Positions 1-64,000 of a DNA stretch of 64,000 bases are shown here, one piece after another. The stretch spans positions 1 to 64,000 of the forward strand of contig CALWRA010000011.1 of the NCBI GenBank assembly GCA_944383825.1, given 5' to 3'. The stretch comes from an uncultured Acetatifactor sp. (GTDB taxonomy: Bacteria > Bacillota > Clostridia > Lachnospirales > Lachnospiraceae). A program made the position numbers and the translations under genes. The notes beneath the pieces were generated by a model. That model ran no database searches, was not told the DNA's origin, and worked only from the letters and a program-made list of their open reading frames with translations. The stretch's first letter is position 1. Every line of letters starts with the position of its first letter.

Positions 1-25
1 GTCTATTTTGGAGAGGAGGAGTAGC

Positions 26-727
26 GTGGCAATTAAAGATGGCAAGGACTATTTATATTTGATTTGGAAATGTGCTTCAAATAGACGACAATATATTGTT
101 GGTCAGCTTACCAAAAATGGACAATATGAGTTTCAATATTGTGAAGAAATAGAGAAGGCTCTTGAAGTTGGATTTATACCTTTAGTGTCGTTTGAAAGTT
201 TAACTGGTGTATACAAATCGGAAAAATTGTTTCCTGTTTTTGCAAGTAGACTTCCGGACAGAAAGAGAAAAGATATTAAAAAAATTTTAAAAAAATACGG
301 TTTGGAAGAATATGATTCGTATCAGTTGTTAAAGAAGAGTGGTGCTAAATTACCGATTGATAATTTACAATTTATTGATCCGATCTTGAATTATGAAAGT
401 AGTTTTGAAAAATTATTTTATGTGGCTGGAGCAAGGCATTATTTGGGCTGTGACGGAAATAAGTGTACGGAGGCAATTCAAGTTACAAGAGGAGATGAAG
501 TTTTTCTGGAACATGAAGTTGATAATCCGCATGATGAAAATGCGATTCGTGTAGTCAATGAGCAACAAAAAACGTTAGGATATGTTCCCAGATATTACTC
601 TCAAGCTTTTGTTAAGTTTATTGAGGAAGATAGAGTTGAAGAATGTCATGTTGCGAATGTTACAAAAGAAAATTGTTGCGATGAATGTATTGGTGTAGTC
701 ATAAAGATTGCGGAATTAAAGAAATAA
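26..727 (+). CDS. HIRAN-domain protein with HipA-N-like front half
   Basis: A 233-residue protein with a HIRAN domain in its C-terminal half (about residues 130-225). Visible hallmarks are FYVAGARHY, then GDEVFLEHEVDNPHDENAI and LGYVPRYYSQ; the NPHDxNAI box is typical of HIRAN, a domain known to bind DNA ends or stalled forks. The N-terminal part (FASRLPDRKRKDI, then GAKLPIDNLQF) resembles the N-terminal domain of HipA-like proteins; this is an inference from pattern. No kinase or helicase domain is attached. The GTG at 26 is preferred because GAGAGGAGG (11-19) sits 6-7 bases before it; an in-frame TTG at 8 would overlap that site. The gene is much AT-richer than the following uvrB, suggesting acquisition. 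It may belong to a unit that begins before the window. Confidence 0.7.
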   Translation: MAIKDGKDYLYLIWKCASNRRQYIVGQLTKNGQYEFQYCEEIEKALEVGFIPLVSFESLTGVYKSEKLFPVFASRLPDRKRKDIKKILKKYGLEEYDSYQLLKKSGAKLPIDNLQFIDPILNYESSFEKLFYVAGARHYLGCDGNKCTEAIQVTRGDEVFLEHEVDNPHDENAIRVVNEQQKTLGYVPRYYSQAFVKFIEEDRVEECHVANVTKENCCDECIGVVIKIAELKK

Positions 728-761
728 TCAATTTTCAATTGTAATATGGGGTGATTCATTT

Positions 762-805
762 AAAGTACAGAACAAATTCGAATGTTTGTTCTGTACTTTC
801 TTTTT
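762..805 (+). terminator. 15-bp perfect hairpin after the HIRAN gene
   Basis: Arms 762-776 and 785-799 are perfectly complementary over 15 bp, with an 8-base loop, followed by C and five T. It fits an intrinsic terminator for the HIRAN gene, but the same palindrome may also hold a LexA site for uvrB. Confidence 0.6.
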
Positions 806-820
806 ATACTTTGCTATAAT
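779..820 (+). promoter_or_regulatory. uvrB promoter with LexA-like (SOS) box
   Basis: A perfect extended -10 (TG at 812-813, TATAAT at 815-820) lies upstream of uvrB. Just upstream, CGAATGTTTGTTC (779-791) matches the Gram-positive LexA core GAAC-N4-GTTC at 7 of 8 core bases. The site overlaps or abuts the expected -35 region, where a repressor would block polymerase. uvrB is an established SOS gene in Bacillus. The box is only partly consensus, and it lies inside the terminator-like palindrome. Confidence 0.5.
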
Positions 821-864
821 GGAGGGAAAGAATGAAAATACTAGATTCATAAAGGAGATTTACC

Positions 865-2859
865 ATGGATCATTTTGAATTAGTATCAGAATACAAACCC
901 ACCGGCGACCAGCCCCAAGCTATTGACGAACTGGTCAGAGGGTTCAAAGAAGGGAATCAATTTGAAACGCTGCTTGGCGTCACCGGCTCCGGCAAGACAT
1001 TCACCATGGCAAACGTCATCCAGGCGTTAAACAAGCCTACGCTGATCATCGCCCACAACAAGACGCTGGCCGGACAGCTCTATGGTGAGTTTAAGGAGTT
1101 CTTCCCAAATAACGCAGTGGAATATTTTGTCTCCTATTATGACTATTATCAGCCGGAGGCTTATGTCCCTTCTTCAGATACGTATATTGCCAAGGACTCA
1201 TCCATAAACGATGAGATTGATAAGCTTCGGCTGTCGGCAACGGTTGCCCTGACGGAACGGCGGGATGTGATTGTGGTGGCAAGCGTATCCTGCATTTATG
1301 GTCTGGGCAGTCCCGATGAGTACAGAGATATGGTGGTTTCTCTGAGGCCGGGTATGATTAAGGACAGGGATCAGGTGCTCAGAGAGCTGGTGAATATACA
1401 GTATACCCGGAATGATATGGACCTGCAGAGAAGCTCTTTCCGGGTAAGGGGGGATGTGATTGAGGTGAATCCGGCCCAGGGAGGGGATTATCTAATCCGC
1501 ATTGAGTTTTTTGGCGATGAGATAGACCGCATTGCGGAGGTGGAGCCCCTCAGTGGAAAGGTGCATGCTGTTCTGAATCACATTGCTATTTTCCCGGCCT
1601 CCCACTATGTGGTGTCCCAGGATAAAATCAAGGCTGCCTGCGATAATATAGAAAAGGAGCTGGAAGCAAGGGTGCGGTACTTCAAAAGCGAGGATAAGCT
1701 GATTGAGGCCCAAAGGATTTCTGAACGCACGAATTTCGATATAGAGATGCTACGGGAAACAGGATTCTGCTCGGGCATTGAAAATTACTCCAGGCATTTG
1801 AACGGTATGCCTGAGGGAGCTCCGCCAATGACACTAATGGATTTCTTCGGAGATGATTATCTAATTATCATAGATGAGTCGCATATGACAATACCCCAGA
1901 TCAGAGGCATGTACGCTGGGGACAGATCTCGTAAGACTACCCTGGTGGACTACGGATTCCGTCTGCCCTCGGCTTTGGACAACCGACCCTTGAACTTTCG
2001 GGAATTTGAGAGCCATATTGACCAGATGCTGTTTGTGTCCGCTACTCCTTCGGATTATGAGGAGGAACATGAACTGCTGCGTACGGAACAGATCATACGT
2101 CCCACTGGACTTTTAGATCCCCGGGTTGAGGTGCGTCCGGTGGAAGGTCAGATAGACGATTTGATCGGCGAGGTGAATAAGGAAACAGAAAAGCGCAATA
2201 AGGTCCTGATCACCACTCTGACCAAGCGTATGGCGGAGGATCTTACCGACTATATGAAGGAAGTGGGCATCAGGGTGAAGTATTTGCATTCGGACATTGA
2301 CACTCTGGAAAGGGCTCAAATTATACGAGATATGCGCCTGGATGTGTTCGATGTACTGGTGGGAATCAATCTTCTGAGGGAGGGACTGGATATTCCTGAA
2401 ATTTCTCTGGTGGCTATTCTGGACGCAGATAAGGAGGGATTTTTGCGAAGTGAGACTTCTCTCATTCAAACCATAGGCCGGGCAGCCAGGAATGCGGAGG
2501 GTCATGTGATTATGTATGCTGATACGGTGACGGACTCCATGCGGGTAGCGCTTGACGAGACCAACAGACGCCGGGAGATCCAAATGAGGTATAATGAGGA
2601 GCACGGCATCACGCCTCAGACGATAAAGAAGGCTGTGAGAGAGCTGATCAGCATTTCCAAAGTTATTGCCAGGGAGGAGCTGCGCTTTGACAAGGATCCT
2701 GAATCTATGAACCGGAAGGAGCTGGAAAAGCTGATTGCCGATATTCAGAAAAAAATGCAGAAGGCGGCAGCGGATCTTAATTTTGAGGCGGCGGCCGAAC
2801 TGCGGGACAAAATGATTGATTTGAAGAAAAAACTGCAGGATATGGATAAAGAAGAATAA
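865..2859 (+). CDS. uvrB: excinuclease ABC subunit B
   Basis: UvrB, the damage-verifying helicase of nucleotide excision repair; it is loaded by UvrA and then recruits UvrC. It has 664 residues, full length for the family. Walker A is GVTGSGKT at 38-45, followed by the tyrosine-rich beta-hairpin ([19 protein letters not shown], about 90-110). The DEAD-type box is IIDESHM (about 336) and helicase motif VI lies around QTIGRAARN. The C-terminal UVR motif, about 625-660, binds UvrC. The start is fixed by AAAGGAG (851-857) eight bases before the ATG. uvrA follows after 51 bases in the same direction, so the two are probably co-transcribed from an SOS-type promoter. Confidence 0.98.
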
Positions 2860-2879
2860 GAGACATATCTGATGAGAAT

Positions 2880-2902
2880 GCCCGCCAAAACGGGCAGGGA
2901 GG
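2880..2902 (+). promoter_or_regulatory. hairpin directly before the uvrA ribosome site
   Basis: GCCCGC and ACGGGC (2880-2895) form a short stem with a CAAA-type loop, followed at once by AGGGAGG. The same layout occurs before the genes at 22365 and 57746, so it may be a repeated cis element that influences translation or mRNA stability. Confidence 0.45.
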
Positions 2903-2910
2903 CATTGATT

Positions 2911-5778
2911 ATGGAAGAAACGAAAAAGATGAGGCCGAAGGAAGCCGTGTACCGGGAATATATTAAGATCCGGGGGGCATGTGAGCACAACCTGAAAAAT
3001 GTGAATGTGGATATACCAAGAAATGAGCTGGTGGTTCTGACGGGAATGTCCGGGTCAGGCAAGTCCTCTCTGGCCTTTGACACCATCTATGCGGAAGGAC
3101 AGAGGCGATATATGGAATCCCTGTCCTCTTATGCCCGGCAGTTTCTGGGGCAGATGGAAAAACCCAATGTGGAGCGGATAGATGGGCTTTCGCCTGCTAT
3201 TTCCATTGACCAGAAATCCACCAACAGAAATCCCCGTTCTACGGTGGGCACCGTTACGGAAATTTATGATTACTTTCGTCTGCTCTATGCCAGAATCGGT
3301 ACGCCGCACTGCCCAAAATGCGGCCGGGAGATTTCCAGGCAGAGCGTGGACCAAATGGTGGATCAGATTATGGCTCTTGGAGAGGGAACCAGGATTCAGC
3401 TTCTTGCGCCCGTGGTGCGTGGTCGAAAAGGGGAGCACATAAAGGTACTGGACCGAGCCAAAAGAAGCGGGTATGTGAGAGTGCGGATCGATGGAAGCCT
3501 GTATGAGCTGACGGAAGAGATCAAGCTGGATAAAAATATCAAGCATAATATTGACATAGTAGTGGACCGGCTTGTGGTAAAGGAGGGCATTCAGCGCAGG
3601 CTCACGGACTCTATTGAAAATGTGCTGGAACTGGCGGAAGGACTTCTTGTGGCGGACATCATCGGGGGAGAGCCCATAACCTTCAGCCAAAGCTTTTCCT
3701 GCCCGGATTGTGGTCTCAGCATAAGTGAAGTGGAGCCCAGAAGCTTTTCCTTCAATAATCCCTTCGGAGCTTGTCCGGAGTGCTTTGGACTGGGATATAA
3801 AATGGAATTTGATGTGGATCTGATGATCCCTGACAAATCACTGAGCATCAGCCAGGGAGCCATAGCGGTGATGGGCTGGCAGTCCTGCACGGACAAGAAC
3901 AGCTTTACCAATGCCATACTCCAGGCGCTGTGCAGAGAATACGGCTTTGATCTGGATACCCCCTTTGAGAATTATCCGGAAAAAATCAAAAATATTATTC
4001 TTCATGGAACCAACGGAAAGGAAGTGGAGGTCCATTATCAGGGGCAGAGGGGCAAAGGCATTTACCCTGTAGCCTTTGAGGGGCTGATCCGCAATGTGGA
4101 AAGAAAATACAGGGAGACTGCTTCGGATATTATGAAGCAGGAGTACGAGACCTTCATGCGAATTACTCCCTGCAGGGAGTGTAAAGGGATGCGCTTGAAA
4201 AAGGAATCTCTTGCCGTTACGGTCTGCGATAAAAACATCTATGAAGTAACTGCTTTATCCGTGGGAAATCTCTATGATTTTGTCCGTGATATGCAGCTTA
4301 CCAGCCAGCAGCAGCTTATCGGAAAACAGATTTTGAAGGAAATCAGAGCCAGGGTGGGCTTTTTGATAGATGTGGGATTGGATTATCTTTCGCTGGCCAG
4401 GGCTACGGGAACCCTGTCGGGAGGTGAGGCCCAGCGCATCCGCTTGGCGACACAGATCGGCTCGGGGCTTGTGGGAGTATGCTATATTCTGGATGAACCA
4501 AGCATCGGACTGCATCAGAGAGATAACGACAAGCTTTTGAGCACTCTGAAAAATCTGCGGGATCTGGGAAACACACTGATTGTGGTTGAGCATGACGAAG
4601 ACACTATGCTGGCGGCGGATTACATTGTGGATGTAGGGCCGGGAGCCGGTTCCCATGGGGGCGAGATTGTGGCCTGCGGCACGGCGGAAGAGATTATGCA
4701 GTCACCGGCTTCCGTTACAGGGAAGTACCTCAGCGGGGAGCTGAAGATTCCCATTCCAGGTCTCAGAAGAGAGCCAGGGGGCTGGCTTAAGGTGTTGGGA
4801 GCCAGGGAGAACAACCTGAAAAATATAGATGTGGAAATTCCGTTAGGAGTTCTTACCTGCGTTACCGGCGTCTCCGGCTCTGGAAAAAGCTCTCTGGTTA
4901 ATGAGATTCTTTACAAGCGCCTTGCGAGGGACTTAAACAGGGCTAGATGTATTCCCGGAAAGCATAAGGATATTCGGGGATTGGAACAGCTGGATAAGGT
5001 GATTGACATTGACCAGTCGCCCATTGGCCGGACGCCCCGCTCTAACCCTGCCACCTACACGGGAGTGTTCGACCAGATCAGGGATCTCTTTGCATCCACG
5101 GCGGATGCCAAAGCGAAGGGCTACGGAAAAGGAAGGTTCAGCTTCAACGTCAAGGGAGGCCGGTGCGAAGCCTGCGGCGGGGATGGAATCCTGAAGATCG
5201 AGATGCATTTTCTTCCCGATGTATATGTACCCTGCGAGGTCTGCGGGGGCAAACGATACAATCGGGAGACGCTGGAGGTAAAATACAAAGGAAAGAGCAT
5301 CTATGACGTATTGGATATGACGGTGGAAGAAGCTTTGGGATTTTTTGAAAATGTGCCTTCTATCCGGCGAAAAATTGAGACTCTCTATGATGTGGGACTT
5401 TCCTATGTAAAGCTGGGGCAGCCATCCACCACCCTGTCGGGAGGCGAGGCCCAGCGGATCAAGCTGGCTTCAGAGCTGAGCCGACGCAGCACGGGGAAAA
5501 CCATATATATCCTGGACGAGCCTACAACCGGACTCCATTTTGCGGATGTGCACAAACTTGTGGAAATCCTGCACAGATTGGCGGACGGGGGCAATACGGT
5601 GGTGGTGATTGAGCATAATCTGGACGTAATAAAGACTGCGGACTATATTATTGATATAGGACCGGAGGGAGGGGACAAGGGCGGAACCGTGATAGCCCGG
5701 GGGACTCCGGAGGAGATTGCGTCAAATGAAAAATCCTATACGGGGCTGTATGTGAAAAAAATGTTGGAAAAGGGCTAA
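2911..5778 (+). CDS. uvrA: excinuclease ABC subunit A
   Basis: UvrA, the damage-recognition ABC ATPase of excision repair, which works as a dimer with UvrB. With this start it has 955 residues. Walker A motifs are GMSGSGKS (45-52) and GVSGSGKS in the second half. Two ABC signatures, both LSGGEAQRI, are present. Zinc-binding cysteine sets are visible at CPKCG, CPDCG...CPEC and CEACGGDG...CEVCGG. An in-frame ATG at 2872 would add 13 residues, but it has no good ribosome site and the added stretch would cover a small hairpin (2880-2895). GGGAGG (2897-2902) lies 8 bases before the ATG at 2911, so that start is chosen. Confidence 0.97.
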
Positions 5779-5857
5779 AGAAGAAAAGTTTTTCTGTCGA
5801 TAAATCTTAAAATGTAAAATATAGCTCAAGAGAATACCGGAAGAAAAAGCATGGATG

Positions 5858-5895
5858 CGGAAAGTGAACGGAAGGAACCGTTCTTTTTTCCGTGT
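5858..5895 (+). terminator. intrinsic terminator after uvrA
   Basis: GAACGG (5866-5871) pairs with CCGTTC (5878-5883) around a six-base loop, followed by six T. Outer CGGAAA and TTTCCG arms extend the stem. It ends the uvrBA transcript. Confidence 0.75.
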
Positions 5896-5929
5896 CTGCT
5901 TTATTTTTTTAAAATTTTATGAAACCCCT

Positions 5930-5957
5930 ATGAAAATAAAAGTATTTCAGTTATAAT
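5930..5957 (+). promoter_or_regulatory. probable promoter of mbl
   Basis: TATAAT at 5952-5957 with a weak -35 (ATGAAA, 5930-5935) at 16 bases. It lies after the uvrA terminator and about 80 bases before the mbl start. Confidence 0.45.
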
Positions 5958-6036
5958 AGCTAATGTATGACTAAAAATTGAAAGTTTAGAAACATTATGC
6001 TATATATGGATACCATTAGAAAGGGGTATATGATTT

Positions 6037-7029
6037 ATGCAGTGCACAGATATCGGTATTGACTTGGGAACAGCCAGTATTCTTGTTTATATTAGAGGAA
6101 AGGGTGTTGTATTGAAAGAGCCCTCGGTGGTTGCTTTTGACAGAGATACCAATAAAATAAAAGCAATCGGAGAGGACGCCAGGCTGATGCTTGGAAGAAC
6201 GCCGGGCAATATCGTGGCAGTGAGACCTCTGCGTCAGGGTGTGATTTCAGATTATACCGTTACTGAGAAAATGATGAAATATTTTATACAGAAGGCTTTG
6301 GGAAGGAGGACCTTTCGGAAGCCGCGAATTGCGGTATGCGTACCCAGCGGCGTCACAGAGGTGGAAAAGAAAGCCGTGGAGGACGCTACCTATCAGGCCG
6401 GAGCCAGAGAGGTGTCTATTATAGAGGAGCCTATTGCCGCAGCGATCGGAGCCGGAATAGATATTTCAAAGCCCTGCGGAAATATGATTGTGGACATTGG
6501 CGGAGGAACCTCCGATATTGCAGTGATTTCTCTGGGCGGTACTGTGGTCAGCGCTTCCATTAAGATTGCAGGGGATGATTTTGACGAAGCCATCGTCCGC
6601 TACATGCGCAAGAAGCATAATCTTCTGATTGGAGAGAGAACTGCCGAGGATCTCAAGATTAAAATCGGATCTGCGTACAAGCGTCCTGAGGTAGACTACA
6701 TGGATGTGAGAGGCCGCAATCTTGTGACGGGCCTCCCGAAAACCGTGAAGGTTTCTTCGGAGGAGACGGAGGAAGCCCTGCGGGAGACTACGGCGCAGAT
6801 TGTTGAAACCATACACAGTGTTCTTGAAAAGACGCCTCCCGAGCTTGCTGCCGACATTGCGGACAGGGGAATTGTACTTACGGGCGGAGGAAGCCTTCTT
6901 CGGGGGCTGGAGGATTTGATTTCGGCAAAAACAGGAATTAATACCATGACAGCGGAGGATCCTATGACAGCTGTGGCTATCGGCACCGGTCAGTATGTGG
7001 AATTTTTGGCCGGCTATCGGGAGAATTGA
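6037..7029 (+). CDS. mbl: MreB/Mbl actin-like cell-shape protein
   Basis: A 330-residue actin homologue that forms membrane-bound filaments guiding peptidoglycan synthesis. The phosphate-1 motif is DIGIDLGTASILVY (from residue 5), phosphate-2 is VDIGGGTSDIAV (about 151), and the adenosine motif is LTGGGSLLRGL (about 279). EEPIAAAIGAG is also characteristic. Length is normal for the family. The next genes are two FlgF/FlgG-type rod genes; in Bacillus subtilis mbl is likewise followed by flhO and flhP, so this copy is called mbl rather than the mreB of an mreBCD operon. AAAGGGG lies just upstream of the ATG. Confidence 0.9.
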   Translation: MQCTDIGIDLGTASILVYIRGKGVVLKEPSVVAFDRDTNKIKAIGEDARLMLGRTPGNIVAVRPLRQGVISDYTVTEKMMKYFIQKALGRRTFRKPRIAVCVPSGVTEVEKKAVEDATYQAGAREVSIIEEPIAAAIGAGIDISKPCGNMIVDIGGGTSDIAVISLGGTVVSASIKIAGDDFDEAIVRYMRKKHNLLIGERTAEDLKIKIGSAYKRPEVDYMDVRGRNLVTGLPKTVKVSSEETEEALRETTAQIVETIHSVLEKTPPELAADIADRGIVLTGGGSLLRGLEDLISAKTGINTMTAEDPMTAVAIGTGQYVEFLAGYREN

Positions 7030-7076
7030 AAAACAATTTTTTAATAAAGAGAAAACAGGCGAAAGGAAAACATACT

Positions 7077-7856
7077 ATGCTGAGAGGATTGTATACGGCT
7101 CACACAGGCTTGATCAATGAACAGAACAGAATGGACATTATGACCAATAATCTGGCCAATGCTTCCACTGTGGGCTTTAAGAAGGAAGGCTCCACCAGCC
7201 AGTCCTTCGATGATATTCTGACAGTTAAGATCAAGGATGCCTCCGTGGGGGTGCAGAATATTGAGAGGACGGGTATCAATAACCCAGGTGTAAAAATCGG
7301 GGAGAACTACACGGATTACAGCCAGGGCTCTTTCCGTATCACTAACAATACCTATGATCTGGCACTATCGGGAGAAGGTTTTTTTGTGATCGAATATACA
7401 AACAAGGCGGGAGAAACTTCTACCAAGTATACCAGGGCCGGACAGTTTACGCTGAATAGGGATGGATACTTGGTGACTCCGGAGGGAGATTATGTTTTGG
7501 ATACCCAGAATAGAAGAATTCAGCTGAATACGCTATTGGATTCTGAGATAGACAGCGATGGCACAATCAGCCAGAACGGCGCTCGTGTAGCACAGATTCA
7601 GGTAGCGGATTTTGAGGATTATAATTATCTGGAGAAATACGGGGAGACTTATTTCCAGCCGGTGGAGGGGGCGCAGCTGACAAACTCGGATGCAACGGTG
7701 AATTCAGGCTATCTGGAGATGGCAAATGTACAGATCGTTTCCGAGATGGTAAATATGATCAGCATTACCAGAGCCTACGAGAGCAATCAGAAAATTGTGC
7801 AGACCTATGACAGCTCTCTCGAGATAGCGGTGAACCAGCTGGGAAGAGTTCAGTAA
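7077..7856 (+). CDS. flagellar basal-body rod protein, FlgF/FlgG type (FlhO-like)
   Basis: Rod protein of the flagellar basal body, 259 residues with this start. The N-terminus (MLRGLYTAHTGLINEQNRM, then MTNNLANASTVGFKKEG) is the conserved rod/hook helix. The C-terminus (NVQIVSEMVNMISITRAYE) is the matching conserved C-terminal helix. These pair in a coiled coil in the assembled rod. Such proteins carry no signal peptide because the flagellar type III apparatus exports them. An upstream in-frame ATG at 7026 would overlap mbl and add an atypical basic leader; GAAAGGA (7061-7067) supports 7077. By position after mbl it matches FlhO. Confidence 0.88.
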   Translation: MLRGLYTAHTGLINEQNRMDIMTNNLANASTVGFKKEGSTSQSFDDILTVKIKDASVGVQNIERTGINNPGVKIGENYTDYSQGSFRITNNTYDLALSGEGFFVIEYTNKAGETSTKYTRAGQFTLNRDGYLVTPEGDYVLDTQNRRIQLNTLLDSEIDSDGTISQNGARVAQIQVADFEDYNYLEKYGETYFQPVEGAQLTNSDATVNSGYLEMANVQIVSEMVNMISITRAYESNQKIVQTYDSSLEIAVNQLGRVQ

Positions 7857-7960
7857 ACGCCCGCCAGCATCCCGGTTTGAAAAATGAATTTGGAAAACCG
7901 GATAACAGAGAATCAAAATAACGGAAAATCAATTGCGCAGGAATTGAGAAGGAGAAAAAT

Positions 7961-8776
7961 ATGGTACGCAGCTTATGGACAGCGGCAACTGGAATGATTG
8001 CCCAGCAGACAAATGTTGATACGATTGCAAACAATCTGGCAAACGTAAATACCCAAGGATACAAGACCCAGGTGAATGAATTTAAGAGTCTTCTCTATCA
8101 GACCATACAGACGGAGACCACCAGCGCAAACGGAGAGAATAAGCCGACCAGCGCTCAAGTGGGCCTGGGAGTGAGAAACGCTTCCATCACTTCTGTTTTT
8201 ACGCAGGGAAATCTGATCGCTTCTGAAAGCGATACGGCCTTCGCCATTGATGGAAAAGGATTCTTTGCGGTGAGGGGAGAGGATGGCAATACATACTATA
8301 CCAGAAACGGCAACCTCCAGTTCTCCCTTGCGACAAACGGAAATATGCTTGCCACTACGGATGGACTTCCCGTGTTAAGCACGACGGGTAATCCCATAAT
8401 CATAAACAGCAACTACATTGTAAGCAATATCACTGTGGGTAAGGATGGCAGCCTTTATTACCCGGATGCCAACGAGAATCTTCAGCCCATGGGGATTACC
8501 ATAGGAGTATTCCAGTTCAGCAATCCTAACGGACTGGAAAAGATGGGAGACAGCCTTTATGCCCAGACTGCTGCCAGCGGAGCTGCAATCAATGAGGCTA
8601 CCAATAACGCTGTTGAAAGAAGCAGCGTAGTACAGGGGTATCTGGAAGGCTCCAATGTTCAGGTGGTGGATGAAATGGTGAATATGATTGTGGCCCAGCG
8701 CGCCTATGAGCTGAATTCAAAAGCAATTACGGCGTCCGATGAGATGCTGCAGCAGGCCAACAATCTCAGAAGATAA
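7961..8776 (+). CDS. flgG: flagellar basal-body rod protein FlgG type (FlhP-like)
   Basis: A second rod protein of 271 residues, paralogous to its upstream neighbour. The N-terminal rod helix is MVRSLWTAATGMIAQQ with IANNLANVNTQGYK. The FlgG-type middle has DGKGFFAVRGEDGNTYYTRNG. The C-terminal helix is NVQVVDEMVNMIVAQRAYE. AGAAGGAG precedes the ATG. Two FlgF/G paralogues in tandem after mbl mirror flhO-flhP in Bacillus, where both are needed to complete the rod and hook. The assignment to FlgG rather than FlgF rests on its length and middle region. Confidence 0.88.
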   Translation: MVRSLWTAATGMIAQQTNVDTIANNLANVNTQGYKTQVNEFKSLLYQTIQTETTSANGENKPTSAQVGLGVRNASITSVFTQGNLIASESDTAFAIDGKGFFAVRGEDGNTYYTRNGNLQFSLATNGNMLATTDGLPVLSTTGNPIIINSNYIVSNITVGKDGSLYYPDANENLQPMGITIGVFQFSNPNGLEKMGDSLYAQTAASGAAINEATNNAVERSSVVQGYLEGSNVQVVDEMVNMIVAQRAYELNSKAITASDEMLQQANNLRR

Positions 8777-8791
8777 AGGAGGCAGTAATCT

Positions 8792-9139
8792 ATGGATATT
8801 GGCAGTATAACTTCTGCGTACAGTGATATATATGCAAACGCGTCCAATCAGACGGCATCCAAGCTGGAAAATCAGTTAAAGACGGACTATACCCAGGCAA
8901 ATGACGATGAGCTGATGGATGCCTGCAAACAGTTCGAGGCATACTTTCTGGAGCAGATGTTTAAGGAGATGGTCAAGACCATTCCGGAAAGCGAGAGCTC
9001 TTCCGGCTCCACCTCATCGCTTGTGGATTATTATAAGGATATGATGGTGCAGAATATTGCATCGGAGTCCACAGAGCAGAACAGCCTGGGACTGGCACAG
9101 ATGCTTTACGAACAAATGAAACGCAATTATGGCTTATAA
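8792..9139 (+). CDS. FlgJ-type rod-binding protein
   Basis: A 115-residue protein with the rod-binding fold of the FlgJ N-terminal domain: DACKQFEAYFLEQMFKEMVKTIP followed by YYKDMMVQNIASES and LGLAQMLYEQM. Proteobacterial FlgJ carries a C-terminal muramidase domain; this one stops before it, as is usual in Firmicutes, so the cell wall must be opened by another enzyme. It starts 15 bases after the flgG-type gene behind AAAGGAGG and ends with a terminator, so it is the last gene of the mbl-rod transcript. Confidence 0.85.
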   Translation: MDIGSITSAYSDIYANASNQTASKLENQLKTDYTQANDDELMDACKQFEAYFLEQMFKEMVKTIPESESSSGSTSSLVDYYKDMMVQNIASESTEQNSLGLAQMLYEQMKRNYGL

Positions 9140-9153
9140 TTTTTAAGATGTGG

Positions 9154-9188
9154 GAAAGCTGCTGTTTTCAGGCAGCTTTCTTTGCTTT
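9154..9188 (+). terminator. intrinsic terminator after the rod-binding gene
   Basis: GAAAGCTGC (9154-9162) pairs with GCAGCTTTC (9172-9180), followed by a T-rich tail. Confidence 0.75.
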
Positions 9189-9215
9189 ATCAAAAAGCTG
9201 GGTGGATGTTGAGGC

Positions 9216-11489
9216 ATGGAGACCATTAATGGGTATGTTGAACATATTATTTTTCAAAACAGTGAAAACGGCTATACTGTGATGAGCCTTGGAGTGGAGG
9301 GAGAAGAGATCACCTGCGTCGGAATGTGCGGGGGTCTGACTCGGGGAGAAAGCATAACCGCACAGGGAGAGCTGGTGGAGCATCCGGTGTATGGAACTCA
9401 GTTTAGGATTAGCGCTTACCGGGTGACGGCTCCTGGAGACAGCGTCAGCATGGAACGATATTTGGGTTCCGGTGCGGTAAAGGGGGTGGGAGCTGCACTG
9501 GCAGCCCGTATTGTAAAAAAGTTCGGGGACGATACCTTCCGCATCATAGAGCAGGAACCGGAACGGCTTGCGGAGATCAAAGGGATCAGTGAGCGCAAGG
9601 CAATGGAGATCGCCGTCCAAATGGAAGAAAAAAAAGAGCTAAGGGAGGCTTTGGTGTATCTCCAGCAATTTGGTATCTCCAACGCTTTGGCGGTGAAAAT
9701 CTATGACGCTTATGGAATGGATATTTATCGAATCTTAAAGGAAAACCCGTATAAAATAGCAGAGGATATCAGCGGCGTAGGCTTTAAGAGAGCGGATGAG
9801 ATTGCTTCCAAAACCGGCATACGCATGGACTCCGAATACCGCATACGAAGCGGGATTATGTATACTCTGATGCAGGCGGCGGGGGAAGGACACTGCTATC
9901 TGCCCATGAATATTCTGCTTGAGAGAGCGCATATATTATTGGGTGTAAATCAAGCGGATATTCGTCCCCAGGCGGATAATCTTATGATGGATAAAAAGCT
10001 GGTGATCAGACAGGACTGCGTTTTTACAGCCTCTTATTACTATGCGGAATTAAACTGTGCAAGAATGCTCCATGAGCTGAATGTTTCTATGTGGAAGGAA
10101 GCCCAGGGCTCTCCTGAGGATCAGGATTGTTTTTCCGCTGCCGCAGCCTGGGAGGAGAAAGCCTACAGGAATCTGGAAAAGCAGGCATGTGAATTGCAGA
10201 TGGAGCTGGACGGCCTTCAGCTGAAGGCCGTTATGGAATCCATCCGAAACGGCCTGTTTATTCTCTCGGGAGGACCTGGAACGGGAAAAACTACCACTAT
10301 CAATATGATGATACGGTATTTTGAAACCCAGGGTCTTGACATTTTTCTGGCGGCGCCCACGGGAAGAGCGGCGAAGAGGATGACGGAGGCTACCGGTTTT
10401 GAAGCCAGAACCATACACCGGCTTCTGGAGCTCAACAGCGCGCTCTCTGACGAGGATTCCAAAAGGATCAGCTTTGAAAAGAATGAACAAAATCCTCTGG
10501 AGGCGGATGTGATTATCATTGATGAAATGTCAATGGTGGATATCCAGCTTTTCCAGTCCCTGCTGCGTGCAGTGGCGCCGGGAACCAGGCTGATTCTGGT
10601 GGGGGATGTGAATCAGCTTCCCAGCGTAGGTCCCGGGCAGGTGCTCAAGAATATTATGGACAGCGGGACCTTTCCCATGGTGGTTCTGCAGAAAATTTTC
10701 CGGCAGGCGGAGAAAAGCGATATTGTGGTAAATGCGCATAGAATCAACAGGGGAGAGCAGATAGCGCTGGATAATAAATCCCGGGATTTCTTTTTGCTGG
10801 AAAGAAGGGACGTGAATATTATCTACAAACATATGATACAGCTGATTCGGGAGAAACTGCCGCCTTATGTAAATGCGGGCTCCTATGACATACAGGTACT
10901 TACTCCCATGAGAAAGGGCAGTCTGGGGTGCGAGACTTTAAACGGAATTCTTCAGAGACATCTGAATCCTCCTTCTCCAGACAAAAAGGAGTATGCCGGT
11001 CAGAATGGAGTTTACAGGGAGGGGGATAAGGTGATGCAGGTCAAAAATAACTATCAGCTGGAGTGGGAGATTGTAAGCCGCTATGGTATTCCCATCGACC
11101 GCGGTGTGGGAGTGTTTAACGGCGATATGGGAAGAATTGTGGAAATCAGCGATGCCGCAGCAAGCCTGGTGGTGGAATATGACGAGCACAGGAGAGTCAC
11201 TTATCCTTTTTCTTTGCTGGAGGAACTGGAGCTGTCCTATGCTATAACCATACACAAGGCTCAGGGCAGCGAATATCCTGCGGTAATAATGCCGCTGCTA
11301 GGCGGCCCCAGGATGCTGCTGAACAGAAACTTACTGTATACAGGAATTACCCGGGCGAAAAGCTGTGTTACCATTCTGGGCAGCAGCGCCACTGTAAGAG
11401 AAATGATCGATAATGCCGGTGAAAATAAGCGTTATACTGCTCTTTCCCAGCGGATCAGGGAAATTGCCGCAGATATGGAAGCGGATTAA
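9216..11489 (+). CDS. recD2: RecD2 family DNA helicase
   Basis: A 5'-3' superfamily 1B helicase of 757 residues, typical for RecD2, which acts in repair and replication-fork maintenance without RecBC. The N-terminal extension includes an OB-like strand region and helix-hairpin-helix segments (GVGAALAARIVKKFG, IKGISERKA, ISGVGFKRADEIA). Walker A is GGPGTGKTT near residue 352, Walker B IIDEMSMVD, and motif III is LVGDVNQLPSVGPG. The C-terminal UvrD-like motif is SYAITIHKAQGSEYPAV, then LLYTGITRAK. The ribosome site (GTTGAGG) is weak. comF follows after about 40 bases. Confidence 0.95.
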   Translation: METINGYVEHIIFQNSENGYTVMSLGVEGEEITCVGMCGGLTRGESITAQGELVEHPVYGTQFRISAYRVTAPGDSVSMERYLGSGAVKGVGAALAARIVKKFGDDTFRIIEQEPERLAEIKGISERKAMEIAVQMEEKKELREALVYLQQFGISNALAVKIYDAYGMDIYRILKENPYKIAEDISGVGFKRADEIASKTGIRMDSEYRIRSGIMYTLMQAAGEGHCYLPMNILLERAHILLGVNQADIRPQADNLMMDKKLVIRQDCVFTASYYYAELNCARMLHELNVSMWKEAQGSPEDQDCFSAAAAWEEKAYRNLEKQACELQMELDGLQLKAVMESIRNGLFILSGGPGTGKTTTINMMIRYFETQGLDIFLAAPTGRAAKRMTEATGFEARTIHRLLELNSALSDEDSKRISFEKNEQNPLEADVIIIDEMSMVDIQLFQSLLRAVAPGTRLILVGDVNQLPSVGPGQVLKNIMDSGTFPMVVLQKIFRQAEKSDIVVNAHRINRGEQIALDNKSRDFFLLERRDVNIIYKHMIQLIREKLPPYVNAGSYDIQVLTPMRKGSLGCETLNGILQRHLNPPSPDKKEYAGQNGVYREGDKVMQVKNNYQLEWEIVSRYGIPIDRGVGVFNGDMGRIVEISDAAASLVVEYDEHRRVTYPFSLLEELELSYAITIHKAQGSEYPAVIMPLLGGPRMLLNRNLLYTGITRAKSCVTILGSSATVREMIDNAGENKRYTALSQRIREIAADMEAD

Positions 11490-11528
11490 GAGAAATCAAA
11501 GTTTCGGAGAGGGTCCGAAAGGCGGATC

Positions 11529-12275
11529 ATGATTGATTTGAAAAAGACAAAAATTTATTCTTTCTGCAGCATGGCGGGCAGACAAGTCATACAGCTGCTT
11601 TTTCCGCTGCGATGCCCTGTGTGCGATGGTATCGTGCGCCCATATGGCGAAAAAATATGCCTGGACTGCATGAAGAAATTAAAGCTTCTGACACCTCCAA
11701 GGTGCATGATCTGCGGAAAAAAGCTGATGGATCAGGAGGAATACTGCGGAGACTGCAGAAAAAGAAAACATAATTTTGTCCGCGGAAGAGCACTATATGA
11801 ATATGAGAGTGTGGCAGGCTGCATTTATCGTTTTAAATACGGAAACCGCAGAGAATATGCGGATTTTTTCGGAGAGGAGATCAGTCGCCTTTTGGAAGGG
11901 TTTATTCGGGAAATACAACCGGACGCTCTGGTGCCAATCCCTCTTCACAGAAGCAGGCGCAGGACAAGAGGGTATAATCAGGCGGCTCTTTTGGCAAGAG
12001 CCGTTGGAAAGTATTCGGGAGTGCCAGTTTATGAAAATTTGCTTAAAAGAGTGAAAAATACGGCGCCTCTTAAGCGCCAAAATCCTGAAGAAAGGCAAAA
12101 TAATTTGAAAAAGGCTTTCCATATATGGCAAAATGATGTAAAATTAAGTACGATTATAATAATAGATGATATTTATACTACTGGAAGCACGATGGATGAA
12201 GCGGCGAAGGTGCTCGGAGAGCATGGGGCGGAGAGGGTATATTTTATCACCCTTGCAAGCGGCACCGGAGTTTAG
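11529..12275 (+). CDS. comF: ComF family protein
   Basis: A 248-residue ComFC-type protein used in DNA uptake by competent Firmicutes and possibly in other DNA metabolism. The N-terminal zinc-binding part has CPVCDG, CLDC, CMICGKK and CGDCR. The C-terminal half is a phosphoribosyltransferase fold with the PRPP-binding loop IIIIDDIYTTGSTMDEA (about residue 208) and VPIPLHRSRRRTRGYNQA. The next gene is a YvyF homologue, as in Bacillus, where comFC is followed by yvyF and flagellar genes. Whether the organism is naturally competent cannot be told from this window. Confidence 0.92.
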   Translation: MIDLKKTKIYSFCSMAGRQVIQLLFPLRCPVCDGIVRPYGEKICLDCMKKLKLLTPPRCMICGKKLMDQEEYCGDCRKRKHNFVRGRALYEYESVAGCIYRFKYGNRREYADFFGEEISRLLEGFIREIQPDALVPIPLHRSRRRTRGYNQAALLARAVGKYSGVPVYENLLKRVKNTAPLKRQNPEERQNNLKKAFHIWQNDVKLSTIIIIDDIYTTGSTMDEAAKVLGEHGAERVYFITLASGTGV

Positions 12276-12306
12276 CGTATGATAAACATGGGCGGAGGTT
12301 ATTTTT

Positions 12307-12711
12307 ATGAACATTAGAAATTGCAAAGTATGCGGTAGAATATTTAACTATGTGTCGGGGCCCGTTCTATGCCAGGCGTGCAGGGAATCTCTGGAGGGCA
12401 AGTTTCAAGAGGTGAAGGAGTACATACGCAGCCACCCGGGAGTAGGTATTTCCGAGGTGTCGAAGGCCTGTGATGTAGATCCGGCGCAGATCAGGCAGTG
12501 GCTGCGTGATGAGCGTCTGGAGGTGACGGAGGATTCTCCCATCTTTTTGACATGTGAAATCTGCGGCGCGTCTATTCGATCCGGCCGGTACTGTGACAAA
12601 TGCAAATTTGATATGACCAAGGGCTTTAAGAAAATCATTGAAAGCAATAAGCCAAAGCCGCCGAAAAAGGAGCCTGTGGATCATGACAATGCAAGAATGA
12701 GATTTCTGTAA
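12307..12711 (+). CDS. yvyF: YvyF-like flagellar operon protein
   Basis: A 134-residue protein matching the TIGR03826/YvyF family. The N-terminal zinc ribbon is CKVCGRIFNY...CQAC; a middle helix-turn-helix-like segment is VGISEVSKACDVDPAQIRQWL; a second zinc ribbon is CEICGASIRSGRYCDKC. The family is found next to comF and flagellar late genes in Bacillus, and its exact role is uncertain. Here flgM and flgK do not follow, so only the comF-yvyF pair is kept. GCGGAGG lies before the ATG. Confidence 0.82.
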   Translation: MNIRNCKVCGRIFNYVSGPVLCQACRESLEGKFQEVKEYIRSHPGVGISEVSKACDVDPAQIRQWLRDERLEVTEDSPIFLTCEICGASIRSGRYCDKCKFDMTKGFKKIIESNKPKPPKKEPVDHDNARMRFL

Positions 12712-12725
12712 ATGGAGGAGCGGTT

Positions 12726-13112
12726 ATGCTGAATGAAGAACGTATTATCCTTATGACCAAAATGGCTTCCTATGAGGAGCATAAGGGTAAGGAGAACGTT
12801 GCTATCGGCAAATATTTTCGCAGCGACTATATCGGTCTTCAGGTGCTGAAGTCTGTTTTCTGCGCCACCATAGCCTATGCGATTGTATTTGCTCTCTTTG
12901 TGTTTTATGATTTTGAGCTTTTTATGCAGGATATTTATAAAATGGATCTGATTACGTTTGCCCAGAGAGTGCTGTTGTATTATGGGATTACGGTGGTGGC
13001 TTATGGCGTAATTGCATACATTCTGCATTCTTACCGATATGCAAAAGCAAAGAAAAGCCTGAAATGCTATTATCATAATCTGAAAAAGCTGAATTCTCTG
13101 TACGAAGAATAG
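12726..13112 (+). CDS. small two-helix membrane protein, function unknown
   Basis: A 128-residue protein not recognised as a named family. It has a soluble N-terminus with acidic and basic residues, a hydrophobic helix at about 38-62, an amphipathic link, a second helix at about 82-103, and a basic C-terminal tail (YRYAKAKKSLKCYYHNLKKL). It starts 15 bases after yvyF behind ATGGAGGAG, and the next gene begins about 70 bases on, so it belongs to the recD2-comF-yvyF-cdaA run. Topology suggests both ends in the cytoplasm. Confidence 0.7.
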   Translation: MLNEERIILMTKMASYEEHKGKENVAIGKYFRSDYIGLQVLKSVFCATIAYAIVFALFVFYDFELFMQDIYKMDLITFAQRVLLYYGITVVAYGVIAYILHSYRYAKAKKSLKCYYHNLKKLNSLYEE

Positions 13113-13180
13113 CACCGGCGCTGGTCGCTGGGATTCGGCGCTTGGAGAATAGCGGCATTAGGCGTTACCTGGAGGATAGA

Positions 13181-14383
13181 ATGACTGGTTTACTGGAATT
13201 TAGAGAAAAATTAAAGCTGTTTTACAGTAAAAATGAATTTTTGATTTTACCCCTTATAAAGTTTTTGCTGGCACTTATGGTACTGAACACTGTGAACGGG
13301 CAGCTGGGCTACATGACGCAGTTGGATAATATTGCCGTTGTATTGATCGTTGCTCTACTGTGCTCTTTTCTGCCGATGGGCAGCATTGCCCTTTTTGCGT
13401 TCCTGTTCAGCCTGGCGCATATGTATGCCCTTTCCCTGGAAGTAGCTGCAGTGGGTTTCTGCGTGTATTTGCTGATGTTTTTGCTGTTTCTGCGGTTCAG
13501 TCATAAGGAAGCCCTTGTAGTGGTGATTACACCCATTCTGTGCGTGCTGCAGGTGCCCTATATCATGCCTGTGGCCATGGGACTTTTAGGAACTCCGGCT
13601 TCAGCTGTTTCAGTGGCCTGCGGCGTTATAGTGTACTATCTGTTTATGACCGTTTCAGGCAGCGCTTCCACAATTAACACAATGGGAGATGAGGAAGCCA
13701 CTGCCAAGCTGAGGCTTATCATTGACGGCATTCTGAATAACCGTGAAATGCTTGTAATGGTGGCTGCATTTGCCATTACTGTAATTGTTGTGTATCTGCT
13801 TCGCAGGATGGCTGTGGATCACTGCTGGACCATTGCTATGATAGCGGGGGCTATGACAAATCTGGTTATTCTTTTGCTGGGAGACCTGATGTACAACACC
13901 AATTTGTCTGTGCTGAACGCTGTGCTGGGGACGGCGGCCGCTATTGCAGCGGCAAAGATCATAGAATTTTTCCGCTTCTGTGTGGATTACAGCAGGACGG
14001 AGAAGGTACAGTTTGAGGACGATGAATATTATTATTACGTGAAGGCAGTGCCCAAGATGACGGTTACGGCGCCTACAAAGACAGTAAAGAGGATTAATAC
14101 CCAGAGGCGTCCTGCGCCTGCGGGCAGAAGTACGGGGGAGGGAACCAGAGCTGGGGCAGCATCCGCCGCCAGAAGCGGAGCCGGCCAAAGAACAAGAAAT
14201 GTAACCACGGAGAGAATTACTTCCGGACAGATCCGTACAGGGAGAAACGGAAGATATGACCAGAGGAGGAGCCAGGGGACCGGCGCTGCGCGCAGAAATG
14301 ATCCCATAAACAGCGGCAGGAGTGTGACCATCAACAGCAATATGACCGACGAGAACGGGGATGACTACGAAGAATTGTTTTGA
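13181..14383 (+). CDS. polytopic membrane protein with Arg/Ser/Gly-rich tail, upstream of cdaA
   Basis: A 400-residue protein, not assigned to a named function. Residues about 20-275 form roughly eight hydrophobic helices. The tail from about 285 is hydrophilic: an acidic and tyrosine-rich patch (FEDDEYYYYVKAV), then about 100 residues rich in Arg, Ser, Gly, Thr and Ala, probably disordered, ending in acidic DENGDDYEELF. GGAGG (13171-13175) lies 5 bases before the chosen ATG; an earlier TTG at 13142 has no ribosome site. It sits 49 bases before cdaA, so a link to cyclic-di-AMP signalling or the envelope is possible but not shown. Confidence 0.75.
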   Translation: MTGLLEFREKLKLFYSKNEFLILPLIKFLLALMVLNTVNGQLGYMTQLDNIAVVLIVALLCSFLPMGSIALFAFLFSLAHMYALSLEVAAVGFCVYLLMFLLFLRFSHKEALVVVITPILCVLQVPYIMPVAMGLLGTPASAVSVACGVIVYYLFMTVSGSASTINTMGDEEATAKLRLIIDGILNNREMLVMVAAFAITVIVVYLLRRMAVDHCWTIAMIAGAMTNLVILLLGDLMYNTNLSVLNAVLGTAAAIAAAKIIEFFRFCVDYSRTEKVQFEDDEYYYYVKAVPKMTVTAPTKTVKRINTQRRPAPAGRSTGEGTRAGAASAARSGAGQRTRNVTTERITSGQIRTGRNGRYDQRRSQGTGAARRNDPINSGRSVTINSNMTDENGDDYEELF

Positions 14384-14432
14384 GATAAAAACATTTCAGA
14401 GCTTTCATATTATATGATAGGGATGATTGATC

Positions 14433-15326
14433 ATGCAGTGGTTTGAGACGGTAGTTGATTACTTAAAAGACTTTAGTATTTACAGAACGACAATGGGGAT
14501 AAGCGATCTCTTCGAGATTTTGATTATCGCCTTTTTGCTGTACTATATTTTAGTATGGATGAAGACTACCAGAGCATGGCTTCTGCTAAAGGGCTTAATT
14601 GTAATCCTGATTTTCCTGTTACTGGCGTATGTGTTCCATATGAAGACGATTCTCTGGATGGCGCAGAATATTTTGGGGTTTGCCGTGACTGCTTTGATTG
14701 TTGTGCTTCAGCCGGAACTACGGAATGCTTTGGAGGAGCTGGGGAAAAAGAATCTGCTGAAATCAGTGCTGCCATTTGAATCCAGACGCGGGGTGGAGGA
14801 TCTGTTTTCCCAGAAAACCATCAATGAGATCACAAAGGCATGTGCAGAGATGGGAAAGGTGAAAACCGGTGCGCTGATTGTCATCGAGCAGAATGTTTCT
14901 CTGCGGGATTATGAGCGTACAGGAATCGACGTGGATGGTATTGTCACCAGCCAGCTTCTGATCAATATATTTGAACATAATACACCTTTGCACGATGGCG
15001 CTGTGATTATCCGGGGAAACAGGATTACGTCGGCCACCTGCTATCTGCCTCTTTCCGATAATATGGGGCTGAGCAAGGAATTGGGCACCAGGCACAGAGC
15101 CGGCGTGGGCATTTCTGAGGTATCGGACTCCCTAACAGTGATTGTGTCTGAGGAGACAGGGAGGATCAGTGTGGCTTATGAGGGGCAGCTTTCCAGAAAT
15201 CTGGATGCGGAGGAGCTCAAGCAACGTCTGCAACAGATTTTAAAGAAGGATAACGAGGAGACAGTCAAAAGCAAACGTATCTGGAAGGGAAGGAGCAAGG
15301 CCGCTGATGAGAAAAAGAATATTTAA
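14433..15326 (+). CDS. cdaA: diadenylate cyclase CdaA
   Basis: Membrane-bound diadenylate cyclase that makes the second messenger c-di-AMP from two ATP. It has 297 residues. N-terminal hydrophobic helices lie at about 26-44, 52-70 and 76-92. The DAC domain has the catalytic DGA motif (LHDGAVII, 188-190) and GTRHRA (218-223). c-di-AMP controls potassium and osmotic balance and the cell wall in Firmicutes. cdaR follows and overlaps by 20 bases, the conserved arrangement. The usual third gene, glmM, is absent here. The ATG at 14433 is preferred over a TTG two codons earlier. Confidence 0.95.
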   Translation: MQWFETVVDYLKDFSIYRTTMGISDLFEILIIAFLLYYILVWMKTTRAWLLLKGLIVILIFLLLAYVFHMKTILWMAQNILGFAVTALIVVLQPELRNALEELGKKNLLKSVLPFESRRGVEDLFSQKTINEITKACAEMGKVKTGALIVIEQNVSLRDYERTGIDVDGIVTSQLLINIFEHNTPLHDGAVIIRGNRITSATCYLPLSDNMGLSKELGTRHRAGVGISEVSDSLTVIVSEETGRISVAYEGQLSRNLDAEELKQRLQQILKKDNEETVKSKRIWKGRSKAADEKKNI

Positions 15327-16578
15327 GAACTGGGGCCTGAAGCTTGCCTCTTTGCTTCTTGCTTTTATTTTGTGGTTTCTGGTGGTCCAGATAGAAGATC
15401 CCATTGGAAACAAAACCTTTAATAATATTACTGTAAGACTGGTCAATACTGAACTTTTGGAAAATGAGAATAAGGTATACGAGGTGCTTGACGGCACCGA
15501 TACGGTGGATGTAACGGTCAGCGCGCCAAACAGTATCAGAGAACAGCTTCGGGCGGCTGATATTGTGGCTGAGGCGGATATCAGCAAGCTGACAGATATT
15601 AACACGGTGGCGATTACTTATACCGTCAATTATGAAATAGATGGGATCAGAGGAGATCACGATGTAGTCCGCCTGAGTGTGGAAGACAAGAGCAGCAAAT
15701 GGGTGAGGTTGCAGTCGGGGACCGTAGGCGAGGTTGCCGAGGGCTATATGGTGTCCGGCGCTTCTCCGGATCAGACGCTGATTGAGGTCACAGGGCCGGA
15801 ATCTGTCATCGATAGTATCAGCTATGCGGGAGTGGAGATTGACGTTACGGGCGCTACCAGCAATCTGTCTGCAAATGTGGAAATACAGCTGTATGATGGA
15901 GAAGGAAATGTGGTTGAGGCTTCCAATGTGACAAAGAATGTGAATTATGTCCATATGTCGGTGGACGTTCTTGCAGTGAAGGAGGTTCCCATAGAGCTGA
16001 ACGTAATGGGTGAACCGGCAGCGGGCTATCTCGCTACGGGAGTAGCAGAGAGCAGTCCGGCAACCGTTCGTCTTGCAGGCACATCCTATGCGCTGTCCTC
16101 TGTAACTGCAATTAGTATACCGGAGGAGGAGCTGGATATTTCCGGCGCGGAGGAAACCCTTATAAAGACTATTCATCTGAGAGACTATTTGCCGGAGAAT
16201 ACCAGATTGGCCGATAATGGTTTCAGCGGTAGGATTACGGCCACGGTGTACATCGAACCCATTGTGGAAAAAAGGCTGGAAGTGCCTGCTGAAAACATCA
16301 GCATTACAAATCTACCTCAGGGATTAGAGGCTCAGCTTCAGGAGGACGAGATCAGCTATACGCTGAATGTGTACGGACTGGACGCCGTAATTTCCCCTTT
16401 GGAGCAGAGCGCCGTGAGAGGCGTTGTTGACATCGGCGCGTGGATGGCAGAGGAAGAACGGGAGGAGTTGTCCCCCGGAATTTATTCGATGCCAATTACC
16501 TTTGAATTGTCGGAGGATGTCAATATAGAAAGCGATGTTTACGCAAGGATGGTGGTGACTGAACAGCAGGAATCATAG
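15307..16578 (+). CDS. cdaR: YbbR-domain protein CdaR, regulator of CdaA
   Basis: A 423-residue extracellular protein held by one N-terminal membrane helix (LKLASLLLAFILWFLVVQI, about 10-30). Behind it is a series of about four YbbR repeats, beta-rich domains of about 80 residues visible as recurring segments such as VDVTVSAPNSI, LIEVTGPESVID and ATVRLAGTSYAL. CdaR binds CdaA and modulates its activity in Bacillus and Listeria. The start lies inside the end of cdaA, with AAGGAG about 11 bases before it, so the two are translationally linked. Confidence 0.92.
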   Translation: MRKRIFKNWGLKLASLLLAFILWFLVVQIEDPIGNKTFNNITVRLVNTELLENENKVYEVLDGTDTVDVTVSAPNSIREQLRAADIVAEADISKLTDINTVAITYTVNYEIDGIRGDHDVVRLSVEDKSSKWVRLQSGTVGEVAEGYMVSGASPDQTLIEVTGPESVIDSISYAGVEIDVTGATSNLSANVEIQLYDGEGNVVEASNVTKNVNYVHMSVDVLAVKEVPIELNVMGEPAAGYLATGVAESSPATVRLAGTSYALSSVTAISIPEEELDISGAEETLIKTIHLRDYLPENTRLADNGFSGRITATVYIEPIVEKRLEVPAENISITNLPQGLEAQLQEDEISYTLNVYGLDAVISPLEQSAVRGVVDIGAWMAEEEREELSPGIYSMPITFELSEDVNIESDVYARMVVTEQQES

Positions 16579-16624
16579 CGACAGGTGAAAGCTACCGCGA
16601 TTGAGGGAAGCAGGACGTTATGTT

Positions 16625-16653
16625 TTGACATGGCAGACTAATCATGCTATAGT
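16625..16653 (+). promoter_or_regulatory. promoter of the HPr-leuA unit
   Basis: Perfect -35 TTGACA (16625-16630), a 17-base spacer, and TATAGT (16648-16653) with an extended TGC before it. The predicted leader before the HPr-like gene is only about 30 bases, too short for a T-box or leucine attenuator. Confidence 0.85.
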
Positions 16654-16689
16654 TTAAAGAGAAGCGAAAGAAAGCGGAGGAACGACTAT

Positions 16690-16953
16690 ATGGTAAGTCA
16701 GAAAGTAGTTATCAAAAACCCAACTGGCTTGCACCTGAGACCGGCAGGAATTTTGTGCAAAGAGGCGATGCAGTTTAAGTCATTGATTACCTTTTCTTTT
16801 AAGGACAATACAGCAAATGCAAAGAGTGTGTTGAGTGTGCTGGGAGCCTGTGTCAAATGCGGAGATGAAATTGAGTTTGTGTGCGAGGGAGAGGATGAAG
16901 AGGAGGCATTGAAGACCCTTGTGGCGGCTGTGGAAAACGGACTGGGGGAGTGA
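16690..16953 (+). CDS. HPr family phosphocarrier
   Basis: An 87-residue HPr-like protein. The phosphoryl-accepting histidine is His15 in GLHLRPAG, and the regulatory serine is Ser46 in AKSVLSVLGACVKCGDEIE, in exactly the canonical positions. HPr passes phosphate from enzyme I to sugar-specific IIA proteins; Ser46 phosphorylation signals catabolite repression in Firmicutes. No ptsI lies beside it. It is unusually co-transcribed with leuA (18-base gap), so it may be a second, Crh-like HPr; retention of His15 argues against Crh itself. Confidence 0.88.
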   Translation: MVSQKVVIKNPTGLHLRPAGILCKEAMQFKSLITFSFKDNTANAKSVLSVLGACVKCGDEIEFVCEGEDEEEALKTLVAAVENGLGE

Positions 16954-16971
16954 GAAAGGAAGGCCTTTGTA

Positions 16972-18651
16972 ATGCTGAACTATAAGAGATACCGTAAAAA
17001 TCCTGTGGTCCACTTTCCCGAAAGAAAATGGCCGGAAAGGGAGATAACGAAAGCCCCGGTATGGTGTAGTGTAGATCTGAGGGATGGCAATCAGGCCCTG
17101 ATCGATCCCATGGTTGTGGAAGAGAAAATTGAAATGTTTCAGTATCTGATCAAGCTTGGGTTTCGGGAGATCGAGATCGGCTTTCCGGCAGCCAGTCAGA
17201 TTGAGTTTGACTTTCTGCGCCAGCTGGCAGACCGCAGGCTAATCCCTGACGATGTGGTGATTCAGGTGCTCACCCAGTGCAGAGAGGATCTGATAGATCG
17301 TACATTTGAGGCCATTCAGGGCTGCAGGAAGGCCATTGTTCATATTTATAATTCCACCTCCACGCTTCAAAGAGATGTAGTATTTCATATGGATAAGCAG
17401 CATATAACGGAAATTGCCGTAAAGGGAGCTCATATGGTAAAAGAAAGGGCTGCAGCTTTTCCGGGCAGCATTATATTGGAGTATTCTCCGGAGAGCTTTA
17501 CAGGAACTGAGCTTGACTATGCTCTGGAGATATGTAATGCAGTCATTCATACTTGGCAGCCTTCTCCGGAGAAGCAAATGATTATCAATCTTCCCTCAAC
17601 AGTGGAGATGAACACGCCCAATGTGTATGCAGACCAGGTTGAATGGATGGCAGAGCGCCTTGACAAACGTGAAAGTCTTGTGCTCAGCGTGCATCCTCAC
17701 AATGACAGAGGGACCGGAGTGGCCAGCGCGGAGCTTGCTCTTCTGGCTGGAGCCGACAGAGTGGAGGGAACTCTTTTCGGCAACGGAGAACGCACAGGTA
17801 ATGTGGATATTCTGAACCTTGCATATAATATGTTTTCTCAGGGCGTTGATCCTGGACTGCATATAGAACATATCAATGAAATCATTGATGTATATGAACG
17901 CTGTTGCAAGCTGCCTGTACATCCCAGACACCCTTATGCGGGAAAGCTGGTGTTCACTGCTTTTTCGGGCTCTCATCAGGATGCTATCAATAAGGGAATA
18001 CATGCTATGCAGGAGAGATGCAGCGACATTTGGCAGGTGCCCTATCTTCCCATTGATCCTGCTGATATCGGCAGGGAGTACGAGCCCATTGTGCGCATTA
18101 ATTCCCAGTCCGGAAAGGGAGGCGTTGCGTTTGTTATGGACAGCTATTTTGGCTTTAAGCTTCCCAAGGGCATGCACAGAGAGTTTGCCAATGTGATTCA
18201 GGAAATGTCGGAGAGGCAGGGTGAGGTTTCCCCTGATCAAATTATGGAAAAATTCCGGCAAGAATATTTGAACCGAAAAGAACCTATTCATTTCAGGAGA
18301 CTGCGTGTGGATGATCTGAGTGAGTCCGTGAAAACACAGTTTGACACAAGGGTTACGGTGGTGTATACCGACCACGGCGCTGAGAAGTTTTTTGAGGCTG
18401 TGGGGAACGGGCCTATTGACGCTGTGCAGAGGGGACTGGCACAGGAGTTGGGCATTGGCATTAAGGTGCTGGATTACGAGGAGCACGCGCTTCAGAGTGG
18501 TGCCAACTCTCAAGCGGCTGCTTATATCCATTTGTTGGATGCGGAGGATGGAAGGGTGACTTACGGCGTAGGCGTAAGCTCCAATATTACCAGAGCTTCA
18601 GTAAGAGCTATTTTCTCAGCCATTAATCGTTTGGGATTGGGAGAAAAATAA
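16972..18651 (+). CDS. leuA: 2-isopropylmalate synthase
   Basis: Commits pyruvate-derived 2-ketoisovalerate to leucine synthesis by condensing it with acetyl-CoA. It has 559 residues, the longer LeuA type seen in Actinobacteria and some other bacteria. The catalytic barrel carries WCSVDLRDGNQALIDPM near residue 32-48, the metal and active-site HPHNDRGTG near 240, and NGERTGNVD. The last 130 residues form the leucine-sensing regulatory domain. AAAGGAAGG precedes the ATG. It shares a promoter with the HPr gene and ends at a strong terminator. leuB, leuC and leuD are not here. Confidence 0.95.
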   Translation: MLNYKRYRKNPVVHFPERKWPEREITKAPVWCSVDLRDGNQALIDPMVVEEKIEMFQYLIKLGFREIEIGFPAASQIEFDFLRQLADRRLIPDDVVIQVLTQCREDLIDRTFEAIQGCRKAIVHIYNSTSTLQRDVVFHMDKQHITEIAVKGAHMVKERAAAFPGSIILEYSPESFTGTELDYALEICNAVIHTWQPSPEKQMIINLPSTVEMNTPNVYADQVEWMAERLDKRESLVLSVHPHNDRGTGVASAELALLAGADRVEGTLFGNGERTGNVDILNLAYNMFSQGVDPGLHIEHINEIIDVYERCCKLPVHPRHPYAGKLVFTAFSGSHQDAINKGIHAMQERCSDIWQVPYLPIDPADIGREYEPIVRINSQSGKGGVAFVMDSYFGFKLPKGMHREFANVIQEMSERQGEVSPDQIMEKFRQEYLNRKEPIHFRRLRVDDLSESVKTQFDTRVTVVYTDHGAEKFFEAVGNGPIDAVQRGLAQELGIGIKVLDYEEHALQSGANSQAAAYIHLLDAEDGRVTYGVGVSSNITRASVRAIFSAINRLGLGEK

Positions 18652-18658
18652 AAAAATG

Positions 18659-18700
18659 AAAAGCCCTGCAGGTGAAAGAAGATGCCTGCAGGGCTTTTGT
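18659..18700. terminator. bidirectional terminator between leuA and the DUF3048 gene
   Basis: AAAAGCCCTGCAGG (18659-18672) pairs with CCTGCAGGGCTTTT (18685-18698). It has a T tail on one side and an A run on the other, so it can stop transcription from both converging genes. Confidence 0.9.
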
Positions 18701-18735
18701 ATTGTTTCGGCTTGAGAAGCGCTTGAGCCGGTATT

Positions 18736-19887
18736 TTAACGATAAGTGAAGGAATCGCCATCCTCCACGATACATACCATGGTTTTCCCTGTATTGAGGG
18801 TGATTTCGTTGCCGTTGTCGTCGTAATAACGGGTAGAGCCATAATCGGAGTCTTTTTCCCAAGTTACGTGAATACCCTTACCGTTTGTAAAAAACCATCC
18901 ATCTCTTGTGGTGTCGTGGCACTGGAATGCAAGGTAACCCTCGCCCAGATCTTCACTTTTTGTATACTGTATCAAAATGTTCTTGAAGGTAAGCTGCTCA
19001 CCTGTCACAGCGTCAATATGAGGGTCGTCGGTAGATCCTGAAAGATGCTGTGAACGATAATACAAGCCATCGTCCTCGTTGTATTCAAAATAACATCTTG
19101 TCAGCGGATAGCAGCCGGACATATCGATATAGGTGGCGTTTTTGGCATCATTTCCATATTGTTCCAAGGTATTGGGCTGTGCTTTGGGGGCAAAATTATA
19201 ATGTTCTTCATCTGCAAGGCCGCGGTATGAAAGGCTGTATCCCTTATCCTGAGCGGCTTCAACAATGCCCGCTCCGGACACATAGGCATTATGAGGAGAT
19301 TTTCTGTCTGTGCTTCTGAAGAAAGCCTGCTCATCGGCGCTGCCTCCGCTGCCGTTGATGGTCTGGGTGGTTGTTTGGGCCAAGAGCTCATCAATAAAGA
19401 AGGGACCGCCGAAATGCACAAGCAAAGCATCCCATTCAAAAGCCCAGTACGCATAGTAAGTGCGAAGACTGCGAACATTTCCTATTTTCTCCAGATCCTG
19501 CCAGTCTTCATAGAGAGCCATCATGCGGGTCATTCGTCCTTCTACGTTGGCCTCGTATAAAATAGAGGCTTTGGACAGGTTATAGTGGGGAATTGCAGCG
19601 CTTTCATTCGGGGTAATCACCGCAATGGGACGGGTGTTGGCAACTTCCTCATCCACCCATTCATTGGTAAGGCGGCTGCGTACCATTCCCTCCCGGGGCG
19701 GATAGGTGTCATCCTCCGCCAAAGCCGAAGAGGGACTGCCGGAGGCTGTTTCTTCTTCCCTGGATGCTTCGGTTGAAATGGGTTCTTCATCCACAATGAT
19801 GGGACTTTGGGGTTCCTGATTTTGACCGCACGCGCATAAGACAGCTACGGAAGCGGCAAGTGTCAGCCATATTTTTATTTTTTTCAT
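18736..19887 (-). CDS. DUF3048 lipoprotein (YerB-like)
   Basis: A 383-residue putative lipoprotein. The N-terminal signal (KKIKIWLTLAASVAVLCAC) ends in a lipobox with Cys20. An acidic, Ser/Glu-rich linker follows (about 25-65). DUF3048 then covers the rest: ARPIAVITPNESAAIPHYNLSKA-like strands near 90-110, and MTRMMALYEDW, SPHNAYVSG and the C-terminal GWFFTNGKGIHVTW. The family includes YerB of Bacillus; its biochemical role is unknown, and it is thought to act in the envelope. It is convergent with leuA. On the - strand, GAGAGGATAG precedes the ATG, with a possible TATACT -10 upstream. Confidence 0.88.
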   Translation of the reverse strand: MKKIKIWLTLAASVAVLCACGQNQEPQSPIIVDEEPISTEASREEETASGSPSSALAEDDTYPPREGMVRSRLTNEWVDEEVANTRPIAVITPNESAAIPHYNLSKASILYEANVEGRMTRMMALYEDWQDLEKIGNVRSLRTYYAYWAFEWDALLVHFGGPFFIDELLAQTTTQTINGSGGSADEQAFFRSTDRKSPHNAYVSGAGIVEAAQDKGYSLSYRGLADEEHYNFAPKAQPNTLEQYGNDAKNATYIDMSGCYPLTRCYFEYNEDDGLYYRSQHLSGSTDDPHIDAVTGEQLTFKNILIQYTKSEDLGEGYLAFQCHDTTRDGWFFTNGKGIHVTWEKDSDYGSTRYYDDNGNEITLNTGKTMVCIVEDGDSFTYR

Positions 19888-19975
19888 ATGCTATCCTCTC
19901 TTATTGCTGTATTACCCTGCAAGTATAGCATAAAATATTCCATCCGTCATTATAGGCGGGGAAAATTAAGATTTT

Positions 19976-20437
19976 TTAAGAAAAGCCATAGATGCATACA
20001 GCCAGCAAAATTCCCAAAAGAGCGCCCATGAGCACCTGCAGGGGAGTATGTCCTACGAATTCCTTCAGTTTGTCATGAGCGGATATTTCACTGCGGCCCA
20101 TATCCTCAAAGGTTTTGAGCATATCGTTCAGAAGCTTTGCCTGAATGCCCGTTTCCCGACGCACTCCCATGGCGTCATGCATGACAATAATGGCTAAAAA
20201 CAGGCAGACAGTAAACTGGAAGCTTCCAGCTCCGTACTCGTAACAGGCGGCGGTGGCCAGGGAACAAACTGTGGAGGAATGGGAGCTGGGCATACCGCCG
20301 CTTCCCACCAGCCTTTCCGGTATAAATTCTTTATTTAAAATAAAATATATCAGAGTTTTTAATACCTGCGCCACGAACCAACCAGCTATGGCAGTAAGAA
20401 AAAGGGTGTTTCCAAGCAAATCCTGAAAGAAGGACAT
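19976..20437 (-). CDS. divergent PAP2 family membrane protein (DUF212)
   Basis: A 153-residue protein with about four hydrophobic helices. It has the divergent PAP2 signature GGMPSSHSSTVCSLA and MHDAMGVRRETGIQA, which aligns with the acid-phosphatase family KxxxxxxRP-PSGH-SRxxxxxHxxxD scheme in degenerate form. Substrate is unknown; related proteins act on lipid phosphates. The start at 20437 is chosen because CAGGAG lies just upstream on the - strand; an earlier ATG at 20509 would add 24 residues including a basic stretch. It is divergent from the GT2 gene at 20570. Confidence 0.85.
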   Translation of the reverse strand: MSFFQDLLGNTLFLTAIAGWFVAQVLKTLIYFILNKEFIPERLVGSGGMPSSHSSTVCSLATAACYEYGAGSFQFTVCLFLAIIVMHDAMGVRRETGIQAKLLNDMLKTFEDMGRSEISAHDKLKEFVGHTPLQVLMGALLGILLAVCIYGFS

Positions 20438-20510
20438 ATTTTTGGCTCCTGTCTGTAAAATGAATACAATCATTATACCCCTTTTTCGGGTAAAAGTCCA
20501 TGTTTTCATC

Positions 20511-20539
20511 TTGCGGACAAGAGTATGAAATAGTATACT
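20511..20539 (+). promoter_or_regulatory. promoter of the GT2 gene at 20570
   Basis: TTGCGG (20511-20516), a 17-base spacer and TATACT (20534-20539), about 30 bases before the start codon. Confidence 0.65.
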
Positions 20540-20569
20540 GTGAATAATAAATCTGCATCGGAGGAGTCT

Positions 20570-21499
20570 ATGAGTCTTTTGAGTGTGATTGTTCCCTGCT
20601 TTAACGAGGAAGAGAATGTAGAGCTATTTTACAGGGAGCTGATGAAAAACGAATCTTTTTTCCGGGAGAAAAATATTGATATAGAATTGATCTATATAGA
20701 CGACGGCTCCAGGGATGGGACGGTAGGGGAAGTGAAAAGGCTGCATGAAAAGGATGGAAGGGTCCACATGATTTCCTTTTCCCGGAATTTTGGGAAAGAA
20801 GCCGCAATGTATGCCGGACTTGAGCGTGCCGCGGGCGACTATGCGGTAATTATGGATGTGGATCTTCAGGATCCTCCGGCGCTTCTGCCGGATATGTTTT
20901 CCTACGTGGAGCAGGGCTATGACTCCGTGGCTACGAGAAGAGTGAGCCGCAAGGGAGAGCCTCCAGTGAGAAGCTTTTTCGCCAGGATGTTTTATCGCCT
21001 GATGAAACGTATTTCAAAGACGGAAATTGTGGATGGAGCCAGGGATTACCGTCTGATGACCCGGAAAATGGTAGACGCCATTCTTTCTATGAAGGAATAT
21101 AATCGGTTTACAAAAGGAATCTTTGGCTGGGTTGGCTTTGAGACAAAATGGCTGGAATATGAAAATATAGAGCGGGCCAAGGGGGAGACCAAGTGGAATT
21201 TTTGGAAGCTTTTGTTGTATTCTCTGGATGGGATTACCGCGTTTTCCACGGTTCCTCTGATGATTTCCTCTCTGATGGGGGTTTTGTTCTGCGTGGTAGC
21301 CTTTGTGATGATTGTTTTTATTATTGTGAGAAAGCTGATTTTTGGAGATCCTGTTTCAGGCTGGCCCTCGCTGGTCTGCATTATTCTTATGACCAGCGGC
21401 GTACAGTTTTTCTGCATTGGCATTGTGGGACAATACCTTGCAAAGACTTATATGGAAGTCAAAAACCGTCCAATTTACGTTAAAAAAGAAGAATTGTAA
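20570..21499 (+). CDS. membrane GT2 glycosyltransferase (GtrB/DPM1-like)
   Basis: A 309-residue transferase of the polyprenyl-phosphate sugar synthase type, which loads a sugar from a nucleotide donor onto undecaprenyl phosphate. The GT-A domain opens with SVIVPCFNEEENVELFY and has DDGSRDGT and the catalytic MDVDLQDPP. The conserved GARDYRLM and FTKGIFGWVGF segments are typical of GtrB/YkoT-like proteins. Two C-terminal membrane helices lie at about 225-300. GGAGGAG precedes the ATG at 20570. It has its own promoter, stands apart from the large polysaccharide cluster, and likely decorates teichoic acid or another wall polymer. Confidence 0.9.
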   Translation: MSLLSVIVPCFNEEENVELFYRELMKNESFFREKNIDIELIYIDDGSRDGTVGEVKRLHEKDGRVHMISFSRNFGKEAAMYAGLERAAGDYAVIMDVDLQDPPALLPDMFSYVEQGYDSVATRRVSRKGEPPVRSFFARMFYRLMKRISKTEIVDGARDYRLMTRKMVDAILSMKEYNRFTKGIFGWVGFETKWLEYENIERAKGETKWNFWKLLLYSLDGITAFSTVPLMISSLMGVLFCVVAFVMIVFIIVRKLIFGDPVSGWPSLVCIILMTSGVQFFCIGIVGQYLAKTYMEVKNRPIYVKKEEL

Positions 21500-21541
21500 G
21501 GCTTTTTACGAAAAGATGTGGTTTTTCGCGATGAAAAGTAT

Positions 21542-21606
21542 TTGCAATTTTCGACGGATATGTTAAAATTTAACTCGACAGTCGCAGTAAAGCGCAGTAC
21601 TCGACA
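21542..21606 (+). promoter_or_regulatory. promoter with three 0A-box-like sites
   Basis: TTGCAA (21542-21547), a 16-base spacer and TAAAAT (21564-21569) with an extended TGT. Three near-matches to the Spo0A box (reverse complement TTCGNCA) sit at 21550-21556, 21574-21580 and 21600-21606, each 6 of 7, spaced 24 and 26 bases. They cover the spacer and the start site, so the downstream protein may regulate itself. The consensus is from Bacillus; binding here is inference. Confidence 0.5.
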
Positions 21607-21630
21607 TATGAAAGGGGAATTTATTCATTT

Positions 21631-22008
21631 ATGGAGATCGTTGCTGTAAAGGACTACGAGTTAGAGAGATACATTACAGATATTATGCTTGATATTGGAG
21701 TGCCTGCACATTTAAAAGGTTATCATTATCTGCGAGACGCCATTATGCTCTCAGGAAGAGACATGGAGGTCGTAAGCAGCGTCACGAAGCTGCTGTATCC
21801 TACGATTGCGAAGAGATTCAAGACTACCGATCAAAAGGTGGAGCGGGCTATCCGCAATGCCATTGAGGTGTCGTGGACGAGAGGAAATGTTGAGACTTTT
21901 GAAAAAATGTTTGGTTATTCCATATCTACAGGGAAGACGAGGCCCACAAACAGCGAGTACATAGCACGGATTGCGGACAAGGTCCGCCTGGACATAAAGG
22001 CTATGTAG
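21631..22008 (+). CDS. stand-alone Spo0A C-terminal DNA-binding domain protein
   Basis: A 125-residue protein that is almost entirely the Spo0A effector domain: LERYITDIMLDIGVPAHLKG, then YLRDAIML, VTKLLYPTIAKRF, VERAIRNAIEVSWTRGN and KTRPTNSEYIARIADK. These are the most conserved segments of Spo0A, the sporulation master regulator. There is no phosphorylatable receiver domain and no room for one: the ATG follows AAAGGGGAA and the region upstream is promoter. It could be a constitutively active or antagonistic 0A-box binder. Length rules out a simple C-terminal fragment of a decayed spo0A, because the start signals are good. Confidence 0.9.
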   Translation: MEIVAVKDYELERYITDIMLDIGVPAHLKGYHYLRDAIMLSGRDMEVVSSVTKLLYPTIAKRFKTTDQKVERAIRNAIEVSWTRGNVETFEKMFGYSISTGKTRPTNSEYIARIADKVRLDIKAM

Positions 22009-22079
22009 TCATTTTGGAATAACAGTTTAGATATAGATAGGTAACAGAGTATTCTCTTTGTTGTTGATTGTCATCAAAA

Positions 22080-22122
22080 TGCCGTAGAATAACTGATTCT
22101 AGTTATTTTACGGCGTTTTTTA
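22080..22122 (+). terminator. terminator after the Spo0A-like gene
   Basis: GCCGTA plus AATAACT pairs with AGTTATT plus TACGGC with one internal mismatch, followed by G and six T. Confidence 0.85.
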
Positions 22123-22222
22123 TAAATGAGCATGACTTCTTACGCAGCCGGCGCCATGATAAAGATCAGATGGCTCCGTGCCCGGGGCCCCTGCCGTCTG
22201 TCAGGAGTATTTACAGTAATAT

Positions 22223-22250
22223 TGTATAAAATTCATAATTATGGTAAAAT
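22223..22250 (+). promoter_or_regulatory. promoter of the first polysaccharide operon
   Basis: TTGTAT (22223-22228), a 16-base spacer and TAAAAT (22245-22250) with an extended TGG. It leaves a leader of about 110 bases before the gene at 22365. Confidence 0.6.
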
Positions 22251-22334
22251 GTCAAAATAAAGCCTGTGAATCTTAGTGAGGGGCATAGGTCGGGAGGCAT
22301 GGGTTTGGTAATTTCTTCCAAATATGAAATGGAC

Positions 22335-22357
22335 GCCCGCTGAAGCGGGCCGGGAGG
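22335..22357 (+). promoter_or_regulatory. hairpin directly before the ribosome site at 22365
   Basis: GCCCGC-TGAA-GCGGGC (22335-22350), a perfect six-base stem with a tetraloop, then GGGAGG (22352-22357). Same design as at 2880 and 57717. Confidence 0.5.
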
Positions 22358-22364
22358 TATAAAA

Positions 22365-23411
22365 ATGCCTTTACTTTTATGGCCGCTTGTGATTTTGATT
22401 CCCTACCTGCTGGGCAAGTGTGTTCTGCGTATCTTTTATAGGAATCGGCCGCCCCAGGAAATTATTGTAGGGGATTGTTTTCTGATGGGCACAATAGCGG
22501 TGATTGGACTGGCCGAAGCGGCTCATTTAACAGCCGTAATTTTGGGGTGGTCTTTTTCTGATTGTGTGGCTGTGTTTTGTATACTGACTGGGGCTGCCGG
22601 AGCTGCAGCAGTCTTGCTTCTGGCCTCAGGACTCCGGAAAACCGGACGGGACGGAGGACGCCGCAGAAAGGGCGTGAGCACAGACACGGTAAATAGAGAA
22701 AAAAACATAATAGAAGAGATAAAAGGGCTGTCCGCCGTCGGTAAAGCAGCCTGCTTTTGTTTTACAGTCATGGCAATTTTACAGATTGCGGCAATTGTGA
22801 CAAACGGTGAGGTTTATCGGGAAGGGGACATGACTGTGGAGACGGTAAACAGTTTTCTTGGGACAAACACGATTTATGGAGAAAACCCTTTAACCGGCAG
22901 ACCTTATGAGTTGGGAATTCCTCTGCGTCTGAGGATATTGGGGCTTCCCACCTTATACGCAATATTGAGTCATCTCTCCGGTCTGGCGGCCTGGCGGGTG
23001 GTGTGGTATGTGATTCCTGTTTTCACCCTGCTACTGACTTATTGCGCTTATTATAGTATGGGTCAAAGTTTGTTTCGGCGGCAGGCTGTGAAAAAGTGGA
23101 TGTTTTTGGTTGCCGTGGCCCTTTTGTTTTGGGCCGGAGATTATATGTACGGAGTGGACGGGTTCGGACTTCTCTGCAGCGGATTTCGGGGAACTGTGAT
23201 TCGGGCGTGTGTTTTGCTGCCTTATACCTTTTATCTGTGTTTGCAAAGGATGTGGAAGGGTGTGGCGGTGTGTATTCTGGCAGAGGCTTGCATTGTATGG
23301 ACTTTTTATGGAATGGGCGCCTGCCTGTTTGCGGCTCTGTCCATTTTTGCCATACAGAAATTCGTTGAAAGAAAGAGCGGACAGGTCTGCGGGAAGGAGG
23401 CTCCCCAATGA
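22365..23411 (+). CDS. DUF6077-like membrane protein, N-terminal half
   Basis: A 348-residue protein with about eight hydrophobic helices, similar in feel to DUF6077 proteins of Lachnospiraceae polysaccharide loci; its function is unknown. A long hydrophilic loop (about 90-125, Arg/Lys-rich) follows the first three helices, then TVETVNSFLGTNTIYGENPLTG in a probable outside loop, as in GT-C-type membrane transferases. The stop overlaps the next start (ATGA at 23408), and the next protein looks like the continuation, so the pair may act as one membrane unit. GGGAGG gives a strong start. Confidence 0.65.
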   Translation: MPLLLWPLVILIPYLLGKCVLRIFYRNRPPQEIIVGDCFLMGTIAVIGLAEAAHLTAVILGWSFSDCVAVFCILTGAAGAAAVLLLASGLRKTGRDGGRRRKGVSTDTVNREKNIIEEIKGLSAVGKAACFCFTVMAILQIAAIVTNGEVYREGDMTVETVNSFLGTNTIYGENPLTGRPYELGIPLRLRILGLPTLYAILSHLSGLAAWRVVWYVIPVFTLLLTYCAYYSMGQSLFRRQAVKKWMFLVAVALLFWAGDYMYGVDGFGLLCSGFRGTVIRACVLLPYTFYLCLQRMWKGVAVCILAEACIVWTFYGMGACLFAALSIFAIQKFVERKSGQVCGKEAPQ

Positions 23412-24280
23412 CTGAGCTGATAAAAAATGCATGGCTGGGCTGGCAGACATACACAGATCATGGCAAGCTTCCGGCTCTTTTGCTGGCGGCTCTGCTTTTT
23501 GTATGGCTGGGGCGCAGATATAGGGAACATAAGACTTTTTTTCTCTATGCCGCAGTCGTGACGGTCTGCTGCATCTTTCCTTTGACGGCAGCGCTTTTGA
23601 TGCTGTATCAGACCAGGTTTTATGATTATCAATGGATATGGAGCCTGGTTCCGATGACTCCTGTGATTGCCTATGGAATTTCAGAATTTCTGACGGACGC
23701 AGCCGGCGGAACCAGGGAAAAAATCACGGCGGGCTTTGCGGGACTGTGCGCGTTAGCCATTGCTGTGATTTTTCTGTGCGGAGGTCTGGGAGAAGAGATA
23801 TGGGACGTCCGAGAGGACTCAGAGGCCCGGGCTGGCTGTGTGGAGGTATTGGCGGCGGTCCGGGACAGGGCGGATCAGGATAATGTCTGCCTGTGGGCTC
23901 CCAGGGAAATTATGGAGTATGCCCGCACCTTTGATGAAAATATACGTCTGGTGTACGGAAGAAATATGTGGGATCAGGCGCTCAATGCTTATTCCTATGA
24001 TGTATATGCTCAAAAGACCAGGGATTTATACCTGCAGATGTGCAGCCTGGAGGATACAGGAACTTTCACGGCCCCATCGGAAACCACAGCGGACCCGGAG
24101 GGTGCACAGGATGCGGCAGTTCCGTGGGAGCCGGAGGCCGTTTTCGGTGCGGCGCTTGCGCAGGATGTGAGCTGTATTGTGCTGCCTGGAGATACTGAAC
24201 CGGAAATACTGAGCCGGGCCCAGGACTTTTTTGATACGGAGGCATTTGAGGTGAGGGACTATTATGTGATGATACCGTAG
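23408..24280 (+). CDS. DUF6077-like membrane protein, C-terminal half
   Basis: A 290-residue protein with about four hydrophobic helices in the first 130 residues (including YQWIWSLVPMTPVIAYGI) and a soluble C-terminal part with VCLWAPREIMEYARTFDENIRLVYGR. The latter may be the extracellular sugar-processing domain common at the end of GT-C-like proteins. It starts inside the stop codon of the previous gene and is probably translationally coupled. Together the two halves total 638 residues. I could not assign a reaction. Whether relatives exist as a single chain would settle if this is an ancient split. Confidence 0.6.
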   Translation: MTELIKNAWLGWQTYTDHGKLPALLLAALLFVWLGRRYREHKTFFLYAAVVTVCCIFPLTAALLMLYQTRFYDYQWIWSLVPMTPVIAYGISEFLTDAAGGTREKITAGFAGLCALAIAVIFLCGGLGEEIWDVREDSEARAGCVEVLAAVRDRADQDNVCLWAPREIMEYARTFDENIRLVYGRNMWDQALNAYSYDVYAQKTRDLYLQMCSLEDTGTFTAPSETTADPEGAQDAAVPWEPEAVFGAALAQDVSCIVLPGDTEPEILSRAQDFFDTEAFEVRDYYVMIP

Positions 24281-24328
24281 CGCCTTTTGGGAAAGAATAT
24301 AAACGGACGCCTGCACAGGGAGGAGAAC

Positions 24329-25096
24329 ATGACGGAAGCGGAGAACTTAATCAGCATTATTGTGCCCGTGTATAATGCCGGACGCTACATCAAAGAGACT
24401 ATGGACTCCGTGCGGAGACAAACCTGGCCGGAGTGGGAGCTTTTGCTGATCGAGGATGGAAGCAGTGATGGCAGCGCTGAAATGATAGAGGATTATATTC
24501 AGCAGACGCAGGACAGCAGGATTCGTCTGATTCGCCAGCCTTCCAACAAAGGAGCGGCAGAGGCCAGAAACAGAGGAGTCAGGGAGGCGCGGGGAAGGTT
24601 CATTGCTTATTTGGACGCGGATGATCTGTGGAGGCCTGAAAAGCTGGAGCATGAGTTTCTTTTTATGAAAGCAAAAAATGTGGCTTTTGCATTTACGGGA
24701 TATGAATTTGCCGATGAACAGGGAAGGGGAACAGGGAAGGTGGTGAGAGTGCCGCCATATCTGAGCTATAAACAGGCGTTGAAAAATACCACAATTTTTA
24801 CAACCACCGTCATGTTCGACACGGAGAAAATTTCCAAGGAGGCATTGATGATGCCTGCCGTCAAGAGCGAGGATACCGCCCTGTGGTGGAGGATTCTCCG
24901 GAAGGGCTGTACGGCCTGGGGGCTGGATGAAAATTTGGCGCTGTACCGCCGGGCAGGAAAATCCCTTTCCTCCAACAAAGCCGAGGCTGTCCGCCGCATT
25001 TGGAATCTTTACCGCCGTTGTGAGGGAATGGGGGTTGTAAGCAGCCTTTGGCACTGCCTGTTTTGGGCGGTTCGGGCAGTGAAGCGCAGAATTTAG
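24329..25096 (+). CDS. GT2 family glycosyltransferase
   Basis: A 255-residue GT-A transferase with no membrane segment. The N-terminal nucleotide-sugar fold is ISIIVPVYNAGRYIKETMDSV, EDGSSDGS, the acceptor-loop NKGAAEARNRGV, and the metal-binding YLDADDLW. The C-terminal SEDTALWWRILRKG resembles acceptor-region motifs of capsule transferases. The chosen ATG at 24329 has GGGAGGAG before it; an earlier frame-matching start at 24287 would overlap that site and a degenerate hairpin. Sugar and linkage are not predictable. Confidence 0.88.
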   Translation: MTEAENLISIIVPVYNAGRYIKETMDSVRRQTWPEWELLLIEDGSSDGSAEMIEDYIQQTQDSRIRLIRQPSNKGAAEARNRGVREARGRFIAYLDADDLWRPEKLEHEFLFMKAKNVAFAFTGYEFADEQGRGTGKVVRVPPYLSYKQALKNTTIFTTTVMFDTEKISKEALMMPAVKSEDTALWWRILRKGCTAWGLDENLALYRRAGKSLSSNKAEAVRRIWNLYRRCEGMGVVSSLWHCLFWAVRAVKRRI

Positions 25097-25123
25097 CTTT
25101 TGCTATACGGGGCGGTGGGAGTG

Positions 25124-25132
25124 TGCTATACT
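25124..25132 (+). promoter_or_regulatory. extended -10 promoter before the sugar transferase gene
   Basis: TGCTATACT, an extended -10 without a clear -35 at the right distance. About 45 bases before the TTG start. Confidence 0.45.
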
Positions 25133-25175
25133 AAGAGCTATTGCACGGAAAACGGTAGTACGGAGGAAAATTGCT

Positions 25176-26624
25176 TTGGCAGTCAACACTTATGCAAATA
25201 AATTGAGAAAACTGGAGTCTGTGAAGCGCCTGATCAATATCGGTCTGTCCGCTATCTGCCTGGCCCTGGAGATTTATATTTTCTATTTATACTTTGAAAA
25301 CCATTTTTCCTACAGTGTGGTGGAACCGCTGCAGGGCTTCTGGATCAGGGGAACCATTGTGGAGGTTTCCTTTTATGGAGCGATACTGCTTCTGCTCTCT
25401 TCCATGTACGGAGGTATGCGCCTGGGATATTTGAAGAATGCCGAGATTATTTTTTCCCAAGTATTTTCCACGCTTCTTGCAAACATTCTAATCTATGTGG
25501 AGCTGTCCATTATGGCCAGGGAGCCTTTTGAGCCCAGAATGTTTATCGTCATGATGATGGAGCAGACTCTGGTGGTTATCATTTATATTAATATTGCAAA
25601 CAGGATATACCGTGCCGTTTTCCCTCCCAGAAAGCTTCTGCTGATTCATGGAGATCGGCCAATTCAGACTATCTGCAGCAAATTTGAAAGTCGGAAGGAT
25701 AAATATGTGATTACAAAGACCATTCACATAAAGGAAGGCTACGATGTATTGTGCAGGGCGATTCTTCAGTGCTATCAAAGGGGGGAGTGCAATGCGGTAA
25801 TCATCGGCGACATTTCGGTGGAGGACAGGAATCTTCTGCTGAAATTCTGCTATGCTCATTCTGTCCGCATTTATATCATGCCGAAAATTACAGATGTGAT
25901 CTTGATGGGGGCGGAGGAGCTTCATGTGTTTGACACGCCCCTTCTTCTCACCAGAGAATACAGCCTGACCATGGAACAGCGCCTGGCCAAGAGGGCCGTC
26001 GATGTGATTTGTTCTCTGCTGCTGCTTCTTCTAGCCTCTCCCTTTATGGCCGTTACGGCCATAGCCATCAAGCTTTACGATCATGGCCCTGTTTTGTACA
26101 AGCAGATACGTTGCACCAAGGATCAGAGACAGTTTTATATTATGAAATTCCGCAGTATGAGAACAGATGCGGAAAAGGATGGAGTGGCAAGGCTGGCCAG
26201 CAAAAATGACAGCCGTATTACACCCATTGGAAAGATCATCAGAAAGTGCAGAATAGACGAGCTGCCCCAGCTATTGAATATTTTAAAGGGAGATATGTCT
26301 TTTATTGGCCCCAGGCCTGAAAGACCGGAAATCATTGCTCAATATATGGAGATTATGCCGGAGTTTGCCTTTCGTATGAAGGTGAAAGCGGGACTTGCCG
26401 GCTTTGCTCAGGTATATGGGAAATATAATACTTCTCCCTACGACAAATTGAAGCTGGATCTGACTTATATCGAGAATTATTCTCTGTGGCTGGATCTTAA
26501 GCTGATGCTTCTGACCTTAAAGGTCCTTTTCTGGCCGGACAGCACCGAAGGCGTGGAGAGCGAACAGATTACCGCCTTCAGGGAGGAATATGACGGCCGG
26601 TTGGAAAATGACAGAAAACATTAA
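25176..26624 (+). CDS. polyprenyl glycosylphosphotransferase (initiating sugar transferase)
   Basis: A 482-residue WbaP/EpsE-type enzyme that starts a repeat unit by moving a sugar-1-phosphate to undecaprenyl phosphate. About five membrane helices fill residues 20-150, a Rossmann-like segment follows, then the catalytic domain from about 270: KRAVDVICSLLLLLL, GPVLYKQIR, MKFRSMRTDAE, RKCRIDELPQLLNILKGDMSFIGPRPERPE. The start is TTG, with GGAGG (25162-25166) nine bases before it; no ATG is in position. A second such enzyme lies at 35305, so two primer transferases serve this region. Confidence 0.93.
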   Translation: MAVNTYANKLRKLESVKRLINIGLSAICLALEIYIFYLYFENHFSYSVVEPLQGFWIRGTIVEVSFYGAILLLLSSMYGGMRLGYLKNAEIIFSQVFSTLLANILIYVELSIMAREPFEPRMFIVMMMEQTLVVIIYINIANRIYRAVFPPRKLLLIHGDRPIQTICSKFESRKDKYVITKTIHIKEGYDVLCRAILQCYQRGECNAVIIGDISVEDRNLLLKFCYAHSVRIYIMPKITDVILMGAEELHVFDTPLLLTREYSLTMEQRLAKRAVDVICSLLLLLLASPFMAVTAIAIKLYDHGPVLYKQIRCTKDQRQFYIMKFRSMRTDAEKDGVARLASKNDSRITPIGKIIRKCRIDELPQLLNILKGDMSFIGPRPERPEIIAQYMEIMPEFAFRMKVKAGLAGFAQVYGKYNTSPYDKLKLDLTYIENYSLWLDLKLMLLTLKVLFWPDSTEGVESEQITAFREEYDGRLENDRKH

Positions 26625-27738
26625 TTTTCTTTTGGAGATTGCCATGCGGGAAGGATATTACGGGAAGGAGCCCTTCGATCTTCGGCTGACGGCTCTGCGT
26701 ATGCTTCGGAATCTGAATCAAATCATAGTGTTTACTCTTGCGGGGACGCTTGTTTTCGGAGGAGGTTATTATGTCAGGAATGTGTTGCTTTACGGGGAGA
26801 CGCTTTACAGTGCGGAATCGACGTATAAGGTGGAATATTCGGACCCAGACTGGGCAGGGGACGGAACCTATATCAATGAAGCCACCTGGGAGACATATGT
26901 GCACACGGAGGAATTTCTGAATATGGTGCAGAAACGTCTGAAGGAGCAGGAAAATGGATGGGAGCTTGACAACCCGGAGCTGAGCGGTATGCTGGAGGCA
27001 CGGCTTGCTACGGATCTGAGAGTTCCCAGTACCATTGTGACTTCCACTCTGCCGGAAAAAACGCTGGATGTGGCAAAGGCCGTGGAAAAGGCTATGACGG
27101 AGGATTTTCCTGCGGCTATGGGAGAGGTGGACTCCATTCGGGTCATTAACCCTGCAGGAGAGGCTGCGGAGGTTGTCCCCGATGTGCGGCCAGGACGTGC
27201 ATTTGCGCTGAGCGCTCTTTTATCCTGCTTCTTTACGGTGGTGATTCTTCTGCTGAAGGAGACCGGCGACGACAGTATCTGGCTTCCCTCCACCATAAGA
27301 AAACGCTATGGGTTGCCAGTGCTGGGAACCTTGAATAGTCGGGACTTTTTGGAAAATGCAGCTTATCTGCTCAGAGAGAAAGAGAGAGTGGGGGTCTGCT
27401 TTGCAGGAGAAGAGGGAAATCCGGAGGAGCTTGCCAAAAGACTGGGAGAGCATACGGACATCTCATTTGTGCCGGTTCAAGCGCCAATTTGTTTTCCGGA
27501 AGCCGCAAAAAAAATCAGGGAGCTGGATGGAGTCGTGGTGGGAGTGAAGGCGGGAAGACATGCGGGGAAGCCCTTGGAATATACCCTGGAATACCTCAGC
27601 CAGCAGGACTGTGAAATTATAGCGGCGCTGCTGTGGGAGGCGGATGAAGGGCTGATTAGGGCCTATTACTGCTTTGAAGGCGCAGGAACGGGTTATTTTG
27701 GAAAGAAGAGGAAGCAAGAGACCGGGAATGGAAAGTAA
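26590..27738 (+). CDS. chain-length regulator fused to a degenerate tyrosine-kinase-like domain
   Basis: A 382-residue protein with a Wzz/YveK-type plan: membrane helices at about 45-65 and 205-225 flank an extracellular region with STLPEKTLDVAKAVEKAM. The cytoplasmic C-terminal part (about 255-365) looks like the BY-kinase partner (RVGVCFAGEEGNPEELAKRL and DGVVVGVKAGRHAGKPLEYTL-type segments), but the P-loop GxxxxGKS is lost (GEEGNPEE). So it would be a catalytically dead fusion, not an active kinase. It overlaps the previous gene by 35 bases. The start is uncertain: ATG 26590 has a ribosome site only three bases away; 26608 is the alternative. Confidence 0.75.
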   Translation: MTAGWKMTENINFLLEIAMREGYYGKEPFDLRLTALRMLRNLNQIIVFTLAGTLVFGGGYYVRNVLLYGETLYSAESTYKVEYSDPDWAGDGTYINEATWETYVHTEEFLNMVQKRLKEQENGWELDNPELSGMLEARLATDLRVPSTIVTSTLPEKTLDVAKAVEKAMTEDFPAAMGEVDSIRVINPAGEAAEVVPDVRPGRAFALSALLSCFFTVVILLLKETGDDSIWLPSTIRKRYGLPVLGTLNSRDFLENAAYLLREKERVGVCFAGEEGNPEELAKRLGEHTDISFVPVQAPICFPEAAKKIRELDGVVVGVKAGRHAGKPLEYTLEYLSQQDCEIIAALLWEADEGLIRAYYCFEGAGTGYFGKKRKQETGNGK

Positions 27739-27748
27739 AGGAGCGCAT

Positions 27749-28537
27749 ATGAAGGTTCAGGTATTGGCGTCCGTGATGAATCAGTCTATGGACGATGTAA
27801 TCCACAGCATGCGTCTGGACTCCGATGCGGTGATCATCAACCAGTGCGGGGAGCTTGGATATGAGGAGACAAATCAGGGAGGCGCAAGAATCCGCTTTTA
27901 TTCCTTTCCGGACAGGGGAATCGGCAGAAGCCGCAATGAGGCAATTATGAGGGCGGATGGAGATATCTGCCTTTTTTCAGATGAAGATATTGTCTACGAG
28001 CCTGATTATGCGGTGAAGATAATCAGGGAGTTTGAAAACAATCCGGAGGCGGATATGATTCTTTTCAATATCCAAGTGGAAGAGGAAAGAAGAACCTATC
28101 TGATTCGTGAACGGAAAAGGGTCCGCTGGTACAACTGCGGCAGATATGGGGCGGTGAGCTTTGCGGTGCGGCGTCGAAGTCTTTTGGCCTCCGGAATAAC
28201 CTTTTCCCTGCTGTTTGGGGGAGGGGCTCTTTACAGCAACGGGGAGGACAGCCTTTTTCTGAAGGAATTTATAGAAAAGGGGTATCGCGTGTATACTGCT
28301 CCCGTCACCATTGGAAGGGAAAGGGACTCAAGCTCCACTTGGTTTTCCGGCTACCATGAGAAATTCTTCCATGACAGAGGAGTCCTCTACCAATTTTTGT
28401 ATGGAAGACTTGCAGGCGCCATGTCGCTGCGTTTTTTGCTGGCTCACAGGAAAAAGATGTGCGGGGAGGCCGGATTGAGACAGGCTTTTAAATGGATGAA
28501 AAAGGGCATAGGGGAGGGCAGAGCTTTTCACCATTAA
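27749..28537 (+). CDS. GT2-like glycosyltransferase (WaaL-cluster type)
   Basis: A 262-residue GT-A-fold protein. The opening (MKVQVLASVMNQSMDDVI) is followed by GIGRSRNEAIMRADGDICLF and the acidic metal site SDEDIVYEPDY. The later RWYNCGRYGAVSFAVRR and NGEDSLFLKEFIEKG fit the acceptor side of capsule transferases. The start at 27749 follows AAAGGAG at about six bases; an earlier start at 27674 overlaps the preceding gene and lacks a site. The last 46 codons overlap an upstream extension of the next gene, which is therefore not used. Confidence 0.8.
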   Translation: MKVQVLASVMNQSMDDVIHSMRLDSDAVIINQCGELGYEETNQGGARIRFYSFPDRGIGRSRNEAIMRADGDICLFSDEDIVYEPDYAVKIIREFENNPEADMILFNIQVEEERRTYLIRERKRVRWYNCGRYGAVSFAVRRRSLLASGITFSLLFGGGALYSNGEDSLFLKEFIEKGYRVYTAPVTIGRERDSSSTWFSGYHEKFFHDRGVLYQFLYGRLAGAMSLRFLLAHRKKMCGEAGLRQAFKWMKKGIGEGRAFHH

Positions 28538-28596
28538 AGAAGGCTTTTATGGGGAAATTGCCCTTGGGCCACGGTGAAAAGCGGAAAGGAGAGGCC

Positions 28597-29730
28597 ATGG
28601 AAAGCAGTGCCTTTGTATATATAGGCTTGACGGTGATAACGATAGCGCTTGCCCTGTATGTGGACAACAGAGATTTTGTGCCGCAACGCATTGCGGGTGG
28701 ACGCTCCTTTGGCCGTCCGCCGGGGTTGCAGCGAAGACAGGCGGGTAATCTTACGGCGGAGTTTGCCGTTTACTGTCTGCTGGCGGGAGTTTCGGCCTGC
28801 AGGATTGCAGTAGGAAACGATTACTGGGTGTACAGGGACAATTTCAAGCTCATTGCGCAGGGAAGATATGTGTCCTCGGAGTTTGGCTTCAACCTGGTTG
28901 TGGGCTGGATGCAGGATTTATTCGGATATGATAACTATCTGCCGGTATTCGCCCTGTTTTCCCTGATTACGGTTTTCTTTTTTGTCAAAGCTCTCCACGA
29001 TCAGGGAAGCAATTATGCCTTTTCATTGTTTCTGTTGCTCACGGGAGGGTATTATTTCAATAGTCTTAATTCTGTACGGTATTATCTGGCCCTTGCCCTG
29101 GCAATGTATTCCATGAAATATGTGCTGCGGGGGGAGTACGGCAAATTTCTGCTGTGGATTGCAGCGGGAGCGGCTTTTCACAAATCTATATTGCTGGTGC
29201 TTCCGGTATATCTTACGGCAAAATTCCTGGCCCGGGCAAGGCTGAAAAAATGGCATTATGCGGCGGGCGCTCTGCTGGCCGCCAGTCTGATATTTGGACA
29301 GGAGCTTTACCGGAGGATTATTTTTTACTTTTATCCCTATTATGAGAATTCTGCCTTTGACAATGGCGATATATCCTATATTAATATCGCCAAATGCGGG
29401 GCAGTGCTCATATTGTCTCTTATCTGCTACAGAAAGAGTCTGAGTGAGGAGCTGATAAACCGCTTTTACTTCTTTCTGAATCTGGCGGGGCTGGTGGTAT
29501 ATTGCTGCGGCTCCTTTATCCCCGAGGTGTCCAGGGTGGGATATTATATGATTGTATCCCAGATATTTCTTCTTCCCAGACTTCTTGCGGATATGAAAAA
29601 GGGCTGGTTCCGCACTCTGTGCTATGTGGGCGTAATCGGAGCCTTCACGGGATATTTCGTCGTTCTGCTGTACAGAATGTATGATGTGGATGTAAGGCTT
29701 CTCCCTTATCTGAATTGGATTTTTAACTGA
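28597..29730 (+). CDS. EpsG family membrane protein, probable Wzy-type polymerase
   Basis: A 377-residue protein with about ten hydrophobic helices, matching the EpsG family that stands in for Wzy in Firmicute polysaccharide loci and joins repeat units outside the membrane. Family marks are VGNDYWVYRDNFKLI, SEFGFNLVVGWMQ, and NSVRYYLALALAMYSM with the conserved arginine. AAAGGAG (28586-28592) fixes the ATG at 28597; a start at 28492 would add 35 residues overlapping the previous gene. The N-terminal signal helix is AFVYIGLTVITIALAL. As the only polymerase candidate in 22-37 kb it defines a Wzy-type pathway. Confidence 0.85.
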   Translation: MESSAFVYIGLTVITIALALYVDNRDFVPQRIAGGRSFGRPPGLQRRQAGNLTAEFAVYCLLAGVSACRIAVGNDYWVYRDNFKLIAQGRYVSSEFGFNLVVGWMQDLFGYDNYLPVFALFSLITVFFFVKALHDQGSNYAFSLFLLLTGGYYFNSLNSVRYYLALALAMYSMKYVLRGEYGKFLLWIAAGAAFHKSILLVLPVYLTAKFLARARLKKWHYAAGALLAASLIFGQELYRRIIFYFYPYYENSAFDNGDISYINIAKCGAVLILSLICYRKSLSEELINRFYFFLNLAGLVVYCCGSFIPEVSRVGYYMIVSQIFLLPRLLADMKKGWFRTLCYVGVIGAFTGYFVVLLYRMYDVDVRLLPYLNWIFN

Positions 29731-29743
29731 TGGAGGCTTATTT

Positions 29744-31150
29744 GTGAGGATATTATGGCTTTGCAATTTTATGCCGCCGGCGGCGGCCAGGCAGCTGGGG
29801 CAGGCATACACGAACAAGGAAGGATGGATTAGCGGGCTGCTGGGCATGGTAATGAAAAAACAGCGGGAAAATGCAGTTTTGTTGGCGACAGCTTTTCCTG
29901 TCTCCTTAGAGAGCGGATTGATCCGGAAACGGGAGGAAATTTTTCAGGACGCTGTCACCGTAGAGAAGGGGACTCTGTACTGCTATGGATTCTATGAGGA
30001 TTCCTTCAGGCCGGAAAAATATGATGAGGGACTGGAGGAGAGGCTGGGGAAAATCATTCGGGATTTCAAGCCTGACATTGTGCACTGCTTTGGAACGGAA
30101 TATCCTCATACCTTGGCTATGTGCCGTGTGTTTCCCAAAAAGAAGCGGCTTTTGATCGGTATTCAGGGACTGTGCGCCGTTTATGCCAACGCTTATCTGG
30201 CTCATCTGCCCAGGAGTGTGGTGGGATCTGTGACGCTCAGGGATTTTCTCAAAAGGGATTCAATCACCAGGCAGCAGCGGAAATTTATCCAGAGAGGCCG
30301 GATGGAAAAAGAGGCGGTAAAGCTGGCGGGAAATGTAACGGGAAGAACGGCATGGGACAGGCATTATTCAAGTGAATGGAATCCCAACGCAGTCTACTAT
30401 AGCATGAATGAAACTCTGCGGGAGAATTTTTACGAGGGAAGCTGGAAGGAGGAGTTCTGCATTCCCCATTCTATCTTTTTAAGCCAGGGAGATTATCCCA
30501 TAAAGGGGCTTCACTATATGCTGAGAGCGCTTCCCTTTATCAAAAGGAAATATCCGGATGTGAAAGTGTTTGTGGCGGGGAACAATCTGACAGCCTACGG
30601 GACCCTGAAGGAGAGACTGAAGATTTCTTCCTATGGGAAATATCTGCGCAGTCTCATCCGGCAGGAGGGCCTGGATGGGCAGGTGGAATTTCTGGGGAAG
30701 CTGAATGCGGAGGAAATGAAAGAGAGGTATTTGAGCAGCCATTTGTTTGTCTGCTGCTCTACCATAGAAAATTCTCCCAATTCTCTGGGGGAAGCTATGC
30801 TTCTGGGAATGCCCTGCGTCAGCGCAGATGTGGGAGGAATCCCCAGTATATTCCGGAACGGGGAGGACGGCATTTTGTATAGGGGATTTCGGACTTCTTG
30901 TAATTCCTTCGACCGAACCGGAGGCGAGGGAACTGAGGATAGCGAAGAGGTTGCAGATAAGGGGGAAAAGGGTTTATCCGCTGTTTCCAGGCGTCTGGCG
31001 GAGGCGGTGTTGGAGATTTGGGCAGACAGGGAAAAGGCCGTACAATATTGCAGCAGCGCCCGGGAGCACGCGGCAAAAACTCATGACAGAGAGAAAAATT
31101 ACCGCAGGCTGCTGGATATTTACACAAATATCATGGAGGGGACGCTTTAG
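29744..31150 (+). CDS. GT4 family glycosyltransferase
   Basis: A 468-residue GT-B-fold retaining transferase. The N-terminal domain holds PDIVHCFGTEYPHTLA. The C-terminal donor domain holds LSQGDYPIKGLHYMLRAL, VEFLGKLNAEEM and the EX7E motif within ENSPNSLGEAMLLGMPC, followed by VGGIPSIF. An insertion near residue 395-420 is rich in charged residues. It starts with GTG (29744), seven bases after TGGAGG. It overlaps no neighbour and fits the assembly of the repeat unit. Confidence 0.88.
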   Translation: MRILWLCNFMPPAAARQLGQAYTNKEGWISGLLGMVMKKQRENAVLLATAFPVSLESGLIRKREEIFQDAVTVEKGTLYCYGFYEDSFRPEKYDEGLEERLGKIIRDFKPDIVHCFGTEYPHTLAMCRVFPKKKRLLIGIQGLCAVYANAYLAHLPRSVVGSVTLRDFLKRDSITRQQRKFIQRGRMEKEAVKLAGNVTGRTAWDRHYSSEWNPNAVYYSMNETLRENFYEGSWKEEFCIPHSIFLSQGDYPIKGLHYMLRALPFIKRKYPDVKVFVAGNNLTAYGTLKERLKISSYGKYLRSLIRQEGLDGQVEFLGKLNAEEMKERYLSSHLFVCCSTIENSPNSLGEAMLLGMPCVSADVGGIPSIFRNGEDGILYRGFRTSCNSFDRTGGEGTEDSEEVADKGEKGLSAVSRRLAEAVLEIWADREKAVQYCSSAREHAAKTHDREKNYRRLLDIYTNIMEGTL

Positions 31151-31193
31151 GACAATGCCTGAACAGGTAAGAAGGAGCTGAAACGGGAGAAGA

Positions 31194-32411
31194 ATGAAAT
31201 TTGTATTTGTGTCCAATTATCTGAATCATCATCAGATTCCTTTCTGCAGCGCCATGTATGATCTGCTCGCAGGGGATTTTGCCTTTATACAGACAGAGCC
31301 CATGGAGGAAGAGAGGATACGAATGGGGTGGAGCCAAAATGAGAAGGCTCCGTATTTGAAGCTGTATTACAGAGAGGAAAAGATGTGCCGTCGGCTGATA
31401 GAGGAGAGCGGTGTGGCGCTTTTTGGCGGAACGGACGAGGAAAGCTACATAAGGGGAAGATTAGAAAGCGGGAAGCCTGTGATACGCTACAGCGAAAGGC
31501 TGTATAAAACGGGACAGTGGAGGGCTGTTTCTCCAAGAGGGCTTTTCAGAAAGTATCAGGATCATACAAGATACCGCAAAAAGCCTGTCTATATGCTGTG
31601 TTCCGGGGCCTATGTGCCCTCGGATTTTCATATCGTCGGGGCCTATCCCGGAAAGCTGCTTCGCTGGGGATATTTTCCGGAAACGAAAGCATATGACGTG
31701 GACCGGCTTATGAGAGAAAAGACGCCGGGCAGCATTCTCTGGGCCGCCAGATTCATTGACTGGAAGCATCCGGAGCTGGCTCTGAAAGCTGCCCGGTATC
31801 TGAAGCTCAGGGGAGTCTCCTTTCACATGGATATGGTGGGAGGCGGTGAAATGGAGCCTTTCATTCGCCGCATGCTTTCGGAGTACGGTCTGGAAAACCA
31901 GGTAAGCCTTTTGGGCTATCAGTCTCCTGAAAAGGTACGGAGACTGATGGAAAAATCGGAGATATATCTGATGACCAGCGACAGGAAGGAAGGCTGGGGA
32001 GCCGTGGTGAATGAAGCAATGAACAGCGGATGCGCCCTGGTGGCCGATCATATGGTGGGAGCGGTGCCCTTTTTGGTGAAGCATGGAATAAACGGGCTCA
32101 TTTACCGGGATGGATGTAAGGATGAGCTGTTTGCCCAGACAGAGCGTCTTCTGGAGGACAGGAGGCTGCGCGAAAGGATGGGACGAAAAGCAGTAGAGAC
32201 GATTATGCAGGAGTGGAATGCAGGAAATGCGGCAAAAAGACTTTTGGAATTGTGCGTCAGGCTGGGATTTTTTACTGCAGCCGAGCTGGAGGCATCGGCC
32301 GGAAAGGTTTCTCTGGAGTTTGAAAGGGAGCCTTCCGCCGGACCCTGCTCTCCCGCCCCGGTGATACCGGAGAGGAAAATGTACAAGAGGCTGAAGGGAG
32401 ATCAGAATTGA
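31194..32411 (+). CDS. GT4 family glycosyltransferase
   Basis: A 405-residue GT-B transferase. It has MKFVFVSNYLNHHQIPFCSAMYD at the N-terminus, ILWAARFIDWKHPELAL at the start of the donor domain, LLGYQSPEKVRRLMEKSEIYLMTSDR, and the EX7E box in EGWGAVVNEAMNSGC. The C-terminal 45 residues (Pro- and Ser-rich, then KMYKRLKGDQ) are unusual and probably disordered. The stop overlaps the TTG start of the next gene. The specific sugar is unknown. Confidence 0.88.
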   Translation: MKFVFVSNYLNHHQIPFCSAMYDLLAGDFAFIQTEPMEEERIRMGWSQNEKAPYLKLYYREEKMCRRLIEESGVALFGGTDEESYIRGRLESGKPVIRYSERLYKTGQWRAVSPRGLFRKYQDHTRYRKKPVYMLCSGAYVPSDFHIVGAYPGKLLRWGYFPETKAYDVDRLMREKTPGSILWAARFIDWKHPELALKAARYLKLRGVSFHMDMVGGGEMEPFIRRMLSEYGLENQVSLLGYQSPEKVRRLMEKSEIYLMTSDRKEGWGAVVNEAMNSGCALVADHMVGAVPFLVKHGINGLIYRDGCKDELFAQTERLLEDRRLRERMGRKAVETIMQEWNAGNAAKRLLELCVRLGFFTAAELEASAGKVSLEFEREPSAGPCSPAPVIPERKMYKRLKGDQN

Positions 32412-33388
32412 AAAAACCGTTGATTAGTGTGATTGTACCGGTATATAATGTCATGGAATATCTGCCTCGGTGTGTGAAGTCCCTGCAGGCCCAGACTTAC
32501 CCCAACTTGGAAATACTTCTGGTGGATGACGGCTCGGAGGATGAATCGGGTAAGCTGTGTGAGGAGATGGCTGCAGAAGATGAGCGTATCAGGGTATTCC
32601 ACAAAAAGAATGGAGGCTCTTCCTCTGCCAGAAATCTGGGTATTTCCAAGGCAAGGGGAGAGTACCTGGGGTTTGTGGACAGCGATGATTATGTGGACTA
32701 TAATATGTATGAGCTTCTTGTGGAGGCGGTTTCGTCCTTCGGCACAAGGGCGGCTCAGGTGGGCAGGGATGAGACCGCTCAGGATGGAAGGCGGCTTCCG
32801 GATATCTGTGTTCCTCCAAGTAGGACCATAAGCATTGCGCCCGAGGATTTTCTGAGGGAACTTATTCTGCACAGAGGGGACTGCTCCTTTTGTACTAAGC
32901 TTATAAGAAGGGAGTTGTTTTTATCCCGCCAGTTTCCTGAGGGGATGCTGAACGAGGATTTTCATTTGCTTGTGAATATGCTGCCCCAAATAGGACCTAT
33001 CGTATCCCTTCCTCAGCAGGCGTATCATGTTTTTTGCAGAATGGGCAGCAATACCAGAAAGCAGAGCGGCTTTTCCAGAGTGTTTGCGGATAACGTGGAT
33101 AATGCTGATATGGTGTTGGATATAGTACAAAGAGAATATCCGCAGCTCATGACGGAAGCGCTGCGTTTTGGACTGTTTCAGCGTCTGGACTATATGCTTC
33201 ATATCCCGGTGGAGCATATGACGTCTGATAACACTGAGTACAGGGCGGTCAGAGGGTATCTTCGTAAAAACTGGGCAAAGGGAATGGCCAATCCTTTTCT
33301 GACTCCGAAAAATAAGGTGTACCTGACGCTGCTTGGGATGGCTCCCAGGATGGTGCGCCGTATTCATAAAAAGGTGAAAGGGCTATGA
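32408..33388 (+). CDS. GT2 family glycosyltransferase
   Basis: A 326-residue GT-A transferase with PLISVIVPVYNVMEYLPRC, VDDGSEDES, KNGGSSSARNLGISKA and the metal site GFVDSDDYVDY. This is the classical EpsJ/WcaA-like arrangement. It begins with TTG inside the previous stop (TTGA), a tight coupling; no better start is close. The stop in turn overlaps the ATG of the next gene, so three genes (31194-35262) are chained. The C-terminal segment (MNEDFHLLVNML-like region near residue 180) is typical of capsule GT2 enzymes. Confidence 0.88.
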   Translation: MKKPLISVIVPVYNVMEYLPRCVKSLQAQTYPNLEILLVDDGSEDESGKLCEEMAAEDERIRVFHKKNGGSSSARNLGISKARGEYLGFVDSDDYVDYNMYELLVEAVSSFGTRAAQVGRDETAQDGRRLPDICVPPSRTISIAPEDFLRELILHRGDCSFCTKLIRRELFLSRQFPEGMLNEDFHLLVNMLPQIGPIVSLPQQAYHVFCRMGSNTRKQSGFSRVFADNVDNADMVLDIVQREYPQLMTEALRFGLFQRLDYMLHIPVEHMTSDNTEYRAVRGYLRKNWAKGMANPFLTPKNKVYLTLLGMAPRMVRRIHKKVKGL

Positions 33389-35262
33389 AAAAGTTAAATG
33401 ACATTAGAGTAGGTATCCTGAAGGTGCCCGTTACGAGGATTATATTGCTGATTGTGTCCGATCTGGTTTCCATTCTGGTGGCCTCGGTACTCAGCCTGTA
33501 CGTCCGCTATGATTTTAAGTTCATGGATGTGCCCAGGGAGTTCTGGGAGGCGGTATTGAGGGCATATGGATACAATGCTGTGATCGTGCTGGCGGTGTTT
33601 GCCATTTTTAAGCTGTACAACAGCGTATGGAGGTATGCCTCGGACACGGAGCTGGTGAATAACGCCATAGCGGTGGTGATATGTTCCATTATGCAGCCGG
33701 TGATTTTCTGGATCGAGGGAGTAAAGCTTCCCATGAGCTATCCTTTTTTCTATGGATTTTTTCTCATGGTGCTGACCTGCGGTATCCGTTTCAGCTACAG
33801 GATTCTGCGCATGATCCAGAACAGGCGACTGAATCATTTCGGCGGAAAATCACGCATAAATTGTATGATTGTGGGAGCGGGTGCGGCGGGCAACGCTATA
33901 CTGAAGGAGATTGAGAGCAGCAGCTATCTGAGCATTCATGTGGCCTGCGCCATTGACGATAATCCGGGATGCCATGGAAAATATCTTCGGGGGGTTCCTA
34001 TTGTGGGGGGCCGGGAGTCCATTCCCGAGAATGTGGAAAAATATAATATCGATGAAATCATTATTGCCATCCCTTCGGCAAGCAGGCAGGCTTTGAAGCC
34101 CATTCTTGAAATATGTAAGGAGACCGGATGCAGGCTGAAAATACTGCCGGGCATGTATCAGATTATAAACGGGGACGTGAATGTGTCGAAGCTCCGAGAG
34201 GTGCAGATAGAGGATCTTCTGGGCAGGGATCCCATAGAGGTGAATCTGGAGGAAATTATGGGCTATATCAGAGGCAAGACTGTGCTGGTGACGGGAGGCG
34301 GAGGATCCATTGGCAGCGAGCTGTGCAGGCAGATTGCCCAGCACGGTCCCAGGCGTCTGGTGATTCTGGATATTTATGAAAATAGCGCATATGAAATTCA
34401 GCAGGAGCTGAAGCAGAAGTTTCCCGGTCTTGACATGAAGGTGCTGATTGCCTCCGTTCGCAATACGGCCAGAATCAATGAGATTTTCAAGATTTACCGG
34501 CCGGATATTGTGTATCATGCGGCGGCTCACAAGCATGTGCCTCTTATGGAGGACAGTCCCAATGAAGCTGTGAAAAACAACGTGTTCGGAACTCTTAAGG
34601 TAGCCCGAGCAGCAGACAAATACGAAACCCGGCGTTTTGTGCTGATCTCCACGGACAAAGCGGTGAATCCCACCAATATTATGGGAGCCAGTAAACGTAT
34701 CTGCGAAATGATTATTCAGAATTTGAACCGCAGGTCAAAAACAGAGTATGTGGCCGTGCGGTTTGGGAATGTTCTGGGGAGCAACGGCAGCGTGATACCG
34801 CTATTTAAAAAGCAGATTGAGCATGGCGGACCGGTTACCGTCACCAGCCCGGATATTATCCGCTATTTTATGACTATCCCGGAGGCGGTTTCTTTGGTGC
34901 TTCAGGCGGGAGCCTATGCCAGGGGAGGAGAAATCTTCGTTCTGGACATGGGAGAGCCCATGAAAATAGTGGATCTCGCTACTAATCTGATCAAGCTGTC
35001 CGGATACCGGGTGGGGGAGGACATAAAAATTGAGTTTATCGGGCTGCGCCCCGGAGAAAAAATGTATGAAGAGCTCCTGATGAATGAGGAAGGACTTCAG
35101 GCAACTGCCAACCGGATGATTTACATTGGCAAGCCCATAGAGTACGATGCGGAAGAATTTGAGGAGCAGCTGGAAAGGCTGCGCCGGGCTTCCATGAATG
35201 AGGAAAGCGATATTCGGGGAATGGTGAAGGAGATTGTGCCCACCTACAATTATGAAGCGTGA
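33385..35262 (+). CDS. membrane nucleotide-sugar 4,6-dehydratase (WbpM/CapD type)
   Basis: A 625-residue enzyme that probably dehydrates UDP-GlcNAc, the first step to bacillosamine, QuiNAc or FucNAc. Four membrane helices (about 10-125) precede a first Rossmann domain (VGAGAAGNAILKEI, about 155). The catalytic SDR domain starts at VTGGGGSIGSELCRQI (about 303) and contains HAAAHKHVPLMED and MGASKRICEM; the methionine in place of the usual YxxxK tyrosine is normal for this subfamily. The start overlaps the previous stop by four bases (ATGA). It supplies a deoxyamino sugar to the transferase at 35305. Confidence 0.93.
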   Translation: MKKLNDIRVGILKVPVTRIILLIVSDLVSILVASVLSLYVRYDFKFMDVPREFWEAVLRAYGYNAVIVLAVFAIFKLYNSVWRYASDTELVNNAIAVVICSIMQPVIFWIEGVKLPMSYPFFYGFFLMVLTCGIRFSYRILRMIQNRRLNHFGGKSRINCMIVGAGAAGNAILKEIESSSYLSIHVACAIDDNPGCHGKYLRGVPIVGGRESIPENVEKYNIDEIIIAIPSASRQALKPILEICKETGCRLKILPGMYQIINGDVNVSKLREVQIEDLLGRDPIEVNLEEIMGYIRGKTVLVTGGGGSIGSELCRQIAQHGPRRLVILDIYENSAYEIQQELKQKFPGLDMKVLIASVRNTARINEIFKIYRPDIVYHAAAHKHVPLMEDSPNEAVKNNVFGTLKVARAADKYETRRFVLISTDKAVNPTNIMGASKRICEMIIQNLNRRSKTEYVAVRFGNVLGSNGSVIPLFKKQIEHGGPVTVTSPDIIRYFMTIPEAVSLVLQAGAYARGGEIFVLDMGEPMKIVDLATNLIKLSGYRVGEDIKIEFIGLRPGEKMYEELLMNEEGLQATANRMIYIGKPIEYDAEEFEEQLERLRRASMNEESDIRGMVKEIVPTYNYEA

Positions 35263-35304
35263 GAAAGGCATAACGATTTGGGATGTCTGCTGCGGGGAGG
35301 AATT

Positions 35305-35937
35305 ATGTATCAGAGGATAAAAAGAGGAATTGACTTTTTGCTGGCGCTTGTGGGATTGATTGTTTTATCCCCCGTGCTTTTGGCGCTTTCTCTGGCTATT
35401 AAGCTGGACTCCAGGGGACCTGTGCTTTTTAAGCAGAAGAGGGTGGGGATTCATAAGACCCACTTTTTGATCCTGAAATTCCGAACCATGCGGGTGGATA
35501 CGCCAAAGGATATGCCTACCCATCTTCTGAAAAATCCGGAACAGTATATTACCAGAATGGGACATTTTCTGCGCAAAACCAGTCTGGATGAGCTCCCTCA
35601 GATTCTGAATATCTTAAAGGGGGATATGGCTGTGGTGGGACCCCGGCCGGCTTTATGGAATCAGGATGATCTGATTGCGGAAAGAGACAGGTATGGAGCC
35701 AACGATGTGCGCCCGGGGCTTACCGGATGGGCCCAGATCAACGGAAGGGACGAGCTGGAGATCCCCGTAAAGGCGCGGCTCGACGGAGAATATGTGGCCA
35801 AAATAGGGCCGGCTATGGATCTTCGCTGCTTTTTTGGAACCTTTTTGAAAGTACTGGCAGGGGAAGGCGTAGTGGAGGGAGGAACCGGAAGCATGAAGGA
35901 ACGGCATGAGGAAGAAGGAAAAGCCCCTAAAAAGTGA
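35305..35937 (+). CDS. short initiating sugar transferase (PglC/WecA-like fold, WbaP C-terminal type)
   Basis: A 210-residue monotopic phosphoglycosyl transferase with one N-terminal hydrophobic segment (FLLALVGLIVLSPVLLALSL) and the catalytic block GPVLFKQKRVGIHKTHF, LKFRTMRVDTPKD, RKTSLDELPQILNILKGDMAVVGPRPALWNQDD and TGWAQINGRDELEI. It moves a sugar-1-phosphate, often diNAcBac or FucNAc4N, onto undecaprenyl phosphate. It follows the 4,6-dehydratase by 42 bases, a common pairing in capsule loci. GGGGAGG supports the ATG at 35305. It is the second primer transferase of the window. Confidence 0.92.
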   Translation: MYQRIKRGIDFLLALVGLIVLSPVLLALSLAIKLDSRGPVLFKQKRVGIHKTHFLILKFRTMRVDTPKDMPTHLLKNPEQYITRMGHFLRKTSLDELPQILNILKGDMAVVGPRPALWNQDDLIAERDRYGANDVRPGLTGWAQINGRDELEIPVKARLDGEYVAKIGPAMDLRCFFGTFLKVLAGEGVVEGGTGSMKERHEEEGKAPKK

Positions 35938-35983
35938 ATCCCAGACCGGTTGAAAACAGGCGAAAATAGAAAGTGAAAAATAT

Positions 35984-36874
35984 ATGAAACGAATATTGAT
36001 CACCGGAGTCCATAGTTATATCGGAAATGCGATGGAAAAATATCTGCGGGAGTGGAATCAAAGAGAAGGACAGGAAGCTTACCAGGTCGGGAAGATTTCT
36101 CTGAGGAATGGGGAGGCAAGTTTGCCGGAAGGGTTTGACGTCCTGCTTCATGTGGCGGGTATCGCTCATGCGGATACCGGAAGAGTAGCAGAAGAGACCA
36201 AAAGACTGTATTACAGGATTAACAGAGACTTGACGGTGGAAACGGCAAAAAGAGCCAGAGAGGCGGGGATACCTCTGTTTATTTATTTGAGCAGCGTAAT
36301 CGTTTACGGCGACAGCGCGGGGCCCGGAAAAAGCAGGCACATTACGGCGGACACAGAGCCTGAGCCTGCTAATTTTTACGGGGAGAGTAAATACCAGGCG
36401 GAGTTGGAGCTCGCTAAGCTTCGGAGGAAAGATTTTCATGTGGCGGTTCTCAGGCTTCCTATGGTTTACGGGCAGGGCAGCAAGGGAAATTTTCCCATGC
36501 TGGTGAAGCTGGCCCGGAGTCTGCCTGTTTTTCCTGATATAGATAACAGGAGAAGCGTGATTTATGTGGAGCATTTGGCGGAATTTATCCGCCTTTTGAT
36601 AGAGAGCGGAGAAGGAGGGTTGTTTTTTCCTCAGAATGAGGAATACGCGTCCACCGCTCAGATGGTAAAGGCCATTGGAGAAGCCGGTGGGAAAAAGGTT
36701 TATCTGATGAGAGCGCTGAATCCCGTGGTAAAGATTTGTTCTAAAATGCCCGGCAGAATCGGCCAAATGACAAATAAGGCATTTGGATCCTTTACTGTTG
36801 ACCCGGGGCTGAACCAAGGGCCTGAAGGATATAGAAAGTATACTTTTTTGGAAAGCATAAGAAAGAGTGTTTGA
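35984..36874 (+). CDS. NAD-dependent epimerase/dehydratase
   Basis: A 296-residue short-chain dehydrogenase-like enzyme. The dinucleotide loop is ITGVHSYIGNAM (TGxxxxxG form); HVAGIAHAD, the catalytic serine in YLSSVIVYGD, and FYGESKYQAEL with the YxxxK pair are all present. RLPMVYGQGSKGNF is substrate-side. It resembles the 4-epimerase/reductase that follows WbpM-like dehydratases, so it may finish a 2,6-dideoxyamino sugar; this is inference. It starts 46 bases after the sugar transferase gene, and its stop nearly touches the next start. Confidence 0.85.
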   Translation: MKRILITGVHSYIGNAMEKYLREWNQREGQEAYQVGKISLRNGEASLPEGFDVLLHVAGIAHADTGRVAEETKRLYYRINRDLTVETAKRAREAGIPLFIYLSSVIVYGDSAGPGKSRHITADTEPEPANFYGESKYQAELELAKLRRKDFHVAVLRLPMVYGQGSKGNFPMLVKLARSLPVFPDIDNRRSVIYVEHLAEFIRLLIESGEGGLFFPQNEEYASTAQMVKAIGEAGGKKVYLMRALNPVVKICSKMPGRIGQMTNKAFGSFTVDPGLNQGPEGYRKYTFLESIRKSV

Positions 36875-36875
36875 G

Positions 36876-37613
36876 ATGAGAGCCAGCATCATTACCATTG
36901 CGTATAACAGTGAAAACTGCATAGGATTTACCATGGAGTCAGTGTTGGATCAGTCCTGGGATGACATGGAGTATCTGATCATCGATGGCAACAGTAGTGA
37001 TAAAACGGTGGAGAAGGCGGAGAGCTACCGGGAGGCTTTTTTAAAAAAGGGGATACCCCTTCGGATTGTCAGCGAACCGGATCAGGGCATTTATGACGCT
37101 ATGAATAAGGGGATTGCCCTGGCTGAGGGAGAGATTATAGGTATTTTAAACAGTGGGGACGCCTATGAGCCGGATGCGGTGAAAACCGCCTGCCAGGTTT
37201 TTGAGAAGGAGGGCTGTGATCTGATGTTCGCCCACATCAGAATGCATCGCAGAGATGGGGGCACATATATAAAAAGAGCCAGATTACGGAAATTTCAGAC
37301 CTCCAGAGACTGGAATCATCCTACCACCTTTGTGAAGGCGGAAATTTATAAGCAGACCCCTTTCCGGAGACTGGGAATCCATGATGATTACGGATTTTAC
37401 CTGCAGATGGTCAAACAGGGACGAAGAATTGTGACGGCGGATCGAGTGCTGGCTGATTTTTATCTTGGCGGGGCGAGCAATCGAAGAAGCCTGAAGGAAG
37501 CCGCAAAAAGAATCAGGGATCGCTATCTTTACTGCTATCGAATAAACGGCTTCAGCAGATGGTATTTGTTTGAATGTATTGCCATCGAAGCTGCAAAGCT
37601 GCTTTTAGGCTGA
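36876..37613 (+). CDS. GT2 family glycosyltransferase (WcaA/WcaE-like)
   Basis: A 245-residue GT-A transferase: ASIITIAYNSENCIGFTMES, IDGNSSDKTVEKAES, SEPDQGIYDAMNKGIALA and LNSGDAYEPDAV. The pattern (DGxSxD, DxGIYDAMNKGI, NSGD) matches the WcaE/WfgS-type colanic acid transferases. It starts just after the epimerase stop (ATG 36876, one base after TGA); a GTG at 36867 is possible but adds only three residues. Last gene of the first polysaccharide block. Confidence 0.88.
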   Translation: MRASIITIAYNSENCIGFTMESVLDQSWDDMEYLIIDGNSSDKTVEKAESYREAFLKKGIPLRIVSEPDQGIYDAMNKGIALAEGEIIGILNSGDAYEPDAVKTACQVFEKEGCDLMFAHIRMHRRDGGTYIKRARLRKFQTSRDWNHPTTFVKAEIYKQTPFRRLGIHDDYGFYLQMVKQGRRIVTADRVLADFYLGGASNRRSLKEAAKRIRDRYLYCYRINGFSRWYLFECIAIEAAKLLLG

Positions 37614-37642
37614 AATGTTTATGCAAAACAGATATTTCCAGT

Positions 37643-37675
37643 AGCCAATGAAAAAATTTATGTTATGATACCGCA
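37643..37675 (+). promoter_or_regulatory. possible promoter before the glucosaminidase-like gene
   Basis: Weak TAGCCA-like -35 and TATGAT -10 in the 95-base gap before the gene. AT-rich but not consensus, so low confidence. Confidence 0.3.
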
Positions 37676-37708
37676 TGGAGGCGTTAAAAGATACAAAGGA
37701 GTGACTTC

Positions 37709-39826
37709 ATGAGAAAATTTCTTTTGTTTTTGAGCACTATATGTATTGCGGCCGGTTTGTTTCTGACCGGTGCATTCACCTATGAAGCCCATGCTTTGGA
37801 TGAAGAAACCGTCGCCTGGGTGGAGGAAGCAAGAGGAGCCCTGCAGGAAATTGTGCAGGAATGGGACATAATGGCCCTGGTTTATTTAAGTGACCAATAC
37901 CCGATAAGGGATCAGGCGTCTTATGACGGTCAGGTACTGGTAACCGTACCCAGCGGCCAGATGGTTGAGATCAAGGATGTCTTTGTGGACGACAATTATG
38001 AGGTCTGGACCTATGTTAGCCTGCTCTACGGAACACAGGAGTATCAGGGGTATATTCCAAGATCCTACCTTGCCTGCTCTGACGAAAAATTTTTGGAGTG
38101 GGAAGCAAACTACGGTATGAATCCATCGGCAAATATCGTCAGCTATTCCGCGGATGGAACGCAGAGATACGTGGATATTGAACAGTTTCCCGCAAGCTAT
38201 CAGGCTGCGCTTACGGCGCTGAAGCAGAGGCATCCCAACTGGACCTTTGTAAAAATGAACACGGGCCTTGATTGGGACACGGTGATTTACAACCAGCTTC
38301 AAGGAGGCAGAAGCCTGGTCTATAAGACCTTTCCCGATTATACCAAGGCGGGGGCCTACGACGATGGAAACTGGTTTTATGCTACAGAGGAAATTCTGGA
38401 ATACTATATGGATCCCAGAAATGCATTGACAGAGGACGCTGTTTTTCAATTTGAGCAGCTTACCTATAATGAAACTTACCACACCGAGGCGGCTGTGGAA
38501 ACCTTTTTAAATAATACTTTTATGAACAGCAGCAAAAACGCTCCGGGAACAAGTATGACCTACGCTCATATATTCTGGGCCATCGGTGCGGAGGAAGGAC
38601 GTAAGGTAAGCCCCTTTCATCTGGCGGCCAGAGTTTATCAGGAGCAGGGACAGGGTACTTCCGGGCTGATTTCCGGAACATATCCCGGTTATGAGGGTTA
38701 TTATAATTATTTTAATGTGGGAGCTACCGGCACCACAACTACTCAGGTCATTGAGAACGGCTTGAAGTATGCGAAGGACAAAAACTGGTATAACGCATAT
38801 TATTCTATTTTGGGAGGAGCGGACGTCATTTCCGCCAATTATATCAAGAGGGGCCAGGATACCTTGTATCTGCAGAAATATAATGTAAATCCCAATGGTT
38901 ATTATGCCCTGTATACCCACCAGTATATGCAGAATATTTCCGCTCCTACAAGCGAGGCGAAAAGTATGAAGAGGCTGTATGAAAGCGCAAGCTCTCTGGA
39001 AAACACCTTTGTTTTTAAGATTCCGGTGTTTGAAAATATGCCGGGCAGCGCAAGCCCTATGCCTACGGCTTCCACGGATGTGATTCTGGAATATCCTCAG
39101 GGATACAGTGATGCCACTGTGTATCTGGACGGAGTGGCTTATACTGCAGAGGTGCAGAACGGCAAATATGTGGTGAAGGCGCCGGGGACGGACGCCAAGA
39201 CTGCAGTGGTCTACAGATATGATGGATCAGGAGTTCCCGTTGGGATGTATGTGTGGACGTTGACCTATGGGAACAATTCTTATACGGCTACGGCTCAGCC
39301 GGGGCTTCAGGATCTTCTGACCTATCATGGATTTTCCATTCGGATCACGGGAAAATCCGGGATCCGGTTTAAAACGGGAATTTCTACTGATGTGAGGGCG
39401 GCTCTTCTTTCGGGCGGTGTAAACGGCTACCGTCTGAAGGAATACGGAACGCTTGTTATGAATAATGCCAACAGGGGCGCATATCCCATGATTATGGGAG
39501 GAGAAAAGGTGTTGAGCGGCATGTCCTATGGCACCAATTCAAACGGCGCGGTGGAGGATGTTATTTTTGAGACAACAGGAGGCAGGCACCGTTTTACCTC
39601 TGTTCTGGTGGGACTGCCAGCCAGCCAGTATAAGACGGAATATGCTTTCCGGGGATATATTGTCCTTGAGAAGGACGGAGCCCAGATCACGATCTATGGG
39701 CCTGTGGTGGCAAGAAGCATTTATGCGTTGGCACAGCAGATGCTGCAGATGGGAACATATCCCCAGGGGTCTGATGCGGATCTCTTTTTGAGACAGCTTA
39801 TCAGCGATGCGGATGCGGCAGGATGA
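37709..39826 (+). CDS. secreted glucosaminidase-like cell-wall protein
   Basis: A 705-residue exported protein. A signal peptide (MRKFLLFLSTICIAAGLFLTGAF, cleavage near EAHA) is followed by an SH3-like region (about 55-135), then a GH73/LytD-type glucosaminidase-like domain (about 165-425) with LKQRHPNWTFVKMNTGL, PFHLAARVYQEQGQGTSG (candidate catalytic Glu) and YNYFNVGATG. The tail (about 450-700) is made of Ig-like or bacterial adhesin-type beta domains. AAGGAG precedes the ATG. It likely trims glycan strands where surface polymers are attached; the link to the operon is positional only. Confidence 0.8.
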   Translation: MRKFLLFLSTICIAAGLFLTGAFTYEAHALDEETVAWVEEARGALQEIVQEWDIMALVYLSDQYPIRDQASYDGQVLVTVPSGQMVEIKDVFVDDNYEVWTYVSLLYGTQEYQGYIPRSYLACSDEKFLEWEANYGMNPSANIVSYSADGTQRYVDIEQFPASYQAALTALKQRHPNWTFVKMNTGLDWDTVIYNQLQGGRSLVYKTFPDYTKAGAYDDGNWFYATEEILEYYMDPRNALTEDAVFQFEQLTYNETYHTEAAVETFLNNTFMNSSKNAPGTSMTYAHIFWAIGAEEGRKVSPFHLAARVYQEQGQGTSGLISGTYPGYEGYYNYFNVGATGTTTTQVIENGLKYAKDKNWYNAYYSILGGADVISANYIKRGQDTLYLQKYNVNPNGYYALYTHQYMQNISAPTSEAKSMKRLYESASSLENTFVFKIPVFENMPGSASPMPTASTDVILEYPQGYSDATVYLDGVAYTAEVQNGKYVVKAPGTDAKTAVVYRYDGSGVPVGMYVWTLTYGNNSYTATAQPGLQDLLTYHGFSIRITGKSGIRFKTGISTDVRAALLSGGVNGYRLKEYGTLVMNNANRGAYPMIMGGEKVLSGMSYGTNSNGAVEDVIFETTGGRHRFTSVLVGLPASQYKTEYAFRGYIVLEKDGAQITIYGPVVARSIYALAQQMLQMGTYPQGSDADLFLRQLISDADAAG

Positions 39827-39858
39827 TATCTCAGTTTAGAAAGGACTGTTGGGCGATT

Positions 39859-41562
39859 ATGAAAAAATTTCAAATAAAATATATATTAATATTGCTTTTT
39901 CTGGCAGCAGCTTTTACGGGCTGCGGGGATGGCAGTGAAGAGAGCAGCGCCGGTACCAGCACTGAGGTGGCCGTCATAGAAGGAGAGCCGGTCCGCTCTG
40001 ATACAGAAACAGAAATTATGAATTATGAAGCAAAATACAGCACCGGTGAATTTACCATGGAGGATTATCAAGCTCTGGCGGCCCTTTATGGGGAGGAAGG
40101 TCAGATTCGCAGTCAGAGAGATATGCTGGAACAGAGCTTCCGTTTATACGAGGACGCCCAGGCGTTTGAGACTCTGCAGCAAATTGCGGTGAATCTGGAC
40201 GAGGAAAACGAGAAAATCCGGACGGAGGCTCAGACCATGCAGCAAAATCTGGAGCTTTCCGAATATCAGGGCGAGGCCATTCACATGATTGCCGGCGATG
40301 AATGGCTGGACACCATGATGCCTAAGCTCTACCAGGGAAAGAGAAGCTATTTTGCCCAGCAGGACGGGAGAATTGCTTTTTCTGTGGAAGCAGGCTTTGA
40401 GGATGGAGGAGTCCCCTTTTCACGAGTTTGGTTTGTAAACGGAGAAAATCAGGTCACACTCCTATCCAGGAGCGGCAGAGTGATACAACTTATGACCGTG
40501 GGATTGTCGGAGGGGCTTTACAACGGAGCCTTTGAGATGTGGACCATGGACAGTGCAAATGGAGATATTTATCAGGAGCAGGGAACCTTCGCAAACGGCA
40601 TACTGACAGGAGACTATACTGCGCGGGTGCATGAAGGACAAGCGGCAGGAGATGCCTTCGACCTTTGGAACAATCGTGAGGGTATGGAGTATACCGTATA
40701 CACAGGAAGCTTTGACGGCGAGGGGAAAACAACTGTGGAGCAGCCCACGGATTCGGAGCTTGCGCAGCTTTTAAAAAATACGGAGAGCGGAGACGCCGTT
40801 GTGTTTGCCAGAGGAGAGGAAGAAAGAGATTGTCTTTTCCTGGAAGTTTCGGATGGCACAGAGACGGCAGAATTTGTTTTCAACGCGGAAGCGCTGGGTA
40901 TTGCATCCTATCCTGCATTTACTCTCTATGAGGTGCAGAAAAGCGATGAAACGGCTCCTGCAGGGGAGCAGGATACTCTGACGGATGATAATACGGAAGA
41001 AACCCGGACAGCGGATAATACGGCGGCAGAAGAGACACAGCCCCTGGTGAGAATTTTTGATGGGGAACTTCAGTACTTTGATGGAGAAGGCTGGGTGGCT
41101 GTCGGCGACATACAAAGTCTTCGGGAGAAAGATCCCTTTCTGGCATATGCTCAGGCCAGGGAAGCGTTTTTAGAAGAAATAAGAAGCCAGGAGGCGGTGC
41201 AGAAAAGCTCCGGCAGACGCTTGGGAACAGGAACTATTTCATCGGGAGGCTCCGGCACAGCCTCATCATCCCAAGGGGCTTCCGGCGGCAGCGGCACTTC
41301 CGGCGGTTCTTCCGGCGCCGCGGCGCCCAGCGCTCCCTCTCAGACCGCACCTGATTCTACTCCATCTCAGGATTCAGGCGGCGGCGCTTCCGGCGGAGGC
41401 AGTACCGGGGGAAGTACGGACAGCGGCGCTTCCGGCGGAGGCAGTACCGGAGGAAGCACGGACAGCGGCGCTTCCGGCGGAGGCAGTACCGGGGGAAGCA
41501 CGGACAGCGGCACTTCCGGCGGAGGAGATGTGGATATTGAATGGTCTCCGGATATTTTGTAA
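39859..41562 (+). CDS. lipoprotein with Gly/Ser/Thr-rich tandem-repeat tail
   Basis: A 567-residue predicted lipoprotein. The signal ends in a lipobox with Cys22 (AAAFTGC). An Ala/Glu/Gln-rich helical part (about 45-130) precedes a beta-rich core with MORN-like strands (GLYNGAFEMWTMDSANGDIY, GTFANGILTGDY). The end is a low-complexity tail of 14-residue repeats (GASGGGSTGGSTDS, three and a half copies) and an acidic DVDIEWSPDIL terminus. An upstream start at 39823 overlaps the previous stop, but only 39859 gives a correct lipoprotein signal. A terminator follows. Function unknown; possibly a spacer-bearing envelope protein. Confidence 0.8.
   Translation: MKKFQIKYILILLFLAAAFTGCGDGSEESSAGTSTEVAVIEGEPVRSDTETEIMNYEAKYSTGEFTMEDYQALAALYGEEGQIRSQRDMLEQSFRLYEDAQAFETLQQIAVNLDEENEKIRTEAQTMQQNLELSEYQGEAIHMIAGDEWLDTMMPKLYQGKRSYFAQQDGRIAFSVEAGFEDGGVPFSRVWFVNGENQVTLLSRSGRVIQLMTVGLSEGLYNGAFEMWTMDSANGDIYQEQGTFANGILTGDYTARVHEGQAAGDAFDLWNNREGMEYTVYTGSFDGEGKTTVEQPTDSELAQLLKNTESGDAVVFARGEEERDCLFLEVSDGTETAEFVFNAEALGIASYPAFTLYEVQKSDETAPAGEQDTLTDDNTEETRTADNTAAEETQPLVRIFDGELQYFDGEGWVAVGDIQSLREKDPFLAYAQAREAFLEEIRSQEAVQKSSGRRLGTGTISSGGSGTASSSQGASGGSGTSGGSSGAAAPSAPSQTAPDSTPSQDSGGGASGGGSTGGSTDSGASGGGSTGGSTDSGASGGGSTGGSTDSGTSGGGDVDIEWSPDIL
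41383..41525 (+). repeat. 42-bp tandem repeat in the lipoprotein gene
   Basis: Copies start at 41383, 41425, 41467 and a partial one at 41509; each encodes 14 residues. Copies are nearly identical, so the number may vary between strains. Confidence 0.9.
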
Positions 41563-41605
41563 GGATATCAGAAATAAAATAACAACAACAGAAAGTGCTT
41601 TACAG

Positions 41606-41637
41606 AAACGGCATGGCTTCGACTGTGCCGTTTTTCT
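41606..41637 (+). terminator. terminator after the lipoprotein gene
   Basis: AAACGGCA pairs with TGCCGTTT around a twelve-base loop, followed by a T run. It rules out a coding start within this stretch for the next gene. Confidence 0.75.
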
Positions 41638-41742
41638 GTTTTATTCATGACAATCGTAAGCTCGTAGAGCATGCTTCCGATTGCTTAGGGCAGAAATTGA
41701 CACTTAGCCCTGGTTTCCTTTCGAGACCTTTTGTCAAACGGC

Positions 41743-41771
41743 TTGCAATGGATAGAAAAATGCTTTATATT
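41743..41771 (+). promoter_or_regulatory. promoter before the GT39-like gene
   Basis: TTGCAA (41743-41748), a 17-base spacer and TATATT (41766-41771). The expected start site, near 41778, precedes the ATG at 41847. Confidence 0.45.
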
Positions 41772-41846
41772 AAAAGGCAGACGTTTGGAAGTGCAGTCGA
41801 ATACAGCAGTTTGAAGAAGGAACTGGGAGGTTTCGGAAGAAAATAT

Positions 41847-43708
41847 ATGTTTTGTGCAAATATTTTGATATATTTGAATCTCTGTTTTTGGTGTATTAGA
41901 AAAGGAAAGAGTATCTTTCCTCTGAAATTCTATTTGGAAAGCAATGCTTTATGGATGTTTCTGCTTTTTTTGATAACGGAAGCATACTCCCTTTTTCATG
42001 GACTGAATACATTTTCCTTGTGGATTACTTGGGGGATGGCCGATTTACTGCTTTTAGCGGCAGTTATTGTGCAGGTGGGAAAAATACGGGGAAGCCGGAT
42101 GCAAATTTTTAAAAGATGTTTCCCTATTCAGGGATTATTTCAAAAGGCTGAAGGATGGATTCTTGCGGGCATTGGAGGAATTGTGTTGGTTCTGTCGGCT
42201 TGGACCGTGCCTTATAATTGGGATTCTATGACTTATCGACTGTCGAGAGTTGCTTATTGGGCGCAGAACGGCTCGGTAGAGCATTTTGCCACAAACAGCA
42301 TCCGAATGATCGGGAATCCCCCCCTGGGAGAATTTATTCAGCTTCATGTGTATCTCATGCAGGGTGGGGGAGATTATTTTCTGACTCTGATTCAAGGAGC
42401 GGCATATCTGACCTGTGCGGCCGCAGTTTATGGTATTTCCAGAAAAATAAGCTGTAGTCGGGGATTTTCCTGGCTGGCAGCCTTGTTGTTTATGAGTATG
42501 CCCATTGCATTTGGAGAGGCTTTGAATACTCAGGTTGATCTCGTGGCCACGCTTTGGCTTTTCATTTTTGTGTATTTATTGCTTGATTTTATATATGAAA
42601 AACAAAAGATTGCCTGGTCAGGGAATAATGTGTTCCGGGTATGGGTTATGGGACTTTGCGTAGCGTGGGGATATCTGACCAAACCCTCCGTCTGTGTGGC
42701 CATGGCGATTTTTTGCCTATGGCTGCTGATACGCTGCTTTTTCAGAAGGGATCATGCGCTTATTCTTCTGCGACTGGCGCTATGCGCTCTGGTGGGTATG
42801 GCAATTCCTATGGGCTGGGAAATATGCCGCAATATTAAGACTTTTGGGGCGATTTCCTCTCCTATTGCGGGAGAAAGGCAGCTGATCGGAACGCTGCATC
42901 CCGCCTATGTGCTTGTAAATGGTCTTAAAAATTTTGTCCATAATCTTCCTAGCGTTTTACTCAGTGAAACTACGAGCCTTATGGGAACTGCTGTGGAGAA
43001 ATTTGCCGAATTGCTTCAAATCCACTCATTGTGTGGCTGATGATTATCTGTATTGCAGCTACTGTTGTGCAGTTACGCAGGATACCATGGAAGAAGTGGT
43101 ATCAAAGCTATTCTTTGCCGGCTGTTTCAGCCTTTGTTATATTCTGTATGGTGCTGCGATGGGAAAGCTTTGTGACCCGATATATGCTGTCTTTTCTGGG
43201 GCTACTCTGCCCTATGATCGTTCATTGTCTGCAACTGCTTACATTATCTGGAAGGCGCGAAAAAATACGGTATGGTGTAATGGGGACAATCGGATGTCTG
43301 TGCGTTTTTGAGGTGTTCAATATGACCATGTATCATAGAAACATCTGCGTCACAAGTGGCGGTGGCCAAAGGCCACAGGGCTACTTTGTCAACCGTATGG
43401 AGGAGTGGGAGCCTACGGAGGCCATATGCCGGTATATAAGGGAAAGCGGGTTTGTGAATCTTGGGATTTTTCAGGGGGAAGATGATTATCAGTATCCTTA
43501 TTGGGCAATGCTGAAAGAACAGATGTCTCGTATGGAGCATGTGAATGTAAGCGGAGAATCTGCAGTTTATACGGATACAGAATATGTGCCTGAGTGTATT
43601 ATTTGGCTGGGGGAATATCCTGGTGACAGATTTGAGTGGAATGGGCAGGAATACATTCCAGGGTTTGAGGCTCGGGAAAACCGTTATGTCCTTGTGAAGG
43701 CAGATTAG
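41847..43708 (+). pseudogene. GT39-like membrane glycosyltransferase, frameshifted
   Basis: Two reading frames that together encode a GT-C membrane transferase. The first (to 43040) has the GT39 luminal loop WDSMTYRLSRVAYWAQNGSVEHF with NPPLGEFIQLH, and eight or more helices. The second (from about 43019 to 43708) begins NPLIVWLMIICIAA and ends in a soluble beta-rich tail (FEWNGQEYIPGFEA). One extra A in the AAA run at 43018-43020 would join them as LLQ-NPLIVWLM, giving about 620 residues. So a single-base deletion separates them. The start at 41847 is chosen because earlier in-frame codons lie in the terminator or promoter. It could be a phase-off state, decay or a read error. Confidence 0.7.
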
Positions 43709-43725
43709 GATTTTGAGAGGGAAAA

Positions 43726-44976
43726 ATGATTGTTTTACAGATAAACAGCCATTATAATCAGGGAGGCGCCGCAAGAATTGTGGCTTGTATCCACAGGCAG
43801 CTTTTGTCAGCAGGACAGGAATCCTATGTAGCATATGGAAGAAGAAAAGGAACAGGGAAGAATAGCTTACAGGAGCAGAACATCTATTGCTTTGACAAAC
43901 CGTGGGAGGTGTATTTTTCAGCTTTATCCAGCCGTGCGTTGGGACTGAACGGATGGTCAAACAGGCAAGCCACAAAAAGATTGATTGGATATATTGAAAG
44001 AATACAACCGGACGTTATCCATTTGCACGCACTCCACGGGTATTATGTGAATTTTTCCATGCTATTTGATTATATTAACAAAAAGAAGATTCCCTGTGTT
44101 TGGACATTCCATGACTGCCATGCCTTTACCGGCAACTGCGGATATTATTTTCAGTGCGACGGATGGAAAACCGGCTGCGGGAAATGCCCTGATATCCATA
44201 CCTATCCTGCAAGTCAGTTTTTTGACTTTACACGTTATATGTGGGAAAGGAAAAAGGAACTGTTTACAGAGGGAGAAAAAAAAATTATTGTGACTCCCTC
44301 CGAGTGGCTGACCTCAGAGACGAAAAAATCTTATTTTGGCAAGTACCCATGCGTAACTATCCGCAATGGCATAGATGTGCGCGGTACCTTTTTTCCCAGG
44401 GATAAAGAAGCCTGCAGACATAAGCATGGCTATGGAAAAAAAGAAAAGCTGATACTTGGCATTGCTGTAGGATATGGTGATCCAAGAAAGGGAGCAAAAT
44501 ACATTATACAGATGGCAAAGGAGCTGGAGGGGGAAGCCAGGGTTATTCTGATTGGCTGGGAGAAGAAAAATGATTTTGCTCTGGAGGGGACAACCAATAT
44601 TGTAACGCTGCCGTCCACAGGGGATACGGAAACGCTGGCGGAGTATTACAGCCTGGCGGATGTGTTTGTGCTTCCTTCTCTTGCAGAAAATTATGCGACT
44701 GTGACATTGGAGTCTATGGCCTGCGGAACTCCTGTAGTAGGATTTGACGCAGGGGGAATACCGGAGCAGCTTGCAGAGGGAAGGGGAATTGCGGTCAGGG
44801 CAGGCGATCAGGAGGCATTTACCGGAGCGGTGAGACAGGCTCTTTCATCGGAGGGCAGGCTTCTTAGGGGGCAGAGTCTTGCGGATATTATAAAAAGGGA
44901 AAATTCTACGGAAAAAATGACAGGGGAATATATAAAGCTGTATGACAAACTTCTGAAAACAGAAAGCAGCTTTTGA
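43726..44976 (+). CDS. GT4 family glycosyltransferase (WcaC-like)
   Basis: A 416-residue GT-B transferase with the WcaC-type signature: INSHYNQGGAARIVACIHRQL, DVIHLHALHGYYVNFSML, WTFHDCHAFTGNCGYYFQC and the cysteine cluster WKTGCGKCPDI. The donor domain has GYGDPRKGAKYIIQ and the EX7E box in ENYATVTLESMACG with GGIPEQL. This Cys-rich group is seen in colanic-acid and capsule loci. It starts 17 bases after the frameshifted GT39-like gene, behind GAGAGGG, and is followed by another GT after 25 bases. Confidence 0.9.
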   Translation: MIVLQINSHYNQGGAARIVACIHRQLLSAGQESYVAYGRRKGTGKNSLQEQNIYCFDKPWEVYFSALSSRALGLNGWSNRQATKRLIGYIERIQPDVIHLHALHGYYVNFSMLFDYINKKKIPCVWTFHDCHAFTGNCGYYFQCDGWKTGCGKCPDIHTYPASQFFDFTRYMWERKKELFTEGEKKIIVTPSEWLTSETKKSYFGKYPCVTIRNGIDVRGTFFPRDKEACRHKHGYGKKEKLILGIAVGYGDPRKGAKYIIQMAKELEGEARVILIGWEKKNDFALEGTTNIVTLPSTGDTETLAEYYSLADVFVLPSLAENYATVTLESMACGTPVVGFDAGGIPEQLAEGRGIAVRAGDQEAFTGAVRQALSSEGRLLRGQSLADIIKRENSTEKMTGEYIKLYDKLLKTESSF

Positions 44977-45001
44977 AAATAAATACAGGAGGAGTGCGGG
45001 A

Positions 45002-45940
45002 ATGTCCATATCTGTATGTATAGGTGTATACAATGGAGCAAAATATATCGAAGAGCAGATGCTATCCATTCTGCACCAAACCATGCAGCCGGACCAGGTG
45101 ATTCTCTGTGACGATGGTTCTTCGGATGATACTGCCGAGATAGTAAAAGATTTTATAGAAAAATACAGTCTAGAGGGAAAATGGAAGCTTTTTTTAAATC
45201 TCAGGAATTTGGGATACCCTGCAAATTTTTATCACGCCATGGAACTTGCTGTCTGTGATATTGTGTTTTTGTCCGACCAGGATGATATATGGGATGAAAA
45301 GAAGCTGGAAAGGATGACAAAGGCGTTGGAGGAGCATCCGGAGGCAAGAGCTGTGTGCTGCAAATTTGGTCTGATTGATGAAAACGGCAAGAGTATCCGC
45401 ACCTTTATGCGGCCGGCCAGAAGCAATGGCAGCGGCACTGTCAAGAGTATTTCTATAGAGGATGTTTTTTATAAATGCGAATGGCCGGGAATGGTGCTTG
45501 CCTACCGCAATGACTGGTGCCGGAAACGGATAGGAGAGACAAGATTTACAATACCGCATGATTTCTTTGTCTGTGCGGCGGCGGCAGAGGAAGAGGGCTT
45601 TTTGCAGTTGGATCAGGAGCTAGCCTGGCACAGGCGGCATGGCAGCAATACCGGCGGAGAGGAGCATAGACTGAGGCGGCTTCTCAGTAAAGAGAGAAAG
45701 CTGAAGGAAATTGTGGAATATGTGAGAATTTTGGAAGCATTTGAAAAGGAAGGAGCGCTGGAGACAAAGAGAGGAAAAGCAGCTTTAGCCAACAAATTAT
45801 TTACAATGCAATGCAGGTATCATGCTTTAAAGACAGGTAAAATATCGGAGGTTTTCAAAAATGCGGAAAAAAATCGAGATTATATCCGTTTAGAAACATT
45901 TGTATGTGATATGCTGATTGTAAAGCAGAAGCCAAGATGA
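45002..45940 (+). CDS. GT2 family glycosyltransferase (rhamnosyltransferase-like)
   Basis: A 312-residue GT-A enzyme: ISVCIGVYNGAKYIEEQML, CDDGSSDDTAEI, FLSDQDDIWDEKKLERM and the acceptor-side WPGMVLAYRNDW with HDFFVCAAAAEEG. The SDQDDxW motif and this C-terminal layout fit the RfbF/WcaA-type rhamnosyl transferases. CAGGAGG precedes the ATG. It shows no membrane segment. The last helix-rich 80 residues are basic and may dock on the membrane. Confidence 0.87.
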   Translation: MSISVCIGVYNGAKYIEEQMLSILHQTMQPDQVILCDDGSSDDTAEIVKDFIEKYSLEGKWKLFLNLRNLGYPANFYHAMELAVCDIVFLSDQDDIWDEKKLERMTKALEEHPEARAVCCKFGLIDENGKSIRTFMRPARSNGSGTVKSISIEDVFYKCEWPGMVLAYRNDWCRKRIGETRFTIPHDFFVCAAAAEEEGFLQLDQELAWHRRHGSNTGGEEHRLRRLLSKERKLKEIVEYVRILEAFEKEGALETKRGKAALANKLFTMQCRYHALKTGKISEVFKNAEKNRDYIRLETFVCDMLIVKQKPR

Positions 45941-45988
45941 GATTGAGCTTCAATGTGGAGAAATCTGGGAAACTGAGGAGAGAAATAA

Positions 45989-46017
45989 TTGAACTTTGGT
46001 ATTTTAAGTGATACAAT
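45989..46017 (+). promoter_or_regulatory. promoter at the start of the AT-rich block
   Basis: TTGAAC (45989-45994), a 17-base spacer and TACAAT (46012-46017) with an extended TGA. It lies in the 109-base gap where base composition becomes more AT-rich and the ABC-transporter-type genes begin. Confidence 0.7.
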
Positions 46018-46049
46018 GTATCTGATTATAACTTTAAGGGAGATAGTAA

Positions 46050-46889
46050 ATGGATCAACCTTTGGTTTCTATAATAGTGAGAACTTGTCAGCGTCCTGAA
46101 GTTTTGCGGGAGGCACTTGATAGTATAAGACGCCAGACATATTCCAATATACAAGTTATTGTTGTGGAGGATGGAGAAAATGCGGCGGAAGATATGCTGG
46201 AGCAAGACTATTCAGGAATGAATTATATCTATGAGGCCACTGGCCGGAAACAGGGGAGAAGCAGAGCTGGCAATAGGGCATTGCAGCTGGCGACAGGAGC
46301 TTATATTAATTTTTTGGATGATGACGATATTTTTTTTGAACAGCATGTCCAAATATTGGTTGATGCGCTGAAAACCAGTGAAGATTTAGCGGCATACAGC
46401 ATTGCAGAAGAGCGTCAAATTGTAAAAGAGAAGGAAGGCTCAGGCGCTCATAAAATTAAGAGACGGACCATCAGATATAATCAACCTTTTAACAGACTGC
46501 TGCTGTATACCTTTAATTATATTCCCATTCAAAGTATAATGTTTCACAGGAGTTTGTTTGAAACGCTTGGAGGCTTTGATGAAAATTTGGAGGCTTTGGA
46601 AGACTGGGATTTATGGGTGAGATATTCTTTGAAAACAGATTTCTTATATGTAAATAAAGTGACCTCTGGTTATCATGTGCCCTATAAATTAGAAAGTAAA
46701 AGTGCAAGAGCAGCAGGAATGAGGGAATATGTACGGCCGTTGCATCAGAAATTCAACACTTATGAACTGCGCATTAGTGTCGGAGAGGTGAACCGGGATA
46801 TGACCTATGTGATTCGGGAATATAAAAATAAGGGATTATTAAGGTATCTGAGAATGTTTTTCAGAGTGGTATTTCTCGGAGAAAGATAA
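46050..46889 (+). CDS. GT2 family glycosyltransferase
   Basis: A 279-residue GT-A transferase: PLVSIIVRTCQRPEVLREALDS, VEDGENAAEDML, SRAGNRALQLATGAY and NFLDDDDIFFEQH. The DGEN variant of the usual DGSxD box is common in O-antigen loci. The C-terminal ALEDWDLWVRYSLKTDF carries the EDWDLW acceptor motif of this group. AAGGGAG precedes the ATG and its own promoter lies just upstream. First gene of the Wzm/Wzt-type part of the cluster. Confidence 0.88.
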   Translation: MDQPLVSIIVRTCQRPEVLREALDSIRRQTYSNIQVIVVEDGENAAEDMLEQDYSGMNYIYEATGRKQGRSRAGNRALQLATGAYINFLDDDDIFFEQHVQILVDALKTSEDLAAYSIAEERQIVKEKEGSGAHKIKRRTIRYNQPFNRLLLYTFNYIPIQSIMFHRSLFETLGGFDENLEALEDWDLWVRYSLKTDFLYVNKVTSGYHVPYKLESKSARAAGMREYVRPLHQKFNTYELRISVGEVNRDMTYVIREYKNKGLLRYLRMFFRVVFLGER

Positions 46890-46900
46890 TTGGTGAATAT

Positions 46901-48013
46901 ATGAGTGATAAAATAATGGTAACCAGGTCTTCTATGCCTCCGCTGGAGGAATATATCGAGGAAATCGAAGGTTTATGGGATAGCCACATTCTTACCAATA
47001 TGGGGCAGAAGCACAGAGAACTGGAAGAAAAGCTTAAAAGATACTTGGGAGTAAGACATATCTCCTTAATGGTCAATGGGCATATGGCTTTGGAATTAGC
47101 AATTCAGGCAATGAATTTGACCGGGGAAGTTATAACTACTCCTTTTACTTTTGCGTCTACAACCCATGCAATTGTAAGAAACGGTCTGAAACCTGTATTC
47201 TGTGATATTAATTCCGAGGATTATACCATCGACGTCAGTAAAATAGAGAATCTCATTACGGAGAAAACATGCGCAATTGTACCAGTTCATGTATATGGCA
47301 ATATCTGCGATGTGGATCAGATTCGGGAGATAGCTGTTCGGCACGGCTTGAAGGTAATTTATGATGCGGCTCATGCCTTTGGGGAAACGTATAAAGGAAA
47401 GGGCATTGGCAATTTTGGAGACGCTTCGATTTTCAGCTTTCATGCAACAAAGGTGTTTAATACGATTGAAGGAGGGGCAGTAAGCTACAGCAATGAGGAT
47501 TATGGAATTGATTTGTACAGATTGAAGAACTTCGGAATTCGTGGTCCGGAAACAGTGGATTTTGTAGGGGCAAATGCTAAAATGAACGAGTTCCAGGCGG
47601 CTATGGGTTTATGCAACATACGTTATGTGGATGGGGAGATTGAAAAACGAAAATTTGTCTTCCATTGTTATATGGAAAGGCTGAAGGATTTACCGGGGCT
47701 GTCTCTGCCGCTCCAGCAGAAGAAAGTGAAAAATAATTATGCATATTTCCCGATTGTTGTTTGGGAAAAGGAATTTGGAAAGACAAGAGATATTGTATTT
47801 GAAGCGCTGGCTAAGGAAAACATATATAGCAGGAAATACTTTTATCCTTTGACCAATACGTATGACTGCTTTGAAGGGCAATTCGATGTAAAGAGTACGC
47901 CTACAGCAGTACATATTTCTCAAAGGGTTTTAACATTGCCTATGTATGCGGATTTAACAGAGAATCAAGTGGATAAGATATGTGAAATTATTCGTAAGGA
48001 AGCAAGATGCTGA
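46901..48013 (+). CDS. DegT/DnrJ/EryC1/StrS aminotransferase
   Basis: A 370-residue PLP-dependent sugar aminotransferase that adds an amino group to a nucleotide-keto-sugar. The PLP lysine is in SFHATKVFNTIEGGAV; the substrate and cofactor sites are MVNGHMALELA, TPFTFASTTHAI, PVHVYGN and YDAAHAFG. It resembles the 3- or 4-aminotransferases of the dTDP- or UDP-deoxysugar pathways (VioA, FdtB, PglE-like groups); the exact sugar cannot be read from sequence. No matching dTDP-sugar synthesis genes are in this block, so the precursor must come from elsewhere or from the dehydratase at 33385. Eleven bases follow the GT2 stop. Confidence 0.9.
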   Translation: MSDKIMVTRSSMPPLEEYIEEIEGLWDSHILTNMGQKHRELEEKLKRYLGVRHISLMVNGHMALELAIQAMNLTGEVITTPFTFASTTHAIVRNGLKPVFCDINSEDYTIDVSKIENLITEKTCAIVPVHVYGNICDVDQIREIAVRHGLKVIYDAAHAFGETYKGKGIGNFGDASIFSFHATKVFNTIEGGAVSYSNEDYGIDLYRLKNFGIRGPETVDFVGANAKMNEFQAAMGLCNIRYVDGEIEKRKFVFHCYMERLKDLPGLSLPLQQKKVKNNYAYFPIVVWEKEFGKTRDIVFEALAKENIYSRKYFYPLTNTYDCFEGQFDVKSTPTAVHISQRVLTLPMYADLTENQVDKICEIIRKEARC

Positions 48014-48032
48014 GAAAGGCGTAACAATCAAA

Positions 48033-48836
48033 ATGATTACTGGATTTATTGGATTTATAAAAGGTTTATTTGAAGAACGAAAAGTGATTTTTGACTTGGC
48101 GAAAAATGATTTTAAAGCAAAATATACAAATTCCTTATTAGGAATAGCGTGGGCTTTTATGTTGCCGCTGACAGTGATACTTGTTTTATGGTTTGTATTT
48201 CAGGTGGGCTTTCGATCAATGCCGGTTGATGATGTGCCGTTCATTCTTTGGTATATTCCCGCATTTTTATCCTGGAATTTTTTTTCTGATGCATTTGGAA
48301 GCGCTTCCGGCTGTATTTTTGATTATTACTACCTGGTAAAAAATATGAAATTCCGAGTTAGTTCATTGCCTGTTGTAAAAATTATTTCTTCCAGTTTTGT
48401 GCATTTTTTCTTTATCATATTTATCTTTGTGATTTATGCAATCTATGGCAGATGGCCAAGTATTTACAATTTTCAGATTATATATTATTATTTTTGTACT
48501 ATTATTTTGCTTTTGGGAGTTACTTGGCTGATGTCTGCACTGGCGGTGTTTTCAAAAGACATTTTAAATATAATTTCTTTGATTGTACAAGTTGGTTTTT
48601 GGGCAACGCCAATTGTTTGGGACCCGGGAAGCATGCCGCCTATTGTACAGGCTGTTGTGAAAATCAATCCGATGTATTATATTTGTGTCGGATATAGAGA
48701 GAGCTTCTGCGGAGAAACCTGGTTCTGGAATCATCCTGTGCAGACTGTGTATTTTTGGGTTTTTGCCTTATCCCAGCTGGTTTTGGGCGCTTATGTATTT
48801 CATAAGCTCAGGCCGCAGTTTGCAGATATGTTGTAG
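48033..48836 (+). CDS. ABC-2 type polysaccharide export permease (Wzm)
   Basis: A 267-residue membrane permease with six helices, of the Wzm/TagG/RfbA type, which moves a finished lipid-linked polymer across the membrane with its ATPase partner. Family marks are LAKNDFKAKYTNSLLGIAWAF at the N-terminus, FFSDAFGSASG and YYLVKNMKFR in the middle, and WATPIVWDPGSMP with INPMYYICVGYRE near the end. The chosen ATG at 48033 avoids a GTG start inside the previous gene. AGAAAGGCG lies upstream. The ATPase gene begins 12 bases after the stop. Confidence 0.88.
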   Translation: MITGFIGFIKGLFEERKVIFDLAKNDFKAKYTNSLLGIAWAFMLPLTVILVLWFVFQVGFRSMPVDDVPFILWYIPAFLSWNFFSDAFGSASGCIFDYYYLVKNMKFRVSSLPVVKIISSSFVHFFFIIFIFVIYAIYGRWPSIYNFQIIYYYFCTIILLLGVTWLMSALAVFSKDILNIISLIVQVGFWATPIVWDPGSMPPIVQAVVKINPMYYICVGYRESFCGETWFWNHPVQTVYFWVFALSQLVLGAYVFHKLRPQFADML

Positions 48837-48848
48837 AAAGAGGTAATT

Positions 48849-50231
48849 ATGAGCGAGTTTGCTATTCAGGTAAAAAATCTGACAAAAACATATAAATTAT
48901 ATCAGAATAATAAAAGAAGGATTATTGAGGGACTGTTTCCGAAAATCAAAAGCCAGCATACGGAATTTCATGCGCTAAAGGATGTTGAATTTAGCATAAA
49001 AAAAGGGGAAATTGTCGGCATCATAGGAAAAAACGGAAGTGGTAAATCAACATTATTAAAAATTATTACGGGAGTTTTAAATCCTACCAGCGGAAGCGTG
49101 TTGGTTGAGGGAAGAATATCTGCCTTGCTTGAACTGGGTGCGGGATTTAATCCTGAATATACGGGAATAGAGAATATATATTTGAATGGTACGCTGAACG
49201 GAATTACGCGGGATGAAATGAGCCGGAGGATTGATGATATTGCGCGGTTTGCGGATATAGGAGATTTTATTCATCAGCCTGTAAAGAATTATTCCAGCGG
49301 TATGTTTGTCAGATTGGCATTTGCGGTGGCAGTGTATTCGGATCCCGACATATTAATTGTAGACGAAGCTTTAGCGGTGGGAGACGCGGCTTTTCAGGCA
49401 AAGTGTATGGCCAGAATGAACCAGATAATGCGCACAGGGGCAACGGTTTTATTTGTTACGCATGATATGAATACAGTTAAGAGGCTTTGTCAGAGATGTA
49501 TATATCTGGAAAACGGTACAAAGATAATGGAAGGCGATGCAGAGGAGCTGGCAGATATATACTTGAAGCGCATCCGGGCGGCTATGAATGAAGAACATTT
49601 GAAGCTTGATCAGAATAGGGAAAGCATAAAGAAGCATTCTGAAACAGAAATAGAGAATAATAATGAAAGAAAAAATATCGGATCGGATGAAAAAATAGTT
49701 GACAGAGTAGAAATGCAAAGGTTTGAAAATGAACATTTCATAGAGAAAACGAGGTTGTTCAGAGAGGGCACAGGTACAGTAGAATTTATAGATTTTAAAT
49801 TGTTAGATGAAAATGATAAAGAAACCTATTCTTTCGCGTTTGACCAGAAAATGAAATTGAGAATTCTTTTGAAAGTAAACTCTTCTGAAACTTTTGCGGT
49901 GGCCTATCATATCAAAGATGATAAAAATATGGAGCTGCTGGGGAGTTCTACTTTGCGGGAAACTGGAGAAATGATTCAGGGGGAAAGTGGTGAAATATAT
50001 GAAATTGTATTAACCACAAGACTGCCTGTTGTGGAAGGGAATTATAATATCATGTTATTGGCGTCAAGGCCGGTAATAGAAAACAGGACTGCAATGTTTC
50101 TTTCTTTGATTGAAAATGCCGCAGTGTTTACTGTGGAAGAGAATTTTAAACTAAAGCTCTGGGATAAGGTATATTTAAAGAATGAAGTCAATGTGAAAAA
50201 ATTGTGCCGTATGAGAGAGAGCAGCGTTTAA
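48849..50231 (+). CDS. ABC polysaccharide exporter ATPase with C-terminal glycan-binding domain (Wzt)
   Basis: A 460-residue ATPase partner of the preceding permease. Walker A is GKNGSGKST (60-68), the signature YSSGMFVRLAFA is near 146, and Walker B ILIVDEALAVGDA near 167, all as in Wzt/TagH. After a charged linker (about 245-300) comes a Wzt_C-type beta-sandwich (about 300-445; TGTVEFIDFKLLDEN, KMKLRILLKVNSSETFAVAYHI), which in Wzt binds the chain-end cap of the polymer. So export should depend on a capped polysaccharide, and a capping enzyme is expected among neighbouring genes. Confidence 0.92.
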   Translation: MSEFAIQVKNLTKTYKLYQNNKRRIIEGLFPKIKSQHTEFHALKDVEFSIKKGEIVGIIGKNGSGKSTLLKIITGVLNPTSGSVLVEGRISALLELGAGFNPEYTGIENIYLNGTLNGITRDEMSRRIDDIARFADIGDFIHQPVKNYSSGMFVRLAFAVAVYSDPDILIVDEALAVGDAAFQAKCMARMNQIMRTGATVLFVTHDMNTVKRLCQRCIYLENGTKIMEGDAEELADIYLKRIRAAMNEEHLKLDQNRESIKKHSETEIENNNERKNIGSDEKIVDRVEMQRFENEHFIEKTRLFREGTGTVEFIDFKLLDENDKETYSFAFDQKMKLRILLKVNSSETFAVAYHIKDDKNMELLGSSTLRETGEMIQGESGEIYEIVLTTRLPVVEGNYNIMLLASRPVIENRTAMFLSLIENAAVFTVEENFKLKLWDKVYLKNEVNVKKLCRMRESSV

Positions 50232-50253
50232 AATTTTTCAGGAGAGCGATAGA

Positions 50254-50961
50254 ATGAGATTGGGTATAATGCAGCCGTACTTTTTTCCTTATCTGGGATA
50301 TTTCTCTTTAATAAAGCATGTTGATAAATTTATTTTGTTTGATACAGCACAGTTTATTAGACATGGTTGGATTGAACGGAATAGGATATTGAAACCGGGA
50401 GGGGGCTGGCAATATTTTTCCGTGCCTTTGTGCAAACATAGTCAGAAAACACCTATCAACAAAATTGAAATTAATAATCAAATTTCGTGGAAAAGTAAAA
50501 TATTGGCACAAATGGTACACTATAAAAAAGCTCCGTATTATGAAGCTGTTATTCATCTGCTTCAAGATATATTTCAAGAGGACTTTAAAGATATTGTAAG
50601 TTTCGACTGTTGCTCTTTAAAAAAGGTTTGTGATTATCTTGATATAAAGACGGAAATTACTGTTTTTTCCACTATGGAGCTTCATATTGAAGATGCAAAT
50701 GCTCCTGATGAATGGGCGCTGAATATCTGCAAGAGTCTGCCAAATACTGATGAATACTGGAATCCGCCTGGTGGAAAAGATTTTTTTGATATAAACAAAT
50801 ATATGGATGCTAATATAAATATTTGTTTCCAGCAAGTAAATTTAAGCGAGTATAAGCAGGGGAAAAATCCTTTTGAAAAGGGACTGTCTATTATTGATGT
50901 TATGATGTACAATTCTCCATCAATGATTGGCATGATGCTGGATGACTTCACTTTATTGTGA
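50254..50961 (+). CDS. WbqC family protein
   Basis: A 235-residue WbqC-like protein: MRLGIMQPYFFPYLGYFSLI, FDTAQFIRHGWIERNRI, SWKSKILAQMVHYKKAPYY, WNPPGGKDFFDINKY and the conserved C-terminal YKQGKNPFEKGLSIIDVMM. The family is found in O-antigen and capsule loci; its reaction is not firmly established, and it may act on sugars or lipid intermediates. CAGGAGAG precedes the ATG. It is immediately followed by a deacetylase-like gene. Confidence 0.85.
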   Translation: MRLGIMQPYFFPYLGYFSLIKHVDKFILFDTAQFIRHGWIERNRILKPGGGWQYFSVPLCKHSQKTPINKIEINNQISWKSKILAQMVHYKKAPYYEAVIHLLQDIFQEDFKDIVSFDCCSLKKVCDYLDIKTEITVFSTMELHIEDANAPDEWALNICKSLPNTDEYWNPPGGKDFFDINKYMDANINICFQQVNLSEYKQGKNPFEKGLSIIDVMMYNSPSMIGMMLDDFTLL

Positions 50962-50991
50962 CATGATTTTTGGGATGATGCGGAGAATAAT

Positions 50992-51789
50992 ATGCGGGTA
51001 GTAATAAATGCCGATGATTTTGGGATGTCGCATGAAAAAAACATTGCCATAGATAAAATGATGAGGGAGGGAGTTTGTACTAACGCTTCGTTGGCTGTGA
51101 ATATGCCATGGACCAAAGAAGCGGTTCAAATGTCCCGTGCAGGAGGATATACACAGAAGATTTCGCTGCATATCAATCTGACGGTTGGAGAGGCATTGTC
51201 TGAAAATATTAAAAGAGTTAGTTTGTATTATAATAACGGTACTTTTGCTTATAAGCCAATTATTAAAAAATTTAGACAAATATATCCGTTTCATATTAAA
51301 ATTATCAGAGAAGAAATTGAAGCGCAGATCGAAACTTTTTTAAATTTTGGATTAGAGCTAAGAAGTCTGGATTCCCATAATTGGGTTCATTTGCGAATAC
51401 CGGTTTGGCTGGCTCTAAAGCCCTTGCTGCAAAAATATGATATAAAAATTGTGAGACCAATGTGGAAAGGGTATAAAAGGCCGGAAATAGCCTCCAGACG
51501 TTGGAGCAGGTATTTTTCAATAATGGAACCTTTTCTGTTGAGATGTCCGCAATGCAGAGTGTTTGGACATTCAAGCAATATAGAACAGTTTTTGCTGGAA
51601 GAAAAAAGTTTAACGAAAATTGATTTCACAGAAGTATTTACACATCCTGATTTAGTGAACCAAAAAATTATTGATATATCAAGTTCTTATTTGAGAAATC
51701 CCCGTGAAGAAGTAACCAAAAATGTGGCAAAAATGAAGAAATACCTTCCGATTACAATAGAAGAATTGCTAGAGGAGAAAAAAGGATGA
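50992..51789 (+). CDS. YdjC/ChbG-type carbohydrate deacetylase
   Basis: A 265-residue polysaccharide deacetylase-like protein of the YdjC fold. MRVVINADDFGMSHEKN gives the DD metal-site motif, LHINLTVGEALS holds the metal-binding His, and LDSHNWVHL and CPQCRVFGHSSN the later active-site loops. ChbG removes acetyl from chitobiose; relatives act on hopanoid or other acetylamino sugars. A role on the lipid-linked sugar of this pathway is inference. The stop overlaps the next start (ATGA at 51786). Confidence 0.82.
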   Translation: MRVVINADDFGMSHEKNIAIDKMMREGVCTNASLAVNMPWTKEAVQMSRAGGYTQKISLHINLTVGEALSENIKRVSLYYNNGTFAYKPIIKKFRQIYPFHIKIIREEIEAQIETFLNFGLELRSLDSHNWVHLRIPVWLALKPLLQKYDIKIVRPMWKGYKRPEIASRRWSRYFSIMEPFLLRCPQCRVFGHSSNIEQFLLEEKSLTKIDFTEVFTHPDLVNQKIIDISSSYLRNPREEVTKNVAKMKKYLPITIEELLEEKKG

Positions 51790-52796
51790 AAAAAATTATT
51801 ATTATTGGGGCCACCGGTGAAACAGGTATGTATATTACTGACTATTTTTGCAGGAAAGCTAAAGGAGAATTTGAAATTATTGCTGCCGGATTAAGAAAAA
51901 CTCAATTTTTTGACAGATACAATATTCCTTATTACAGCATTGACATCGGGAAAAAGGAGGCATTTCAAATGTTGCCTCAAAAGGATGTTTTTGCAGTAAT
52001 ATATACTGCTGCAGTGATGCCCGGCAGAATGAAGGGGTACAATCCAATGCTGTATTTGGAGACCAATGTTTGCGGTACACTCAATGTGTTAGAATATTGC
52101 CGTAAAGTACGGGCAGATCGTATTATTTTTACGCAGACCATCCGTGATTTGGGTAATAAGATAGGAAAAGAAATTATTACCGCAGATGCTGCACGGGATT
52201 TTTCCTATAAAGGTGACCATGCGGTATATGTTATTTCAAAAAATGCTGCGGTGGATTTGATAGAGCATTATTATCAGGAGTATGGACTGAAAAGATTTAT
52301 TTTTCGCTTACCTACCATTTATATGTATACTCCTAATAAATATTATTGCGTAAACGGCGAAAGGAAGATTATGGGATTCAGATATATGATTGACCAGGCG
52401 ATTTCCGGAGCAGATATTGAATTGTGGGGAGAACCGGAAAAAGCTCATGATATATTATATGTGAAAGATTTGGCTTACTTATTTTATTTGGCGTGCAAAT
52501 CTTCTCTCGATGGCGGAATGTATAACGCCGGTACAGGAAAACCCATAACGCTTTTGGAACAAATTAAAGGAATGATACAGGTATTTGGAAGTGACCAAAA
52601 GAAATCAAAGATAATATATTGTCCTGAAAAAGGAAGCGCCCGGCAATATACGATTGATATTTCGAAAACTCAAAGGGAACTGGGGTATGAACCTCAATAT
52701 GGTTATATAGATTACTTAAAGGATTTTAAAACAGAAATGGAGGATAACCGCTTTGCGGATTTATTTCAAGGGCCAGCAAAGACCAAAGAGGCGTAA
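51786..52796 (+). CDS. NAD(P)-dependent nucleotide-sugar epimerase/dehydratase
   Basis: A 336-residue extended SDR. The cofactor loop is IIGATGETGMYITDYF, followed by YTAAVMPGRMKG, NVCGTLNVLEYCRK, and the catalytic YVISKNAAVDLIEHYY (YxxxK). The serine normally at the first catalytic site is replaced in TQTIRDLG by Thr, which is acceptable. LRLPTIYMYTPN-like and GKPITLLEQIKGM segments complete it. It resembles UDP-sugar 4-epimerases and reductases. It overlaps the deacetylase gene by four bases, and the next start is directly on its stop, so the three are co-translated. Confidence 0.85.
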   Translation: MKKIIIIGATGETGMYITDYFCRKAKGEFEIIAAGLRKTQFFDRYNIPYYSIDIGKKEAFQMLPQKDVFAVIYTAAVMPGRMKGYNPMLYLETNVCGTLNVLEYCRKVRADRIIFTQTIRDLGNKIGKEIITADAARDFSYKGDHAVYVISKNAAVDLIEHYYQEYGLKRFIFRLPTIYMYTPNKYYCVNGERKIMGFRYMIDQAISGADIELWGEPEKAHDILYVKDLAYLFYLACKSSLDGGMYNAGTGKPITLLEQIKGMIQVFGSDQKKSKIIYCPEKGSARQYTIDISKTQRELGYEPQYGYIDYLKDFKTEMEDNRFADLFQGPAKTKEA

Positions 52797-53874
52797 ATGA
52801 AAAAATTTAGGAACAGCAATATTGATATATTAAAAGCAATAAGTGCATATCTGGTTTGTTATTCACATTTTAATAATTCTGTAAAAGTAGGTTATGAATA
52901 TTGGCTTTCACTGGAGGGAATGATAGGCTATATGCTCTTGGCAGTTTCTTCCATGGCTGTTCCTTTATTTTTGATGATAAATGGCTATCTGGTTATAAAT
53001 AAAGTATATTCTTATGATGAATATGTTAAAAAAGCGATTAAAATTATTTTAATCACTACTGTTTGGTGTATATTATATAATATTATATTTTCCTGTTTTT
53101 TCCGTGAAGGAAAAAAAGTGAGCGATATACTTTATGCTGTTTACAATGGAATTTACACAGGGGAGTATATCAGTATCAGAAATTGGTTTTTTTATGCCCT
53201 GTCAGTTTGTTATTTGTTGTCTCCGCTGATCAAAAAGGTATTTGAAAGTGATAACAAGAATTTGATAAAGTATATGTTTTTCTTGCCTGCCATATATATT
53301 TGGGGAAATGATTTGTGGCAGAAAATAATTTTATTGGTGGGGTATCAAGGTAGAATAACAGAAGTGTTTCCCAGAACGAATATCTTTGATGCCTGGGATT
53401 CCTTTGCTCTGCTTTATTATTTGTTTGGAGGCATTTTGTACAAATATGCATGGGGAGAAGAAAATAGAATCAAAAAGCTAATTCTTGCAGCAGTTTCACT
53501 GTTCATAATATGGGGATACGGTATCTTGTACGTATATAAAAATAAAATATTCTATAATATCGTGTGGGGGGGGGTATCCAAGCTGCTTTTTGTTCGCAGC
53601 ATCAGGTTTATTGGCGGCAGTGTTAATCAATTATAGAGGAAGAATCAGTAATGTTATAAAGTTTTTGGGGGAAAGAATAGCTGGTAATACATTTGGTATA
53701 TATTTTGTTCATTTGCTTATAGGATCATTTTTTAAGCCGTATTATGTGGAAAGGATCCGAGATGATTCATTGTTTGGCGGAATTGTCTATGCAAGCCTGG
53801 TTTTTGCTATATCTTATTTTGTGACAGATTTTATAAAAAAGGTTCCCGTTTTGAAAAGGATTGTCACGCTTTAA
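52797..53874 (+). pseudogene. acyltransferase 3 family protein, off-frame at a G9 tract
   Basis: An O-acyltransferase (OafA-like) that would acetylate a sugar of the polymer. The first frame (52797-53636) has NIDILKAISAYLVCYSHFNN with the conserved His, and seven or more helices. The rest (53590-53874) carries FAASGLLAAVLIN, GNTFGIYFVHLLIG and the final helices. A run of nine G (53566-53574) separates them. With eight G the frame continues VWGGYPSCFLFAASG and gives one 358-residue chain. A long poly-G in an envelope-modifying gene is a classical phase-variation site, so this copy may be the off state. A read error remains possible. Confidence 0.8.
53566..53574 (+). repeat. poly-G tract of nine, candidate phase-variation switch
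   Basis: Nine G in a row inside the acyltransferase gene. Eight would restore the frame. It is the longest G run noticed in the window, in an otherwise AT-rich block. Confidence 0.85.
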
Positions 53875-53936
53875 GCTAAAATTGCGAATGAATTAGAGAA
53901 GATGAATGACAGTTACAATAAAAGGAGAAGTCATAT

Positions 53937-55112
53937 ATGAGAAAGTGCGCCGTATGCGGCAGTTCTTTTGAGCGGTACGCAGGATTAGATCCTGTATATA
54001 TTGAAAATCCTAAAAAGTATGGGAGAAAAATTAAAGTAAAATCAGAATTGCTTAATCCGGAAGAATATTCATGCCCTGTCTGCTATTCTGCGGACAGAGA
54101 CAGAATGATTGTATTATTTATTAAAAAATTAAGAGAAGCATTTGGAACGACTGCACCCTCTGTCAAATTTTTGGAGGTAGCACCGTCAGCTGCCTTAAAG
54201 AGGTATTTGTATAAAGAATGGGGGGAAAGTTTTTTATACACTGCTGATTTATATATGGACAATGTGGATTTTAAGGTGGATATTCAAAATATGGAAGAAA
54301 TTCCAGACCAAACGTTTGATTTTATCGTATGCAGTCATGTGCTGGAGCACGTGAAAGACGACCAAAAGGCCATGGGGGAATTAAATCGTGTTTTGAAAGA
54401 CGCAGGACTGGGGATTTTGCTGGTTCCCATCAATTTATTTCAGGAGCAAACAGATGAAGAATGGGGGCTGTCTGAGGAAGAAAACTGGAGGAGATTTGGG
54501 CAAGGGGATCATGTCAGGGCCTATAATAAACTCGATTATGTTGCACGCTTGGAAGCAAATGGCTTTTGCGTCTTAGAACTAAATAAGAATTATTTTGATA
54601 AGGACGATTATGAGGCAAATGCTTTCAATGATACCGCGACATTATATTTAGTGCATAAAAATCCTGATATCTACAGCAGTCTTGAAGAAATTGCAGATAA
54701 ATTTAAAGAAACGCATCTTAATGATACTTATCTCTATAAAAATGTTGAAGAGGGTGTATGCAATTATTGGATAGATCTTTGCCGGCATGAAAATGATCAA
54801 CTTCAAATTTGGGGCTGGGCATATTTCAGAGAACATGATTCCAGAAAAACCAAGCTGAAGCTTCATTTAGCAGGGAGGAGCATTCAGCGGACATTTGCCT
54901 TTGATCTTCGATATAGACAGGATGTATGTCAGCTTTTTGGAGAAAGCTGCGGGTTTTCAGGAATTGATATTTTAAAGGATGTGAGTATAAGTGATATGGA
55001 GGGGGGAAAGGTCAGCTTGCGACTATATAATGAGGGAAGCTGTTATACGATTCCGTTATCAGTTGAAAGGATAGAAGAAAATGAACCTGACTGTAATATT
55101 GACCTCCTATAA
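53937..55112 (+). CDS. class I methyltransferase with zinc-ribbon start and beta-rich tail
   Basis: A 391-residue protein. A zinc-binding segment (CAVCGS, CPVCYSADRDR) is followed by a SAM-dependent methyltransferase core (VKFLEVAPSAALKRYLY, VDFKVDIQNMEEIPDQTFDFIVCSHVLEHVKDD, with the LEH motif) and a lid region with HVRAYNKLDYV. The last 130 residues (from about 265) form another domain: YWIDLCRHENDQLQIWGWAYF, SIQRTFAFDLRYRQDV, GFSGIDI. That tail recurs in polysaccharide proteins but I cannot name its role. It may methylate the chain end, giving the cap that Wzt reads; this is inference. Its stop overlaps the next gene. Confidence 0.8.
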   Translation: MRKCAVCGSSFERYAGLDPVYIENPKKYGRKIKVKSELLNPEEYSCPVCYSADRDRMIVLFIKKLREAFGTTAPSVKFLEVAPSAALKRYLYKEWGESFLYTADLYMDNVDFKVDIQNMEEIPDQTFDFIVCSHVLEHVKDDQKAMGELNRVLKDAGLGILLVPINLFQEQTDEEWGLSEEENWRRFGQGDHVRAYNKLDYVARLEANGFCVLELNKNYFDKDDYEANAFNDTATLYLVHKNPDIYSSLEEIADKFKETHLNDTYLYKNVEEGVCNYWIDLCRHENDQLQIWGWAYFREHDSRKTKLKLHLAGRSIQRTFAFDLRYRQDVCQLFGESCGFSGIDILKDVSISDMEGGKVSLRLYNEGSCYTIPLSVERIEENEPDCNIDLL

Positions 55113-56832
55113 CCATGAAAATGTTTTGCGTGAGAGCATTGACAGTGTTTTGCGGCAAACATACCAAAATTTTCAGTTTATTATAGTGGATGACTGTTCG
55201 ACAGATACATCATGGGATATTATCTGTGAATATAAAAACAGATACCCTGAAATAATGACTATTCGCCACGATTATAATTGGGGAGGAGGGGTGGTTGAAG
55301 ATACTGTAAAGAAATATGCCACAGGTGATTATATAGCAATTCATCATAGCGATGATGTTTGGGAAAAGGATAAGCTGAGCCGTCAGGTAGAAATATTTTA
55401 TAATCAACCAGATTGCGCGGCGGTTTTTACAAATGCAATAGCAATTGATGATCAAGGTAATAATTATAAAGATGAGCAGGGTTTTTATTATCACTTGTTT
55501 GCTGTACAGAACCGTTCAAGGCATGAATGGCTGAATTATTTTTTTTACAAGGGAAATTGCCTGTGCCATCCGAGTATTCTGGTTAAAAAAAGTGTGTACG
55601 AAGAAGATGGATTTTTTCGCAAGGGTTTGAAACAGATTCCTGATTTTGTTAAGTGGATTCAAATTTGTAAAAAGCATGAAATATATGTATTGCCTGAAGC
55701 GCTGGTAAAATTCAGAATTCATTCTAATGGGAAAAATACCAGTGGGATGAGCGCCATTACACAGATAAGGTCAACTATTGAATTGTTTTTGATGCTTGAC
55801 GAGTATCGGAAAATAGAAGATAGAGAAGAGTTTCTAAAAATTTTTCCTGAGGCCAAAGAGTTTTGTAATGGAAATTATTTTACTACTGAGTATGTACTGG
55901 GGCGTTTGTGCACACAGAAGGGAATGCCGTCCTATACTCGAATGTATGGGATTCAGCTTTTATATGAGGTTTTAAATAAGCAAGATGATGCCCGGCAAAT
56001 AAAAGAAGATTACAATTATACAGAAAAAAGTTTTAGAGAGGAAAATGGAAAATATGACATTTTTGGAATATTGCCCAAGGGCTTTGAACAGAAAAGAACC
56101 TTGTATTATGATTTAGGGAACGGCTTTAACTCAGATGAGTGCATTAGACAAAATTTTATATTGGAGAAGAAGGAAGCCTTTGAAATGTCTTGCACTATTG
56201 TATTTTCCTCAGACCAAAGCCTTAAAAAATTGAGATTTGATCCAGGTGAAGAGGTAATGCTGAAGGTAAAGATACGCCAGGTATTGATTAACGGGTGCGA
56301 GGCTGCCTTTTACCCTGAAAACGCTTTGAATTCTGTGAATGATGAAGATTTTTTTGTAACGCTTGACCCAATTTATAATATTGCGATACCTGACAATTGT
56401 ATTAAAAGTACCGACAATGAAGCAAACGTTATTATCCGCGGAACGGTAACTCGATTATCAGATGAAGAGATTGGAGAATTAGCCACTATTCTTTTGTACG
56501 ATATAAGAGGAGAGAAGCATGAGACGGGTAAAAAGCAGTTGGAAATGGAGAAGGAAATACAAAATCTTCGATTAAACAACCAGGTAATTTGCAAGGAAAA
56601 GAAACAGCTTGTTGATAAAAACAAGAGCTTAGCGGCAGAGTGCTCAGAATTAAAAAGGGGAAAAGAAAAGCTGGAAGCAGAAAATGATCGTTTAAAACAG
56701 GAGTTTACTGCAGAGAACGAGCGTCTAAAACAGGAGTTTACTGCAGAGAACGAGCGTCTAAAACAGGAGCTTGCCAGTATTAAAGAGCACTTTTTATACA
56801 AATGTTATGTTAAATTTAGAGGGAAAGAATGA
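55081..56832 (+). CDS. GT2 glycosyltransferase with C-terminal coiled coil
   Basis: A 583-residue protein in three parts. The GT-A transferase (1-250) has LTVILTSYNHENVLRESID, VDDCSTDTSWDII, DYNWGGGVVEDTV and HHSDDVWEKDKLSR. A beta-rich segment (about 340-480) with SDQSLKKLRFDPGEEVMLKV resembles the Wzt_C fold in style. A long coiled coil follows (about 485-570) with ENERLKQEFTA repeats, and KCYVKFRGKE ends the chain. The start overlaps the methyltransferase by 32 bases. Coiled coils in such enzymes act as molecular rulers for O-antigen length in other bacteria (WbdD), a possibility here. Confidence 0.8.
   Translation: MNLTVILTSYNHENVLRESIDSVLRQTYQNFQFIIVDDCSTDTSWDIICEYKNRYPEIMTIRHDYNWGGGVVEDTVKKYATGDYIAIHHSDDVWEKDKLSRQVEIFYNQPDCAAVFTNAIAIDDQGNNYKDEQGFYYHLFAVQNRSRHEWLNYFFYKGNCLCHPSILVKKSVYEEDGFFRKGLKQIPDFVKWIQICKKHEIYVLPEALVKFRIHSNGKNTSGMSAITQIRSTIELFLMLDEYRKIEDREEFLKIFPEAKEFCNGNYFTTEYVLGRLCTQKGMPSYTRMYGIQLLYEVLNKQDDARQIKEDYNYTEKSFREENGKYDIFGILPKGFEQKRTLYYDLGNGFNSDECIRQNFILEKKEAFEMSCTIVFSSDQSLKKLRFDPGEEVMLKVKIRQVLINGCEAAFYPENALNSVNDEDFFVTLDPIYNIAIPDNCIKSTDNEANVIIRGTVTRLSDEEIGELATILLYDIRGEKHETGKKQLEMEKEIQNLRLNNQVICKEKKQLVDKNKSLAAECSELKRGKEKLEAENDRLKQEFTAENERLKQEFTAENERLKQELASIKEHFLYKCYVKFRGKE
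56701..56766 (+). repeat. 33-bp perfect tandem duplication in the coiled-coil region
   Basis: Two identical 33-base copies (56701-56733 and 56734-56766), each coding for 11 residues of coiled coil. Being in frame and perfect, they look recent and could change coil length by copy number. Confidence 0.9.
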
Positions 56833-56842
56833 GGGAGGAAAT

Positions 56843-57676
56843 ATGGAAAGGGTAAGTGTAATCATGCCATGCTATAATGATGGACAATATATAGAGGAAG
56901 CAATTCTGTCAGTGAAGCAGCAGACTTATACGGATATAGAATTGATTGTAGTGGATGATGGTTCAGATGATGAAGAGACAATAAAAATACTGGATAGACT
57001 GGAAGATGAGGTCATATTGCTTAGGACAAAGCATCTGCGGCCTGCCGGGGCGAGAAATTATGGGATCAGTCATGCCAGTGGAAAATATATAATGCCAGTG
57101 GATTCAGATGATAGGATAGATAAGACATATATAGAAAAGGCTGTTAAAATCATTCAGACAGATGAGAAAATAGGCGTAGTTTACTGTGAAGCAGATTTGT
57201 TCGGAGAAAAAAAAGGAAAGTGGGATTTGCCCAAATATTCATTTGACAAAATGCTGCTGGATAATATTGTATTTGTTACAGCTCTTTTTTATAAAGAGGA
57301 TTGGGAAAAAGTTGGAGGCTTTAACACGCATATGTTGGCCGGTATGGAAGATTATGACTTTTGGCTTGCTATTCTGGCTCTGGGGAAAGAAATTTATCAA
57401 ATTCCGGAGATTCTCTTTCATTATCGTATCAAGCCGGTGTCCCGAACAACTGGTTTCCAGGCAGACTATATTCAAATGCAGGATACATACCGGAAGATAT
57501 ATGATAACCATAAAGAATTTTATGGAAGGAATGCGGAACGGTATGCAAAAATTTTAAGAGATGCGTTGATAGAACAAATTGCAATTCGCATGAAATACGA
57601 AAAAATTTTTGAAAATATAAAAAAATATTATCACTGGCCTGTAATAGGAAAGATTGTTAAAAAAATAGTGAACTGA
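56843..57676 (+). CDS. GT2 family glycosyltransferase
   Basis: A 277-residue GT-A transferase: VSVIMPCYNDGQYIEEAILS, VDDGSDDEETI, LRPAGARNYGISHA and MPVDSDDRIDKTYIEK, then NTHMLAGMEDYDFWLAI on the acceptor side. GGGAGG (56834-56839) sits four bases before the ATG at 56843; the earlier in-frame ATG at 56771 would overlap the previous gene without a ribosome site. It carries no membrane helix. Confidence 0.88.
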   Translation: MERVSVIMPCYNDGQYIEEAILSVKQQTYTDIELIVVDDGSDDEETIKILDRLEDEVILLRTKHLRPAGARNYGISHASGKYIMPVDSDDRIDKTYIEKAVKIIQTDEKIGVVYCEADLFGEKKGKWDLPKYSFDKMLLDNIVFVTALFYKEDWEKVGGFNTHMLAGMEDYDFWLAILALGKEIYQIPEILFHYRIKPVSRTTGFQADYIQMQDTYRKIYDNHKEFYGRNAERYAKILRDALIEQIAIRMKYEKIFENIKKYYHWPVIGKIVKKIVN

Positions 57677-57716
57677 ACAGATAACAGATCGTAAGCTACT
57701 GTTATATAAAGTTAAC

Positions 57717-57738
57717 GTCCGTTAAAGCGGACAGGAGG
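57717..57738 (+). promoter_or_regulatory. hairpin directly before the ribosome site at 57746
   Basis: GTCCGT-TAAA-GCGGAC (57717-57732; one T-G pair) followed at once by AGGAGG (57733-57738). Same design as at 2880 and 22335, although this one is in AT-rich DNA. Confidence 0.5.
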
Positions 57739-57745
57739 TGCAGAA

Positions 57746-58831
57746 ATGATTATATTCACATCTATATGTGAGAATTATACACATAAGGCAAGAACTCTCG
57801 CGGAGTCAGTGAAAAGAAATATTCCAGACGCAAAATTTTTAGTATGTTTGACCGAAAGAGAAAAAAGTCCTGAAATGCAATTCTCATACTTTGACGATGT
57901 AATTTTATCTAAAGATATGTGGGAAGGTAACTTTAACAGATTTATATTTAAACATAGCATTGTCGAAGCGTCTACTGCTGTGAAAGCGCACTTCTTTTTG
58001 TATTTGTTGAATAGATTTCCTGATGAAAATGAATTTATTTATTTGGATCCTGACTGTTATGTATACTCTGACTTTATAGAGCTAAGAGAGCTGTTGAGAA
58101 CGAAGGCTATCATTTTGTGCCCTCATTTACTTCAGCCTGGAAATATTGACATGGAATTATCTTCTACAGCGCACGGCGTATATAATCTGGGCTTTTTGGC
58201 AATTAACCATAGCGAAGAAGCAGAAAAATTTATTAGCTGGTGGGCAGAGCGGCTTTATTTATTTTGCTATGATGACATTCAGAGAGGGATTTTTACAGAT
58301 CAAAAATGGATCGATTTGGCTCCATGCTTTTTTGATGTTGAAATTTTGAAGCATAGGGGATATGATTTTGCTCCCTGGTCTTTGCTTGATTGCGGAATGA
58401 CCAAGGAAAATGGCAAGTTTTTTGTAAAAGGTGATGACTTGCGATTTATACATTTTTCCGGTTTTGGGGCAACTGCGCAGAAATGTATGAATGATTGGTT
58501 GCCGGAAGGCGATCATCCCTTTAGAGAATTATATGATAAATATAGTTTGAAGCATGAACAAAATGATTCGGACCATGTGTCAAAGAAACAATGGAGCTAT
58601 TCAAAATATGATTCTGGAGAAAAAATAGATGACAGCCTGAGGACAAAATATCGAAATAGTTATGAAACTATGTTCAGTATTGAAGATCCTTTTCAGCTGA
58701 GCAATAAGGAGATAAAGAGCATGCTCCAAAAACCTAAGGACAACATAGCATTGTCTGAAAAAATCAGGTATGTTATGGAAAGGGAAGGAATAAAGGGAGT
58801 CATCAGACGCGCAATTAAGAGTTTGCCATAA
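57746..58831 (+). CDS. glycosyltransferase-like protein (GT-A fold, GT8-type style)
   Basis: A 361-residue protein, probably a transferase: FTSICENYTHKARTLAESV at the N-terminus, the metal motif YLDPDCYVYSD (DxD), GVYNLGFLAINHSEEAEKFISWW and QRGIFTDQKWIDLAPCFF. The order (short nucleotide fold, DxD, then the DQxW block) is like GT8-type proteins of glycan loci. The last 70 residues are charged. The start follows AGGAGG and a hairpin. A precise donor is not predictable. Confidence 0.72.
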   Translation: MIIFTSICENYTHKARTLAESVKRNIPDAKFLVCLTEREKSPEMQFSYFDDVILSKDMWEGNFNRFIFKHSIVEASTAVKAHFFLYLLNRFPDENEFIYLDPDCYVYSDFIELRELLRTKAIILCPHLLQPGNIDMELSSTAHGVYNLGFLAINHSEEAEKFISWWAERLYLFCYDDIQRGIFTDQKWIDLAPCFFDVEILKHRGYDFAPWSLLDCGMTKENGKFFVKGDDLRFIHFSGFGATAQKCMNDWLPEGDHPFRELYDKYSLKHEQNDSDHVSKKQWSYSKYDSGEKIDDSLRTKYRNSYETMFSIEDPFQLSNKEIKSMLQKPKDNIALSEKIRYVMEREGIKGVIRRAIKSLP

Positions 58832-58895
58832 CTTGTATTTTTAACGTTTATTTGCAGTATAGAATGAACTATTTTGCCACAAAGGAAAGAGATGT

Positions 58896-59191
58896 ATGGA
58901 ATCTAAAGGCAGACCTGATTTTAGAATAATAGGGGAAAATAATGGTGTTATTTTTAAATGTTCTGAGGATACTCAGGAGAAAGTATTCTTGGAGCTGCAA
59001 GTACATTGGGGGGAATAATTGTTCCGCCTAATACAATATACCCTGAAAGAAAACGCATGAAGAAAGAAGTGACTTGGGAAAGAGCAAAAATCTTGAATGG
59101 GTATCCGAAGATTGAGCTTGAAGTTGCAAACACTAATACAGATGATTATATATATGCTTTTACAGAAAGCAAAGTACAAAAATTTATTTAA
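58896..59191 (+). pseudogene. small unknown protein, frame broken at a G6 run
   Basis: The first frame (58896-59020) gives MESKGRPDFRIIGENNGVIF and on to ELQVHWGE. A second frame (59006-59191) continues VHW-GGIIVPPNTIYPERKRM to KVQKFI. The G6 run at 59009-59014 separates them; seven G would join both into one 98-residue chain. AAAGGAAAGAG lies before the ATG. The function is unknown and there are no membrane segments. It sits between a transferase and the YfhO-like gene. Confidence 0.6.
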
Positions 59192-59208
59192 AGAAGCTGG
59201 GAAATAAT

Positions 59209-61842
59209 ATGCTGAAAGAATTCTTGAAAAATAACAAGTATTTTCTGTTCTACACAGTGGTTGCCGTAGTTGTATTCGGCGTAATATATCTGCCTATTTT
59301 ATTTGAAGGCAAGATGTATATGTATATGGACATAGGGGCGGATACTTATGGTAGCTATTGGCCTTCTTTGTCTTATTGCGCTACACTTCTTAAAGACTTT
59401 AAATTATGGGATATGAGTCTTGGTTTGGGAGCATCTACCATGATACAAGTTGCGTATTTTTTGGTTGATCCCTTTAACTGGATTACATTTTTGCTTCCTC
59501 CTTTCAATATGGACATAGGCATTTACATAGCCTTATGTTTAAAATATATTATTCTATGCATTGCAGCGTATAAGTATTTGGGAAAAATGACACTGAAAGG
59601 CTGGCCAAAGGTTTTAGCTTCTCTGTGCCTGGTCTTTTCGGGCTGGTTTGTGGGATGGGGACAGCATTATAACTATGCAACCATGTTTGTGTTTTTTATA
59701 GTAATTCTTTATTTTTTTGAATGCTGGCTGCAGGACGGAAAGTGGCTTGGTTATGTTTTATCATTAGCCTGGCTGGCTATGATGACGGTTTATTATTGCT
59801 ATATGACATTGCTGTTTTTGGCGGTCTACTATATGTTTAGGCGTTTTTCTGTCTTTGCGGCAAAAGAGTATAAAGCTTTTTGCATGCATGGGCTGAAGAC
59901 GATTGGTTTATGCGTTGCAGGAATCGGCATATCATCTGTTGTTTTTATTCCGAATGTTTTTGACCTGTTGGGAAGTCCGCGGGTGGGGTCGAGCTTAGTG
60001 CCGAGTTTATCGTTGGCAAGTGCAAACGAATATGCTTCTATTTTATACAGAAGTTTATCAAATAATATCCTTGGCATAAATGGAACATTTTACGGCTATG
60101 CCAATTGGTATGAGTGCCCCTTTATTTATGTTGGCATTATATCGTTTTATATGATACCTTTAGCCTTTAAGAAAAAAAATGTGACAAGAACAAGAGTGAT
60201 AGCCGGAATATTGGTGTTGCTTTGCATTGTATTTCCCCACTTTTTTGCTATAATACTCAATGCCTTCAGCATAATAACTTACCGCTGGACTTATTTATTC
60301 ATACCGGTTTTTGCCCTAGGAATAGGACTGGGTGCTACAGAGTTAGAAAAAGAATCGGAATCTAAGATTTTTAAAATTGTTTATATATTTATTAATGCAT
60401 TGATTGCAGCGTACGCAGTTTATTTATTGACAATTCAAGAAGAAGCGGCGGCAAGAGAGGTTATCTATTCTATTGCCGCGGTGCTTGTCGCAGCAGCATT
60501 ATACTTTATTATATTAGAAAAAAAATGGAAAAAAAAGTCAATAGGTACATTAATTTTGATTATTGTTTGTGCCGCTGAACTAGCGTGTAATGGAGTCGTT
60601 AGTGTACAGTTTCGAAGTCTGATAGATGCTGATAGCAAAGAACAAATGAATTATTTTGATGCATCAACCCAGTTAATTGAATATGTGAAGACCAATGATC
60701 CAGGTTTTTATCGAATTAATAAAAAATATGCGCAAGTTGATTTAAACGATAGTATGATACAGGATTACCGCGGAGAAAAATATTACAGTTCTATACTCAC
60801 GGATTCATATTGGAATTTGCAGAATATGTTTGATTTGCGCATAAAAATTTCCAATTATTTTTACGGATTTGATGATAAACAGTCATTGAGAAATATTAAC
60901 TGTGGAAAATATATGATCTCGACAAGTAATCGGCAATATTACGGTTATAATCAGATTGCAGAAAATGACAACCGCTATTTATATGAAAATACTAATAATA
61001 TAGGATTTGGATTCACTTATCATTATTATATAACGGAAAGCGAATTTGAAAAATTAAGCCAATATGAACAGCAAAATGTTATATATCAGGCATGCGTCAT
61101 AAACGATGAAGATGCGGTAAATATTTATGGAGACATTCCTATGCTCCAGCAAAAGGTTGAGATAGCGCTGAATGAAATTCCATATGAGGTGACAATCGAG
61201 GACAACGGCCAGGAAACTATCAAATTGGAAAAAAGTAATTCTAGTACTATTCTCATAGAATTATCAAATATTTCAGAGAATGACATATCAACTTATTTGA
61301 AAGTAGCTACGACTAATGATAATATATATTCGGAAGAAGATACCATATATATTGAAATCAAAACAGGTGAGACAAAGAGATATACAATAGACACGTTAAA
61401 TGTATGTAATATTATGGTAGACGAATCCCTGGAGCTGCTTCGGCCAGTTGTTTATGAAACGGATATGCGAGAGATAGAAGATATTATTGCGGAAAAAAGA
61501 GAAAACATTATGGATATCCGGGAACTGAGTGATGAGTATATTGCAGGTGAAGTGGAAACAGAAGAAAATAGCCTGTTGTATCTTCCCATTATATATGATT
61601 CTAACTGGAAGGTTACGGTAGATGGAGAGGAACAGGAAATTATACGCGCAAACGGAGCTTTTTGCGTAATCAACCTTAATGCAGGGAAGCATACTATTGT
61701 GGTTGAATACGACTCAAAAGCCATGCTGGTTGGGAGCGCTTTGTCAATCGTTTTTTTGGCCGGTGCAGCAATTTTATATGCTTTACAGAGGCAAGGGAAA
61801 ATTAAGGTAGCTGGTAATGAGAGAAAAAATACTTTACGCTAA
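59209..61842 (+). CDS. YfhO family membrane protein
   Basis: An 877-residue membrane protein with about twelve helices in the first 470 residues and one close to the end. It matches YfhO: YMDIGADTYGSYWPSL, VFSGWFVGWGQHYNYATMFVFF, ITYRWTYLFIPVFALG in the membrane part, then a long extracellular part with YLPIIYDSNWKVTVDGEEQ and GKHTIVVEYDSKAMLVGS before the last helix. YfhO-type proteins are GT-C-like glycosyltransferases that add sugars to lipoteichoic acid or other polymers from the outside. Its end overlaps the next start. Confidence 0.9.
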   Translation: MLKEFLKNNKYFLFYTVVAVVVFGVIYLPILFEGKMYMYMDIGADTYGSYWPSLSYCATLLKDFKLWDMSLGLGASTMIQVAYFLVDPFNWITFLLPPFNMDIGIYIALCLKYIILCIAAYKYLGKMTLKGWPKVLASLCLVFSGWFVGWGQHYNYATMFVFFIVILYFFECWLQDGKWLGYVLSLAWLAMMTVYYCYMTLLFLAVYYMFRRFSVFAAKEYKAFCMHGLKTIGLCVAGIGISSVVFIPNVFDLLGSPRVGSSLVPSLSLASANEYASILYRSLSNNILGINGTFYGYANWYECPFIYVGIISFYMIPLAFKKKNVTRTRVIAGILVLLCIVFPHFFAIILNAFSIITYRWTYLFIPVFALGIGLGATELEKESESKIFKIVYIFINALIAAYAVYLLTIQEEAAAREVIYSIAAVLVAAALYFIILEKKWKKKSIGTLILIIVCAAELACNGVVSVQFRSLIDADSKEQMNYFDASTQLIEYVKTNDPGFYRINKKYAQVDLNDSMIQDYRGEKYYSSILTDSYWNLQNMFDLRIKISNYFYGFDDKQSLRNINCGKYMISTSNRQYYGYNQIAENDNRYLYENTNNIGFGFTYHYYITESEFEKLSQYEQQNVIYQACVINDEDAVNIYGDIPMLQQKVEIALNEIPYEVTIEDNGQETIKLEKSNSSTILIELSNISENDISTYLKVATTNDNIYSEEDTIYIEIKTGETKRYTIDTLNVCNIMVDESLELLRPVVYETDMREIEDIIAEKRENIMDIRELSDEYIAGEVETEENSLLYLPIIYDSNWKVTVDGEEQEIIRANGAFCVINLNAGKHTIVVEYDSKAMLVGSALSIVFLAGAAILYALQRQGKIKVAGNERKNTLR

Positions 61843-63670
61843 AATTAAAATAAAACAAGCATTATAAAATAGTAGGTTTTTTGGTGAGTTTTGCTGCTAT
61901 TTTACTGGGTATGTTTTCTAATTGGGATATACGGTATTACGGAGACTCCTTGGGATACTACCAAATGGCCTCCGAATTTATAAATCAAGGCTTGGGAAAT
62001 TTCAGATTTGATCTGGCGGAAGGGGGAATGAAAACCCTATTTGAGCTAAGGGGATATGCGTGGCCGTTTTTGATTGCCGTATTGCGTGTTTTGGGATTTA
62101 ACACAAAAACCGGCTGGCTGATTTGGGAATCGGCTTTTATGTGTTTTGGCTTGTCTTGGGCGGTGCCGGAATTTTTTGAAACGCTTTTTCGAAAAAAGGG
62201 AGGAATTATATCAAGAATTATATTGCCGGCGTTTACATTGATTTTTTGGAAAGGAGCAATTATTTATCCTCTGTCGGATATTCCGGCGATTACATTTGTG
62301 ACTTTGGGAATATTGATTTTGCTCAAGGCATTTGGTCATAACGGGATAAGGAAAACAGCAGAAATTTTTGCTGGAGGAGTATGCCTGGGACTGTCATATT
62401 ATATCAGAACCGGAAGTATGGTTTCCATATTTTGCGCCGTACTTATTTTGTTGATATATAATAAAACAAGGCCGGTGAAAAAATTGATGGCTGTCGTGAT
62501 TTTTGCTGCCGGGATCATGTTAACAATGATTCCCCAAGTAGTCATTAACGTTGAGTGTAATGAAATTTTCTCCTATCAAGTCCCCATATCTTTTACTACG
62601 GGAATCACTGATTTAGAATATTATAATGGGGTAAGATATTTAAGGTGGGAAAGCAATTTCTCAGAGACACATCCGGATACGGTATTACTGTCTAGGATTC
62701 CTTGGCAGGAACTTTGCTGGAACAGCAGAATTTGATTCCGGAAGAAATAGGCCCGAAGGAGCTTTTGGTATCCATACTTAAATATCCAGTAGAATTTTTG
62801 GGAATCTTTACATCCAAGTTTGCAAACATGATAGATGCAAGGTGGGATGAACTTTATATTCAGGAGCTGAAAGGAATCAGATATGGCATTATCATACTGA
62901 ATTTCACAATATGGTTTTTAGGAATTGCAGGAATTGTTTTTGAGTTGGGCAGAGCGAGAAATGGTATCAGCAAAAAAAGTAATGAAATAAATAATCTGAT
63001 TTATTTTTTAAAAAAGTACTTTCTTTATGTTCTCGCATGTGCTTCTCCGGCTCTTCTTCACTTGTTAGGAACACACGTTGAGCAGCGCTATTTTTTGCCG
63101 GCTACTGTAATACTGTGGCGGTATATGGCGGTTCTTTGTCCATGGAGGGAGCTTGTCCGCTTTTTGTATAATGGAGTAATATGTATGGCGGCAATTTTGC
63201 GTTATTTTATTTGGCTGCTGCTGTGCGATTTGGAATTTTACGATAGAAAATATCCCCTTTTATTCTTATATATATCAGGCAGAGCCCCAAATTATCGACG
63301 CGTCTTCGGAAGAAGTTAAGGAGATCTTCGACAGTGAAGGGGTTGTAGGATGCATTAATCGTTATGCGCTGAGCGATGAGAAAAAAATAGGGATTTCAGG
63401 ATATGCCTTTACGGAGGGAAAAACAGCGAAGATACAGAAATGGCCATAGCCTTTATAAGTGAGGATAAAACATATTTTTATGAAATCAACAATACAAAAG
63501 GAGGTGACTTGCTTGAAACCTACGGAGAAAACTATTATGAAGCAGCATTTAACTTTGATGCATATTTGTGGGATTTAGATAAAGGAGAATACTCTGTTTA
63601 TATTCTTTTGGAAAATGGAGAGTCTAAAAATGGGTATGATACCTTATATAAAATTTACATACTGGAGTAG
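61817..63670 (+). pseudogene. multi-frameshifted GT39-like membrane protein
   Basis: A membrane glycosyltransferase of the GT-C type split into at least five pieces. The start region MREKILYAKIKI... stops early but continues one base off as HYKIVGFLVSFAAILLGMF. The main frame has WDIRYYGDSLGYYQMA (catalytic-loop style) to 62735; the next piece runs 62702-63319; another continues to 63449; the last (to 63670) ends EYSVYILLENGE...YKIYILE. Breaks are at the A4 run near 61853, near 62700, in 63252-63275 (short homopolymers and a TA repeat) and at the A5 run near 63418. One-base changes would give one chain of about 617 residues. Confidence 0.65.
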
Positions 63671-63673
63671 GAA

Positions 63674-64000
63674 ATGCAAATAAAAATATCTTATAAAAAT
63701 GTACTATTCACAATAATTCTTTTTTTCGTATATACTTGTATTGTATTGACAATATGGGGGGATAAAAACGAAAGCTGGACATTTACTATAAATTATGAAA
63801 CGGATGCTTCAATAGAAACTTATTTGATAACTCTCAATGAAGGGGCCAACATTGAAGATTATTTTAACAATGGCATGATTGAGTCAGTACCGCCAGACAT
63901 GTTTATGGTTCCCGTAGATTATGAGAAAAATCTTGCTTCCTGTTCTTTTATGATTTCTTTGGATGCAGCCGGGGAGAATGATGATTTTGTAATTAGATCT
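63674..64000 (+). CDS. N-terminal part of an unknown membrane-anchored protein, cut by the window
   Basis: The reading frame is open for 109 codons to the end of the window. The beginning (MQIKISYKNVLFTIILFFVY) has one hydrophobic helix (about 10-30), then an extracellular-looking, acidic and beta-type region (WTFTINYETDASIETYLITL). GGAG overlapping the previous stop sits before the ATG. It may be another GT-C-type protein or an anchored accessory factor; no family was recognised from the part seen. Confidence 0.6.
   Translation, partial: MQIKISYKNVLFTIILFFVYTCIVLTIWGDKNESWTFTINYETDASIETYLITLNEGANIEDYFNNGMIESVPPDMFMVPVDYEKNLASCSFMISLDAAGENDDFVIRS

What the first reader, a model, noticed from the sequence alone, without database searches (positions are those of the whole stretch)
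52797..53874. Poly-G9 tract that would switch an O-acyltransferase on and off
Nine G at 53566-53574 put the gene out of frame; eight restore one 358-residue acyltransferase with no other defect. Poly-G runs in surface-modification genes are a known phase-variation device, and O-acetylation changes recognition by phages and host immunity. This is the best candidate for a contingency switch in the window.
Basis: partly seen in the sequence, partly recalled or inferred. Interest (0 to 1): 0.7.

Follow-up and report, generated by a model that had tools for sequence, protein, structure and literature searches.

The report
Poly-G switch in a glycan acyltransferase
In this bacterial genome a run of nine Gs splits an acyltransferase gene, which lies among predicted surface-sugar genes, into two reading frames, while a protein database holds a full-length protein otherwise identical to both pieces, so the run likely works as an on/off slippage switch that would change how the cell surface is decorated.

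Summary
G9 lies at 53566-53574 and splits one Acyl_transf_3 gene: the N piece matches profile 2-244, the C piece, in another frame, 249-324. A 358-residue database protein identical to both pieces apart from the break exists (cluster of 6 sequences, 14 contigs), so the gene is not decaying. Ten of ten other runs of 8-9 in the window lie in frames that run on at least 224 bases, which argues against general homopolymer miscounting.

The tract alone is unexceptional: genome run lengths decay smoothly, and the five homologues that reach the site lack it. Support comes from other genomes of the genus. G9 runs split two more Acyl_transf_3 genes and a DNA methylase. Acyl/acetyltransferase or DNA-methylase genes lie at 11 of 47 scanned tracts of 9 or more G, against 0 of 30 own-genome G7 controls (p 0.005; tracts picked by eye). 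Six of 70 tracts fill promoter-like spacers (control mean 0.1).

Best reading: a slipped-strand contingency switch, caught OFF. Length variation within a population is untested. New member of a known kind; rows listed by nine paper searches held no report from such an organism.

The parts
52797..53636 (+). Acyl_transf_3 gene as it stands: ATG frame, 279 codons, the last 20 after the tract out of the family frame; stop at 53634-53636
   Evidence: PF01757, E 2.2e-21, residues 7-260
53566..53574 (+). G9 tract, within the codons for W257-G258-G259 of the intact database protein
53578..53874 (+). C-terminal part of the same acyltransferase in another frame (98 codons plus stop)
   Evidence: PF01757 249-324, E 1.6e-5; 98 of 98 residues identical to P0001 261-358
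51786..52796 (+). NAD-dependent epimerase/dehydratase; its stop abuts the acyltransferase ATG
50992..51789 (+). YdjC-like protein of the same gene run
50254..50961 (+). WbqC-like protein
48849..50231 (+). ABC transporter ATPase with Wzt_C domain (predicted polysaccharide export)
53937..55112 (+). next gene, methyltransferase domain; starts 301 bases after the OFF stop

Best explanation
A nine-G tract (53566-53574) breaks the frame of an Acyl_transf_3 membrane acyltransferase gene in a predicted polysaccharide-export gene cluster, and it likely acts as a phase-variation switch: replication slippage would change the tract length, so that cells would alternate between a full-length enzyme and a truncated, predicted inactive one. 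Shown: the tract, the two frames, the family match on both sides, and an otherwise identical full-length protein in the database. Predicted: the model of the full-length protein has the HGSNAT-like transmembrane acyltransferase fold, and the OFF form lacks everything after residue 259, including three long helices (263-277, 298-320, 325-346). Inferred: slippage in the living cell, its reversibility, acylation of the exported glycan, and a benefit against phage or host recognition.
Against: No reads, no DNA of the intact copy and no within-population data. The five homologues that reach the site (P0002, P0003, P0005, P0006, P0007) read SS, NS, NG or SG there, so the tract is private to this gene. 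The genome's long G runs fit a smooth decay. A search with the C piece found no fragment proteins. In 36 same-genus genomes only 8 gave a match, all weak, 20-32% identity, and two genome-contig scans gave none and six distant ones, so conservation could not be followed. Of the 11 computed frame changes at long tracts, at least three (L101, L107, L104) are gene boundaries or promoters, not breaks inside genes. The tracts first sent to Pfam were picked by eye after their translations had been seen; ten further ones and three promoter tracts added no acyltransferase or DNA methylase and weakened the enrichment from 11 of 34 to 11 of 47.
Confidence: 0.6

Rival explanations
1. A fixed or drifting loss-of-function allele: one slip in a G run that arose from ordinary WGG codons disabled the gene in this strain, with no selected switching.
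For: Tract absent from the homologues that reach the site; GGG is 20% of 1089 glycine codons in 34 window ORFs and the run-length spectrum is unremarkable.
Against: Both pieces are otherwise identical to the intact database copy, so no second defect has accumulated; in other genomes of the genus long G runs fall in acyltransferase and DNA-methylase genes and promoter-like spacers more often than in the controls.
Confidence: 0.2
2. Assembly or sequencing miscount of the tract; the real genome carries the in-frame length.
For: The intact protein exists in other data; G tracts are hard to sequence (PMC9187656 passages).
Against: Ten of ten other runs of 8-9 in the window lie in frames that run on. 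Of nine G8 tracts in the own genome, five lie in a sense frame that runs on, although one (L010) marks a frame change.
Confidence: 0.15
3. Transcriptional or ribosomal slippage on the G run makes some full-length enzyme from the nine-G gene, so the tract tunes the amount rather than switching.
For: Inference from the G run alone; no call supports it directly.
Against: Nothing here shows it. The frame closes 62 bases after the tract, as in an ordinary OFF state.
Confidence: 0.05

Closest known systems
Bifidobacterium breve sortase-pilus G-tract switch (bbr_0113, bbr_1889; PMC9187656, abstract and 12 passages seen)
   Same: Gut commensal, intragenic G tract, frame-dependent production of a surface structure
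   Different: There G10/G11, slippage measured, pilus genes; here G9, a membrane acyltransferase, slippage not measured; whether this organism is a gut commensal was not established
Campylobacter poly-G contingency genes (PhasomeIt, PMC6321876, 12 passages seen)
   Same: Poly-G in reading frames, lengths mostly 9-10, homologues without the tract occur
   Different: Large numbers of tracts per genome there; here three of 9 or more in 2.74 Mb; the lineage of this genome was named by no call
Helicobacter canadensis C-terminal phase variation (PMC2823697, abstract seen)
   Same: Tracts late in the reading frame, as here at codons 257-259 of 358
   Different: Length variation was seen in reads there; here not testable
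HGSNAT / GWT1 transmembrane acyltransferase fold, Pfam Acyl_transf_3
   Same: Pfam match and predicted fold over residues 3-358
   Different: About 10% sequence identity; substrate and activity unknown

Membership tests
Acyl_transf_3 membrane acyltransferase | Pfam match above cut-off | tested here: met
   N piece 76.7 bits against 31; C piece alone 24.6, below cut-off, but in the complementary part of the profile
Acyl_transf_3 membrane acyltransferase | Polytopic fold shared with solved transmembrane acyltransferases | tested here: met
Acyl_transf_3 membrane acyltransferase | Basic residue-X10-His motif (recalled) | tested here: inconclusive
   K13...H24 in P0001, present in the seven of eight rows that reach it; the motif and its role are recalled
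Acyl_transf_3 membrane acyltransferase | Acyl transfer to a glycan | not testable with these tools
   -
Poly-G translational phase-variation (contingency) locus | G tract of 7-8 or more inside the reading frame, whose length sets the frame | tested here: met
   cut-off from PMC6321876
Poly-G translational phase-variation (contingency) locus | Both in-frame and out-of-frame forms exist | tested here: inconclusive
   P0001 is in frame, the window is not, but P0001 was seen as protein only
Poly-G translational phase-variation (contingency) locus | High-frequency, reversible length change in a population | not testable with these tools
   no reads held
Poly-G translational phase-variation (contingency) locus | Supporting, not defining: tract kept in homologues | tested here: not met
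   the five of seven homologues that reach the site have no WGG there; homologues without the tract also occur in Campylobacter

The most novel reading that the evidence does not exclude
The whole genus runs a poly-G contingency programme not seen in the papers searched. G tracts switch surface acyltransferases and DNA methylases by frame; they tune promoters by varying the spacer of a recurrent TTGACA-N(8-10)-G(6-11)-TAAAAT promoter, some in front of repeat-bearing secreted proteins; and a phage-type C5-methylase reads on in three alternative frames. The window's acyltransferase is one output of that programme.
Probability: 0.38. Interest if true: 0.78.

Novelty: new member of a known kind. 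Interest (0 to 1): 0.52.

Why it matters
Slipped-strand switches are best documented in Gram-negative pathogens (recalled). A lineage in which long G tracts sit in glycan acyltransferases, DNA methylases and promoter spacers would mean that its surface is a mixture even within one clone. That would bear on phage resistance, antibody recognition and strain tracking, and it can be tested directly by deep sequencing of a few named tracts.

Tried and rejected
Statistical excess of the tract itself: rejected. Run lengths decay smoothly, 0.8-2.5 runs of 9 or more expected against 3 seen.

Conservation of the tract in orthologues: not found. The five homologues that reach the site lack it. In 61 genomes (own, 36 same-genus, 24 same-order) 10 matched, own included, the others weakly. 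The genome-contig scans gave none and six distant ones; records very near the own genome may be left out there.

C-piece fragments as a sign of other OFF assemblies: none found. DNA of the acyltransferase site in viral contigs: none. Own-genome promoter of the TTGACA-G-run type: none with the pattern. Plain Foldseek was dominated by transporters with poor TM-scores; only the second look was clear.

The raw count of frame changes at tracts of 9 or more G (11 changed, 5 unchanged, of 69 tracts; G7 control 1 changed, 20 unchanged, of 40) overstates broken genes: L101 and L107 are gene boundaries and L104 is a promoter. The codon model was trained on this window only and the G7 control is the own genome only.

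Enrichment, limits. The 34 tracts were chosen by eye after their translations were printed, so the choice was not blind. On re-checking I scanned ten more (a sigma factor, ABC transporter, BTAD activator, F420 ligase, RsmF, DUF218; four without a match) and counted three promoter tracts; none is an acyltransferase or DNA methylase. The figure fell from 11 of 34 (p 0.0005) to 11 of 47 (p 0.005); with the 20 tracts never scanned counted as misses it is 11 of 67 (p 0.016). In several of the 11 the tract lies at the very end of the gene or just at or before its start (L059, L085, L092, L089, L096). Of 40 G7 control loci 30 were scanned, three of them in genes antisense to the run, seven without a match; an O-antigen ligase and a cytidylyltransferase were among them. 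E-value limits were 1e-3 for tract genes and 1e-5 for controls, which favours the tract genes slightly.

Tracts left out: L067, L074 (from only), L079, L081, L082, other contig-end G runs, and places that searches did not list; in the seven genomes only exact G9 runs were collected, beside L083, L084 and L086.

Papers: PMC9187656 abstract and 12 passages; PMC6321876 12 passages; PMC2831843 and PMC2823697 abstracts; all others seen only as search listings. Nine searches listed no paper on poly-G phase variation in this kind of organism; four lists were capped (20 of 115, 20 of 64, 20 of 118, 15 of 40). No call names the organism.

Full report
What is there. The window holds one G run of seven or more on the plus strand, G9 at 53566-53574. 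It lies in an ATG-started frame (52797-53636, 279 codons) whose stop falls 62 bases after the tract. The rest of the protein continues in another frame to 53874. Pfam assigns both pieces to Acyl_transf_3, N piece profile 2-244 and C piece 249-324, so the break is at the tract. A 358-residue database protein, P0001, matches the N piece up to the tract and the C piece at 98 of 98 residues; its 90% cluster holds 6 sequences on 14 contigs, the longest 314 kb. The gene therefore shows no other defect, and the protein exists intact in other data. I saw no DNA of that copy.

Context. The gene abuts an epimerase gene and follows YdjC-like, WbqC-like and Wzt_C-bearing ABC transporter genes; a methyltransferase gene comes next. 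This looks like a polysaccharide-export cluster; the window is 37% GC from 45 to 64 kb, against 47% in the first 20 kb. That the enzyme acylates the exported glycan is inferred from this context and the family.

Is the tract more than chance? On its own, barely. A Markov model of the gene gives such a run in about 1% of trials, and of the 19-kb region in about 10%. In the genome the run counts are 321, 42, 9, 2 and 1 for G6 to G10, and extrapolation expects 0.8-2.5 runs of 9 or more against 3 seen. The five homologues that reach the site do not have the tract. These results count against a long-conserved switch.

Is it an assembly error? Ten of ten other homopolymers of 8-9 in the window lie in frames that run on at least 224 bases. 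Of nine G8 tracts in the own genome, five lie in a sense frame that runs on, one of them the C-terminal part of the methylase below; one (L010) marks a frame change in an ABC transporter gene; one ends 46 bases later; one is antisense to a gene; one is in no listed frame. An error cannot be excluded without reads.

The genus. Runs of 9 or more G occur in 33 of 61 genomes of the genus searched, own included; some of these runs are contig-end artefacts. I examined 69 tracts and 70 with flanks, three of them from the own genome. Clean splits, with the same Pfam family in different frames on the two sides of the tract, were found in three: Acyl_transf_3 in L063 and L118, and an N6_N4 DNA methylase in L094. 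In L118 the break falls at profile 223-233, close to that of the window gene. Further tracts lie in or beside an MBOAT O-acyltransferase (L077, in frame), an Acyl_transf_3 start (L089), hexapeptide transferases (L059, L085, L092, L096), a D12 methylase (L111), a C5-methylase (L124), glycosyltransferases (L097, L120) and epimerases (L084, L119). Others lie by a cyclotransferase, AraC and GntR regulators, transporters, a sigma factor and an rRNA methylase, so the targets are not all surface genes. Acyl/acetyltransferases (8) and DNA methylases (3) make 11 of 47 scanned tracts, against 0 of 30 scanned G7 loci of the own genome (p 0.005; 11 of 67 and p 0.016 if unscanned tracts count as misses). 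The first 34 were picked by eye, the control comes from one genome and the tracts from many, so this is support, not proof.

Promoters. In 6 of 70 tracts the run fills the spacer of a promoter-like pair (10 or more of 12 matches), against a mean of 0.106 and a maximum of 2 in 1000 relocated controls; none of 40 own-genome G7 tracts scored above 8. A direct search for TTGACA...G6+...TAWAAT found 39 places in 15 of 61 genomes and none with the reversed pattern; the own genome has none. In 27 of 28 distinct places parsed, a run of 6-11 G follows 8-10 other bases, so run length sets the spacer. Three of these promoters (L099, L102, L104) precede proteins with RHS-repeat and DUF2963 matches; that they are secreted is my reading of their starts. 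A motif bound by a regulator would explain the element equally well, since most runs are G6-G8.

A phage-type methylase. The own genome's G10 lies after KTLRVGG in a C5-methylase gene. Relatives in the protein database read on in all three frames at that point. Three viral contigs, 98.6-99.1% identical to each other over 950 bases upstream, carry G8, G9 and G7 there. This shows directly that G runs of this size differ in length between closely related DNA.

Judgement. The most likely reading is a slipped-strand contingency switch in an acyltransferase gene, caught OFF (0.60). A neutral null allele (0.20) and a tract miscount (0.15) remain. The kind of device is known: an intragenic G-tract switch is measured in Bifidobacterium breve (PMC9187656, abstract and passages), and G tracts of 8 or more mediate switching in Campylobacter jejuni (PMC6321876, passages). 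What would be new is the lineage and the combination of targets.

Noticed in passing
own genome C1:54711-54720 (L001, minus strand); L024, L025, L026: G10 in a C5-methylase gene; three near-identical viral-contig relatives carry G8, G9 and G7 there, and database relatives read on in all three frames after KTLRVGG, as if the tract swapped C-terminal ends.
   Followed up: partly
L169-L198, L062, L099, L102, L104, L105 (other genomes of the genus): Recurrent promoter-like element TTGACA-N(8-10)-G(6-11)-TAAAAT: 39 places in 15 of 61 genomes, none for the reversed pattern; up to nine per genome; some precede proteins with RHS-repeat and DUF2963 matches.
   Followed up: partly
L063, L118, L094, L077 (other genomes of the genus): Two more Acyl_transf_3 genes and one DNA methylase split at a G9, and an MBOAT O-acyltransferase carrying an in-frame G10.
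   Followed up: partly
own genome C16, L010 (minus strand, tract at 1502-1509 of that strand): G8 at a frame change within an ABC transporter gene.
   Followed up: partly
own genome C9:42360-42368 (L003): G9 between genes that look like rplL and rpoB (named by eye), outside any frame listed over it, with no promoter-like pair scoring 8 or more around it.
   Followed up: no
window 43031-43040 and 62702-62735: Overlapping frames (41595-43040 with 43031-43708, and 61881-62735 with 62702-63319) that may be frame changes away from any long homopolymer; no Pfam match on the four pieces.
   Followed up: partly
window, about 41380-41562 and 56670-56770: In-frame repeats near the ends of two ORFs: SGGGSTGGSTDSGA in 39823-41562 and AENERLKQEFT in 55081-56832.
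   Followed up: no
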